Assembly: GCA_002104985.1 (NCBI GenBank)
Contig: MCGO01000016.1
Span: 581,310-645,309, forward strand
DNA length: 64,000 bases
DNA from: Rhizoclosmatium globosum
Taxonomy: Eukaryota > Chytridiomycota > Chytridiomycetes > Chytridiales > Chytriomycetaceae
Direction of reading: 5' to 3'
Of the stretch, positions 1 through 64,000 are shown one piece after another; positions within the stretch are counted from its first letter, which is position 1; each line of letters opens with the position of its first letter. The translations under genes and the position numbers were made by a program. The notes beneath the pieces are model-generated. The model was not told the origin of the DNA, did no database searches, and saw nothing but the letters and a program-made list of their open reading frames with translations.

Positions 1-3000
1 CTTCTGACATCAAAGTTGCTTTGGAACGAGTTAACGAAGAATGCATGGCTTCCAAGGCCCTTGCTGAAGAACGAGCAGAGTCATTTAATCAACTCAAAAC
101 GGAATACGACGCTGCGAGCTTGCGTTTGGCCAGCTTAACCGAGGAGCTGGAATCGGCGAAATCGTATATCGCTCAACAATCGGCTCAAGTCAATGCGGAA
201 GCTGGAAACGTCTCTGAACGCTTGCAGGCATTGACTGAGGAGCTTGACGGCGCGAAATCGCTGATTGAACAACAATCGTGTCAATTGGAGCAAGCACAAC
301 ATGATTATGCTGAAGCGAACGCGCAGTTGATTAGTTTGAGGGAAGAGTTGGAGACTGTCAAGAATAGCTACAATGAGCAGTCGCAAGAGATGGAGAAAAG
401 AAACCAAGAGCTTTTATGTGAACGAGAAAGAATGGAAAGCGCAGTGCGGGAGATTGGGCTACGAATGCGATGTTGGTGGAGATGGAGAATCAACTTGCGG
501 AGGCTCGCGAACAAGCTGCGCAGGCTGTTGAACTTGCTCAAAAGGCACATGGTGACGCTGATGTTCGTGTTGGAAGCTCAGAAGCATGCGCTTCTCGCAA
601 GAGAGGAATTCGAGCGTTCTCAAGCACTGGTCGCTGAACGAGAGTCTCACGTTACTGCCCTTGAATCGGCTTTGGCTGTAATGACAAAGGAGAGAGATGA
701 AATGGTACGTTCTAGTTTCTATTGTTTGCTCATTGTGAGACTTTTTGTTTCGGTTAGAAACGGGAATGGAATGCAGTCAGAGATAAACTCACTGGCATGC
801 AAACAAACTTGGACGTGAGTGAAGAAAGCTTTTTGGACTTGGAAGCGGCGTTGAGGGATTCTAAGGCGCGAGAGGGTGTGTTGCAAGCACAGGTCCAGGA
901 AGCGACACGGTTGTTGGGTGAGAGTCAAGCTGCTCTTGAACAACGGTGGTTGAGGCTGGGGAATGGGAGCGGAGAGCTAGGAATTGGAGACGCGGATGTC
1001 TGGCGATGTTGGTTTGGTGAGTTTTTTATATGCCTTGTTTGTCGAGGTATTAAGACTGTGGTTTGTAGCAATCGCAAGCTGTTGCCGATGCTCAAGACGC
1101 TCTCAAAGCTGCTGAAAAGCGAGTTGAGGAGGTCGTGCGTGAGAAAGATGAACTTGAAAAGCAGTTGGCTGTTGCTGTTACCTCGTTGGAAGAGGCGCGA
1201 AAGATTACGGATGCAAAGGTTCAAGAATTGACTGCGAAACACAGGAATTTGAGGCTCAAACGCGAATATTCAAGAGCTAGAGAGTCGATGCACTGAATTG
1301 GTGAGTTGATCTGCGTTCTAAGTCTTCAAGATCTAAATCTTTGCTTAGACAAACACTCTTACGGCTGCTGAAGCCCGGTCGAAGGAAGCCGATGCGACAA
1401 TGTCTATTATGACACAACAATTCGAAACTTTGCAAAATGAGTGGTTTGTCGCTCAATCTCGTGTCTCGGAGCTTGAGTCACATTTAACCGAGGCTAAACG
1501 ATTGGGTGCTGAAGCTACTGAACAACTTGAGCAGCTGCGGCAGAAGTTTGAGGCTCAGGTCTCGGAATTGACTGAAGAGAAGAAAGTTTTGTGGACGAAC
1601 TCGCTGCTGTTCAGATTAGCCTTTCTGCCACAAACGAACGCATCCAAGAGTTGGAGAAGCAAACCATCGAGGCACAGTCGCGAAACTCGGACTTGGAATC
1701 TGTACTTCAGGCTGAGCGGGAGAACGTGCAACAGATTGAGGTTCTGAAAGAGTCTCTCCAAAATCAGATCAATAGTCTTACAGATGAAAAGAGCGGCCTC
1801 ACTTCACGATTCAAGAGTTGGAGGTCCAATTGGCGGAATCTCAGCTTCACTCAACCAAGTTCATGCTAGCCTCAACGAAACCCAAACTGGATTCCATTCT
1901 CGTCTATCAGAATTAGATTCAGAACTCAAAACCGCACGAGACTCAATCCAAGAACTCACAGAGCAACGCAGCACCCTCGAACAGCAAATATCAAACCTTG
2001 AACGCGAAAAGACAAACCGTCATTCAGAAATCGAAGTCCTGAACTTCCAAATCAGAAGCATGGCAGATGAAAAGAGCGTCTTGATGCTACAAATGTTGAG
2101 TTGGTGGAACAGATTCGGCGCTTGGAGGCTGAAGCTGTTATGAATGCGGAGTGAGTAGTGTCCAGAAGTCGTTGACTTTGGCCAAGAGTGAAGCTGAGGG
2201 AATGGAAGTCGAATTGACTAATTTGAAAGAAACTTGTGCGGGTCTTGAGCAGAGGTTAAAGACCTCAGCAAGGAAAAGTTGGAGGTTGAGAATCAAGCTC
2301 GGCAGCGTATTGAAGACCTCGTCGGCGAGGGAAATAAGCTACTTGCAGAACTGGCAGAGTTGAACGGTCTAAAAGTAAGTGAGCCGTTTCATTGAATTGT
2401 TTTCTAAGATGGAATCATGATAGGAATCATATAACGCATTGGTGCAATCCCATTCGGATGAGACTTCAACATTGACGGAAAAGCTTCAACAAACCGAATC
2501 TCGAGTTTCTGAGCAAATCGCCATCATTCAAGAGCACGAGCAAACTCAGCTGAAACAAACCGAGATCATTAATGAATTGTCTGAGCGTTTGAATGCTGCG
2601 AAAGCCAATCTTGAAGTTGCTGAAGACAATGCTGCAGACGCTGAAGCTGCTGTAAAAGAACTCAGTGAACGCTTGGAAGCGTTAGTTGAAAGTGAAGGAA
2701 TTGCAAAGACAGAGGTTGTCACTTTGAATGAAGAGGTGCAAAGACTCATGTTGGAATCAACCAAGATTAAGGTCAGTGCATTTGTCTCCTAGTAGCCTTG
2801 ATGTTCATGAGTGTTACTTGTAGGAAGAGTATTCTATTGGTCGATGAGCGTTCAAGTGAGGCAGCTGAATTTACTGCTCGACTTGAGGCTACCGAACAAC
2901 AAATCGTCATCTTGAACACGACTTTAGATTCTCAGACTTTGTCGATTCAAAGCTATGAACAAACCATCTCAGAGCTAAGAAATGATTTGAATGCTTCTCG

Positions 3001-6000
3001 GGCCAGTTTGGAAGTTGCAATGGAGGACGCTTCTGAAGCCGAAGAGTCTGTCAAATCTTTGGAGGTGAAACTTGCACAGGCAGAGGCATCACTGCAGGAA
3101 GTTACAGAGAGCTTGAAGGCTTCCCAAGGCGAAGTTAACGTACTGAAAGATGCTATGGCATCCCAACAAGATTCGTGGAATGAATCTCTTGCGCAACTAC
3201 AACAAAGTATTTCCGAGCTTGAAGGCCGGGAATCTGTGTTGAAGGAAGCTCTTGCTCGTGAACAGGAACAAATCAGGCTACAGCTCTTGAAATGGAGTCT
3301 TCTATTCAACCTCTTAAGGACCAACTTGTCGCCGCGGAGATTGAGTTACAATCCTTGCGAACATCCAGCGCAAACTATACAACTTGTGAAAATCAGTTAA
3401 GAGTGCGCGTATCTGCTTTAGAGAGTGAGGTTGAATCACTCTTGGCTAGCCTAGACTCGGAGCGAAGCGCGACCGAGGAGGCTCTCTCTCGCGTCGATTC
3501 TGTAACTTCTAGTTATGAGCTTCAATTGAAAGAAAAACTTGAAGCTTTGGCTGGCCAAGCAGTTGAACTCAAGGCTGCACAGGAGCGTCTTCACGAATAT
3601 AACGTCAAGCTTCAAACACTGATGGAAGAAAGAGATGCTATGCAAACGAAAGCTGATGAGTTGAATTCCGCCGTGGAATTCAAGAACAACCACGTATCTG
3701 AGTTGGAGCGTCAGCTTGAAACATTGGGTATCAACGTGAATCTCTACTTCTTGACATGGAGAACATGCGAACAGAGGTAAATTTCAAAGTAAGATAATTT
3801 CAATGTCTGACATTTGATTCCTTCAGTTCACTCAAACCCAGGAGCTACTTGGAACGAAATCACAAGAGCTGTTTGATATGTCTGACGCGTCAACTCAAAA
3901 AGATAAAGACATCGCTGCGCTTACTCTTAGACTTGAGCAAGGCGAAGGTTGCACTGTCGGCAAAGTCGTCTCGCATCGAAGCTCTGCAGTCCGACATCCT
4001 AAACGCAGAAAATCTCATCTCAAATCTCAATGGAAAGATTGATGAGCTTGTTTCTCAAATCGAGTCATCCGTTCAGAATCTCAAGATCTTCGCGACAAAC
4101 TGACTGAACTTCAACAACAATACGAGTGTCTTGAAGACGAAAAGGTGAACTTGATTCAAGACGTTGATGCTCGTGATCGAATGCTTCAAGAGAAGACAGA
4201 TGATCTCGCTGCTCTTTTGGAAAAGTTCGAAACTAGCAAAGGCTCTTCTGAGGTAGTCATGACTTTAGAAGCCAAGGTTCAACAACTTGTGAAGACGGTT
4301 GAAGAGAAATCGTTCATGATTAAGCAGTTTGAAGAGGCTTTGATTCTTGCTCAAAAACTGTTGGATGAGCGCGATGACCAAATTGCTGAATTGAAGGAGC
4401 TCATTGGATCTGCGAAATCGAATGCGGCTGCAAGAATAGAAGTTCTCGAGACCCAAATCAAAGAGCATGTGAATACTTTGGACGAACTTCGTAAGCTTTA
4501 GCTGATTCGGAAAGTGCGAAAGATATTTCTGTGGAGTCTCTCAATTCCCAAATCATGGAAAACAGAACCGAGCTTCTTTGGCGGAAACGGAAGTCAAAAA
4601 GTTGAATATCCTCATCGTGGAAATGAATGACCTCAAGAACACCGAAGCTGAGCAGCTAATTAGCCTGAAGGATCTTTTGACGGAGAAGGAACAGACTATG
4701 GTGTCTTTAGAAGCAAAGTTGACAGAGCTGGAAGAAACTATGGGCAGTCAGGTCAATACAATACAAGCAAAAGACCAAGAGCTTGCAGCTTTAACGAAAC
4801 AAGCCGCCGACCTTCTTGGAGAAGCGTCTACGGCGAGGAATTGAAGCAAAAGCTTTCCACATCAACAGCAAACGAGATTGCACTGCAACAGACTGTCGAT
4901 GGCCTTAGAGTTGAGATGTCTGAATCTATGGCTGTTTTGCATGCTCAAAGGCAAACCTTGGATGAGGCTAACATTCAGATGGAGTTGCTCCGTGAAGAAG
5001 CGAAGCAGGCAACAGATCGAATAAGCCAATTACAAGAAACCTTTGCCGATTTGCATCAAAAACTTGATATCGCTGAAAATGCTAGGGTTGAGGCCCTCTC
5101 TGTCGTTACCAGAGTTGAAGCTGAACGCGATGATCTTGCCATCAAATTAGGAACTTCTGTTTCAGAGTGCAAAAGTTGAATTCAGCTCATTCGGAATTAA
5201 TGGCCGCACAAAATCTTTTGGACGAGAGAGTCAGGGAAATTCAAAGTGAGCTTGTTAAGAAACAAGAAACTTTGAAAGACTCCAGTCGGAGACTGCGGCA
5301 CTATCATTGAAAAAGATCAACTGATTGTGTCTATGCAAGAGACGATTGATGTTTGTACATACATCGTTTATGTTGGTTAATTAATATTCTTTTCTCTTAT
5401 AGGAGCTTACGACAAAACTTTCAGATGCAGTGAAGACAAGCTACAGTGCCGAAGACACGAGAAAAGATGTTGAGCAAACGTTACTTGACCTCACCAACCA
5501 AGTCTCATCGTTGCAAGCAGAACTGACCTCAGAAAAAGAGCAAGCATTCTGTATTACGGAATCACTCAAATCGCAACTTTCGCAGCTCACCGAGAAGTTG
5601 GACTCCGTTCAGACCCAGCTTGTGGAAAAGTCTGCTCTTGCGTCCGAATACGAGCTTCGCGCTCAGGAAAACGAGGAACGTAATCAAATACTTCAAGATT
5701 CGTCAATTGCATTAACGCGGGAGAACAAAAAGCTGTTGTTGTTGAAGCAGAAACTTGAAAGGAATGCCGAGAAGCTACAAAAGCAACTCGAAAACGCGAA
5801 CTCTCGTCAAGATACCGTGAGATCAGTAGCTGTCCATCATGACTCTGAAACTACGCCGACTGGGTCAAAGCGCCAGGGTGTTTTCAGTCCTGATGGACCA
5901 GCGAAATGGCAAAAACCAGCGAAACAACACGCGACGACGAGCCAACTAAGCCTTTATCTACTTTGAATACTGTCGCTGCTGAAACTTCTGCTCCCCCTGT

Positions 6001-6084
6001 TGGAACGCGTCGCAAGACAATCCTCACAAAGCCAAAGAAACAAGAAGAACCAGCAGATGGTAACCAACAGTGCGCCCAACAATA
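1..6084 (+). CDS. Long coiled-coil protein, 5' partial
   Basis: The 3' part of a gene that enters from the left edge. Nearly the whole product is heptad-rich coiled coil dominated by E, Q, L, S and A, with recurrent units such as ELSERLEA and SLQAEL. The C-terminus is basic and non-coiled, with RRKTILTKPKKQEEP shortly before the stop at 6082-6084. An AATAAA lies at 6142. The coiled-coil signal moves between frames many times. For example, the frame reading AMLVEMENQLAEAREQ takes over near 470-570, and a third frame reading TIQELEVQLAESQ is used near 1806-1850. Some joins have intron signals (about 2373-2424, 5350-5402) but most do not. A scaffold, motor-tail or kinetochore/nuclear-pore type coiled coil is possible, but composition alone cannot assign it. 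The call as a coiled-coil protein is secure; its function is unknown. Confidence 0.75.
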
Positions 6085-6204
6085 ATTTTCTTTACCTTTG
6101 TATTATTCTCGCTGATTGAGTTGGTGTGGTTTATAATGTGAAATAAAGTGTAAATTGCCCTTTACGTCTTGTGATGTAAATCTCGGAAATCTTTGGTGGT
6201 CCGT

Positions 6205-8754
6205 ATGGAAGATAGATGTTTGCTTCTAAGGGCAGACAGCACCCCAAAGCTTCCGAAGCTTTCCCGGTCTGTTACAGCGAGTGCTGAAGGATTTATCAAT
6301 CAGCCACGGAATCCCAAAAACGCTGTTCAAGCACTCATGGCAATGAAGTCCTTTGGCTTCATAAAACCAGAATCGCAATCGTTTGTGCCCGAATCAGTTG
6401 TAATCGACGTTGAGAATACTCCTTCCATAACTGGTTTGATTGGGTATGGACAAAGTAGTCCAGATTCTGCGGATGAGTTAAATCATAAGCGATACAAATC
6501 GTCTCCAGCACAGCCTCTTCCGCCTCTATCGAAAGATAATCAACCGCAAAGACGCTCAAAATCAGACAATCCAGAGGCGTTATCGACTAGAAGTCTTATC
6601 AAAGGAGATGTTATGTCAAAGTCATCAGACTCACAAACGAAATTATATGACAGAGGAGAAACTAGTAAAGACAGGGGTTCTGCTTTCATCAGTCAGATGG
6701 AATACAAACTGATCTTCAACCCTCAATATCTTTGAGTTTATCATCAAACCCTTCGAAAGGAGCCAATGCGCCATTAAATAAACTGCAAAATACTGGAAAC
6801 GACTCGGAGATTGCTCAAAAACGCGATGGAAAACTTGGATCGGTAAAGAAGTCTCAAACGGCTTTGCAAACAAAAGATAGTAGAGATAGTCCACGACTTG
6901 CCGCAACTGAGTTTAGCATATCCGGGTTTCAATCATTGGCATCAGATAATAATACAATCGCGTCACCAAATCGAAGTCTAACTGGGCAAAACGTACTTAA
7001 TACGCGGGAGCTTCACCACCGCAAAGAATCCCAAACTTCAGCCATTGGCTCGTCCCAATTCAGCCCCGAACAAATTAAAAGAGACCCCATGGCTTCAGCA
7101 GTCGGCGTTACGATACGAATGCAGTGATTCCACCGACTCAAAAGAATTTGATACAAAAGATGTTGTTGCAGTCGTGGCCAAAGATATCCTTCCCAAACCA
7201 ACTGTTGATTCCACAGCCCTAGATGAATTAGACACAACAGCAAAGCGATTATTACAGCAGAACTTGAGTAGAGCGAAAACCGCGAGCACAGAATCCATTC
7301 CAAGCCGAAATTTAACAGCTTTACAGGAGATCAAATACGGGACTCAACTAATGAGATCAGTGACACTTCCATGAATGAAACGTTAATATATTAGTCCGAA
7401 TCTGAATGGAGTACCTGTGATGTGATGTGTAATGATAATCATAAAATCGAAGAGGCTCAAGATAAGCTCTCAGATAGTAGTGACGAGGACGAAGAAGAAG
7501 AAGATATTTCTTGAAGATTCAATAGTTCCCATACCAAGAAGAACAAGGATACCTGCACATATTACAGCTCAAAGGAGCATTAATTCGACATCATCAAGAG
7601 TTCCTAAAAACCATCGAAATTCCTCCACTCAACGAAGAGGTCATTGTCGAAGAGCTATCGTTCGAACAGCTAAAGCTTCAGTTTCAAAAAGATTTGGAGT
7701 TCTTGGACCAACGAGAGACGAATATGAGAAGAAATAGCGCGCACTTGAAAGCTCGCCGCTTAAGTGCAATGCCTGATCGAATAGTTTCTCAAATAGACTG
7801 GGAAAAGCTGAACGAATTAGTTTATAACTACTTGCGGCTACATCGATCGAGGACTGATCATATTATCAACTTTGACCTGACCCAAGAAATTATTCAGCTG
7901 CTAGGTATTATTAATAGAATAATAATATGACCTAAATAAAATTTAGGTCAGTCATTATATACCCTGGACATCGTCAAGAAGCTCAAGTTTCTTTTTTCGA
8001 AATTACCCACGCACGAGCTGTTTGAAGTCAAGATAAATTTGGCTCATCTCAACCGAATCTGCCGTGCAATGGAGCTACCTGAGCCATTATATCGACCGAT
8101 ATCGGCAATGTTTGGAAGTTTATTATTCCATACTGCCCCACAACTAGGGTTTTATGTTCGAGGATTATGGCGCGAAGATGGGGATGAACCACTTATCGAA
8201 AAATCTCAGACCGAAGAAATGGATGCAGAAGCGACGCGACTATCTGCGTTGTTGGGTTCAGGGATATTCAAAAGCCTGCACTTTTGAAGCCCCCATTCGT
8301 CATTGAAATACCGGCCAACAGCCCCTTCGCTAAACATAGCAAATCTCTGCAGCAAATCAGAGAGGAAGAGTTCGAAAGATGGTTACTTGACAAAGAGGCT
8401 GCTGAGAGCGGATTGCAAAACAAATCGCTGCAACCAGGACTATCGCCACGAAGGCATAAAAAAGAAAAGAAATCAGGCCGAGTTCGCTGGTTTGAATTGC
8501 GATACAGACTGGAAAAAGTGGGGGTTAAAAAGTTCGTTCAAGAAATTCGCGATAGCGAGATCATTGCCCAGGCGGGAATTTACACTGCACCCGAAGAGCC
8601 CAAACCAAAAGCAAAACCTACTTTTAATGTGAATGACTTTCTCAGGAAGCAAGATCTTGGACCTCGAATATTCTTGGAGGAAGGCTGCCAAACTTTACAT
8701 GCCGCTGCACTCGAGCTGATTCTGACACATATGGATGCTATATTTGATAAATAA
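6205..8754 (+). CDS. Disordered protein with RhoGAP-like C-terminal half, tandem copy 1
   Basis: The start is the first ATG of the frame (6205). Residues 1 to about 400 are Ser/Pro/Lys-rich and disordered, with an early helix NAVQALMAMKSFGF. An acidic EDEEEE tract follows at about 7480-7500. Next comes a helical segment (SFEQLKLQFQKDLEFLDQRE) and then, at about 7970-8150, a run resembling helices F-G of a RhoGAP domain: KKLKFLFSKLP, INLAHLNRIC, PISAMFGSLLF. I see no canonical arginine-finger motif upstream, so GTPase activation is doubtful. The C-terminus (NVNDFLRKQDLGPRIFLEEG) matches the end of the next gene, and the early helix matches its KQLLKMKTYGF, so the two are tandem paralogues. Frame breaks lie near 6690 and in 7375-7510. 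The RhoGAP-like call rests on pattern only; the gene itself is well supported. Confidence 0.6.
7928..7950. other. Perfect 10-bp inverted repeat in an intron
   Basis: TGACCTAAAT and its exact reverse complement ATTTAGGTCA are separated by AAA, inside a probable intron (about 7905-7953) of the first RhoGAP-like gene. The right arm runs into the likely 3' splice site (AGGTCAG). Confidence 0.6.
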
Positions 8755-8816
8755 ATGATCTTTATATGTACATGTTCGCTAAGGAATCTCCCCATTCTTC
8801 GCGAAAGAGTTAAACA

Positions 8817-11598
8817 ATGGACCTAAAAGATTCCGCAGGTACCGGCAGTTTCAGGCGACAGTCACCATTCAAATTCCCAGCTGTTCTCACCAGAAGAGCC
8901 TGTAGTGATAACCGATGCGCGCGATGCCGTCAAACAACTGCTTAAAATGAAGACTTACGGATTTCAAAATCGGAACAAGTACAAACAGTTCACAACAAAA
9001 GGCTCCGACGATGAGTTACCTCCGTCTAATGAATCTGGAACTGGAGCAGTTGATGGTTTCATGGTAACAGCCACTTCTGTCTTCAACAAAACAAAACCAG
9101 CCTGATTCAAGGAACACTGACAACGAGTCAAAGAAAACTGTGTTTCGAAAGCCGTCATTGGAACACAGCAACTCATTGCCATATTTGATGGGAATCCCTC
9201 TTCAATCGCGATCGCGAAGTAAAACCAACCCAGTTCAGCCTCGACGGATAGACCGCACATGCGAATCAAATTCTGACGGCGAAGTATCCTCGGAATCTTC
9301 TTCAGATTTGAACTCTACCTCTCGTTTACCTGAAATTTCAAGTTGTAATTCTATCGTTAATAGTCATCATTCAATGAACAATTCATCGGAACAAATTCCA
9401 GAGTATAGAACGACGATTCAAAAGCAGAAAGCGAAAGAGTTATCTGAATCGGAGAATCCGCTATTACAATACATAAGGCACGATAAACGAACCACAACTA
9501 CTCTTGCATCCAGTAGTACATCACATAGAGCTAAAAAGCGCGGTGGACTCACTCCAATTTCAATTGATGGAATGCTTACTCATCATCAACTTGCCGTGGG
9601 TCCCTCGCTTCCAACTTACCGTTTGTCAGAGGAAGCCAATTCAAGTATCGAATCTCTCATGAAATCCTCACCTGAAAAATATATGAAACAGAAGCTACAG
9701 CCTATTGGGAATCTAGAGCTTGATTTTCGAAGCCATAAATCGGAGATTGATAATAGGAATGGAGTAGAACACCTAAAATACAAGCCAGGACTTGACTCGA
9801 CCGCAGGAATCAGCAGCTCAGGGGAACTTTACGACTCTATCGAATCTACAGGACATTTTCCGGCAGGAAGTAGATCTCGCAGAGGAAGTGAAGAGAACAA
9901 CCCTCGAGATAACTTCGAGGAGAAAACTCTTAGCATTGGCATTTCAGTGGATTACATCAGCAACCAAGATAAAAAACAACATCAAGAAGCAATCTCGAAA
10001 TGCACGGAAACCATTGGCACCACTTCCTCCAAGTTCCCGCCTAAAAGAGCACATCACAGTACCCGAAGAAAAACCAAGGTTTTCCGTGGTTCCTAAGACA
10101 TTATTATCGGATAGTCTTACGCCAAAATTGGAAGAAACCCTTGATACAAGCCCGTTAGGCGATGAAGGAAGTCAACCTCAACTTCAGAAAATCGGGTTAA
10201 CTGCTTCCAATCAAGAACCTATAAAATCAAGAAGTCGCTCTCAAGATAATAGGAAATTTTATTCGACAGAGGAAGAAATTCGCGCACGACGAAAGTCTGA
10301 GGATCCTCGACGGATATCACGTGTGTCAACAACGTCCAACGATAGCGTAATGGCCAAACACAGCGGCTGTCAAAACTTGCAGTACCATCCTTGGCGCCAG
10401 TCTCTGCAATTCATGAGGAGCTTTTACAGCAGCAACGAACCAACTTTGAGAAATTCTTGGAAACACTTCGAGAAGCCAAAATTGAGAGTAGCGAGCTTGG
10501 CCCAGATGATATCAATAGATAAGCTTAAAGTTGCATTTAATAAGGGTAACGTTTATACTCGCTGTTAATTTTTGGCTGATGGAACATGTTGCACAGATTT
10601 CTTGTTTCTGAAGAAGCGGGAGGCAAACATTTCAGCCAACATAAACGGGATCAAGTCAGATACTTCTGAAATTATTGCTTATGAGTATGTTCCGTGGATC
10701 CGCTTACTTGGACGTATTATGAAGATCGTTATAAATTCATTTCGACTGCATTTGGCCCAAAAGACAAAGTAGTTCCGATGGACCTTTCGAAAACAATATC
10801 GATCTTATGCGTAAGTACGAGCTTGATCCAGTCGAAGATTTAATCTGAAAATGCAGGGAAGCCGCCAAAGACAGGAGACTTTGTTTCAGCTTTCAAACAA
10901 CTATTCGCCAAATATCTTAGCACAAACAAGACAGTCCATCGCGCAAAATTAGTCCAAATCAAACAATTTTTGACACATATTCATCGATTAGCTCATGCAC
11001 TTGACGACTCGTTTCCAGGCGCCAGTATATATTAAATCGATCTCTCGCACCATTGCGCCTCTTTTGTTCGATATTCCGTCATTATACAGTTCAGACTTAC
11101 GAATGAGCGTAAAAAGGAGTCAGCTGGCCAAAAAACATACGACACAACCCTTCATATTGACGAACCAACACATCCGCACGGTCAAGTGTCGCATCAACAA
11201 ACGATACGCAGCAATACATCATGCACGAGTATAACTCGTTTTTCTTGACGGAGATGCACGTGAAGGCCATTCGCTGATGATTCCCATTTCCTTCTGTTCT
11301 GTGCGCTCAGCCTCCTGATAATCGACGAAACAGCACTATACCGAGTAAATGGCGAATAATAAGGGAAGGTATCAATAGGTTCAGAGGGACGCGTAAATTT
11401 AAGGCGTGGCTGCATAAGGCAAGGACGGGAAAAGAGCTCGCACTACCTAAAGCTCCAGTAGAGAATCAATATTGGTTAAGAAAAGGAGAAGTTGGGTTGA
11501 AACTGTTTTTGGAGGATAGTTGTTTGTCGGATGTTGCGACGGCGCTGCATATTTTGTTGGAGAATCTTGAATCGATTCTAGGAAATAGGAATATATAG
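8817..11598 (+). CDS. Disordered protein with RhoGAP-like C-terminal half, tandem copy 2
   Basis: A paralogue of the gene just upstream, starting 62 bp after its stop. It shares the N-terminal helix (DAVKQLLKMKTYGF), a long Ser/Arg-rich disordered middle (about 9140-10330), a helical stretch (LLQQQRTNFEKFLETL), a degenerate RhoGAP-like block at about 10855-11100 (FKQLFAKYLSTN, IKQFLTHIHRLAHAL, ISRTIAPLLF) and the closing module LRKGEVGLKLFLEDS. An intron with good signals (GTAAGTACG ... AAATGCAG) lies at about 10811-10856. Frame changes without splice signals occur near 9100, 9800-10080, 11000-11030 and 11235-11290. The product is unknown. The RhoGAP resemblance is weaker than in copy 1 and no arginine finger is visible. 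The start at 8817 (CAATGG context) is a guess supported by position. Confidence 0.55.
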
Positions 11599-11789
11599 AA
11601 TGATATTATTGTGCTGAGCGTTTTGTATTGTGGTGAAGTTGAGTTGGTGAATCACTTGCTTTGCTATTATCCCTTGAATTCAACCCATCTACTTGCTTTC
11701 GTCATGAACACACACCAATAGTAACCTCATCGCTGATAAGAATCCTGATTCCCTGTCTCCCCAATCGCATCATTCACAAGATAGCAGCA

Positions 11790-12259
11790 ATGCTTCCAGC
11801 CAACTTCTGCACCACATGTCACAAGCTTCATGAAAGATTTGACTGTGAAATGAGTGTTCTTGAGTTTCTTTCATCCGTGATACCAGTACCACTTCCAACC
11901 GAACTCCTTCTCCTAATCATCAGCAACACACAAGAAGACCTCTGTCGCTTCTGCTCAAAAATGCATCAAATACCATCCTTCATATGCTCAAACTGCTCAA
12001 ACCCCTTCAAATTCTGCCAAGAGACCCGTCAAATCCAATCAAGAAACTCAAACGGAAAGGAAAACATGAAATCTTTTGGAAAAACGACTGTGGAAATGCG
12101 TGTGAGGTATGCGAAGAAGTTTGTTGTGTTGGATGTATACGTGGTGGAGACTTTTTACAAGTGTGTGAAGTCTGCCGGATCAGGTTTATTGATTGTTGTG
12201 ATTTGAGTAACGGAATGTGTTGTGCGTGTGATGAATGGGAGAACGCGAGTTATTTATGA
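11790..12259 (+). CDS. Small cysteine-rich protein with F-box-like segment
   Basis: A protein of roughly 155 residues. It opens MLPANFCTTCHKLHERFDC, continues with an F-box-like hydrophobic stretch (VPLPTELLLLIISN), then a CRFCSKMH...CSNCSNPFKFC block. After one frame change near 12030-12060 it ends in a dense cysteine tail (CEVCEEVCCVGC, CCACDEW). The paired CxxC motifs suggest zinc binding. This looks like a member of the small Cys-rich F-box-associated proteins common in fungi, but I do not recognise a specific family. It lies between the RhoGAP-like pair and the Ral gene, with only 82 bp to the latter. Confidence 0.5.
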
Positions 12260-12341
12260 CTTCTCAGTTAAATAATTCTTTATTTATTTTTATAAAAAGA
12301 TCAACCCACATCCATTGTTCCTTCTCAGCCCTCCCAAAACG

Positions 12342-13001
12342 ATGGTCAAACCTACAAAACCCGGTGAACCGCCTCTCCACAAAGTGATCATGGTTGGAAG
12401 CGGAGGTGTGGGCAAATCAGCTCTGACACTCCAGTTCATGTATGGCGACTTTATTGAAGAATACGATCCGACCAAGGCAGACTCGTATCGTAAAAAGGTT
12501 TCACTCGACGGACAAGAGAGTTTCATTGATATTCTAGATACAGCTGGACAAGAAGAATATGTACGTTCGACAAAGTAAAGGAAACTACCTTTAAACCCCC
12601 CAATTTTTTTTGGTTCAATAGGCAGCTATCCGCGACAACTATTACCGATCCGGCGAAGGATTCCTCTGCGTCTTTTCAGTCTGCGAACAAGAATCTTTGA
12701 AAACACGCTCGAGTTTCGTGACCAAATATGTCGCGTCCTCGACAACGACCACATACCGTTCATCCTTGTTGGAAACAAATGTGATTTAGAGTCGCAACGG
12801 AAAGTAAGCGCTAGAGACGCGGAATCGCGGGCGAAGCAGTGGGGTTGTCCGTATTTGGAGGCGAGTGCGAAAACGAGGGTGAATGTGGATGAATCGTTTT
12901 TGATGTTGATGAGGAAAATAAGGGATAAGAAGAATGAGGCTGGGAAGGAGAGTGAGGGGACTGAGAAAGCGGCTAGTGGGAAATGTTGTGTGCTGCTGTA
13001 G
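12342..13001 (+). CDS. Ral-type small GTPase
   Basis: A Ras-superfamily GTPase closest in motif content to animal Ral. G1 is [11 protein letters not shown], the effector loop is [14 protein letters not shown] (the Ral-specific KADSYRKK), G3 is DTAGQEEY, G4 is VGNKCDL and G5 is EASAKTR. Exon 1 (12342-12560) and exon 2 (12622-13001) flank a 61-bp GT-AG intron that splits the codons just after DTAGQEEY. The C-terminus CCVLL is a CaaX box ending in Leu, predicting geranylgeranylation and membrane attachment. One break occurs: TTT at 12696-12698 should be four T to keep the frame through [15 protein letters not shown]. As the rest is perfectly conserved, this is probably a base-calling error. An AATAAA lies at 13034. 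Ral normally acts in exocyst-dependent secretion; that role here is inferred from family. Confidence 0.88.
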
Positions 13002-13153
13002 AAAATCTCTCATAATTGAACTGTTGTTGTTCCAATAAAGTAACATTGAAAGAAGTGAAGTTCTTATGGGTTATGTATTGGTTTCAGTTGAATCTCACTG
13101 CCACAAACAACCTTCTATCACAACCCACAGTTTATTCAATCTTGAAGCACTAG

Positions 13154-14433
<1,280 letters not shown>

Positions 14434-14450
<17 letters not shown>

Positions 14451-17400
14451 TGTCCTTTTTCAACTACTCTCATCGTTTTTCTTCCATTAGAACATACACT
14501 CATACAAAGTATCCCTGGTTGGACTCGCAGGCTTTTAAAAATAAGAATTATTTAGAGATTTCCGCACGGGTTGTGGGATTGCCAGCCCAAAATCTTCCCA
14601 GCAACTCTGGCCAGTCGGGTGGGATAAGCAATCGAGGCAGTGATGGAACGCGTCCGTCTCTTTTCAAAGGGTCTCTTTCTGGTCAAGGAAAAGGCACTTC
14701 TTCAGGCGGAGTCCCAGCTTCTCAAGATGTCGGATTGAAGGGAGAATCTCTCTGAGTTCAACCGCTCCAACTCAAGAAACGATTCAAAAATCTGTGTCCC
14801 AAATTGACTCTATCACAGAAAAGAGTCATGAGTCGGGACTGGGGTGGCAAAGCCAGAGTTTGTAATTCACAACGCGAACATTGATCGCCACACAGATTCA
14901 CCTGGAAGCGCTCCTGTCTCATCAGAAATGTTGACTCATATTAAACCAGGTATACTCCAATAATTTGTTATGTTTACTTTTTTCTACCCGAATAACTAAA
15001 ATTAAATCCATTTAGTTTCTCGATCAAATTCACAAAGGGATGCACCAAAGACTCTTTCACGCAATGGATCTCAAAAAGAGGCCCCGAAAAGTATTCTACG
15101 CTCTGGATCGCTCCGAGCAAGTTCGGATCAAGTAACGCCATCAAGTGACCAACCCCCATCTCTTCCAACTCCAAAACCCCGTGAGCCAATGCCATTATCT
15201 GGACTTCCGAATAGATTAAGTGCTTTCTTGATAAGCTTACTGGTGGACGAGATTCTCTCAGCAGCTCGTCGCCAATGATTAGGCTGGATTCTCTTATCAA
15301 ATCATTGGAATTCACTCAACCTTCTGCTCAAGCGGATGCAAGGACTCGGACGTCGGAATCAAGGATCGAAAAGCATTGTTGGTTCACCCCATCCTTCGAA
15401 ATAGCACGGCAGAGACAAGATACAGCTCAAGCAGAGCATTGCGTCCAAGCACAGTCAGAACTGACGGCTCTGAGGGAAATAGTGCAACACACCTTACACC
15501 ACACGGCCCCAAGTCAGTTGGCTTTGGAAGCGTCGAGCTACTTCAAGGAAAAAGTATGAACAACTACTTTGAATCAGACGTATCTATGGCACCATCTTCG
15601 CCACGCCAAGGATCCTTCCGTAACGGCGACAGTAACGATAAACTTCCATATGCAGAAAATCCCATCGCCAAGGACATAATACTATCGAAGAGGACGACGA
15701 AGAGGAAGATGACGAGGAAGACCAATTGAGATCGAAGCCTTTAATAGAAAATGGTCCCACTTCACTTGCAAAATCGAATTTATCGTCGATGGAAAGTGGG
15801 CTTAGTCATGGAACAAACCGCCAGTCCCACGCTTCCTCGAAAAACTCGTCAAACTTACCTGATGAAGATACAATGATGGGGAAATTTATACGTGCGTGGA
15901 GGAAGTGGGAGGTCGCGCTTCTTGAGAGTGAGCAGTATGCGTTTTATCGACGGACTGTGGATGACAGTCGGAATCAGATTCTTGTTGTCGCGTTCGGGTT
16001 GGCGCTTGTGTATGGGAGCATCTTGTATGTCATTCAAGGAGTGTTGGGAACTGTCTTGCCGGCTATACGGTTTTACAACTTAATTCACGTTATAGTTGCG
16101 TTTCAAGGGAAGTTGGTGTTGGGCGTTGGATGGAAATTGAGTCATCTTGTCCAAAAGGGATTCGCTGCATTGGAAATTTCAAATCATAAGCGAGGTGCAC
16201 CCATGACGTCTTTAGCTCAAGTCGATCCAAAAGCTTGTCGACTGATTATCAGAATATTTAAGTTTACAATGTTTGCTGTTGAGCTTAGTTTATGGTGAGT
16301 TTTCGAGTTGAAAGTTTGCTTTCCATTATTCTAAATGTGTGGGATAGGGCTTTATCATTTTCTATGGATTGGGAACCGGAAGACACGTATCTAGGGACGT
16401 TTGCGTGCAATGCTCTTACATTTAGCAAGCCATTCAATTTTACAAACGAACTTCAGACTTGGGTAGGGGCAAATTCGGAATTCGCTCTGTTGGGAGTATA
16501 TGGACTCCCGTTGACCAGCGGCATAGTTGGCGGTAATTGTGCAACTCCAACTCGCGCACCGTCAACGCAGTTTGAAATGAAAGGGCCAGCGATTATCTAT
16601 CTTGTCAACACTGTTTGCGTAAATGCAACAGTTAGTCCAGGCCCCCCATCAAATCAAACGATGTCAAAGATTACTACATCACAATATCTTGGTTCCATGT
16701 ATACATTCACTGTTCAACTCACGTTTCCTGCTGGATTGCACAGCTGGACTCAATACAATTCGCATGATTTAATACAAAGTTGCCAGATAAATGTGGTGAC
16801 GGGGACAGGTAAAATGCGCTTCGGATACTCAGCAGATGACTGGCTTTCAAGTGGATCTATCGTCGCTTCATCAATCAATGAAATAAATATCGGAGATGGA
16901 ATAGTCATCACAAACGATAACTCAAACAGCTTTGATTTTGGAATGATTCATTACGCACTGGATACGACGGAGGAAACTTACATGAATATAACGAAATGGA
17001 TTGCGCAAGGGGTTTATACGTTGTTGGATAACGACAACTTAGTCCCAATTGTTACTCGTGCGCCGTATGCGCAAATCCTCAATTGGGGGTCAATACAAAC
17101 GGACTTTACGATCCAACTTTAACTTGGAAAGGGATTGCCACCGCAGTTGGGATTATTGGGCACTACGTGATGGACCAAAACGATGGGAATAGTCAGACTG
17201 TATGTGATTATAATGGAACCGCAGGATATGGCAAAATAGCTGCTCCGACTTGGATGGTTACTGTTGCCATTATTGTGCTGATTTGTAGCGCTGTAATCGC
17301 TGTGGCGGTTGTTTTCTCGTGGCTTCTCATCGTTGGTGGAGGTCCGCACATTGATAAATGTGTGCAGATGATAGATGACCCATTGCGGACTTTGTATTAT

Positions 17401-17598
17401 ATGCGAAACTCTGCAGAGCACCTTGTGACTAAAATTCGCGGTAATGATATTGGTAGAATTTCGCTCCAACAGCACCTAAATAAGGTAATGATTCGATTTG
17501 GGGAGGACAAGAAGACGCGTGGTAGCGATGTTGGAACGATCATTGTAGATGAGCCGAGCAAGGTTGTTAAAATCACAAAGAAAAGAAAAATGGCTTGA
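14434..17598 (+). CDS. Unrecognised membrane protein, tandem copy 1
   Basis: The start is uncertain. Coding-like Ser/Gly/Pro-rich disordered sequence (SNSGQSGGISNRG, KEAPKSILRSGSLRASSD) runs from about 14550, with frame changes, but an ATG at 15556 would give an N-terminus like that of copy 2. The conserved part begins at about 15862 with DEDTMMGKFIRAWRKWE and FYRRTVDDSRNQIL, followed by a membrane segment (VVAFGLALVYGSILYVI). A large, probably extracellular beta-rich region follows (about 16350-17100; many NxT/S sites, conserved paired Cys such as GNCAT, NTVCVN, QSCQINVV), then a second membrane segment near 17255-17330 and a conserved cytosolic tail (DPLRTLYYMRNS, MIRFGEDKKTRG, VDEPSKVVKITKK). 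One intron lies at 16294-16348. A frame break lies near 17085. No known domain is recognised. The topology is that of a two-pass surface protein or receptor-like molecule. Confidence 0.65.
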
Positions 17599-17685
17599 TA
17601 ATAAAGTAAAAGGGGTTTGCGTCTTGAATATTTTTTCCATAATTTATTGACTCAAACATCAAGATTTACAGAAACTGACAAATTA

Positions 17686-19839
17686 ATGGAGAAAGCCACA
17701 GTTTTGCTGCAGGCAATAGCGGCCGCTCCAAGCCCTCGGCCCAGTCCAGAATCAGAACTAAGCTCATCTGGCGCGAAGCAATCAGCAATTAAGAGCAAAG
17801 ATCAAAAACCAAAGAAAGTTGCTCTGTCATTTGTGGATCTCACAGGTGACGACGACGATGAACGTGGCGGGAGTCATAAATCCCTTCCTCCGCCGTTGCC
17901 GGCCGAAATAGAAAGAACGAAATTGGTGGAGGTAGAAGAACTATAACAAAGTCTATCGCGTCCATTGCAAGCACTGCAAAACACTCCGTCGCTTCGTCCA
18001 AGAACTCGGGGATGGCTTTCGAAGAGGATACAATGATGGCCAAGCTTGTGAAGGCATTGAAAAAGTGGAATACAGGGGTTTTGGAGAGTGACTTTTACGC
18101 GTTTTATCGACGTGTTGTGGATGATTCCAGAAATCAGATTCTTGTCATTGCGCTATTTCAGTTGGCTGTATTTGGCTCTATTTTTTATGTCATCAAAGGA
18201 GTATTGGGATCAGTTATACCCGAAATAAGGTATGAAGGGGAGGGATATACTCTTCAACTAATCGTTCAAACAGATTCTACAACTTAATCCACGTTACTGT
18301 CGCATTTCAGGGAAGACTATTAATAGAAATCGGATCAAATTTGGCTGGAATCATCAAAAAGGGTTTGCTGCGGTGGACATATCAGCTCATAAGAAAGGAG
18401 TTCCTATAACAGAAATTTCCGATGTAGATCCTCCTGCCTGTCGTCAAATTATCCGCGTCTACATGATTTGCTTGAGTGCTATTGAATTGAGCCTATGGTA
18501 AGTCTTACGGGTGCAGTTGCAAGGATAACAAGGTTCAATCAGGGCTTTGTCGTTTTTCGTGAATTGGCAACCAGTGGATACATACGTTGGAACATACCCA
18601 TGTAGCTATCTTTCATACAACTCACCATGGAATTTTACTACAGAGTTTGAAACTTGGGTTGGGGCAAACATGGAATTTGCAAAGATTACAACCTACGGTC
18701 TTCCTCTTGTAAGCGGCTTAATTGGCGGGAGCTGCGCTACTCTCTTCTAAAGCACCAGCAAGAAACTTTGAGATGGAAGGACCAGCTGTATTATTTCTGA
18801 TAAATGCTGTTTGTGTCGATCCAGTGGTTGTTGAAGGACCTCCCACCACAACAACCACATCGAAGATAACAAGCTCCGAATATTTTGGATCCATGTTTAC
18901 GTTTACTTTGCATTTAAATTTCCAGCTGGGACTCATAATGTCAAAAGCTCCAGTAATTTTGACATAACACAAAATTGTCAGGTCAATGTAGTCACAGGAA
19001 TAGGACATATGACAATGTCATATCGATCTGATTCTTGGAACTCTGTTGGTTCAATCGTCCCAACCACAGTACAGGAAATTATTGTCGGTACAACAACATT
19101 AAACTTGGACAACTCACAGAACTTTGATTTTGGACTGCTTCATAACCAATTTGGAACATCTCAGCATTTTTACCAAAACATTACAAAATGGATATCTGAT
19201 GGTTTGGCTGTCAGTGCATGAATGTATCGTTTCTAATCAAGTCAACAGGGACAAATTTACTTTTGAACAATGATAACATGAAAGCGATCGTAACGCGCGG
19301 GGTTACAGCACAGGTTTTTTTCTTGGGGTGTGTCTCAAGAAGGCCTTTATGATCCCGCTCGGACTTGGAAAGGTGTCGCTTCAGCCGTTGGTGTGATTAG
19401 CCACTATGTCCTTGACAAGAGCGATGGTTCCAGCTCAGCCATGTGTGATTACAAAGGTGCAGCTGGAGCCGGTAAAATCCAGGCTCCAGATTGGTCAATT
19501 TTGTTGAGCACAATTCTTCTGATTTGTGGAGTTGTCTTGGAAGTTATTGTCGTCTTGTCTTGGATTCTTGCTGTTGGAGGTGGACATCATATTAATCGTT
19601 GCGTTGCCATGATTGGAGATCCTTTGCGAACTGTGTATTACATGAGGAACTCTGTGGGAAGAGTGATTCAAAAGATCGAAGGGAACGATATAGGAAAGGT
19701 TTCTTTGCGACAGCATTTACGACATGTGATGGTCCGATTTGGAGAAGACAAAAAGACTCGTGGAGAAGATGTTGGCAATCTGATTTTGGATGAGCCCTCG
19801 AAAGTTGTCAAAGTTGTGAGAAAGCGCATAGTTCAATAA
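17686..19839 (+). CDS. Unrecognised membrane protein, tandem copy 2
   Basis: A paralogue of the preceding gene, 87 bp downstream in the same direction. An N-terminal disordered region (LSFVDLTGDDDDERGG) precedes the conserved EEDTMMAKLVKALKKW and FYRRVVDDSRNQIL, a membrane segment, the ectodomain (ALSFFVNWQPVDTYVGTY, LPLVSGLIGGSCAT, SKITSSEYFGSMFTF, NCQVNVVTGIGHM), a second membrane segment near 19500-19580, and the tail FGEDKKTRGEDVGN...LDEPSKVVKVVRKR. It carries an extra 44-bp intron (18230-18273) at EIR/FYNLIH that copy 1 lacks; the intron after ELSLW (about 18499-18542) is shared. Frame breaks occur near 17945, 18755, 18935 and 19220-19320. Function is unknown; family membership is secure because similarity runs over the whole length. 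Confidence 0.68.
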
Positions 19840-19913
19840 AGCCCCCATAAAAAACGAGCAGCAAAACACAAATTTTGTGAATGAAAGAAATCTGCTGATG
19901 CAATAGAGTCAGT

Positions 19914-21202
19914 TTAATCACTTTTTGGATTTTCAATCGCATTAGGCCATCCTGAGACTTGGTGCGAGGACAAGAAAGGAATACGGAAAGGAAACAAAAC
20001 CGGTGTCGACTTTTGATAGATTTTATATTCCGGACGTTTCTGAATGGACGCTTGCTCTGCAGGTCCAGCTCCTGTCCAATGAACTACAATGTATTTGTTA
20101 ATTGGGAGTTGTAAATTCACAAAACCTCACCCAAACAATCGTAAAAGAAGCGGATGACAAGCCAAGAGTTGAAAAGTAAAACAGCGGCAACGGTGTGCCC
20201 TTGTTTCATGGCAATCCATCCAAAGATGCTGGGAAGTGCAGTGAGAGCAAACCCAACCCAACATCCAAATTCACCACAATAATTTGGATGTCTTGAAAAT
20301 GTCCACAGCTTATATAGCGGTCCATCGAAAGGCGGCATTCCGAGTACACCTGTTTTCATTGCTGTCTTTTGTTCAGACGTTCCTATTTTTGCAAGAGCCA
20401 GAAACGCGAGCTTTTGAGTATCGGCAATATTCTCGTATAAGCTCGACAATGCCCAGAATGCAAGACCAATCACTTCGAAGAGACGTAAATGAGGAGTTGG
20501 GTCTATGATTGTTAGCCTCAATATCTGGTATATGACTGATTTACCTGAACATAGAATGTAGAACGGGCATGCAAGTATCACACAATTTGCAAGGCATTGA
20601 GTAAGAGTTTCTTGCTGAGCCTTTATCCACCACTGTGTGATGCGTATTTGTCAGCAGCCACAATAGAGAAGTTAGAAGAGGACTTACCAAACCAGGATCC
20701 AAACCCTCCCGAATCCACTTTGCTTTTGCATATTTGTATCGACTCAAATCGCCATGAGGAAACGTGAAGGGAAAGAAGAGAACAGTTGCACCAAGTGCCA
20801 TTCGACCTCCGTGGAAAAGAAGACACGAACACACAGTGTCTTGCGAACAATCCATCCTGATCCGAAAAAGAAACAGTTTGCGGCAAGAGCAACAAGCCCT
20901 GGATTTTGACTGGGTGAGTGTGGGATAGCACCATCCATAATAAGAAGCAACGTACCATAGGGCCAGGCTATATCGACATAGCACATCTTTCCTGTGATGT
21001 ACAAAGGTATCTGGCATACAAATAGGAAAATGAAGGCTTGTGTTGCTGCGTTTCGCGAAAAGAGAGGCCAAAACAGTTCCGAGGTGAAGTAGAACAGAGG
21101 AAGCGAATAGGCTGCAGCAACTTCGAAAGTCGATATTCTATCGCCTAATTTGACAAGCTCATAGAAGGTTTGAAGAGGCGTTCGTTTGGTTTGAGTGTGC
21201 AT
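19914..21202 (-). CDS. DUF1295 / steroid 5-alpha-reductase-like membrane enzyme
   Basis: A multi-pass membrane protein of the DUF1295 family. The C-terminal signature is clear: KLWTFSRHPNYCGEFGCWVG, FNSWLVIRFFYDCL, then across a 46-bp intron VHWTGAGPAEQASIQKRPEY and a stop at 19914-19916. N-terminal parts include AWPYGTLLLIMDGAIPHS and FPHGDLSRYKYAKAKWIREG. Introns with good signals lie at about 20105-20150, 20504-20545 and 20630-20690. A frame change near 20830 separates RKTLCV from LLFHGGRMALGATVLFF. The family contains NADPH-dependent reductases of unsaturated lipids and sterols; the substrate cannot be read from the sequence. The start ATG (complement 21200-21202) lies 28 bp downstream of the MED14 stop, so the two genes are tightly packed on the same strand. 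Confidence 0.8.
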
Positions 21203-21230
21203 CAAATTCAACTTTTTATTCTCACAATCC

Positions 21231-24200
21231 TCACTCCTTCAAGAATGCACTGTACTGATTGTACTTTGAAGAAAGACTCTTCGTGAACATAGGAAGCTTG
21301 TCGGCTTTGGCAACATTGGATAGTTTGGCCAGAATAGCATCAACAGAGTTTGGAGGACCCACTTCCATACTTTGTCGCGCAAGTTCCTGTTTCACGGATT
21401 CGGTAATTATTGGCTCACCAGTTAGGTCAAGAGGGTTAGGATCTGCTTTCCAAATGCACTTGATTTTTGTATGGTAGTTGTATCGAAGAGGGAGAATGCG
21501 AGATCCTGTCCCATCTCTCTTGACAATCCAAAACTATTTCGAAACAACATTAACAGACACCACGGAAAACACCTAAAAACACTCTTACCACCATCGAAAC
21601 TTGTCCCGTCGTGTGATTTACAGTGAAACAAGGGGAACCGGGAGAGGGTAAGTGCTCATCACGAGTTACATTTTCAGGAGCTGGAGGCATCCAAAAACAC
21701 AAGGTCACTCTTACGGCATTATCTCCATTTGCCATATCCACAAAAACTTGAATAAATTCGTTTATGACTGGCTGTGGAAACGCTGCAAAGTGAATGAATG
21801 ACTGAAGCACTGGACGACAGTTAATCAAGGTTGGTGGAATTTCACCGGCCTACAATGACCAAACGCGTCAAAATTCTTGCAAACTAGGAAATTTACACAA
21901 ACCTTCATTTTTAGGTAATTACTTATCGGTTGAATGGGAGGATTTGCTGGATTTTTGGAACTCAAGGCGAACGCCCACCCTTCAGCTGAAAATTTCCATC
22001 CGGCGTCTCTTTCCATGCCAAGATACTTTACAATTCCCTGAGTCAGTTCCGCCTTTACTTGAAGACCAGGCACCAATGCTGGTTGATTCTGCAGCCAATC
22101 TAACACTGACCGAACATCCATTCGTTTTAAAACAATAGGCAGAATTTTGTCAGCTCCGTTAACAGAAAACAGAAGGCCGTGCGATAGGGACTTAAGGTGG
22201 ACGTCTGTAATACCCTGACTCCTGAGCATTTCCGGAATCAATGACACCAATGAGTTGTTTCCTTGGGCAAAATACAAGATTTCGACGAGTTTAGGGTCAA
22301 TCACCCGTCGGCGCTACCAAACGAAGCATCGTACATGATGATTGTGTCGTTTGAGAAAAGGTATAGGTCTAATCCAGATGTGCCGTTGACAACACGAATC
22401 CAAGACAAACTGCGCGGAATCACTTTCATGACAGGTTCGCCGTTTATGCGGTTTTCAGCTTTGTTTAACTGTGTCTCAATAGGTTTCAAAACTGCCATCA
22501 CACTCGTGATTGAATGCAGACGCTAGAAAGAAAATCAATTTCAAGAACCCTGACATAATCGACACGCACCTTTGCGAACACAACCATATCCAAACAGTCA
22601 TTCAAGACGTTTTGTAAAACAAGCAACCACTTCGTAACACTTTCATCCACAACATCTTCATCTGGCAGATCCAAAACAAATTGATCGAGCCCTCTCGCTC
22701 CAGCTTCCCCTTCCACATCATTCACGAACCGTCTCCATCTCAACCGAAGATGAACATTTCCATCTGCATCGTTCTTCAATAAGCCCCACCCAGAAACACG
22801 AAGCGTAAGTGTTCCAACAGCATACGAAACGATTTCGATTCCGAGTTTTTTGAAAGACTCTTGACGCGTCCAGACTTGACAAGCGGCCTCTGCTATAGCT
22901 GCAAGCCCTTTCCAGTGTCGCAGGATTTCTTTGGCTCCTGACTCACTTTCAGGTGCACGGAATGTAATAACGTTTCGTTCGGAGTCGTATGTTGCAAGAG
23001 GGGCTGTTCACATATTAATATTTGGTTATGAGAAAAGAAATGGATGGAGGAATCAAAACTCACAATCCATCACGACCTCTGTAGCAACAACCGACGGTAA
23101 GATAACCGCGTTCAACCGCACTCTTCCAAGAACTCTGCTAATTCCCGTTGTTGCATCGACCTCTCGGCTGATATACAAGTTTCCAAAACAGTACTTGGCA
23201 GTTTTATCTTCCTCAGTCGCTGCTCGATCCAAATTCAGGTCGGATTTGTACTGGATCTTTCTTTCGATATCGAAAAAGAAGGGGTGGATCATAATTGTTG
23301 TGTCAATGAGCGCCATCTTTTCAGGAGATAGAGGTGTGTTTGCGTATTCGCGTGGCAGGGCAATGTCATAATCGAGGGCGAGTCGTCGATTTGGGAGAGG
23401 ATGTGAGCCAGGAGAATTGTTTTCTAGTTATTGAAAAGTCCACGTTACAAATGTATAGAAAAAATGCGAATATACCTGGCATATGCTAAAATGATGGCCA
23501 ACACGTCCGCATTCATTTCGTTCCATAACACAGGATGTCCAGCATCATTTTGAGCTTCAACGACACCATGCTCATCAGAATCTGGAGTCTTCTTACGACG
23601 TTTGGATCTCTCTCCGAAAACGGTGTGGGAGCACCACGCTGCATGTTAAGGAACGTTATAATGTTGTCGCGTTTGACAGGAATAGACGCCTTCAAAATCG
23701 ACGAGTTGTTTACAGAACCATCACTGCAAAGCATTAGAGACCTGACAGAATATTAAAGACTAGACAAACCTTGCAACAGCAATCCATGCGCGATATAATG
23801 GTCCACCACCGGTTCCCTCAGTGCCCATTCCCTCGCAACTCCTCGAAATCACCCACAGCCAAAACCAAGAACGCATGATCCCACTCTGAAAACTTAAGAA
23901 CGGCAACATGTTCCGGAACTTTCGGTTTACACACTTTCCCCAACAAAGCTTCCTCAAACGGCAACGTTTCCAAAACTTCACGCCTTCACCACACCGCCCT
24001 GTCCCAACAATACTCTTGATATCTTCAACATACGTTCCAAACTTTAGATCCGTAATCACTTTTCCTAACCCATCCACACCAGCTTGAACAACTGCCTCCT
24101 CAATTTTATGGGTCTCAGAGGCGTCGCGACTAAACGCAGAGGCTCCCTCAGCAACACGAAGTCGCCCTGTTCGTGTGTCGACACTGACAGTCAATTCACG

Positions 24201-25996
24201 CTCGCCACGGTAAAAACATGTAACGCTGGGATCTTCACGGGTAGCAAAGTTCCCTTCAACAACTTCGACTCGTGCAAATTGAGAGGACAGGACTTTTTGA
24301 GGTCGAGAATGAGGTTACGCGCTTGAGCGTACGTTACTTGAACTAGAAGGGATTCAACGTCAGTTTCGATGTGTCAAGAGTAAATTCGTAGGGTGAGTTT
24401 GTTGTTGGGTTGAGGAGAGGTTCTTCAGGGCCAGGATTGGGTGTGTCGGGAGTGTGGAGGATACTATAGGTTCGAATTGTGAGAGGTCGGGTTGTGTGCG
24501 TTGAGGAAGAGCCGGAGAATGTGTTTGATGAATGAGAGTGAGAGATTTGGTGTTCTGCTGTGGAGCTGTGGAGAGTTTTATTTCGAGGAAGTGCATTCGG
24601 AGGCCTGTTGCTGTTGTGAGTTGTTAGGAACATTGCTACTTGTTAGAACATGACTTACTCGAGCCAGTCGAAGTTCCTATCCAGTATCGGATTTTAAGTA
24701 TCGTTCCAGATTCGTTTGAGGGGGATTCAAAGTTGATGTGACCACTCCAACGGGATCGAGCCAAATGTACAACTTGGGTGTGCAAGATTTCAAGTTGCAA
24801 CCGGGCAACCAAGTGATTGACATGATTATATAAACTAACGAGTGGATAGTGTGGGGTATTTGTAGAGGCGACTTGGGTAGGTTGATCTGATGGCGGCGTT
24901 GAGAAGGCTACAGTAGCAACGGCTTCTGTGGCTGGGACTGAAGCTGTTGGCGCCAAGAGACTTTCCGCAGCAGAGTTCAATATTCCTTGAAGTTGATAGT
25001 CATTGATCCCGATAACACCTGCGTTGGTTCAGTTGGTAATTTTCGGAAATGCAACCGAACCTTCATAGTCTTCCTTGACGAAATTGACAAGCATCTTCAA
25101 GTCAATTATTTTCCACGGCAAATTAGGCACACTCGCATCCAGAGACAAAGTGACTTGGAACTTGTTTTCGACTCTGAATGTGACACAACCTCGATCTACC
25201 AGGGCAAAGATATTAGAAATGTATTCGCGTAGTCTTGTGTGCATACCGATGAGCATATTCTGACGAAAGGGTGACGGAATCACATCAACAGCAAGGAGTC
25301 GCATTCTGATAGTATCTTCTAAACGCGCCAGAGCCTCTTCTATTTGAGCCTTTGTGAGTGGTGCAGGGGGTATAGTTGATTTCTAGTCATAGTTGGTGAG
25401 ATGAGTGGGGAGTGAGCAAAGAGTCCAACCTTGATAATAGTCGGCAGGCGTTGAAAGTTCCCAGCACTCAGAATATCCACAGCAGTCACAACGTCATAAT
25501 TAGGCTCCCTTTGTATTGATAATTAGAACAGAGAAGACTTATTGGAGGAAGAGCAACCTGGCCATCAGCATTTCACCGTGTATTTTGAACAGTGCATCAG
25601 CTGCACCGCTAAAACACAAATCCTGGACTCGAGAAAGGCAATTATATTCTGAATTCACGATTAGATAGCTCGAAGTAGCTTATAAAGTTCACCATCAACT
25701 GGCTCAGATCGCCGACTTTCCGGACCCATTTAACAAGGACGAGCAGCTTGATCCACTGCTGCCTCCAGTGAAGGGAGAACTTGAGCAGCGCCGCCTTTCT
25801 GTCCTTCATTGAATTGGAGGGAAGACTGGAAGCTGTTAGATGCACATAGAAGGTAGTAAAGCTGTTCTTACGTGTCTGCAAGACTCGCAAGCTCTGCATT
25901 TGTTTGTCCAACAAGGGCGGAGACAAGGGCCTTTAAAGGGAACATCCCAGGTGGAAGGGCTGGTGCAGAAGCTGTGGTCGTTGGAACCTCCTCCAT
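21231..25996 (-). CDS. MED14: Mediator complex subunit 14 (MED14/Rgr1)
   Basis: A large multi-exon gene starting MEEVPTTTASAPALPPG (ATG at complement 25994-25996). The N-terminal Med14 signature is unmistakable: FPLKALVSALVGQTNAELAS, then after a short intron KAALLKFSLHWRQQWIKLL, LVLVKWVRKVGDLSQLM, and further on NYDVVTAVDILSAGNFQRLP and a helical KAQIEEALARLEDTIRMRLL. Downstream segments include LPWKIIDLKMLVNFVKED and PVINEFIQVFVDMANGDN. The end is ADKLPMFTKSLSSKYNQY...KE, with stop at 21231-21233. MED14 is the architectural backbone joining Mediator head, middle and tail in RNA polymerase II transcription. Several introns are visible; some frame breaks in 23300-24700 leave the middle exon structure unresolved. 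Length (over 1300 residues) fits the family. Confidence 0.85.
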
Positions 25997-26114
25997 TTCA
26001 AAAACAAAACAAAGAGAAAGAATTCTATACATTTCTCAGTTCACACTCAAAACGCTCCAAAATAATCAATTATTTATTTTCTTAATCACATCAGCTTCGC
26101 GATGGCCATAGCCT

Positions 26115-29100
26115 TTACTTTCCTTCCTTTTCCTTCCGCACCTTCTCCATTCGATCTTGATAAATCAAGTCAATTCGCTCTTTCATGTCCTCGAATTCAT
26201 TTAAAATGAGGGCAAAGTCTTTCGAGGATAATGAATACAAGATGCAGGCGAGAGCAGCTTGTACTGTCGCAGTTCGTGGGATATTCGCAATAAGCGCTAC
26301 CTCTGAAATCAAACTTTAGTTACAAATTTAAAGATGATCAATTGCACAGACCTCCAAAGAAAGATCCGAACTTGACGTTGTGACGAGTTTACCATTCACA
26401 ATGATATTCACTTTCCCTGTTTGAATAAAGAACATTTCTGTGGCATTCTCGCCTTGATGGAACACGAAGTCTCCAGTACATAATATACAACGTTTAAAGC
26501 GTTGGCCATCTTTCCGATATAGATACTGTCGCGTCCATCTTTCATTTCTCGTTTGAGGAAAGTGACTTGCTCAATCAGTCGTCGAGCATTGATAGACGCA
26601 AGTTCCTTGAAATAAATAAGCATTATTTAAGAGATAAACTTGTCCTCATACCATTCTCAGTGAATTGTTCATGTCCGCCAAAAGAGTTTGTTCTTCAAAG
26701 TACTTTCCCCGATATTTGAATTCGTAGTATGACAACACCTTCTTTTTCGTGACTTCATCAATCTTTTTCCATGTAAGATATTCATTAAGTTCATCGATTT
26801 TCTGGCGATACATTCTCCCAGATGAGTCGTACGCGATTGCTGCTGAAGAGAGTAATCCAACAAGAAGAGCGTACTGCCTCGGTATTAGTGTTCATTATAA
26901 GAAATAATTGTTGAACATACCAACGTGGCGCCTATCACAATGAATATAATGTTCGTTACTTGCTCTGTCGTTGTCTCAGGCTTAAAATTCATTGAAAACG
27001 TGTTTCCAACCGCCTAACTCACAATAAGCCTAAATCAATAAAAACCTTCGAGGAAATTTCACCTGTGTCAACATCCAAATATATCTGTCCGTATATCCTG
27101 CTGCATCGAATCCACCAGGGAAAAACTTCCAGTGATCAAACTGCACACTCCAGCTGAAAAACTCTTCGATGGATGCCATATAGTATAATGTACATGCTTG
27201 AATGTGCATAAATACTGCAAACAAAGCACCGATGGGTAAAATTCGCGACAAAATTGATCCAATTCCTCCAATATTTTCTATCGCAAAACCAATTTTCAGG
27301 CATATCGCATTGTGCTTGATTTTTCTCCTTAATCTATGGACACGTAAAAATCTCAGGAATGTCAATGGATAAGCGGCATATTGGTATTTAATGATCTGAG
27401 TCCATGGGATCTAATCATTCAAATAATTACAACAATGTAATCTTTTGTAGTACTTACCATGGATATAATGTCAAAAGCTAGATTCTGCTTTACAAACTGA
27501 GTGATCCAAGGTTTGAGATAAAGCCGCTTTCCTTGAGATGTCATGTCCGATTTTAAAGGGCGAAGTGGCGTTACAAGGTCCAGAATGGTATCCAATATAA
27601 AAAGGATTGAGATACTGAGAATGGCATTAGGATAAACAGGAAACCGGTTGTACCTACATCCCAGACTCCAGTGTAAAGCTCCCCTCAGTGTAATAAGCTG
27701 CTGCGTAAGGCTCTCGAAATATTACGAAGAAATAAAACCTAAAATTCACTATTTAACGTTCTTGATTGGTGCTTAAATGATACAATACCAATCATCACAG
27801 TGTTTGTCACTAGTCCAAATATAGACATTGGATGCAATCCATCATTTTCGAAAGTTACAGACGTGAATGTATCCGTATGGCGCATATAAGCTGGAATAAA
27901 CTCACCCTTTTCATCGAAGGCTCGATAGAGAAAGTACTTGTGAAACAAAGCAGACGAATGCTGAAACGTTTCTGGAGTTGGTTGGTTTTCTGGGAAGGGC
28001 GGCAATTTAACTGATGTGGTGGCATTTGTATCAAATTTCTCCCTCATATTGGATAGCTTCTTGATTGTAAACCTGCGTTTCCTTGCCAAACTGGCTACTG
28101 CCGCCTCTTCTTTCATTTGATCCACAAGCTCGTGAGAATCAAGGACAGCAAAGCGAAGTATCTTCCATAGAGTTTTACCACGCGATTGCTCATCTGACTC
28201 TTCTGAACCAGTCGTAACGAGAATGGAGGGTCGCTTTGAAACATTTGAGAACATAGATTCGAGCTGGCTTGCAGACTGCAATTGTTTATGATGAAGATTA
28301 TATTCGCTTTCATCTTTTTTGAATCCACGTAAATACGATTTGATTGGAACTCGGTACGAAAAGTTGGAGTGGGTTGACGTGACTGAATTCTTTCGACTTG
28401 GACCTATCGTCTTTTTCTCAACTTCTCGAACCATTGACGAAGATGAAATTGGTGAAACATTGCTTGCCCGACGACTTGAAGGATGCATTTGTGGCGAAAA
28501 TGCAAGTTGCGGGTTGATGTTGGTAGGAGCTGTCATAGAGTCGTTTGAGTGTCGCCTTGAAACTTCGTCGTTCGTCTGCATAAAGGCACTTTTTTGCAAG
28601 GAGGACGTCAAATTTAGCTTTCGCTGCGCGTTTGACGGTTTCTGGAAATTAAGTGCCGTCATTGGCAGAGTGGGAGGGTATTCTGGCTCAACGTCCAAAG
28701 CTGGAGCAGAGAAAGTATCCTGTTTCTTACTCTCCGATGTCATTTTTCGCGGGGACCGTTCGAACATTGAAGTCATCGCATCCATACTTTTTCTATTCGA
28801 GTCTCTAGACATTCGCATCACTTGAGTTTCCGCTCCGAAATCGGTACTACTTTGTCGAGCAATTGGCGTTCCATCTGCTGAATCAATACTTCCAGTAGCG
28901 ACAGTATTAGTCCAATGACGTCGGACTAATGGAGAAAATCCAGTTTTTTCCCACGCGAAAGCGATGAATGTGTTGGATTTATATCTTCAACTAGAGGCAT
29001 CTGCACCTTTGACTCTCCAGTTTCTTCGATTCGTTCATAGTCATTTTCGTCCCATCGTATTCCTGTGCTGAATCGCTTGATATTGTCCAGTGATGCATTA

Positions 29101-29576
29101 GAGGCATTGTTGATTTTACTCTTGAGCAGATTCATACTGTGTTGAGAAGAAGCTTGATAATTGAAAGGAAGTGCGATCGTAGAAGCAAGAGCCCCTAACG
29201 CAAGTGGACTGAATGTATCCGTTACAGGAAGAGTATTTCCGTTAGGATATCCGATAGAATGAAACGAAGATGTCATATTTGCCAATCGTTCATGGTCTTC
29301 CGATCGGTGTCGGCGGGCTATTGGACCAGGAGAAGTTTCTTCAACTGATTGTCTATGCAAGAAGTTGTGAGATATTTCAGGACTTTTAAGAGACGCCGTA
29401 TGTGACGGCAATCTTTCCCCATCATGTGGGGTGGTTGATGAAGGTAATTTGGAGGCGATATCGACAACCTTATTGACCCGTGTCAGGCCTGCTGTGATTT
29501 GCCTTTGAAGAAATAGCAACAGGTGCTGAATCTCTAATGATTCTGAGAGGAGAACAGAGGTGTCCGAGTCGTTCAT
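26115..29576 (-). CDS. Cyclic-nucleotide-gated/HCN-like cation channel, copy A
   Basis: The N-terminus (ATG at 29576) has a coiled LLLFLQRQITAGLTRVNKVV helix and a long Ser-rich cytosolic region to about 28000. Channel features then follow: S1-S3 at about 27480-27800, an Arg/Lys-rich S4 (LTFLRFLRVHRLRRKIKHN), S5, a pore loop (RYIWMLTQ|AVGNTFSMNFKPET) split by an intron, S6 (IIFIVIGATLYALLVGLLSS), a C-linker with KYRGKYFEEQTLLADM and a cyclic-nucleotide-binding domain. In the latter, FFGEVALIANIPRTATV gives the phosphate-binding cassette with its Glu and Arg, joined over a 49-bp intron. The stop is at 26115-26117. The pore lacks the usual GYG filter and has GNT instead. The fold and family are secure; ion selectivity is not. 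A paralogue starts 80 bp upstream of its start codon. Confidence 0.88.
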
Positions 29577-29656
29577 TTGGGGTTGGGATTTTCCGACATC
29601 AAGCGTAAATCCGCAAAAACGAAAGATTGAATTAAACGATGGTGATCTAAGTAAAT

Positions 29657-32600
29657 TTATTTGTTATTTACACCCACGGATCTACTTTTAGCCTCTTTCT
29701 CTTTTCGGACCTTTTCCATACGTTCAAAATAAATCAAGTCAATTCGCTCTTTCATGTCCTCAAACTCACTCAAAATCAAGGCGAAATCTTTTGAAGACAA
29801 TCGATATAATGTGCATGATGTAGCTGCTTGAATTGAAGCTGTTCGAGGAATGTTGGCAATCAAAGCAACCTCTGAATTGAAAAGGTTAACTTCAGCCATG
29901 GAGAACACGAACAAACCTCCAAAAAACGATCCAGCTGTAGCAGATGCGACAATTTTACCATTCACGATGATATTCACGTTCCGGCCTGAATGAAAAACAT
30001 TTCCGTCGCGTTCTCTCCTTGATGAAAAACGTAGTCTCCTTGTACATAATAAACTGCGTGTAAAGCTGTTGCCATCTTTCCGACATATATCATGTCACGT
30101 CCATCTTTCAAGTCACGTTTGAGGAATGGTACTTGCTCAATTAAACGTCGACAGTTGATCGACGCGAGCTCCTATTCCGAGTCTAATGCATAAGTTTTCT
30201 GTCACCAATAACGCAGTTGATTCACCATTCTCAGGGAGCTTTCATGTCCGCCAAAAGGGTTTCCTCCTCAAAGTACTTTCCGCGATACTTGAATTCGTAG
30301 TAGGACAACACCTTCTTTTTCGTTGCTTCGTCGATTCTCTTCCAATTCAAGTATTCTGTAAGTTCGTCGATTTTTTGTCTGTACATTCGTCCAGAAGAAT
30401 CGTATGCGATCGCTGCTGACGAAAGCAATCCAACGAGAAGAGCGTACTATATTGTATATCAGTATCTTTCCGGAGTTCAACGAAGTCTGTTTACCAAAGT
30501 TGCCCCAATGATAATGAAGACGATGTTAATGATTTGCTCCAGATTCGTCTCAGGTTTGAAATTTGTTGAAAATGTATTCCCCACAGCCTTTAATAGATCG
30601 CTGTTATATGCGCACGAAAGCTCGAAGTGACAAATCACCTGTGTAAGCATCCAAATATATCTCTCTGTGTGTCCTGCGGCGTCAAATCCGCCCGTGTAAT
30701 ACTTCCAGTGATCGAATTGTGTTTCCCACTGGAAAAACCCTGCGTGAACCCGATATAATACAATGTACACGCCTGAAGGTGCATAAAGATGGCAAATACA
30801 ACCACGAGGGGAAGTATTCTAGACAGTATAGATCCGATACCGGATACACTTTCTATCGCATTATGGATTCGCAAGAATAAAGCATTATTTGAGAGCTTTG
30901 AGGCAAGGCGGGTGATTCGAAGAAAGCGGAGGTATGAAATGGGGTAGGCTGCAAAAGTATCCTGTTGGACAAATTGAATCCATGGTATCTGTATAAAATA
31001 CCCAGTCAGGAAAAATTACGCATAACGAGGATGTTACAATTGAAACCACTTCAAAGCCAATAACGTCGAATGAAGCATTTCATCCAATCTTGCAGAGAAA
31101 GTCTTTTCCCCAGGGATGTGACGTCCGATTTTTTTGGTTTCAATGGCGTAATCAAATCGAAGAGTGTGTCTAGGACAAACAGGGCTGTAATCCTAATATA
31201 ATACCGTTAAAAAATTGGCAATCCGTAAAATGAATTACCAGCGCGATTCATGACTGAAGTAAGATATGCTGTTGAATGTCGATTTGTAAGGAGATACAAA
31301 CAGAACAGCCACATAAAGAACTGTGCAGCTTTAATTAGCAAGAAAAAAAAAGTGGAAGACAAACCAATCGTTAACGAATCACAAGAAAGCCACATATAGA
31401 AAGTGGATGCAACCCATCCATACAAAACTCGTAGGCTCTCCAGTGTCTGTGTCGCATTTTCCATGAAATGTACATGCCTTTATCATCAAACGCACGATAC
31501 AGCACAATATGAACAAAACGGCTTCGACTTTCCTTGACAACAGTAACTGGCAACAGGCACAACGGCTTCAGATCCACAATCTCCTTCTTATCGCCGCAAA
31601 CTGCACACCTGGTTTCACCACCCCATTATTCCCTCCAATTAACCACATTTTCTTCACTCGCAAGCAACGTACAAGCTCACGCGACTCAAAAACCGCCTTC
31701 CGCAATTGATTCCACAAAACACGGCCCCTCGTCGGCCCCTGTGATGCACGTAACGACGACGTGGATGTGACGAGAATCGAGGGACGCATTGAATACACTG
31801 ACGCGCTGAATTGGCTTGAAAACTGGGGTTTCGGGGCGATGGGTTTTTGGGTTGGAGTTGTGAGGCTTTGATGTTGCGTTGTGTAACTTTGTGTCGCGAG
31901 GTATAGGGAAGTGGTGTCGTCGCTGGATCGGCGGTATGTGTCTGTGTGTGGTATTCGTGGAGAGGCGAATGATTTTGAGGAGGTGAGGCGAGGGTTTGGA
32001 AGCATGTCGTCTGAATGGCGGCGAGGAGTTGTATCTGATGCGATGACTTTCTGGTGTGATGATTTTAGGTCTTCGTGTTTTGGCTGCATGGGGAAGTTTG
32101 ATGTTGGAGTTGGGAGTTGAGGGGATTCTGGAATGGCGAAGATAGCTTTGTCTTTTATAAAGGCTTCTAGTTTTGTTGTAATGTGCGGCTCTGAAAGATT
32201 TGGTGTGTGTGGGATTCAATAGGTTGTTGAGATGGTATTGCTCCAACACTGAAACCACCAACTTCTGAATTCCGCAATTGCTTAACGTTGAGCGCGGACC
32301 ACTTCGAAATACTTGCGATACACGCTCCTTAAACGAGATAACGCTTGATCTGGATTGTTCTGAATCAACACCCATAACCACAGAATTCAAAACAGTCTGT
32401 CGAACCAACGGCGACGTCTTTTTCGAGTTTGTTCTCGCGATTGGTTTGGGTATTAGCTTCATTTCTCCGAACGGAACTTCAATTGTCGTTGTATCAGAAC
32501 GCGGTTGTTTTTTGATCATCATCTTGCTTTTGCTTGTCATAGTCATACCATCCCAGCGTATCGCTTCACTAAGACGTTGTATTTCAACAAGAGAGTTATT

Positions 32601-33008
32601 GGATGTATTGACAGGCGATAAAACATGGTTGATGCTACGTTGAGAAGACGGTGTACAACTGAGCAGCAGTTCTGAAGTGATTTGATTTGATCGCTGTTGG
32701 ATAGAACTTGCTTGATTTGACAGTGAGTTTATCGAGCTTTGTGTTGTCATATACCGATCAAAATCAACGCCAAAACCGCTTCCTTCCATTATTCTAGAGC
32801 TTACTATTTGCTGAGATGGGTTTCGGCTTCGCGATCCACCCGCAGAATATAAACTCGTTGGATTTGTGGGGAGCTTCGATACCATTTCCACAACTTTGTT
32901 CACACGCGACAAACCACTCGTTATTTGACGCTGAAGGATCATGAAAGTGTGTTGGAGTTCTATGGACTCTGTGAGGAGGGACACGAGGTCTACGTCAGTC
33001 TTGTCCAT
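29657..33008 (-). CDS. Cyclic-nucleotide-gated/HCN-like cation channel, copy B
   Basis: A tandem paralogue of copy A on the same strand. It shares the N-terminal helix (MILQRQITSGLSRVNKVVEM), a Ser-rich region, S1-S6, a pore loop reading AVGNTFSTNFKPET across an intron, the C-linker (IDELTEYLNWKRIDEATKKK, KYRGKYFEEETLLADM) and the cyclic-nucleotide-binding domain (YYVQGDYVFHQGENATEMFF, EVALIANIPRTASIQAA, RLSSKDFALILSEFEDM). The stop is at 29657-29659. Frame breaks are seen near 32300 (the N-terminal disordered region changes frame), in S1-S4 (about 31070-31620) and near 29985, where one base is missing between IQAG and NVNIIVNG. Most residues that define the binding pocket are present, so it is more likely functional with sequence errors than a pseudogene, but this copy is less clean than A. 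Confidence 0.82.
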
Positions 33009-33283
33009 CTTAGCGAGCAGATGATGATATTTGAGAAGTGCAAGGATTTACGGTAAATCGCTCAGCTGCATTTCAGAAATGAGAAATAATTCCATTATTA
33101 AGACCGCGACTGCAAAGAAAGATAATGATGTGGGGGTTTACTTTCCTTTGTACACAAACCTCGAAATGTCGAATACAGAAACATTAAATCACATATAATC
33201 AAGATCATAAGGGCACGATAATACAAGATAATACATCTGTTATCATTATTCCAAACCTTTTCTTTTTTCGCCAGCCAATCGAA

Positions 33284-35065
33284 ATGGGTTTCCTCGACCT
33301 GACACCGCTGACAACAGCAACGGACTTCCCGCGACGTCCTTGGCCCCGCCATCGTCCTTCTCTCCTCATACATTCTCGCATTCCCATTCTCTCTTTTGGG
33401 AACATCGAGTTCAAGGGGACTCTTTTCGATTGCTGTTTCGGGTCTTTTTTCACGGCGCTGTTTAATGGTAAAGTATCTTTGAGTTACTTTGTGAGTGAGT
33501 GAGTTTGAAAGAGGAATGCTGAATTGGGGGGTGTACAGTGCAGGGTCTTGTTCAGATTGCACTGCTTTCGAGTGTGTGTTATGGCCTGTCGTTTGCTTGG
33601 CCAACGTCCAAGCATATTCCAGTTGTGGTCATTGTTCTCTCGCTCAGTGTTCTTGCTGCAAAGTGAGTTGTTGTCTTTTGGTTCATGCACAGGCTTCTTA
33701 AACGATACCCTGACAAATACAGCCACCTCAAGTCTCAGTTCTTTTCAGATGTCGATGCACCAAGATTCGATCAAACTATTCCAATGATGGTTGCCGTGCA
33801 AAAGATGGCTACATTTGCATGGTGTGCACGATGGCACTCGTCCGAACAGAGTAAGTAATCGTCGCCCATGAGTCCTCACCGCCGAAAAAAATTCAGGCTA
33901 AATTGGCAATTCGTTAGGAACTCTCAAAAACCCAACAATCCCTAAAACTCACACATCCCAAGTCTCCTCGATTACCTCGGCTTCATCTTTTTCTACCCCG
34001 CTTTCATCCTCGGTCCTTCATTCCACTACAAAACATACAGCGACTTCATTTCAGGAACCGGTGCATTCACGCTCCAACCAACTCAGAAACTACTTCCAGG
34101 AAGATGGAAATACCTCGCAGAGACCATCATTACCGGCGCAGTCTGTTCCCTCCTCAACATCATATTCGCTCCACGCGTACCCTACGAATTCGGACTCACC
34201 GACGCGTTCCTGAATACACGTGGTTCCAACGTGCCAGCTATTTCTTTGTTGCCGCACTCGTGCAACAGATGCAGTTCTTTGGTGCATGGAAGCTTGCAGA
34301 GGGTGCTTGCGTGCTTTGCGGGTTTGGATACGTTGGACCGGTAGAAGGGAAAGTCGGTGTACAAGTGGAATCGGTGTGAGAATGTCCGGATTTGGGAGCT
34401 TGAGTTTCCAGAGAACCCACGCATGTTTATGAGGTGAGTGCCTTTTTTTTGGAGATTTTTGTGAGAATATGTCGTTCTGATGAATGTTTTTGAAAAAACG
34501 CAACAGTGCGTGGAATGTTCAAACGGCGCTTTGGCTTCGTTCGGCGATTTACTTGCGTCTTGCGCCGGAACCACTGCCGGATCAGACGCCTGCTGAAATC
34601 ACGAAATCGAATCTATGGCGGGTCTAGCGACACATGTGACTTTCCTTGTGTCTGCGTTCTGGCATGGATTTTATCCAGGATACTACACATTCTTTTTGAC
34701 TCTGTCATTTTTGATCACGAGTAACAGACTTACGAGGAAACTGTTCCGACCACACTTCCATAACCAGAATTCAGCAGTGCATGTTTTGTTGCCTGTGTAT
34801 CATGTCGTTGGATGGTTTGCGACAGTTGTTCTATCAATTATGCGACTATTGGAATGCAGTTACGAACTCTAGAGCTGGATTGACTGTGTGGAGGCGGTTG
34901 TACTTTTATGTACATGTTGGGGTTGTGTTACTGTTTGCGCTTGATTCGCTGCAGAGTATGTTGGGTGGAGGCAAGAAGAGAAAGCCTAGGGGTGAAGTTG
35001 TTGTTGAAGACAAGAGAGTTGTTTCTGATGCTGATGCTGAGGAGAAGCGTGTGAAGGTGGAGTGA
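33284..35065 (+). CDS. MBOAT lysophospholipid acyltransferase
   Basis: A multi-pass membrane O-acyltransferase, probably of the Ale1/LPCAT type that re-acylates lysophospholipids in the ER. The sequence shows an N-terminal hydrophobic segment (AIVLLSSYILAFPFSLL), LLDYLGFIFFYPAFILGPSF with the GPSF signature, the catalytic-site Asn region SAWNVQTALWLRSAIYLRLA and the active histidine in LVSAFWHGFYPGYYTFFL. The basic C-terminus (GGGKKRKPRG, EEKRVKVE) suggests an ER-retention-like tail. Introns: about 33470-33539 (contains GTGA repeats), 33663-33690, about 33850-33962 and 34433-34505. Frame breaks lie near 33330, 34215, 34340, 34610 and 34855. The start at 33284 is inferred from the first ATG followed, after one break, by the first membrane helix. 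An AATAAA lies at 35107. The gene diverges from channel copy B across 275 bp. Confidence 0.82.
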
Positions 35066-35221
35066 AGGTTATTACAGGTGAACCAATGAACAAGTTAAAA
35101 TTTCAGAATAAAATGTATTCCTCTTGCATTGTTTCTACTTTGTTTGTGTGAAGAAGAAAGGTGGTATTTCTCATCTTGTATGATGGATATCATCTGAAGT
35201 GGCGTCAAAGCAAATCACAAA

Positions 35222-37420
35222 ATGTCTTTGAAATTCGGAGACATGTTCTTCCAACAACCCAAGCCCAAGGTGCAGCAGCAGCACAGCCACTTGCGAAGAC
35301 AAGCAGATCAGTGCACTGCGCATTGGAGTGCTAGTAGTAGTAGCCCTAGCATTTACAGCCTTGCACTTTGGAGCAACAAAGTGTGTTCACGGACACGAAC
35401 CCGGACCGGAAGCGGTAGTTGATGTTAGATCCGATCCGGAGCCAGTGTGCAACCAACTGCCACCGCTTTCCCCGCAATTTGACGCCAAGTTGAGTGTGTC
35501 GCGCCTCCAAAGCGCCTCGTTCAAATCCGCATCGCTTTCTCGGCTTTCGTCGTCAGTTCAAATTGCGACTGTTTCCTTTGACAACACAACCAACGTCGCA
35601 CCGCCTCCAACTGGGCCCGATCCAGTCCACGATCCCTTTGTTAAGTTGCATTCGTTCCTGGAACACGCGTTTCCACTTGTCCACAAGAACTTGAAGAAGA
35701 CCGTGGTGAATCGGTATTCGCTGTTGTTTGAGTGGACCGGTTCAGAGGTCGATGCAGCGCCCTTGGTTCTGATGGCCCACTTGGATGTGGTGCCTGTGCT
35801 GCCTGAGACAAGGGGAATGTGGTCGTATCCGCCGTTCGATGGGTATGTGTGATGTCGTTGTTGTTGGTGTTGGTTGTAGGTAGACATAGTCTTCAGAGGT
35901 GGACAGAGAGAGCGGAGGTCGGAGTGATAAGTGATGTTTAAAAGCGGCTTGACTCGATTGCATCTATGTTGGCTCTGGGAAACAAGCGAACGAGTTTTCA
36001 CCCTCTCAACATTCAACCCTTATTCTAAAGTTTTATACCCATGATTATAGATACATCGACGAAAAGAATGGATTCCTTTGGGGACGAGGTAATGTCTCCT
36101 TTACACTGTAGTGATTTCTGATTTGGCATACAATAGGTCTGGAGACACTAAAGCTACGTTTATGGGTCCACTTGGAAGCCTGTCGAAAAGCTTTTGGAGG
36201 CTGGATTCACTCCAAAGCGTACTGTTTACTTGGCTTATGGTCATGATGAGGAGATTTCGGGACATCAAGGTGTGTACTAATTTGTGTTGAGCGAATATAA
36301 AGATGCGAGCGGGGAGGAGAGGAAAGGTGTCTGTGTCGGAGATTGTTAAGGACTATTTATCGAGAAGTCCGAAGTAGTCGGAGGAAGTCTATCTCAAGTA
36401 GAATTCGTGCCTAACAATACAAATAGGTGCTAGAAAGCTTGCCGAGTATTTGGAACATGACTTGAAGCTTGCAGGAAAAGTTGGCTTGATTCTCGATGAG
36501 GGACCATCATTTTCAACCTATGATGGAGTGACTGTTGCTGCTGTTGGAACCGGCGAAAAGGATACGTTGATGTTCTAGTTACTGTCGAGACAAAGGGTGG
36601 CCACTCGTCAGTTCCACCAAAGCACACTGGCATTGGATACGCATCCCTCCTAGTCGCTGCACTCGAAAAAGAGTCGTACCCAGTCACCCTCCCAGACAAG
36701 AACCCTCTCCTCGCAACAACCCGCTGCTACGTCGAAAACGCGCCCAAACCCAAACCCAGAACTCAAATGGGCCGTAAACAACCTAAACAAAGGCGGCCGC
36801 GCCCTCATCACCCAATACCTCACCTCCCTCGGCCAAGAATCCCTCCTCACAACAACCCAAGCCGTAGACATCATCCAAGGCGGCCTCAAAGTAAACGCCC
36901 TCCCCGAAAAAGTCTCAATCACAATCAACCACAGAATCGCAGTCGACTCGTCCCTCAAACACGTCCAAACCCACTTCAACGACGTGTTCACTCCTGTCGC
37001 AAAGAAATTCTCGCTTACACTCAAAGTCGCTGACTTCAACGACGTTTCTAAAATCGCACATGAATTCAAGGCGACTGATTCAAAGGGCCTCGTTACCGTC
37101 ACTCAACTCTAAGGGCCTCGAACCCGCTCCTGTTAGCCCTTCCAACGGAGCAGGAGACCTCGGATGGGACGTCCTTGAAGGAACAATCCACCACGTCTTT
37201 GATAAATCCGCTAAATCCGGGTCTCGGAAAAGTCATTGTCGTGGTGGAATGATGCTGGAAACACCGACACGAGACATTACTGGGCTTTGAGTAAGAGCGT
37301 GTATCGGTTTGGCCTGTGGATGGGTTAACGTGCATACCGTTGATGAGCACATTGACGGTGAAGAGTATGTTCAGGGGATTGTGTTTTTATCATGAGTTGA
37401 TTCGTAATTGGAGTGGGTGA
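35222..37420 (+). CDS. M20 zinc carboxypeptidase (CPS1/PM20D1 type), copy 1
   Basis: A type II membrane-anchored or lumenal M20 peptidase. A short cytosolic head (MSLKFGDMFFQQPKPK) is followed by the anchor RIGVLVVVALAFTALHFG. The catalytic domain includes VVNRYSLLFEWTGSE, LVLMAHLDVVPVLPET (metal ligand H and catalytic D), YPPFDG, LWGRG, a GDTK segment (bridging D), VYLAYGHDEEISGHQG (catalytic E pair), VETKGGHSSVPPKHTGIGY (dimerisation-domain His), AVDIIQGGLKVNALPEKV and a final HELIRNWSG. This matches vacuolar carboxypeptidase S and PM20D1 along the length. Introns are visible around 35843-36050, 36090-36137 and 36270-36425. Frame breaks occur near 35300, 36145-36180, 36560, 36740 and in 37110-37330. 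A second copy lies 7.4 kb downstream. The role is presumably intracellular peptide or N-acyl amino acid turnover, by family. Confidence 0.84.
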
Positions 37421-37598
37421 AGTGGTGTTGTCGTGGAATTGAAGGATCATAGTGTTTTGTGTTTGGGAATGTGGAAAATAAAAGGCAGTCATATATCTTA
37501 TCAATTAATGGCGCATTATGTTTAAGTTTAATATGTTCAGTGTTTTATGCTAGAAGCTGTGAAAGTTGATAGTCAGATTGTTCTGTGGTGTAAGACAA

Positions 37599-37680
37599 GA
37601 CAACGTGGCCGAGCGGTTAAGGCGACAGACTAGAAATCTGTTACTCTCTGAGTGCGCAGGTTCAAGTCCTGCCGTTGTCG
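37599..37680 (+). tRNA. tRNA-Ser (AGA anticodon)
   Basis: An 82-nt class II tRNA. The acceptor stem GACAACG (37599-37605) pairs with CGTTGTC (37673-37679), with discriminator G at 37680. The D arm contains GGCCGAGCGGTTAAGGC. The anticodon stem ACAGA/TCTGT encloses the loop CTAGAAA with anticodon AGA at 37632-37634. A long variable arm (CTCTCTGAGTGC) and a T arm GCAGG TTCAAGT CCTGC follow. No intron is present. The long variable arm and anticodon define serine (UCU codons by standard pairing, UCC by inosine). Confidence 0.97.
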
Positions 37681-37886
37681 TTTTTAGGCAGCAGGTGGGT
37701 GACAGAAGTTGTTGTCTTTGTTGGTTGTGGTAGAGTGTTCATGAGGGAGGAATCTGGAAACAGCCGACGTCGTTCTACTCTCTTCTTTTCATGAATAATG
37801 TTGCTAGTTTGATTAGAAGAATCACATTGTTTTATTGTGGGAACATCTGTTAAGATTTACAAAGTGCGATCCAACACTGAACCAAG

Positions 37887-40800
37887 ATGGACCACCACCC
37901 CTTTCCGTTCAAGAACCAGTCGTCAATTACAGTTGCTCTGATAGGACCTTATAGCTTGTAAGGTGTTTGTTTAGACTGCGTTCTGACTTGATGGCTTAGA
38001 TTTTCGGGACTGACATATGATGGTTTTGAGGTTGTGGGGGAATGGATCAGTTGAATATACCGCGTTGGGAGACTTAAATCAATGGTATATTCTAGTCACG
38101 TTGAGTAGAATCTGATGAAGTTGGCATAGGGGTGATCCGTCTTGGTTTTATTGGAATCAAATAGCACTGGAGATTGCAATCAATGATGTTAACCGAGATC
38201 CTACTGTGTTGCCAAATACGACTATACGGATAAAGCGATTCGATAATGGGAATGGGAAGTACGAAGGCTCTGACGGATCTTTGGGTCGTGCAATGGTGTT
38301 GGCTTATGATATTGCGAATAATCATCAAGGTAGTTTTTGAAATAATGTTGCCGTACTTAAAACTTCAATTTCAATGGATTAAGATGTCGTGGCTGTCTTT
38401 GGAGACTTTTATGGTAAAAGCATGGTATCAGATGGAGAAGTGTATAGTTACTACAAAATTCCACAATGGTGCTTAGTGCTACAGCATATTTTTGTCTTCT
38501 AAAACATTTCTTAGTACTGGAAGCACGACTTTGTCGAAACTCTCAAGTCGGACGAATTACCCGTATTACTTTCAACTGTTTCCTGCAACTGGTTGGGTTG
38601 AATCGATTGGAATCACATTAAAGACGTGGCGTGTTACGAGAGCTGGTTTGGTTTGTTCGGGCGGGGTCGCTAATGAATGTAATCACTTCAACGTTCCTCA
38701 TTTTCCGTTGTCTCACTACGCATAAAATCCAGTATGCGAACAAATAGTTCAAGTACTCTCAACTAAATTTGACATCCAATTTCTCGTGTGGGTGAGCGTC
38801 GATGACCCAAAGCCGTTGGGATACATTGCGCAAAAGTTGGGTCAAGCGGATGCTCGATATATATTCTTATCGCAAGTCCTTCTGACACTGCGCAGATATA
38901 CTTTGGATTAGCCACGTTTGTGTTCTTGGAAATACGTGGCTTACATTTACTAATGCTGAACAATCTAGAAAATATAATCTCGTAGGATCAAAATACGTCT
39001 GGTTCACTGCAAATCAGCCCATCTTCGGGAAGAACGCAACTGCACAATGGGGTTCCGACTATTTCAAGTATGCACGGAATGATGTTTCCGATGGGATACA
39101 ATTCCATGAATTCGTACATGGATCAACTTGCCAACGAGTATGTGAAAGAAGTTCAAGAGTTTCAGGCTCCTTGGGGAATGTGAGTTTTCCCTCCGGTTTG
39201 AGGAATCTTCAATAACAACGACAACCAAGCGCATTCGATTGGTCTACAATGTACTACTGGTTTGATATGACGCTTTTGTATGATTGTCCCAAGTTGTTTG
39301 CGAAAGGGGTTGATAACGTTTGTACTTTGTTTGATAAATGTTTGATGTTGAAACTCGTTCAGCTTCTTCGATTTAACTCGTCTTTCACCACACAAATGTT
39401 GGCTTCACGGAAATTACAGCAATATATGGATTGGTCTTTGTTCAGGAATACTGGATATCGTGGATTGAATGGAGACCCTTTGTTGCTAACGAAGAATGGA
39501 GATGTAGCCACGTAAATCTGCTTTTTAGTTTGGATTTGGGCTAAAAGTTAAAAGATCATATTATCTATACTATGTTGATGGTCTGGACGCAACATTCAAT
39601 CTAGTTCGTACGTATACTGAATGCACCTAAAGTTATCGCTAACATCACACCAGCATTCGCAGCCACTGATATCAATGTTACCACATTCTCGTACTTGAAC
39701 AATTCAAAACCAGTATTTTACGATGGCGGCTCAACACCTCCTCCTGACAGCCCACAGTTCACGTATGCAACAATAACATCTTCAAGTTCCACAGGAACAA
39801 CGTTGATATTCTTTGCGGCAAGTGGAATCGCTTTGAACTTTGTTTTTATTGGATTTCTGTTGTTCTTCTGGAACATCAAGTCATTTCATTTAGGATCGAA
39901 AATATTGACCATTATCATTATCATTGGGTCCCTTCCATCATATATCGCAAACATGCTTTATTTAAATCAAGTAACTGTTTTAGGCTGTTTGATGCGTCAG
40001 TGGCTTCAAACTTGCTCATTTGCTGTGATCTATGGAACTTTGTTGGCCAAGAATACAAGACTACTGGTTGTTTACACGTCCAAAGATAAACTAACTACGG
40101 CAGCTACAAAAGAGTTTAGATATATCTGTCTTGCAGCCGGTTTAATTGTTGTTGAAATTGTGATATTGGTTACATGGACTGTCTATTCCAATTGGATTGT
40201 GATTGATATTATGATACCAAGGGACCTGGTACAACAAGTATGCGTCAATACAGCGTCATCGAAAATCATACCGATTGAAGCGGTATTGTGGGCGTATAAT
40301 GGAGTAATCATCCTTGGTCTCTACTTCATGTCGTATTACACACGACGGGTTCCTCCTATACATTCGGACAGCAATAAGCTCCTGATTTCCGGTTTGTTGC
40401 TGACTCTCTCAATGGTAATTTGGTTTACAGTGAGTCCATCCGACCATGACAGTCAGCACGAAGAATTAATAGAAGCCGTCCTGATCTATCTAAACACAAC
40501 AAGCCCTATTTTAATGGATATGAGCCCTAGAATAATCTCAATGGCAAATACTTGGGCTTTGAAAGGAAACGCAAAACCTCACACAAAAACAAGTAAATTG
40601 ACCCATTCAACCTCATTTGCACAGTCCCATTCACAAACGGGCTCCATCAAGAATCGTAATGTTATGCAGACTTCAGACATGTACCCTGTTTTTTATTTGC
40701 AGACTGGATTCGGATTGATGGAATGCTGGCGGAAGGGCATTGCTTTCATTCTAACTCAACATGACAAAACGTTCTTGAATATTATTTCGGGACCTGAGGA

Positions 40801-41044
40801 GCAAGTGTCGCATCCAGCTGCGTTTCTAGTCACGGCACCGTCATTGGTATGGAATGAAAAGAAAGTGAAATTTATGTTGATAGATGATGGAAGTCAAGGA
40901 ATGCAAGAGCGTTTCGTATGGAAGGGAGTTGGTGGTCGAGGCGTTCTGATTGACTTTTCAGTTGTTGGGAAAGGAAAGGAGTTTTCTGAGCGATTTTCAA
41001 AGATGACTGGTCGAAATATTGTGGGAACAAAGACAGCGCTTTGA
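37887..41044 (+). CDS. Class C (GABA-B-like) G-protein-coupled receptor
   Basis: A large N-terminal periplasmic-binding-like ectodomain is followed by seven membrane helices. Ectodomain pieces: SSITVALIGPYSL, AIEIAINDVNRDPTVLPNTT, DVVAVFGDFYGKSM, TTLSKLSSRTNYPYYFQLFP (the ANF-receptor STLSxxxxxPYFFR-like motif) and YWFDMTLLYDCPKLFAKGV. The 7TM part is an open frame from about 39695. Helix 1 is LIFFAASGIALNFVFIGFLL, followed by SKILTIIIIIGSLPSYIANM, CSFAVIYGTLLAKNTRLLVV, LAAGLIVVEIVILVTWTVYS, AVLWAYNGVIILGLYFMSYY and LLISGLLLTLSMVIWFTV, then a 170-residue cytosolic tail. No signal peptide is visible with the ATG at 37887, so an upstream exon may be missing. Several introns (for example 38330-38383) and frame breaks affect the ectodomain. 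Class C receptors bind small ligands such as amino acids; the ligand here is unknown. An AATAAA lies at 41048. Confidence 0.8.
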
Positions 41045-41258
41045 TTAAATAAAAAAGATAACTATACGACACTACTTCTGTTCAACTTCGACTTTGTCGT
41101 TTCCGAAGGACAATGCTTTTTTAGTGGAATGGGAACAAGGGAATAAACGTTGCTGTATCAAACTGTGCCCACTCAATTCCGTTTTGTATCTTTTGGGGAA
41201 AGTCTTAAAAAATTGCTTCTCCACACTCTCAAAGTCAACATTCAATTTTTAAGTGCTA

Positions 41259-42984
41259 ATGGAGTGCGGAGATAGCTCCTGAGCAACAACCCATTCGACC
41301 TGTTCGTGTAGGACTACTTCCCTGTATCTTGCTGCCCCAAGAATCTCATTTCAACGCATTGTTAGAAGCCGAAGGCATTTGACGTTGACTGGAAGGCATT
41401 GGCAGTAGACATTGAGGCCATCAGAGTAGACTGGAATGTCCCTGGTTTAGCTGTTGGAGTAGTCCACAAAGGAATACTTGTGTTTGAGCAGGGCTTTGGT
41501 GTCAAGAATGAGAAGGGCGATGAAGTTACTCCTGAGACACTCTTTCAAATCGGATCCACAACAAAGGTACCGCTTGCTTCATGTTGAATAGAAACTCATG
41601 CTCTTTAACTCTTATCAGGCATTCACCTCGTTCGCAATCGGAATGTTAGTTGATGAAGGAAAGCTAAACTGGAAAACAAAAGTCACTACACTCACTGACA
41701 CCTGTTTCAAAGATCCTATTACAAACCAGCAAGCTAATTTCATTGACATCTTATCTCATCGAACGGGTCTCCCACGCTACGAAATGCTTTTATTTTCAAA
41801 TTCAGACGAATACGAGCTGCTGTCGAAGCTGGCTCATTTGGAACCGTCTGCTGAATTTAGAGAACGGTATCAGTATAATAATCACATGTTTGCGCTGGCT
41901 GGTGTGATTGCTGGAAACGTTTCGGGGCTGGGAACTTGGAATTCTGTGATCGAAACAAAGATTTTGAAGCCGCTTGGGATGGACGACACTATTACGCAAC
42001 CAGAGAATATGAAAGATACAAAGAATCATGCACGTGGTTTTAGTTTGACTGGTGGAATACTTGAACAGCTGGACTGGAGTACATCAGAGTGGATGAATGC
42101 ATCTAAAGGGGCTGGGGCGATGTGTCCAATATTCGCGATTGTGAGTTTCGTCCATCTTTGGAAATATGCTTTTGATTATAAGTCTTACAGTTGCGAAATG
42201 GGCTGCATTGATCAATCGAAAGGGGAAGCTTGAAAATGGAAATGACTTGATATCTGCAACACAATTTGCGATGCTCACGACTCCGCATATGCCAATCGGA
42301 TCGCCTGTTACTGGAGGGATAAAAGACCTAACATCATGTGAGGTCTATCGAACCTCTTATTCTTGGCTGTTTAACCCTCTTTTGCAGATGGATTGGGCTG
42401 GGCAATAGATTCATACCGAGGGTTATCTCGCATATGGCATAACGGTGGAAGTACCGGCTACAGAACACAATTCGAAACGTATCCAGCACTCGATCTCGCC
42501 GTGATTGTTTTCTAATTTGGATGGAACCAATATCGGCCCAGTGATTTCACAAACTGTTGTAGATCGTGTTCTATTTCCAGATATGAAAATCGATTGGAAT
42601 AAGGTGTATAAGAAGAAGGAGGCGATGATGCGTGACATTGCAAGTATCGAGCGGAAGAAAAGGGTTGATGCGAGGAAGGAGGATACAAAGCATTCGTTTC
42701 CGCTCTCTGCCTATGAAGGAACGTATTATCACCCTGGTTTTGGAGACGCCATTATCAAATTGGAATTGGAAAGCAAGTTTTTCCATGTGTCTATTGGAGA
42801 CAAGAGGCCAACGAATATGGTTGTTGGACATTGGGAAAAGGATGTTTTTGGTGTGTTCGAGCTGCAAGATGGGTACCGATACAAAGACTACGAGCTACCT
42901 TTGTTCGAATTCGAGTTTAGCGTCTCTGGGTGTGCTTTCGTTCACAGTAGTTTGGGAAGAAGGTACCAATCCAGTATTGTTTGA
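41259..42984 (+). CDS. Serine beta-lactamase-like hydrolase
   Basis: A class C beta-lactamase/penicillin-binding-protein fold. The nucleophile motif is FQIGSTTK (S-x-x-K) at 41548-41571, spliced to AFTSFAIGMLVDEGKLNWKT. The second motif is YQYNNHMFALAG (Y-x-N). The third is RIWHNGGSTGYRTQFETYP (H-x-G) near 42430-42480. A C-terminal beta domain (YEGTYYHPGFGDAIIKLELE) follows, ending at 42984. Introns: 41568-41618, 42138-42190 and 42340-42387, the last joining TS to YGLGWAIDSYRG. One frame break is at the T run 42508-42511 (VIVF/SNLDG). Another lies upstream near 41380, where LLEAEGI changes to DVDWKALAVD. The start at 41259 is tentative. Family members include esterases, peptidases and LACTB-like enzymes; nothing points to antibiotic resistance. 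An AATAAA lies at 42993. Confidence 0.85.
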
Positions 42985-43196
42985 ACGAAAGGAATAAATT
43001 GTGTGCCGTCATTCTTATTTATTTGCGAACTTATCAGCCACAAACGTTTTGAATTGGAGTTAGGGGAAACTATTTCCCGTCAATGTGCAATAATGAGAAA
43101 TGCTTAACAGATCCAAGGAATACTCTCTCATTGCCTTGACAGATCAACAAGTCTGTACACAATTTAAATACACGCGTTTTTATTTTTCGCACACTT

Positions 43197-44568
43197 TTAG
43201 TGCAAAGTATAAATACCAATAACACTCCCGTTTCCAGCAGCAGCAGATCCACTCCGACTATTACTACCACTACTTTTTCCAGTCACATCATCCCCAACAT
43301 ACGCCATAATATACTTTGAAGGATGCCAAGCCAACTGATCCACGGTACTCCCCACTTGTAAACTGTACAAACTCTCGCCAGACTCCACTGCAGCGATTTC
43401 AATCACTTTATCGTCCATCGTCGAGCACGCAATCAAATCACCACAGTATGAAAAGGAGAGGGACCGAATGGGCATGTCGAGGTGACCTTTTGTGTGGATC
43501 GGTGGATTAGTTGTGGATTTCTATGCTCACTTTCGCTTCTTTTACTTTTCTTAACATAACGAGCTACGCTTGCGCTTTAGAACCTTCATGCTACAATTCG
43601 CTTCGCGGAAGAAAGTTCGCTACGCTCACCACTAAGGAGCTACGAACACCACTAAGGAGCTACGCAACGAGCTCTGCTCATGCTCTCCCTTCGATTGTAC
43701 TCGCTCCATAAACACAAAAGAGACAGTACCAATTGTACGCAGACAAATAAGTTCATCCAAGTCCCAGAGAGTCACAAGAGAATCCGAAGACCCGACAGCA
43801 AAATACCGGCCCAACGGATCAAATTCGATACAATAGCAATTTTGAGGTATGAGCATTGAGAGAAGTGAGGGGTGTGTAAGAAGAGAGCGGGTTGAGGACT
43901 TGGATGGTTCCGTTTCCGAGGGTCATAAAAAAGAGGGAACCGGAGTGGGACCATCTGATTTCATTGATTTCGTAGGGAGAAGGCGGTAGAGTGTGAATGA
44001 TTGAGGAAGTGCGAGTATCAATGAACGTGATGATATCGTCCTTGTTCCCGACAGCAATTGTGTTTCCATCAGGTGACCAAGCAATATTAATATTTTCGCC
44101 CCGTTGTTTGCACTGTAGCACTTGGTTTTGCGGGTGCTGATTTCAGGTATTAACCCTAACCCTAGGTAAACCAAAGAAAGAAAAGAACGCACCTCTGACG
44201 TCCCACACCTTCACAGTTTTATCAGCACTAGTTGTAGCCAGGCCAAAGTCGTCTGTTGGATGCCACTTGACCTGGTCGACATCGGCGGAATGGCCCTTCA
44301 AATCGACACCAACTGCATCGCGGATGTTTGCCAATGCGCATTCGCCGAGTGAGAACACCTGCGTGAATTAACCCTAACCCTAAGTAGGTGGTGGTGGTGG
44401 TTTGGTGGAAGTAGGAACCCTAACCTTGGCTGTGTGGTCGTACGATCCCGAGGCGAGCTTTGTTCCTGAGGCAGACCAGGCAACGGAGAGGATCTTGGAT
44501 CGATGACCCGTGCGGAGGTCACGCACTTGGCCCTTGGAAAGCTCTTTGGTGCTGGGGAACGATACCAT
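43197..44568 (-). CDS. THOC3: THO complex subunit 3 (THOC3/TEX1), WD40 protein
   Basis: A beta-propeller subunit of the THO/TREX complex, which couples transcription to mRNA export. Full-length correspondence to human THOC3 is visible: GHRSKILSVAWSASGTKLAS, GHSADVDQVKWHPTDDFGLA, SADKTVKVWDVR, GENINIAWSPDGNTIAVGNK, YEINEIRWSHSGSLFFMTLG, NCYCIEFDPLGRYFAVGSSD, LVTLWDLDELICLRTIG, HLDMPIRSLSFSYCGDLIAC and VDQLAWHPSKYIMAYVGDD. Three introns are seen: 44359-44424, 44137-44192 and an unusually long 43487-43729. Two of them contain TTAGGG repeats. Two one-base excesses break the frame, both in homopolymers (CCCC at 44099-44102, TTTT at 43840-43843). The gene converges on the beta-lactamase gene and diverges from the second M20 gene across 271 bp. 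Confidence 0.93.
43540..43690. repeat. GCGTAGC-type short repeats inside a long THOC3 intron
   Basis: Within the 243-bp third intron of THOC3, the plus strand carries GAGCTACG-type words several times (near 43560, 43626, 43645, 43660). These include two adjacent copies of CACCACTAAGGAGCTACG and further related words GCTACGCT and TTCGCTTCGCGG. The repeat makes this intron about four times longer than its neighbours. The source of the repeat is not recognised. Confidence 0.6.
44151..44166. repeat. Telomere-like repeat in THOC3 intron 2
   Basis: TAACCCTAACCCTAGG on the plus strand, i.e. slightly more than two TTAGGG units on the gene's strand, inside the 56-bp intron 44137-44192. Confidence 0.9.
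44369..44424. repeat. Telomere-like repeats at both ends of THOC3 intron 1
   Basis: TAACCCTAACCCTAA at 44369-44383 and AACCCTAAC at 44416-44424 flank a GGT microsatellite. On the gene's strand the intron begins GTTAGGGTT, so the telomere-type unit itself supplies the 5' splice-site GT. Confidence 0.88.
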
Positions 44569-44839
44569 TTTTGGGACTTGACCTGTGTTGAAGGAGAAAC
44601 CTGAACAAAGAAATAAATCTATTCAAATGTATTTGAATAATTATGGAGAATTGGTAACTGACAAGATAAAGTGACCGATATTCTTTTCGGGTTGCAGTAG
44701 GGAAGGGCCGTCGGAAGGCTGAGAACTTTAATACTTAATTCGATGCTATTCTGAGATGCCGTTCTTCCAATGACAGCCAGTCTAAAATCTAACCCCGGAA
44801 TAGCGTTATTCTTCAATCATTTATTTGTTTGAGAATCAA

Positions 44840-46773
44840 ACAATGCACACCAAAGCATCCAAGACCCACTCGCTTCAGTTCACGCACATTCTTTCAGCAT
44901 TCACATCAATTGCATTTATTATCTGGATACTCTGTGTTGAAAACCCTAATACGGCAGTAAAGCAAGGTATGTTTGTCTTGTGAGCCACTCTCAACTGACA
45001 CTCTTCACACCAGATCTTTTAAACAACAAACCAAATCCGCCAATCTCGTCTTTCTGTCCCCCAAACCGAGCCACTGATTCCACCGCCCTTTCCCTCTCAC
45101 TCTGAATCCATATCCAACACTTCCAAGTCTGATTACCAATTCCCGCTTCCAAACTCGGCTCTTCTTTCGCACCGCCGTTGCCCATCTTTCACACGCAATC
45201 ACATTCAAAACTGTCTCGTTTGATTCGTGGCGTGCTGTCCCGCCGCCTCCAACTGGACCCGATCCAGTCCACGAACCCTTTTCTCTCGTTGCATGCTTTC
45301 CTGAGGACGCGTTCCCCTTGGTGCATAAGACGCTGAAGAAGACGGTTGTGAATCGGTATTCGCTGTTGTTTGAGTGGACGGGTTCAGATGTCGATGCGGA
45401 CCCCAATTCTGTTGATGGCGCATCAGGATGTGGTTCCGTGCTTCCGGAAACGATTGAGTTTGTGGACGCATCCGCCGTTTGAAGGGGTTGTGGATTGGGA
45501 GGCGGATAAAGTGTTTGGGAGGGGGAACGGCGGATGTGAAGCAGACTCTTGTGGCGCAGATGGAGGCGGTGGAGTTGTTGATAAGGGAGGGGTTTCGACC
45601 GAGAGCGACTGTCTTTTTGGCGTATGGGCATGATGAAGAGATTTCGGGGTGGCAAGGGGGCGAACAAGATTGTGGAATATATGGATGCAGAGTTGGGACT
45701 TGCGGGTAAATAGGGTTGATTGTGGATGAAGGGTCGGGAATTGGTATGTTTGAAGGTGTAAAGACTGCGTCTGTGAGTGTTGGAGAGAAGGGGTGAGTTT
45801 GTTTGAGTTACATTGAAATTCATGTGCTGACTGTTGTATAACAATCCAACTAGGTACTGCGACGTTGATCTAATTGTCGAAACTAAAGGAGGTCATTCCT
45901 CAGTCCCACCAAAACACACTGCGATTGGATTTATGGCTTTAGTGATCGCAGAACTCGAAAAACAACCCATTCCCCATTTCTCTCCCAGACCACAACCCAC
46001 TCCTCGGAAAAATGAGATGCTATGCCGCGCATTCCGAGAATCCAAACCCCGATATCGTCGACGCCATCCAAACATGGCCTAAATCTCGTTCATCCCTTGC
46101 AGAACTGTTGGCTGCGAAGGATGGAACTACATACTCTCAATTAACCACTACACAAGCCGTTGATATTATTCAAGGGGGATTGAAAGCGAATGCCCTCCCT
46201 GAACGTGTGGTAGCGACTGTGAATCATCGTATCGCCGTTGACTCGTCTCTGTTGTTGGTTCAAGAGCGGTACCTTTTCAGTTCTGGAGAGCGTTGCAACA
46301 GAATTGAAGCTGAATTTCACGCTATATGGGTTTAAGAATCGGACGCAGGTTATTGCTAAGGTCGGAACAAGTGACGCTGTTGGACACCTGATTGTGCAGC
46401 CCCGTCCCTTTGGAATCGAGCCTGCCCCCGTGAGTCCACATCTTGATTTGAGTGATCGGGGGTGGAGGGTTTTGGAGGGGACTATTCATCATATCTTTGA
46501 TGGATTAAGTGATACGGGTCGTGTTGTGGTCGTGCCGTCGCTTCCGACGGGGAATACGGATACGAAACATTATTGGAGAATGTCAAGAATATTTATCGGT
46601 TTGGTGAGTATTATTTGTGGAAGTGGTCCAAGATTAATGGAATCTTTATTTGGATAGGGCCGGGTGGTGGTGGCCGGGCTCATACGGTCGACGAGTTTGC
46701 GTATTTGTCGCGGTTTTTGGATTCTATCAACTTTTGGCATGAGTTGATTCGGAACTGGGATTCCTCTTTTTAA
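44840..46773 (+). CDS. M20 zinc carboxypeptidase (CPS1/PM20D1 type), copy 2
   Basis: A second M20 gene. ATG at 44840 opens MHTKASKTHSLQFTH, and a signal-anchor segment (ILSAFTSIAFIIWILCV) follows. The catalytic part keeps the same landmarks as copy 1: PPPTGPDPVHEPF, VVNRYSLLFEWTGSD, ILLMAHQDVVP, WTHPPFEGVVDWEADKVFG, GTADVKQTLVAQMEAVELL, FLAYGHDEEISGWQGG, VETKGGHSSVPPKHTAIGF, AVDIIQGGLKANALPERV, a glycine-rich AHTVDEF and a final HELIRNWDSSF. At least three one-base breaks fall in 45400-45460 and more at 45500-46330, so the reading frame is not open as given. All catalytic and metal-binding motifs survive, which argues for sequence errors over decay, but a recent pseudogene cannot be excluded. 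The gene ends 190 bp before the transposon's target duplication. Confidence 0.75.
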
Positions 46774-46963
46774 GTATGTTCCACAGATTTGTTTACGTTT
46801 CTGTTTTCTTTTGTAGAAATATGAAAACGAACCTTCTCAGAAGCAGAGCACCTTGAGTGAACATGGTGCACCATCAATAAAGGACGAGCATTCACTTTTA
46901 AAACCAGGTTATTTACACAGTCAACCGACAACGCGATGCGTATTATTTATCAAAACAAACTCA

Positions 46964-46971
46964 AAACTTTC
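46964..46971. repeat. Target-site duplication, left copy (AAACTTTC)
   Basis: The 8-bp word AAACTTTC directly abuts the left terminal inverted repeat. The identical word in the same orientation abuts the right terminal repeat at 52023-52030. Confidence 0.93.
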
Positions 46972-46993
46972 GGCTCAATCACCATACCGGACC
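46972..46993 (+). repeat. Left terminal inverted repeat
   Basis: 22 bp starting GGCTC and containing ACCATACCGG. It pairs with 52001-52022 at 19 of 22 positions; the mismatches are at positions 6, 9 and 20. Confidence 0.93.
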
Positions 46994-47071
46994 TAAATAG
47001 GTCGACCAATCAGATTGTTCCACAATTACGTTCTTAGGTCCACCAATGACATCACTCCGCTAAAAATTGAG

Positions 47072-50000
47072 ATGAAACAACAACAGACTCCCAAGACAAC
47101 CAAATCGAAACACGGCGGAGCTCGGGAAGGGGCTGGTCGCAAGAAGGCTCCACTGCCTGCAGGTCAATTGAAATTGGATCTTGTAACATTCGGCATTAAA
47201 CGAAAAGAGCCAATGAAGTCACCCACTTTGCCCGAGTCACATGCTACAAACAGTCACAATGAAACGAATGCAGATGTCGGAGACAAGGATGTGGATGCAA
47301 ATGTCCTGGTTAGTGTTTTGCGTTTTACCACTGCAATCAAAGCTCTAACAAACAACAGTTTAATCAGCCTTATTCGCCACTTGTTATTCGAACCGTTAAG
47401 AACGAATCATTTACTGGCAAAGTCTCTCAGTTCATTGACGGCGATGGAAATTGTCTCTTTCGTTGCTTGTCATGGTTCGTGCACAAGGGAGATCAATCCC
47501 ACCACCGTGATATCCGTCGCAAGATTGTTGGTCATTTTCGAAAGCGCTCAAACGTTTTTGAGAGACTTGCTGCTATTGATAATATGTCATTAGATGATCT
47601 ATGTGCGAAATATGAAACTAATGGAGAGTTTGGGGACGAGTACTGCCTAGCCTCCTTCTGTGACCTTTATCAAATGGAAGTGACGGTATTCTCGAACATA
47701 AATACTCAGTATCATGTGACTGTATTCACGCCACAAGCTCGACCAGCTTCTTACATGAAAATCTCACTGCATCTAAGTGTGTCGAGCGACCACTATGAGG
47801 TTGTTTTAGACTCAACGCAAGAGTTTGAGACAGCGCCGACTGTCCAAATGTTTCGAGCTATGTTCCAGCAAGCGATGAAGGAGATGGCGAAGATGACGAC
47901 GATGGTGACTCCGACGACGATGAAGATCATGCTTCAAATAATAGTTCAACAACTCGAAAACGATTTATTCATCGTACTGATCCAAATGGTGCCTATCTTA
48001 CTCAGGTTTGCGCCGCTGTTCGGAGAGGAGATCATGATGCACAACTGAAACTTGGAAACGTCCTGATTCTTCCACCAGACCCAGTTTCTAGCTTGCGAAA
48101 ATCTGTTCTTCGGGGAGGAGACTATAGCCCAGAGTTCTTCTTGTACTCAAATCTGGTTGTTTGCAACCCATATTTGACATGTGACGAATCCAATGTTGTA
48201 TGCCCAAATTGTAATAGCAATAATACGCGACAATCTGGATATTCTGAGGAGCCGCGCCGAATTTATGGAATCAACGGACTTATTTACTATTTGTTGGCTG
48301 CACGGTAAGCCTTCCTAAATTCTTACACACTAATCTAAACCTGTTGCAGAGGAACGTGTCAAGATTGTAAACATAAATTCAGAACTACCAACGCAGTCAC
48401 AATCTCGAAATTACTTCTACATTATCAGCCAAAGTTCAATCAAACTCTTACCAAGCGCGCTGGTGTTGACGATGAACTGGTTTTTCTGTTACGGAATGGG
48501 CTCTATCAAGGACTGGGACCGGCAGGTGTCCACTCTCTTCAACGACAGAAAGCAACTTACCGCCACTCGCTCTCTGAACTGCAATACTACTCTGTTGTAG
48601 AATCCTTGATGGTGCAGTCACGAACTCAGCCGTCTGTTTCAATGAGAAAAGTTATAGATCCAAATGATATTCCGCCGTTTCCATCATTCACAAGCCCGGA
48701 TTATGACGGCGGATACCCCTCAATCAACTATTTAAAGAAGATCCTCGTCAAAGATAATTTAAAGCGTCGAGACTGGCTTGATTTTGAGGTTCAACGTAGA
48801 AGTGGGACAGTTCTTAGTATTGATCATTACTACAAGGTAGTGTCTTCAATTTTTGGAAATAGGGGCTGATTGTTGATTTGGTTAGATTTGTAAACATCTG
48901 GCTCCAATCAACGGCCACAGACTCTTCAAAGCATTATTCACAGCTAAGAATGAATATCGCGAGATTCGGTTGCAAGCACTAACACAGTCTTCTGGGCACC
49001 TTGATTTGATTCCATTGTTTCGGAGCCATGAGAGAACTCGAGAGTACTTTGGATACAGTCCTATTACCCTAGTCTACACTGACAAATGCTGCTCTGATCG
49101 CTCATTTCTACAGTCAGTTCTGGAACAATCGCTTCCTGTTGGAACGGCGGCAAAACCGCTGCTTCCCTTGCCTGATAATCCATTATGTGTGCGACTTCTT
49201 TCCACTGAACGTCCAACGGAAATTACAACTGCTTTAGCCCGAATTATTCAGCACATTCGAAGTCTTCCAAACAGTTCTCGAATGCCTCTCGGATTGGACA
49301 CTGAATGGAAGGTTGGTCCCCGTGGAAAAGAAGGGAAAATCCAGCTTCTGCAGCTGGCTATAAAAGAAAAGCTGTTGAATGACGAATCAGAGACAGAATT
49401 GATCCTTTTGGTGGTGTTAAAAGACCGCTTTGATTGGCCACCATACCTTAAAGAAGTCGTCGAATCGCCGAAAACCTTAAAAATTGGAAGTCGGATTGTA
49501 GCTGCAGACTTTAAGTATTTGAATGAAGATTGGGGTATTCAGCCGCGCTCTCTGGATTCTGCTGATATTTGCGATACGGGCCATCTGTGCAAGAGAAAGG
49601 GTTTCGTTGAAAAAGCAAATGCGTCTCTGTCAAAGTGTTGTGCAGCTGTTTTGGGATATTGTTTGGATAAGAGTGATTCAGTTCGCTGTTCAGACTGGTC
49701 AAAGCCACGTTATTCTCAGCAACAAAAAGACTACGCAGCAAGGGATGCTTGGGCCGGACTGTTGATATATTTACAGTTGCAAAACGCTGTTGACACTTCA
49801 TTTTCTCGCCTTGTTCTGCCGACAACAGTGCCCGAACCCAAGTTCTGGAAAACGATTCAGCTGGGACAAGTGCGGATAGTCTTTTTCGCCAACTGCTGGA
49901 GGTAGAAAATGGTGTGACAGTTAAATTGGACTCTGTTCATGGAATGATGCGAATTGAGTTGCCCAAAAAGCATCCGATGGCTGGAGTGTTTGCAAAAAAA

Positions 50001-51857
50001 CTTCGTGATGCAATATTCATCTTAAATCCAGAAGATGTGAAACGGGTAGACGAGTATCTCAGAACAAAGGGGACAACATTTGAAGAAGAGCTGTTGAGAA
50101 ATCCAGATTGGTGTCTTAAGCGAGTTCGGCGAAGTATTCCCTCGTCAGACATTTTGTATGACCGGGTGAACGAGTTACTTATAGAATTTAGTCTGGATTC
50201 TTACAAGGATGAAAAAGGAGTTCCACTTTTGAGTGCAAAAGCAAAGAAGGATATGAAAACGTTGCTCAACGACCATATAAGGAAAGGATGTTTGAGCGAT
50301 CCAGCAGATTTTCCTCTCTACACAAAAATAGGAGATGATAAAGATGGTCTCCCACTTTATGCAACATTTCGCGGTACTAGGTATGTGTTTGTGTAGAAAC
50401 AGCGTTGACTTAACACTTACTAGTGATGTTGAATCCTTCCATCAATTACTGGAACAAATCTTTTCTTCAATGAATTGCAGTCCAGAGTTTATGGATGCAG
50501 TTCTTTCTCAGATACGACATGTTTTCAATATTCGAGCCAGTGAACGGAATCGACCAGGTTTTCCAAAAATTGGACACTATGAGCATTATATGATTGATGC
50601 TATTAATGAGATAACGTTTCGAATATACGGTATTTGACCTTCAGCTTAAGTTATGTATCATTAATTCTTATGCAGGAAACCCATTCACAAGTGGTGGACA
50701 GTTACGTCGCTCTTTCGCCCGACTTCTGAAACCTTTGGCATTATCCCGCATCTGCCTGAAGAAGAATGGGAGCCTGTGACAGAAAAGGACGTTGAAAGCT
50801 ATCCTCGGGATTCCTTGCTCTTCGGACGAAGTGTCTTATTCCCTACCTTCCAGTTCATACGCCAGCAGAATGGCGGTTGTTTACACAAAATTTGTCTTTC
50901 TACGTTGGAAAAACTGCGGGAGGCTCAAGCTCAAAGTCGGGACTTGAGAATATCTGGACTGGAATTCAGGCAAATTACCTGTTTGTCCAAAAGCACCCAC
51001 AATTTCTAAAGAATTTATCATTACAAGGAAATTGGAAGCACATTTGGAGGATGCTCATAAGGTCGGTGATTCTTGGTTCTAAATCTTGCTCAACACTCCA
51101 TTTACAGGTGTTGCTCAAGCGGCTCCAACGTAAAGACCTTATGAATAAGAACAAAACTGGAATGAGTTCTCTTGACGATTCACTCGCACGGTTTTCGGAA
51201 TTGGACTTCCCGTATCTAGCTGAATTTGACGGAGCTGAGATTGGTCCATTCCGAGTTATATTCGACGAGAATCTCGTAGATTCAGACAGTGACACGGAGA
51301 GTTATGTTACTGCGGAGGAGCCCGTTGGCGAGTTTGAATTTGACACTTTGCCGCAAGTTCTCCAGAATGCAGTCAATATTTCATTTCAGCCGCAACCAGC
51401 TGCCACAGTGTTTTTACCTTCCTCAAATAGTACCTTGGCTGTACCTTTCGGAACATTGCCCATTACCACTCCTCAACCTGCCACAATTCTTCCGAAAAAG
51501 CCTCGAAAACCACGTACTTGTCAACGATGCGAGCGGCAAAAATGCGCTGGAGTTTGGAAACAGTCAAAATGCGATTTTGTGAAACCAATTTCCACAAAAA
51601 CTCCAACGATTCGGAGTATAACTCAGCGAACATCAATTCCCGCGTTGTCAATAGATTCAGCTGCTCTCGATGCGAAAATTGAATTGTTTAACGATTCAAT
51701 GCACGGGCTATATGGAAATGGTGATGGAATTGTTTGGGATCCAGCACGTTCGGAACAAGATTTGCATTATGCACGAACCCTTTTTTCTGCTTCAAACAAT
51801 ATCATTATTCAGCTTTGGATTGAAAAATTTATGGCTGCGCGTAACAATGAAGAATAA
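47072..51857 (+). CDS. OTU protease - zinc ribbon - DDE transposase-like - DEDDy exonuclease protein
   Basis: The single gene of the transposon. Order: a basic AT-hook-like start (KHGGAREGAGRKK); an OTU cysteine-protease domain with FIDGDGNCLFRCLSW (D-G-N-C) and SDHYEVVL (His); an acidic linker; a zinc ribbon VCPNCNSNN...GTCQDCKHKF; a DDE-like core with VLSIDHYYK (D1), LFKALFTAKNEYREI and LVYTDKCCSDRSFL (D2); a 3'-5' exonuclease with GLDTEWK, SRIVAADFKYL and YAARDAWAGLLIY (DEDDy residues intact); then RGTSDVESFHQLLEQIF (candidate third acid E). A Cys cluster (CQRCERQKC) and a C-terminal tail end at 51857. Introns with good signals include 47309-47357, 48305-48349, 48837-48885, 50379-50422 and 50630-50684. 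One-base breaks lie near 47840, 49845 and 50880. Domain calls rest on motifs; the DDE reading is inference. Confidence 0.85.
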
Positions 51858-51889
51858 AGTATTTGAAAATCTCTTGTCTGATGGTATGC

Positions 51890-51990
51890 AGCTTCCTCCT
51901 TTTCCTCTCTTCTCTTCTCTTCCCTCTCTTTTCTTCCCTTTCTTTCCCTTTCTTCCTCTTTTCTTTTTCCTTTCTCCTTTTCCCTTTTTC
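51890..51990. repeat. CT-rich tract near the transposon's right end
   Basis: About 100 bp of almost pure C and T on the plus strand, between the stop codon (51857) and the right terminal repeat (52001). It may be the 3' untranslated region or subterminal sequence of the element. Confidence 0.85.
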
Positions 51991-52000
51991 AAGTTGGCCC

Positions 52001-52022
52001 GGACCGGTATGGTAATAGAGCC
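52001..52022 (-). repeat. Right terminal inverted repeat
   Basis: 22 bp ending GAGCC and containing CCGGTATGGT, the inverted partner of 46972-46993. Confidence 0.93.
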
Positions 52023-52030
52023 AAACTTTC
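52023..52030. repeat. Target-site duplication, right copy (AAACTTTC)
   Basis: Perfect 8-bp direct repeat of 46964-46971, immediately outside the right terminal inverted repeat. Confidence 0.93.
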
Positions 52031-52055
52031 CAGCAAATCTCTCTTTTGGCAAAGG

Positions 52056-53650
52056 ATGAACACAGTTTGTACGTTGTGAACGCCGCCCAGTCTTTGAACA
52101 CGTAGCTAATTGTCGCTTAACATTCGATAAGGTGTTGGAGTCTGTGGCGTCTGTGATGGCATTATCAACAACGGCGATCAATGTATCTTCCATCAGGGCG
52201 TCTCATGTCACTTGAAGTGTCCCAAGAGCCAATCAAGCAACAACATGGACTTGTTCGACGATCTAAACAGTGTCTTAATTCAGGCATCGACTGGCATTCA
52301 GCAATTTCAAGGACAACAAGGACAACAAGGACAACAAGGACAAGCGGGGCCATTGATCCAAACTCAGCTATTCGACACTCAGGCTGGTGCGATCAACGCC
52401 TCGTTTGCTTCCAACCAACAACTGCAGTCGATGCAAAGGCAACAAGTGAGCCAGCAAAAGATGGTACCAGGTCCTGCATCGTCTCATCCACTGCCGCACC
52501 AAAGTCAAAGTGGCCTATCACAAGCTGTGAGTATTTCCTCTGTCTCCGCAACCTTGCTTAAACCCTAAACCCTAACCCAGTGACTCTAAACCTACCGAAG
52601 TACTTGATGCCTCCCAGACTCTTGTTGCTTCTGCACCAGCTAATTTTGAGCCACGGGCTGAGGGGAAAGCCATGACCATTGATGATTCGTCGATTACAGA
52701 TGACGTATTGAATGTACCCTTGCAATTGGTGAACAAACGCCTTTCAAAAGTAGAGCGGAGCCTGTTCCTGGAAGTGATGTGTATATATATCACATCCAAA
52801 AATTGGGAGACGGCAGCTTTGGAACCATATACGCTGGATTTTATGGAAACACTCCAGTCGCTATCAAAACCTTCAAGCCGCATCCTGCCGGTGCTGGTGC
52901 TGTGAGCAAAACTGGGGTGGCAGAGGCGTTGAAGGAGGCTTCGATTTGGCTCTCTCTCAGACACCCGAATATTGCTATTCTTTATACTTTTGCTCACGAA
53001 GAGAATGGATATCCAATCCTTGTGATTGAGCGATTCCAGATGGATCTCTTGCAGCGGTTGCATACTGGTACCCCACCGACCCTTGTAGAGCGTTTGAATT
53101 GGCTTTTGGATATTGCTTATGCGTACAAATACCTGCACACACTGGAGTCGCCAGTCTATCATCGGGACCTGAAACCAAACAATGTCTTGCTTGGTAAGGT
53201 TTTTTGGATTGGATTTTCACTAAAATTTTTTTTTCTCGTCCAGATGCAAATGGAAGAGCCGCGATTGCTGATTTCGGAATGAGCAAAGTACACTCAATGT
53301 ATGCGTACAGCAAGCAAAGGCAGCCGAAGATCGGGCATTACGCGTACGCTCCACCGGAATCGTTTATTCGAGGATACAAAGTTGCATCTGGGTACGATGT
53401 GTACAGTTTTGGAATGACGATGTATGAGGTTCTGGGTCGCTTAGCTCCGTTCAACAATGTGGCAAGGGATCCGCAAACTGTGATCCAGTTAGTTAAGAAT
53501 GGGGTACGACCTACTAGGGAGGAGACTGTTGATCATATTTCGGACGAGTGTTGGGCACTGATTGATGAATGTTGGGCTCAAGATGAAACTGCTCGACCAG
53601 ATTTTGGGACAATCTGTGAGATTATCACACAAATTATTTCAAAGCAATAG
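52056..53650 (+). CDS. Zinc-finger plus TKL-type protein kinase 1
   Basis: Exon 1 (52056-52068, MNTV plus one base) is spliced over 52069-52131 to a zinc-finger-like segment VCVGVCGVCDGIINNGDQC...FHQGVSCHLKC. A Q-rich region with a GQQ microsatellite follows, then an intron (52527-52580) holding telomere-like repeats, a linker with EVLDASQTLVAS and a kinase domain from about 52778. Kinase motifs: LGDGSFG glycine loop, VAIKTF lysine, [12 protein letters not shown] catalytic loop, IADFGMSKV, YAPPES and a closing helical lobe ECWALIDECWAQDETARPDF. The intron at 53194-53243 splits the catalytic loop from DFG at the same place as in the other two kinases. The family is TKL-like; the substrate is unknown. 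A one-base phase error lies around the 52527 intron. The transposon ends 33 bp before the start codon. An AATAAA lies at 53675. Confidence 0.85.
52311..52343 (+). repeat. GGACAACAA coding microsatellite
   Basis: Between three and four 9-bp units encoding repeated GQQ in the linker of kinase 1. Confidence 0.9.
52559..52578. repeat. Telomere-like repeat at a kinase intron 3' end
   Basis: TAAACCCTAAACCCTAACCC, a mix of CCCTAAA and CCCTAA units, forms the pyrimidine-rich end of intron 52527-52580. The acceptor CAG directly follows. Confidence 0.88.
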
Positions 53651-53723
53651 ATTAAGTCAAAAGCATTTTTTGTGAATAAATGTTCGATTTAGGTTCTGAT
53701 TTTTTGAGAAAGGCCTTAAAAGC

Positions 53724-53885
53724 ATGAATCAAATACCCGACAGTGAGATAACTGTGTCTAACATTGTAGTAGGAAGAGGTGCTTTGGAACTGTGTGGTGA
53801 ATATCCAAAGCTTATCATAGAGCGCTTCCAGCGTAATCTTGAGAGTCGGCTGTACTTAAGAAACTTGGTCGAACATTTCTTTTGA
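53724..53885 (+). pseudogene. Truncated TKL kinase remnant
   Basis: A 53-codon open frame. The first part, MNQIPDSEITVSNIVVGRGA, matches the N-terminus of kinase 3 (PFIEITVSDVSLGSGS). It then jumps directly to GEYPKLIIERFQRNLESRL, which matches the post-hinge segment of kinase 3 (DGYPCLVIERFQRTLHNRL). About 60 residues, covering the rest of the glycine loop, the lysine strand and helix C, are missing, and nothing of the catalytic loop follows. This is most simply a dead duplicate with an internal deletion, lying between kinases 1 and 2. Confidence 0.7.
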
Positions 53886-53981
53886 TGTGTTTCTATTGTC
53901 AGTAAGTGGGAAATTGACGCTTTCAGCAAAGAGTTTGTTGGTGAAGAGAGAAAAGTTTAGCCTCAATTTAACAGGATCAAT

Positions 53982-56900
53982 ATGGCTGAAGCAGGCAATG
54001 GTAAGACGGATCAGTCTCTCAGCAAGAAGCTAACTCGGGCTGTCTTCTCACGACTGATTGTTATGATTAGGACAATGCGGAATCTGCCAGCTGAATCTCA
54101 ATATCATGGGTGAAGATGCGACTGTCTATGACGGCATCGCATATCACATTCAATGTCTCACATCGATTAATCAGTCTCATGTTGGAGAGACTGCTTCGGA
54201 ACAAGTCCACTCCGGGCCGTCTGAGCCGACCAACTTGAACTTGGCCAACTTCGTTTTTTCTTTTCAAAGACCACCACAAACAGTCCCTTCCACTCCGCCT
54301 CAACTTTTGCTTAATCCACTGCAATATCAATCAGAAGCAGTGGGTGCATCCGATGGGATGCTACCTCCAAGTATGCGCCCAGACTTAATGCAACAATTTG
54401 AGCAAGAACAATTTGTACCAAACCCAGCGAGTTCCTCCCCCGAATCAGCTACTTCAATGAATGACAAGCCTAAGGTACGTATTATATACTACGCTTTTTC
54501 GTTCACATACAGAGTGATGCTTCTCCCCTCCAGTTTTTCAAAATGAAGAATGCAATCAAGAAGAACAGTTCTGAAACTTACCCCGAGAACAACCCACTTG
54601 TCGCCTGCGAAGTTTGTGCAAAACTCTTCAAAAAGTGGTGTACAGGCCAACGCAACTTCAGAACTTATCATAAGAACATCCATGCGTGCAAAAACGCGCC
54701 GGGTACAGATCCGCCCGTATTTCATGGAATTCACATGGATGATTATATAAAAACCTGGGAATATTCGGTGGGGTGTGGACTCCCTCCTCCTGTTCTCATT
54801 CCAAATCAGGCAATTTTGCCACCTACTCCACCCACATCCATACCGACCCCAGTTATGGCTACGTCTTCTTCCTCATCTGCTTCGTTTCAAAGCAACATGC
54901 AGTGAGTTGATATGGCGATGTACTATTTTTTAAATATTGTTTAGGGGAAACACGAACTGTGTCGATTACCCGTCGTGCTCGTTTTGCAGATGTCGCTTAT
55001 CTGGGAACCATTTTTTGCGTCTGAATATCATGATGAATAACAGACAATCTGTGATGGAGATTTGTCCCCAGCGCAAAGTTCGCCACCTGAGAGACTCGCT
55101 TTTAAATGGCCAGCGCCCAGAGATTAAAATCCACTGGTGGCTGATACATCGAACTACGAATGGTACTGAAAGATATCTGGAGCAAACATACGACGATTTT
55201 ACTTTGCATCAAGCTAACATTCGTACTGGCGATACAATTTCTGTAGAATTTAACTTTAGCGCAGGTGGTGCTCGGGAAGAATCAGACTATGAAGGAAGTA
55301 CTGATGGCGATAATGATTCAATGTTGGCGTCGGTGTCTGAAGTTCCAGTCCGGACTATTCTTGATGGTGGTGAATTCAAACCGATTCAAAGGCCATTGAT
55401 CCACACGGACGAGGCTGCTAAGTCCTATGAACGAGAGCTGCCGGACTTATCTACTCTAGCAATTTCGAATCCAAGAACGTTGCAGTTAGTGTTACGATAT
55501 TCTTCCTCCGCTATACTCAATTCCAACCCATAATAGAGTCAAATTCAAGCCAGTTCAAGATGCACTAGATAAACATGCGATTCAGATTTCGACTGGACAA
55601 ACTAAGAACAAGTTACTTTTGGGAGACGTTGCTCAGATTCCATCAAGTCAGATGTTGTCACTTCAACTTGACGACACGTCTGCCGCTTCCGCAATTTCGT
55701 TGGATGCAAAGCTGATCAAAGTCATCAAAGAAGGCAAAGCACTCGAGGCAATACAACCCAAATCAACTTCTGTACCTACCAAGGATACGAATCCAAAGGC
55801 TGTAAATGTTTTTGATGCCGCCAAGACACTTTTTACGCTTGAATCTAGTTTGTCTGATACAAAGGTCCAATCGACTCCAGCGATTTCAAGGAAACCTGAA
55901 GTCTTGAACGTTTTTGATGCTGCCAAGACTCTTGTTGCTCTCGAATCCAACATGGCTGATCTGACAATTCAACCCAACGTTGTACCTAAAACTGTGGAAG
56001 ATAGGGATAAGGCGCTCCATTCCGTCGGAACAAGTTTGCCATCGAATTTTGACGCATATGCGGTGGGAAAAGAGATTGCTTCACTTGAATCGGACTCAAT
56101 TGACTTGAAGGCGCAGCGCAATTTGATTCAGACTGGAAGGGAAGTTGTGAATGTTTTTGCTGCACCAAACCTCACAGGTTCAACCGTTCTCAACCAAAGT
56201 GGAGTTTTGCAAAGTGTAAGTTTATATTTCAAGTTTAAGCTACTTTGTTTGTCTTGTTCTTTTATTAAGCCGTCCGTCCCTTCCAGGATTTTACCTACAA
56301 CAATCCTGATACGTCATATAAAAGTCAGCCCACAATGTCAAAAACTGCACCATTACCTTCGATCTTGCCGTACTCTCGTCCGAATCCAAGTCCAAGTAGT
56401 CGTCCACAAAATTTTTACGCTGAGGAACTTCCTGAATATGTGGGTGAATTTCCTTTGAGCTTGTCAGTATTTTGTCTGAAACTATGTGCTTTAGTTCCAT
56501 CCTTTTACAAACACGGTTAAAACGTCAAGTAAGAGGAAGACAAACTTGACAGAAGCCGATATCCATCCTCCGAAAGTACGGCTATATGCATGCATTCTAT
56601 GTGCCGAAAAGAAGCAATATAGTCTTATGCAGGAAAACAAACTTCGCAGCCATTATGAAGAATGCCATGGTTCAGCTGGAAAACAACCTCAACCGTCAGG
56701 TCCCCCATCTTTTCCTGCCAACTGTAAAGATGATTACAGCGATGCATGTGAATTTGCTACAAAGCATGGTCTCGATAATCCCATACTTCTTGATGTGGAT
56801 TTAGTGAAAGGTCCGCAAACACCTGATGAGTCCAACTTGGCTTCTTTATCAATCCAGTCATCTGCGCTTCTGAGAACGACACCAACTATTTCGCCAGTTA

Positions 56901-58005
56901 TTTCGCAGTAAGTTCTGCTGGAATTGTTCAATCTAACTAATTAATTTCACAGGACGAGCACTACATCTGGGGTATTTGGGAAGAAACCTGTAATTTCTGA
57001 TCAGCCAGCTCCAGTGGATAACACAGTGGATGTGGCTGTTGCCAGTGATTCTGTGATGCTGACACAAGAAAATTTGAAAATCCCAATGCACCGAGTTGAC
57101 AAAGAACTGGCCGGTCGCGAATTAGTTCGAATTCTGAAAACGGATGTGTTCATCTCCTCTGAAGAAGTTGGGGAGGGAAGTTTTGGAACAGTCTTCGGTG
57201 GCTATCTCGGAAACACTCCAGTCGCAATCAAAACATACAAACCACTCGCCGCTTCTTCAAGTAGAGGTACTGAAGATCCTATGAACGAGGCAAAAAATTG
57301 GCTGTCGCTCAAGCACCCGAATATAGCGGTACTCTACGAAATTGTTTCGCGATGAAAATGGTTGTCCGATGCTAGTGATTGAGCGATTTGAGATGGATCT
57401 GCTGAAGCGTTTGCACACTGGCTCTCCACCGACGCTGAAGGAGCGTCTCAATTGGCTTCTGGATATTGCTTATGCTTATAAGTATCTTCACGGACTTCCG
57501 TCGCCTATCTTCCACCGCGACTTGAAACCGAACAATATTTTGCTTGGTATGGTTACCATTGTCTTTGAATCTTAATTCCTAACGGCTCCATCTAGATTCA
57601 AATGGCAGGGCCGCACTCACTGATTTCGGATTAAGTAAGGTGCACACGATGTACGCCTACAGCAAGCATAGGAAACCCAAAATTGGGCATCACGCATACG
57701 CACCACCGGAATCGCTTATGTTAGGGTACACGATCGAATCAGGCTATGATGTTTACAGCTTTGGTATGACAATGTATGAAGTTTTGGGTCGCTTAGCTCC
57801 ATTCATCGCTTTGGCACATAATCCACAAGAGATTATAAAATTGGTGAAGGAAGGCAAACGACCAACGAGAGAGGATACTGTTGATTTCGTACCTGATGAT
57901 TGTTGGACACTGATTGAGAAGTGTTGGGCACAAGAAGCAGTCAAGAGGCCAGATTTCGAAGCTATCTGTACGATGTTGGATTTTATTAAGAAGCATTTCG
58001 AATAG
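53982..58005 (+). CDS. Multi-zinc-finger plus TKL-type protein kinase 2
   Basis: Exon 1 MAEAGN (53982-54000) is spliced over 54001-54070 to [20 protein letters not shown]...GIAYHIQC, matching the finger of kinase 1. More Cys/His clusters follow ([15 protein letters not shown]...[41 protein letters not shown]...SHYEECHG). Between them, three near-repeats read [30 protein letters not shown] and [15 protein letters not shown] (about 55800-56100). The kinase domain starts near 57165: [53 protein letters not shown]; the stop is at 58005. An intron splits the catalytic loop from DFG, as in kinase 1. Frame breaks: near 55495, and an extra T in 57345-57347 (YEIV/RDENG). This could be two genes, but linker frames run on continuously, so I keep one. 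An AATAAA lies at 58015. Confidence 0.82.
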
Positions 58006-58221
58006 ATGCACACAAATAAAGACTCTCTGGTTAAATACCCTTCCCTTCCTCCTCGTTCTTCATTGACTATATTTCCAACAAACTCGCCTTTGAGCAATAT
58101 CCCTGATGTTAGTTTAGTTATATAGAAATTTCGTTGTCTCTTCCATATCATTTTTTAAAGCGCATGTTGAAATTTCGCGATAAATAACTTGGGTTTGCCT
58201 CCCAACATTTTCTCTTTTGAA

Positions 58222-59139
58222 ATGGATCCGAATCCGCTTCCCTTCATCGAAATAACTGTGTCTGACGTTTCCCTCGGAAGTGGAAGCTTCGGAACAGTCT
58301 TTGCAGGCGAGTATGGTAGTGCTCAAGTTGCGATCAAGTCTTTCCGGCCGGTAGCGAGCAATGCACTGATTTTAACAAGGCATTCCAAGAGGCTCGTATC
58401 TGGTACAAGCTGAGACATCCAAATATCGCTTCACTGTATGGTATCTCAAAGTCAAATGACGGATATCCTTGTCTCGTCATTGAGAGATTTCAGAGAACCC
58501 TTCACAATCGTCTGATGTCAGACCCCAAAAATGTGCCAACCCTCCAAGAACGAATCAAGTGGCTTTTGGACATTTCATGTGCTTACGAGTATCTTCATTC
58601 CTGCAACCCGCCTGTGTACCATCGCGATCTGAAGCCAGACAACATTTTGCTTGGTGTGTTTTCGTTTTTGTAAGGGTTCGACCCAAACCACTGAAACATT
58701 TCTTGCAGATGAACACGGCAAAGCTGTTCTCACTGATTTCGGACTGAGTACTGTCCAATCCATGTCTAGTCGCCAACGAAAACCCAGAGTAGGACATTAT
58801 CTCTACGCCCCTCCTGAATCTCTCGTTCTTGATTATGTGGTCACATCAGCATACGATGTGTACAGCTTTGGAATGACAGCGTATGAAGTGTTGACACGGC
58901 ATCGTCCTTTTCTTGGTCAAGTTCAAGAATCGGACCCGTATATTGTGATGTCGTGGATTTGTGATGGCAAACGACCGCCTCGATGCGGAACAAAGGGCTA
59001 TAGACCCCAAGCTGACTCAATTTCAGACGAAGTTTGGCAGCTTATCAATGCATGCTGGGAACAGAGTCCTATCCTGCGTCCCAACTTCTCCTCAATTACA
59101 TCAACCCTGAAAAAGTTAAGCAAAGATTTAGGTAAATAA
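58222..59139 (+). CDS. TKL-type protein kinase 3
   Basis: A compact kinase with almost no N-terminal region: MDPNPLPFIEITVSDVSLGS leads straight into the glycine loop GSGSFGTVFAG, VAIKSF, IWYKLRHPNIASLYG, the hinge/linker YPCLVIERFQ, YHRDLKPDNILL, an intron at about 58653-58707, then LTDFGLSTV, YAPPESLVLDYVVT and INACWEQSPILRPNF. The apparent stop at 59139 is GGTAAATAA, which could instead be a 5' splice site (GTAAAT) leading into the Sel1 gene. One frame break lies near 58360-58375, between RPVASN and TDFNKAFQEAR. It lacks the zinc fingers of kinases 1 and 2 and is the closest relative of the remnant at 53724. Confidence 0.85.
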
Positions 59140-59244
59140 GTAACGTGTAACAAGAGTGTCTTCATGCTTAATTTTTTTTCAAAGGATCGACCGTTTTTTT
59201 GCCAATTCAAGGTGATTTCAATGGTTTATTTACGATTTAACTTT

Positions 59245-60345
59245 TGGAGCTTCAATCTGATAACTTGTCTATTACCAAAGAGGCTTCTGGTCTAGCGAAC
59301 TCTGCGTCTGCTCTGTCGAAGCCTATTTCGAAACCAAATATCACTGATACCATCAAGTTGGATAAAACCATCGTTGATGTTTTTGACGTTGCCAAGCCAC
59401 TGGTATCTTCTCCCAACTCGTCGTCTTTAACTCAATTTCAAACGCCCAATCTTGCCAAAACTGAGGCGAATCAGTCTTCTACACACATATATGGACCTAC
59501 AAAGAAAAATCAGACAGACAATGCACGGATCAGCGAGGAGGTCAGTTATAAATGCTTTTCTCAAATACCTTGTTGATTATGAAGAAAACCAGCTTTCCGA
59601 AGCACTCAAATATCTCAGTTTATCAGCTGAAAAGGGCAACGCAGATGCTCAGAATCAACTTGGTTTTATGTACTCAAACGGAAAAGGCACCGCAAAAGAT
59701 TTGTCTCAAGGTGTAAAGTGGCTTCATAAATCTGCCGCTCAAGGGCATCCCATGGCACAACACAATCTGTCCATCTGCTATTTTGAAGGAAACGGCGTTG
59801 AAAAGGACGTAAAAAAAGCAAAGGAACTGTTGCAGAAGTCAGCCGAGCAAGGATGTTCTCCTGCAATGTTCAAGTTGGGGTGGCGTTATTTCAAAGGTGA
59901 AGGAATGGAAGCGAACAAATCGGAGGGTGTAAAATGGATTCAAAAAGCTGCGGATCAAGGGTTAGCGGCCGCACAGTTTCGATTGGCATGGCTCTATGAG
60001 GATGGAAATGGTGTCGAAAAGAGTGAAAAGGAAGCAATGCGGTTGTTCCATTTGGCTGCGGAACAAAATTACGTGGAAGCTCAGTTAGTTCTTGGGGCTA
60101 AATATTCACTTAGTGGCGTCAAGGAAGATCTGGTGAAGGGTACAGAGTGGTACCGAAGGGCTGCCGAGTTGGGTCACCATGAAGCACAAAACAGTTTGGG
60201 TTTGGCGTACATTAATGCAGATGGTGTCAAACGCGATATTGAGGAGGCGAAGAGATGGCTCCGTAAAGCTGCGGAGAACGGAAATGAGAGGGCAGCGTAT
60301 CATTTGGGGTTGTTGCTGTCTCTTCCTCCTCCAACTTATAATTAA
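59245..60345 (+). CDS. Sel1-repeat (TPR-like) protein
   Basis: An N-terminal linker with IVDVFDVAKPLVSS, the same motif as the VFDAAKTL repeats of kinase 2, is followed after a probable short intron (about 59540-59584) by about seven Sel1 repeats. Typical units are NADAQNQLGFMYSNGKGTAK, HPMAQHNLSICYFEGNGVEK, CSPAMFKLGWRYFKGEGMEA and HHEAQNSLGLAYINADGVKR. The stop is at 60345 and an AATAAA at 60372. No good ATG lies upstream in frame. The shared linker and the possible splice donor at the end of kinase 3 suggest that this could be the C-terminal half of a kinase-Sel1 fusion, a combination known in fungi and amoebae. Sel1 repeats act as protein-interaction scaffolds. The repeat call is secure; gene boundaries are not. 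Confidence 0.85.
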
Positions 60346-60548
60346 CTCGTGCTGTTTTCCTCTTTCCTTCCAATAAATTGTTAGGTAAAATTGTTCAGCA
60401 ATGTTCAGGACAGTGACAACCACAACCACAACGACCAAGTCCGTTGTGGGTTCCTTGGAGACAACGACAATCCGCAGAGTAACTAAAATCACGTACACTG
60501 TAAGCTGATCGGTCTTGCTCCATCGCAATCTTACACAACCTATCCAGA

Positions 60549-61938
60549 ATGCACCTGTTGAGTCTTCTGTCGCACTCACCAAGTCCGATCCACCCCTTCA
60601 CCAACCACCACACCCACACCCACACCCACACTCGCATCCATTCCACCCGAACTGATCGAACAGTTCCTCATCCACGTGCCAATCTCAACAGGCCTGATCA
60701 ACGTCGGCTTTGCCTCCCCAGACCAATTTGCCCGATCCTGTTTGGAAGCCACACATTCGCGCGGCGCCACTTCAGACATCACTTTGGAATATTCGGTGTC
60801 AAGTCGATGAACCGGTTTTGGGAGCGGGCGGATGTGCAGGGCTGGTGGTTTCGGAGGCTGCCGGTCGTGTATCAGGCGGCGATTCTCGGTGAGATTTTGG
60901 GGGCGGAGTTGGGGGAGGATCAGGAGGAGAGTTTGAAGGGGGTGGTGGTGATGAGAGTGGAGACTCAGAGGATGGGTGGGAGGAAAGTGATGATGAGGAC
61001 GACGAGGACGACGAGGATGATGACGAGGATGAAAACGGTGATGAGGATGGGAATAGTGAGGATAGCAGCAACGATGATGAGGACGTCAAGGACATGAATA
61101 AGGATATTTACATTCAATTCTGGGTACGCGCTACAATTACTCCAAAACACGCGGCAAAGCTTGTCAATCTGTTACTTCAAGTCGAGGACTTTGATCCTTC
61201 CTGTCAAGACAACCGCTTACTTATCTGGGCCTCGAAAAACGGATGGGTTCAAGTCGTGGAGACGTTGTTGAAACACCGAGAGTGGATCCAAGTGCGCGAA
61301 ATGATTTGGCAGTGCGTGATGCTGTTCGGGAAGGACATTTGGAGGTTGTCAAGCTGTTGATTGCGGATCCACGTGTCATGTTACTGCTATGGACAATGAC
61401 TTGATTTTGAGGGCGTCGGCGTTGGGGTATTCTTCAATTGTTAAGCTTGTTGGAGGATGGACGCGCGAATCCTGCTGTGAAGGATAACACGCCTATTGGA
61501 ATCGCTGCATCGAATGGGCATACGCAGGTTGTCAAGCTGTTGTTGAAGGATCCGAGGGTGGATCCAGAGGCGGATAATCAGTACGCTGTTCATACGGCTC
61601 TGGTAAAAGATAACTTTGGTGCCGTGCATCTTTTGTTGCAGGATAAACGGTTGGATCCTGTTTTGCGGCTCAATTTGAAGTTGTGCCTGGCGGCGAACTT
61701 TGGAATCACGCAAGAAGTGAAGTGGTTGTTGAGGGATAAACGTGTTGATCCCAATTATCATGATGGATATCCGCTTCAATTAGCGTGTGCGAATGGAAAC
61801 TTGGGAGCAGTAAAGGCTCTTCTCGCGGATTCGCGTGTGGATTTGGGGCCAATTGATAGATTGCATTTGATGGCCATTGCGGATGAACATTCTCACCAAC
61901 ATGTTGTCAGTTACTTGGCAACGTTTAGTCTTCTCTGA
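60549..61938 (+). CDS. Ankyrin-repeat protein with F-box-like N-terminus and acidic tract
   Basis: The N-terminus has an F-box-like segment IPPELIEQFLIHVPISTGLI, followed in another frame by HFRHHFGIFGV and a W-rich stretch WFRRLPVVYQAAILG. An acidic tract of D, E and G/N residues (about 60945-61090) precedes a series of ankyrin repeats: WASKNGWVQVVETLLKH, AVREGHLEVVKLLIADPRV, IAASNGHTQVVKLLLKDPRV, CLAANFGITQEVKWLLRDKR and LACANGNLGAVKALLADSRV. The stop is at 61938. Frame breaks occur at the CACACC microsatellite, near 60760 and near 61280-61430. This F-box/ankyrin architecture is a common expanded family in chytrids and other fungi; a substrate-adaptor role is inferred. The start at 60549 is tentative. 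Confidence 0.75.
60608..60631 (+). repeat. CACACC microsatellite
   Basis: Four CACACC/ACACCC units within the 5' part of the ankyrin gene, a likely cause of the local frame change. Confidence 0.85.
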
Positions 61939-62014
61939 TTGAAATAGAATGTATATGGTTTCCATTGTTTTCAACAAATCCATTGTATACCGTTTTGTTT
62001 CCTTCGCAAAAACA

Positions 62015-62868
62015 ATGCTGTCCAGAACACTTGATCTTTTCAGTCCACGGATGGATTTATTTGATGACCTAACATTGGTCACGTCAGTATATTTGACGCC
62101 GCCATATCTCCTAACGTGTCGTGTATTGTTGTTACTCTATGCTCTGATTACTCTGATCGCGACCATTTCAACGGGAACGCCATTTTACGGATATTTTACT
62201 GATTGGACGTTGTTGGGCATCGTCATGTATCTTGGGGTATGTATCAGTTTAACCAGGTTGAGTTAATGAGCTTGTACCAGGTTGCGTGTATAACACGGCT
62301 TTGGTTACTATCGACGCCAACAACATTGAGAAAATAAAGGCGAGAAACGGATGGGTACGGTATACGACTTGGGCTTTATACGTTGTTCCTGCAACATGCG
62401 TATATTGTCAGTATAGTATTTTGGAGCTTGATTTATCCGACTTGGCGGTTCCCAACCACGTTTGACTTTTGGTATGACTTGTAAAGTAATACATAGAAAC
62501 TAAAATCAGGAATAGGGTTACTTGCAGTCAACACATTATCAATTCAGTCATCATGTTGTTTGAACTTGTTTTCGGACGAGTTCCCTTGGCGTATTGTCAT
62601 TTCCCACTCTTTTTAACTATTTCGTTGTTGTTTCTTGCTATTGCGGTTGTGTTTCATGCACAGACGGGGGTTTGGAGTTATGAGTTTTTGGATACGAGCA
62701 GGAATATGTGGTGGGCATATTATCTTGGTGTTTCTGTTCTATTTGTGCTTGTTTTATGGGATTACGGCGTTGCATTTGGCGAGGGATCGGAGAGAGAGGA
62801 TTGGGATGCGGGTGAAGTGGAGTTTCAGGGAAACACGGAGAATCCGAGGCTGGATTGAAATTGGGTGA
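62015..62868 (+). CDS. FAR-17a/AIG1-like multi-pass membrane protein
   Basis: Short membrane protein in about four exons. Segments: LLLLYALITLIATISTG, TPFYGYFTDWTLLGIVMYLG, NGWVRYTTWALYVVPATCVY, WRFPTTFDFWYDL, CSQHIINSVIMLFELVFGRV, PLFLTISLLFLAIAVVFH and a final membrane helix near 62720-62770 with a basic tail in the better of two frames (HLARDRRERIGMRVKW). The Thr-containing FTDWTLL segment and the His in SQHIINS fit the two catalytic positions of AIG1/ADTRP-type threonine hydrolases, but the match is by eye only. Introns: 62237-62280, about 62409-62445 and 62482-62511. The start could also be an ATG at 61949 or 62051. Moderate confidence in the family. Confidence 0.55.
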
Positions 62869-62942
62869 TTATTAGTTCATTTAATGCAACATTATTTAAG
62901 GGTTATTATGATAATCTTATTTCTTAATGAAAACGATCTGAA

Positions 62943-64000
62943 ATGGCTGTTGAAGAACACGAGCACATTCCAACCGACGAAGCACTTGAGCCCGCAACTC
63001 TTTCAACAATTGCGAATGTGTTGACCAACTCGCTGAGTCCATTCGCCTCGTGGATCCTCGGAAAGCCAATCTACCAAGTTGATCAAGCAAAGTTGATGGG
63101 ACTGTTTGGTAGGCTGCCGTAGCCTAGGTACTTCTCTTATTAGTAGACTAACTAGGTGGTACTTGACAGGATACGGAGGCAAGTGGGAGGTTGAGGAGAT
63201 TGTCTCTGTCTTTGGACCTCAGGACCAGGTGCAGCAGATGGTGTCGCACATTCTGCTTGCAATCAACAGGGCTCCGTATACCACACTTGGACGGTACCTT
63301 GTTGAGAAGGAGTTGGAGGGTGCTGCTGCTGCCAGGTAAATTGGACCCACGTGCCTTGACTCTTGAGTCTACACAGCCCTTATTCACACGACATTCAACA
63401 GAAACGCTGTGATCGATCACGTTCTTACGTATCCACACGTTCTCGAAAGTGAGATTAGACAGCCAATTATTATTATTGGTCTTCCTACTGCCGGTGCCAC
63501 TCTGTTACATCGTCTCTTGCTTTGGATCCTAAAGCCAGAGCGTTCAAGCTGTTTGAGCTTTACTCTGCACTTGGGGCGAAGTTGGTTCCACCTCCGTCTG
63601 AGAAAATGATGAAATCGCATCCAAATATTCTTGCAACAAAGGATGCCCTGAATTGGGTCGAGCAGATGTTTCCTGAGTTTTATGGAAAGTTGGGAAGGTT
63701 TCATCGTAATTCTGCAGAGGAGATTGAGGATGACTTTTCGATAAGTGAGTTGAGGTGTTGCAAATGGTGTGAGAGACTAACAATTGATACCCTTCCAGTG
63801 CACATCAAGCGTTTCTCTCGATATTCCCACAGACGGGACCGTTGCGAAATGAGAAACAGTGAAAGATACATGCTCCAAGTCTACATTTACATGAAACGAT
63901 ACCTCCAAGTTTCTCTCTGAATGGGCTCCTGAATCCCACATTGTTCTCAAATCCCACAACACATGACAAACTTGCAACCTCTTTTAAGTGTATTCCCCGA
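62943..64000 (+). CDS. Sulfotransferase-like protein, 3' partial
   Basis: Starts MAVEEHEHIPTDEALEPATL. An intron at about 63109-63170 joins LMGLFG to GYGGKWEVEEIV, and a second at 63339-63402 joins AAAAR to NAVIDHVL. The sulfotransferase PAPS-binding loop is RQPIIIIGLPTAGATLLHRL, a variant of the usual LPRTGTTLLH in the Sulfotransferase_3 group, followed after a one-base break by ALDPKARAFKLFELYSAL, HPNILATKDALNWVEQMFPE and, near the window end, SEWAPESHIVLKSHNT. The canonical R and T of the loop are replaced (T-A-G-A-T), so substrate or cofactor binding may differ. The gene continues beyond the right edge. Confidence 0.72.

Follow-up and report, generated by a model that had tools for sequence, protein, structure and literature searches.

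Among the transposons described to date, those that most resemble the element reported here belong to Dada, which is distinctive for its targeting of RNA genes and for which terminal inverted repeats (TIRs) are unreported in the published account, their absence having been stated for the U6 and U1 families (PMC3706591). In that account, an N-terminal zinc finger (C389, C394, C429, C432) accompanies D567, the first two catalytic aspartates (D1 and D2) of Dada-U6_DR are spaced 68 apart, and a target-site duplication (TSD) of 8 bp was not excluded by the 2013 authors for Dada-U1 (PMC3706591). An exonuclease within Dada is reported there for Laccaria and Ectocarpus only, two members for which Table 1 gives no target name (PMC3706591). 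Features of other systems also recur here. For example, Ginger1 and some animal Helitrons fuse a transposon protein to an OTU cysteine protease domain, as does the present element, although their transposases differ and the OTU domain of Ginger1, as described, is C-terminal rather than N-terminal (PMC2836005). Among the literature matches listed (Repbase lying outside their scope), there was no print account of this element family, of Dada TIRs or of an OTU-Dada fusion.

Ends, copies and recent mobility

In the window, i.e., the whole stretch of 64,000 nucleotides that was analysed, comparison of both ends delimits the element to positions 46972-52022 (5051 bp). The left TIR, with its GGCTC end (46972..46993, + strand), is identical at 19/22 positions to the right TIR (52001..52022, - strand), and each is directly adjoined by one copy of the TSD AAACTTTC (46964..46971 and 52023..52030, no strand). 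Re-measurement returned the same 5051-bp unit, with imperfect 22-bp TIRs abutted by perfect 8-bp repeats, as the original prediction. Chance repeats were considered as a source of these ends and rejected, the expectation under a uniform-base model with 2000x2000 start/end combinations being only about 1.5e-7 pairs of TIR plus 8-bp repeat. A scan of window positions 45001-54000 for terminal repeats paired with exact duplications of 6-9 bp, with starts taken 5' and ends 3' of the gene, put the element's end pair at rank 1. Genome-wide, 33 matches to the 19-bp end were counted at <=2 mismatches, 17 of them forward and 16 reverse, a total that includes duplicates between haplotypes; the same end reversed but not complemented, used as a control, gave 0.

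The Rhizoclosmatium globosum genome holds more copies, flanked by different 8-bp duplications; specifically, the copies designated C301 and C409 differ from the window copy in both flanks and TSDs, and one genomic copy is without its 5' part. Derivatives of ~0.8 kb with related ends are also present, and those measured occupy eight loci at five distinct sites, with TSDs that match at 8/8 positions at three sites and at 7/8 at two. Moreover, an empty allele with a single GAAATTTC exists for the C301 copy. Given the different TSDs, the derivatives and this empty allele, the element is a DNA transposon that has been mobile in recent time. Of the checks first suggested from the window, those in the genome recovered further copies with other duplications and short forms carrying internal deletions, and C301 has an unoccupied allele. 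At the window locus itself, the element is present in both haplotype contigs (C68 and C79), and no empty site was seen in these two; the claim of a complete transposon and recent insertion is supported for the family. Occupancy of both contigs would also suit a domesticated host gene lying by accident between chance repeats, but the differing flanks and TSDs of C301 and C409 and the existence of short derivatives speak against such a gene, and the empty allele at C301 contradicts it, leaving this explanation with almost no credibility.

Transposase gene and its predicted catalytic core

The transposase gene spans 47072..51857 on the + strand in seven predicted exons (47072-47308, 47359-48304, 48350-48836, 48886-50380, 50424-50629, 50676-51061 and 51108-51857), the coordinates of which were derived by hand from the C301 copy. 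The C301 copy is open throughout, without a stop, and its gene model is of the same length as P0001, the deposited 1506-aa protein that corresponds to the C409 copy. The expectation of a full-length transposase-like gene was borne out for length, with the reading frame intact on C301 and C409 and interrupted by small deletions in the window.

All protein features lie on the + strand. Near the N-terminus, an OTU-like cysteine protease domain with DGDGNC and SDHYEV motifs (47440..47800; Pfam PF02338 in P0001, E 2e-7) has OTUD3 (E 7e-4) and OTUD1 as its best solved relatives. It is followed by a DUF6729 region with CxxC...CxxC (48138..48683; PF20499 in P0001, E 4e-10), and the N-terminal CCCC finger of P0001 comprises CPNC at 361 and CQDC at 398, with D1 at 553. 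Motif alignment places the predicted D1 (D553) at approximately 48823..48825 and the DxxH motif (D906, H909) at 49929..49940; alignment together with a structural model of a relative places the predicted D2 (D623) at 49081..49083 and the predicted catalytic E (E1059, in RGTxxxE) at 50431..50433. Between D2 and DxxH, inserted in the DDE domain, lies a WRN/RNase D-like DEDDy 3'-5' exonuclease domain (49231..49791), and a C-terminal zinc knuckle is recognisable as the sequence motif CxxC-x4-C-x8-C (51519..51572).

The DDE triad with DxxH is assigned by motif only, with a compatible order of secondary structure. Across the aligned rows, CxxC..CxxC is consistently followed by D, D, the exonuclease, DxxH and E, with D1 kept in 26/27 rows (the exception, G, being in the partial row P0006), D2 in 27/27, and DxxH and E in all 25 rows that extend that far; RGT around the E is unrecognisable in one row, P0027. 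D1-D2 spacing is 69-78 aa. An AlphaFold model of a Siphonaria relative (61% identical, mean pLDDT 79) runs strand-strand-strand-helix-strand-helix, exonuclease, strand into DxxH and a later helix with E, and the residue matching D553 falls in a predicted strand. The DDE domain is discontinuous. Fold lists from Foldseek and VIA were dominated by exonuclease-containing matches; far down the Foldseek list were weak matches to a TnsB transposase (E 0.17) and to OTU structures (E 0.5-0.6). A profile search with A2, in which the 7994 candidates with the most words in common were scored, returned three chytrid proteins. A separate viral scan gave a single match, a stand-alone exonuclease locus with no transposon.

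No Pfam transposase family, KDZ included, was matched at E<=0.5 by P0001 or at E<=5 by the P0001 and P0003 cores from which the exonuclease had been removed; TSDs of Zisupton (KDZ) are described as 8 bp (PMC12730594). The same searches weigh against a hAT or P element, which short TIRs and an 8-bp TSD might otherwise suggest. Both hAT and P are reported to have TSDs of about 8 bp (PMC3706591), and C/DxxH is held in common (PMC8869645), but the architecture of zinc finger, exonuclease and DUF6729 also speaks against both, and this assignment is rejected as very improbable.

Placement relative to Dada

The original prediction of an apparently undescribed element, with ends and protein architecture not recognised as those of a named superfamily, is only partly right: the transposase displays published Dada features, including the exonuclease between D2 and DxxH. 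As in Dada, a CCCC zinc finger precedes the first D, and a motif-defined DDE triad has DxxH between the second D and E. Core motifs and spacing are likewise similar in the published Dada-U6, Dada-U1 and Dada-tRNA families of fish and Perkinsus (PMC3706591, PMC8869645). The closest likeness is to the Dada of Laccaria bicolor and Ectocarpus siliculosus, which share with the present element the DxxH DDE core, the N-terminal CCCC finger, a C-terminal finger and introns, and in which a DEDDy exonuclease is described at the same position (PMC3706591). In addition, the C409 copy sits back-to-back with another GGCTC-ended repeat with a single TSD between them, an arrangement described for Dada-U1A/U1B (PMC3706591). 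Based on such described features, rather than on protein alignment, the element is likely a new variant of Dada from its exonuclease-bearing branch.

There are also clear differences. The C-terminal finger of Dada is CCHC, whereas here Cys replaces His at the third place. Dada TSDs are 6-7 bp, as in the RNA-gene-targeting U6, U1 and tRNA families (PMC3706591, PMC8869645), in contrast to 8 bp for the window, C301 and C409 copies and for the derivatives (at two sites of which the match is 7/8). Dada was published without TIRs, whereas a 19/22 TIR is present here. Relative to the Laccaria and Ectocarpus members, the element adds defined termini, TIRs, 8-bp TSDs and an N-terminal OTU fusion, OTU being absent from the main text of Kojima and Jurka 2013 (PMC3706591). 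Finally, Dada with defined ends occupy small RNA genes, and no such gene was recognised here: Rfam at gathering thresholds found none at the window, C79, C301, C409, C92, C41 or five derivative sites, where genes split by insertion could escape detection, and likewise none at L049, an empty site that is intact. Rfam and ARAGORN located three tRNAs, 9 kb off (window) and >1 kb off (C409).

These differences could instead point to a superfamily distinct from Dada, sister to it and to hAT, P and MuDR, that shares the DxxH-type DDE core and has TIR and 8-bp TSD rules of its own; the two readings are mutually exclusive. In favour of separation are a second family (C41), whose protein is 32-35% identical, whose TIRs also carry GGCTC ends and whose TSD is 8 bp, the lack of recognised small RNA genes at the examined sites, and the Laccaria and Ectocarpus members, without a target name in Table 1 (PMC3706591), which such a superfamily would take in as well. 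Against it, finger positions, D-D spacing, DxxH and exonuclease position agree with the Dada description, and separation appears doubtful. A further exonuclease-bearing lineage, KolobokD, is a C/DxxH DDE transposon with a DnaQ-fold exonuclease and might therefore be considered, but its exonuclease is described as DEDDh and Kolobok TSDs as TTAA (PMC9587614), as opposed to a DEDDy domain placed between D2 and DxxH and 8-bp TSDs without TTAA here; an assignment to KolobokD is rejected as exceedingly improbable.

Possible mechanism and further relatives

The element is thus probably a cut-and-paste DNA transposon of R. globosum within the exonuclease-bearing branch of Dada. Its transposase would bind the GGCTC ends via the zinc-binding regions, and the RNase H-fold DDE site would cleave the ends and join them to an AT-rich target with an 8-bp stagger. 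The WRN-like exonuclease inside the transposase may trim 3' ends at excision or joining, and the OTU domain may deubiquitinate either the transposase or host factors involved in repair or silencing. More speculatively, and with rather low probability, the fungal and algal exonuclease-bearing "Dada" might form a superfamily of their own, characterised by a WRN-like, proofreading-type exonuclease inside the DDE domain, GGCTC-type TIRs and 8-bp AT-rich targets, without RNA-gene targeting; an OTU protease, gained by one chytrid branch, would then protect the transposase or act on ubiquitin-regulated repair. Defined ends of exonuclease-bearing members would help to tell ancestral from derived RNA-gene targeting. 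Because the transposase combines an OTU domain with a 3'-5' exonuclease built into the catalytic domain, the element is also a case in which the roles of both in end processing and host interaction can be tested.

Other relatives vary in completeness. The C400 relative was searched for ends and none were found, only a right end was detected for C24, and the C157 relative, with a possible 9-bp TSD and a 14/20 TIR, is a candidate not counted as established. The second-family protein has no OTU match, and a search for an empty allele of C41 yielded no contiguous site. The repeat targeted by the C41 insertion, however, is present at C13 and C357, where it has a single AAAAATAG.

Terminal structure and genomic copies

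When its ends were re-read, the element at window positions 46972-52022 proved to be a 5051-bp unit with terminal inverted repeats (TIRs) matching at 19 of 22 positions and with AAACTTTC directly adjoining each end; the coordinates and numbers of the original prediction are correct. This pair ranked first in a scan around the gene for duplications with terminal repeats, and the expected chance number of such a TIR and 8-bp pair is approximately 1.5e-7 (uniform-base model, 2000 x 2000 start/end combinations). A pattern search of the 56.9-Mb genome (420 contigs) with the 19-bp end, allowing up to two mismatches, returned 33 matches, nine of them exact, while the reversed end, serving as a control in the same search, returned none.

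Seventeen matches were obtained when the genome was searched with the DNA of the element. Together with the window copy, these include the same insertion on the homologous contig C79, full-length copies on contigs C301 and C409 with target-site duplications (TSDs) of GAAATTTC and AAAAACTC, respectively, a copy on C92 lacking about the first 1.3 kb, a relative on C24 (67-72%), and 11 hits confined to the left end; further copies with different 8-bp duplications, for which a search had been proposed, thus exist. The TSDs are AT-rich: over eight sites, A or T accounts for 50 of their 64 bases (left-hand copy used where the two differ), compared with an AT content of 56% for the window (binomial tail 2e-4). 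Telomere-like CCCTAAA/CCCTAA short repeats lie downstream of the element at window 52556-52580. The element is identical at 5051 of 5051 positions on C79 and C68, the contig carrying the window copy, although the aligned flanks of these contigs differ by about 2%; differences on the left start approximately 25 bp from the element, while on the right none occurs within the first 100 bp. The identity of the element could stem from gene conversion, or from repeat reads having been assembled jointly.

Empty site and short derivatives

The joined flanks of the C301 copy align unbroken, at 99%, to contig C364, where the junction carries just one GAAATTTC. Apart from a few gap columns, the left flank shows 10 substitutions over 1000 bp and the right flank 7 over 600 bp. 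The C301 insertion is therefore polymorphic between haplotypes and young. An empty site of the kind anticipated for the window insertion was found for this other copy, the window insertion itself being present also on C79. In the C409 copy (L040), the left flank is the end of another GGCTC-ended repeat, the two standing back to back with one 8-bp AAAAACTC between them; since this flank is itself a repeat end, the joined-flank query yielded no clean empty site. The arrangement resembles the tandem insertions of zebrafish Dada-U1 (PMC3706591).

The MITE-like deletion derivatives that the original prediction suggested seeking were also found. They measure 0.80-0.82 kb; the sequence in common with the window element covers 76-78 bp at the left end, where identity is 87-90%, and 62-68 bp at the right end (79%). 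The eight loci measured represent five distinct sites, because four have one TSD in common and are segmental or allelic copies; the 8-bp TSDs match at 8/8 positions at three sites and 7/8 at two. At a further derivative on C405 (L046) the flanks match, by reading, at 6/8, and those on C362 and C410, with one end only within the stretches read, were left out of the count. Full copies probably mobilise these derivatives. Inverted pairs of the derivative occur approximately 8-10 kb apart on three contigs (C68:17436 and 27277; C79:618083 and 627924; C326:1500 and 9860), and the TSD common to all four measured loci among these six suggests an inverted segmental duplication.

The transposase and its probable placement in Dada

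In the C301 copy, the gene has seven exons, introns of 43-50 bp and a reading frame of 1506 aa without an internal stop, the same length as the deposited protein P0001 (BCR33DRAFT_772567 of Rhizoclosmatium globosum), which is encoded by the C409 copy. The gene is full length in the window too, as originally stated, but there its frame is broken; six small deletions (1, 1, 1, 1, 7 and 4 bp) are present, and exons contain five of these. Between window positions 47842 and 50952, three of the 1-bp deletions fall exactly at sites that differ between C301 and C409 (47 such sites in 5066), and the fourth is at a position where the C92 copy differs; nothing comparable was seen for the 7- and 4-bp deletions. 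Judging from this comparison of copies, the single-base deletions look more like consensus errors, produced by pooling reads of the repeat, than like true decay.

P0001 has Pfam matches to OTU (E 2e-7), DUF6729 (E 4e-10) and a 3'-5' exonuclease (E 2e-12). The 2013 Dada paper (PMC3706591) describes a DDE transposase with DxxH, a CCCC finger at the N terminus and a CCHC finger at the C terminus; in Laccaria and Ectocarpus Dada it places a DEDDy exonuclease after the second D and ahead of DxxH. The R. globosum element has the architecture of the latter two, save that its C-terminal finger is CCCC rather than CCHC. Because of this agreement, which rests on the published description rather than direct protein alignment, the element is placed, with caution, in Dada. 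No named superfamily had been recognised originally; the architecture does fit one, but four features depart from published Dada. Specifically, the element has TIRs, its TSD is 8 bp rather than 6-7 bp, it is not inserted in any recognised RNA gene, whereas published Dada with defined ends occupy small RNA genes, and it encodes an OTU domain. An 82-base tRNA gene at window 37599-37680 lies 9 kb from the element and is not its target. Among the literature matches listed, which include a treatment of fish Dada (PMC8869645), none concerns the R. globosum element, TIRs in Dada or an OTU-Dada fusion, and a Repbase entry may exist.

The family presents different insertion sites, one polymorphic insertion, defined ends, 8-bp duplications and short derivatives. 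Cut and paste would be catalysed by the DDE domain, with the zinc regions predicted to bind the TIRs. The exonuclease may trim 3' ends, as the 2013 Dada authors propose (PMC3706591), and the OTU domain might remove ubiquitin, a role discussed for the OTU domains of Ginger1 (PMC2836005).

Relatives and the OTU domain

Relatives of P0001 occur in Siphonaria, Boothiomyces, the mushrooms Ephemerocybe and Leucocoprinus, and further sequences. A precomputed OTU domain was found in none of the 22 relative proteins examined; the domain was seen in P0001 and, partially (E 0.056), in a truncated Siphonaria protein. No OTU match was present in the eight open frames scanned of the in-genome relatives on C41, C400 and C157, a scan that may miss first exons. 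A tree built from 28 proteins joins the OTU pair first to C41 (support 0.95) and next to Boothiomyces P0003 and P0004 (1.00), and it places C400 and C157 with the two mushroom proteins (0.99).

The C41 protein is 32-35% identical in three stretches. Its element, a single copy in the genome, has TIRs of the GGCTC type, and its 4692 bp are flanked by an 8-bp duplication of AAAAATAG; the repeat hosting it is found on C13 and C357, where AAAAATAG is present once. Neither GGCTC ends nor 8-bp TSDs are therefore peculiar to one family, although two families are few. Finally, diverged Dada-like genes lie elsewhere in the genome at C41:70473-75165, C400:164338-167706 and C157:406687-409467, and on C192, C223 and C383; among these, ends and TSD are clear for C41 and possible for C157.
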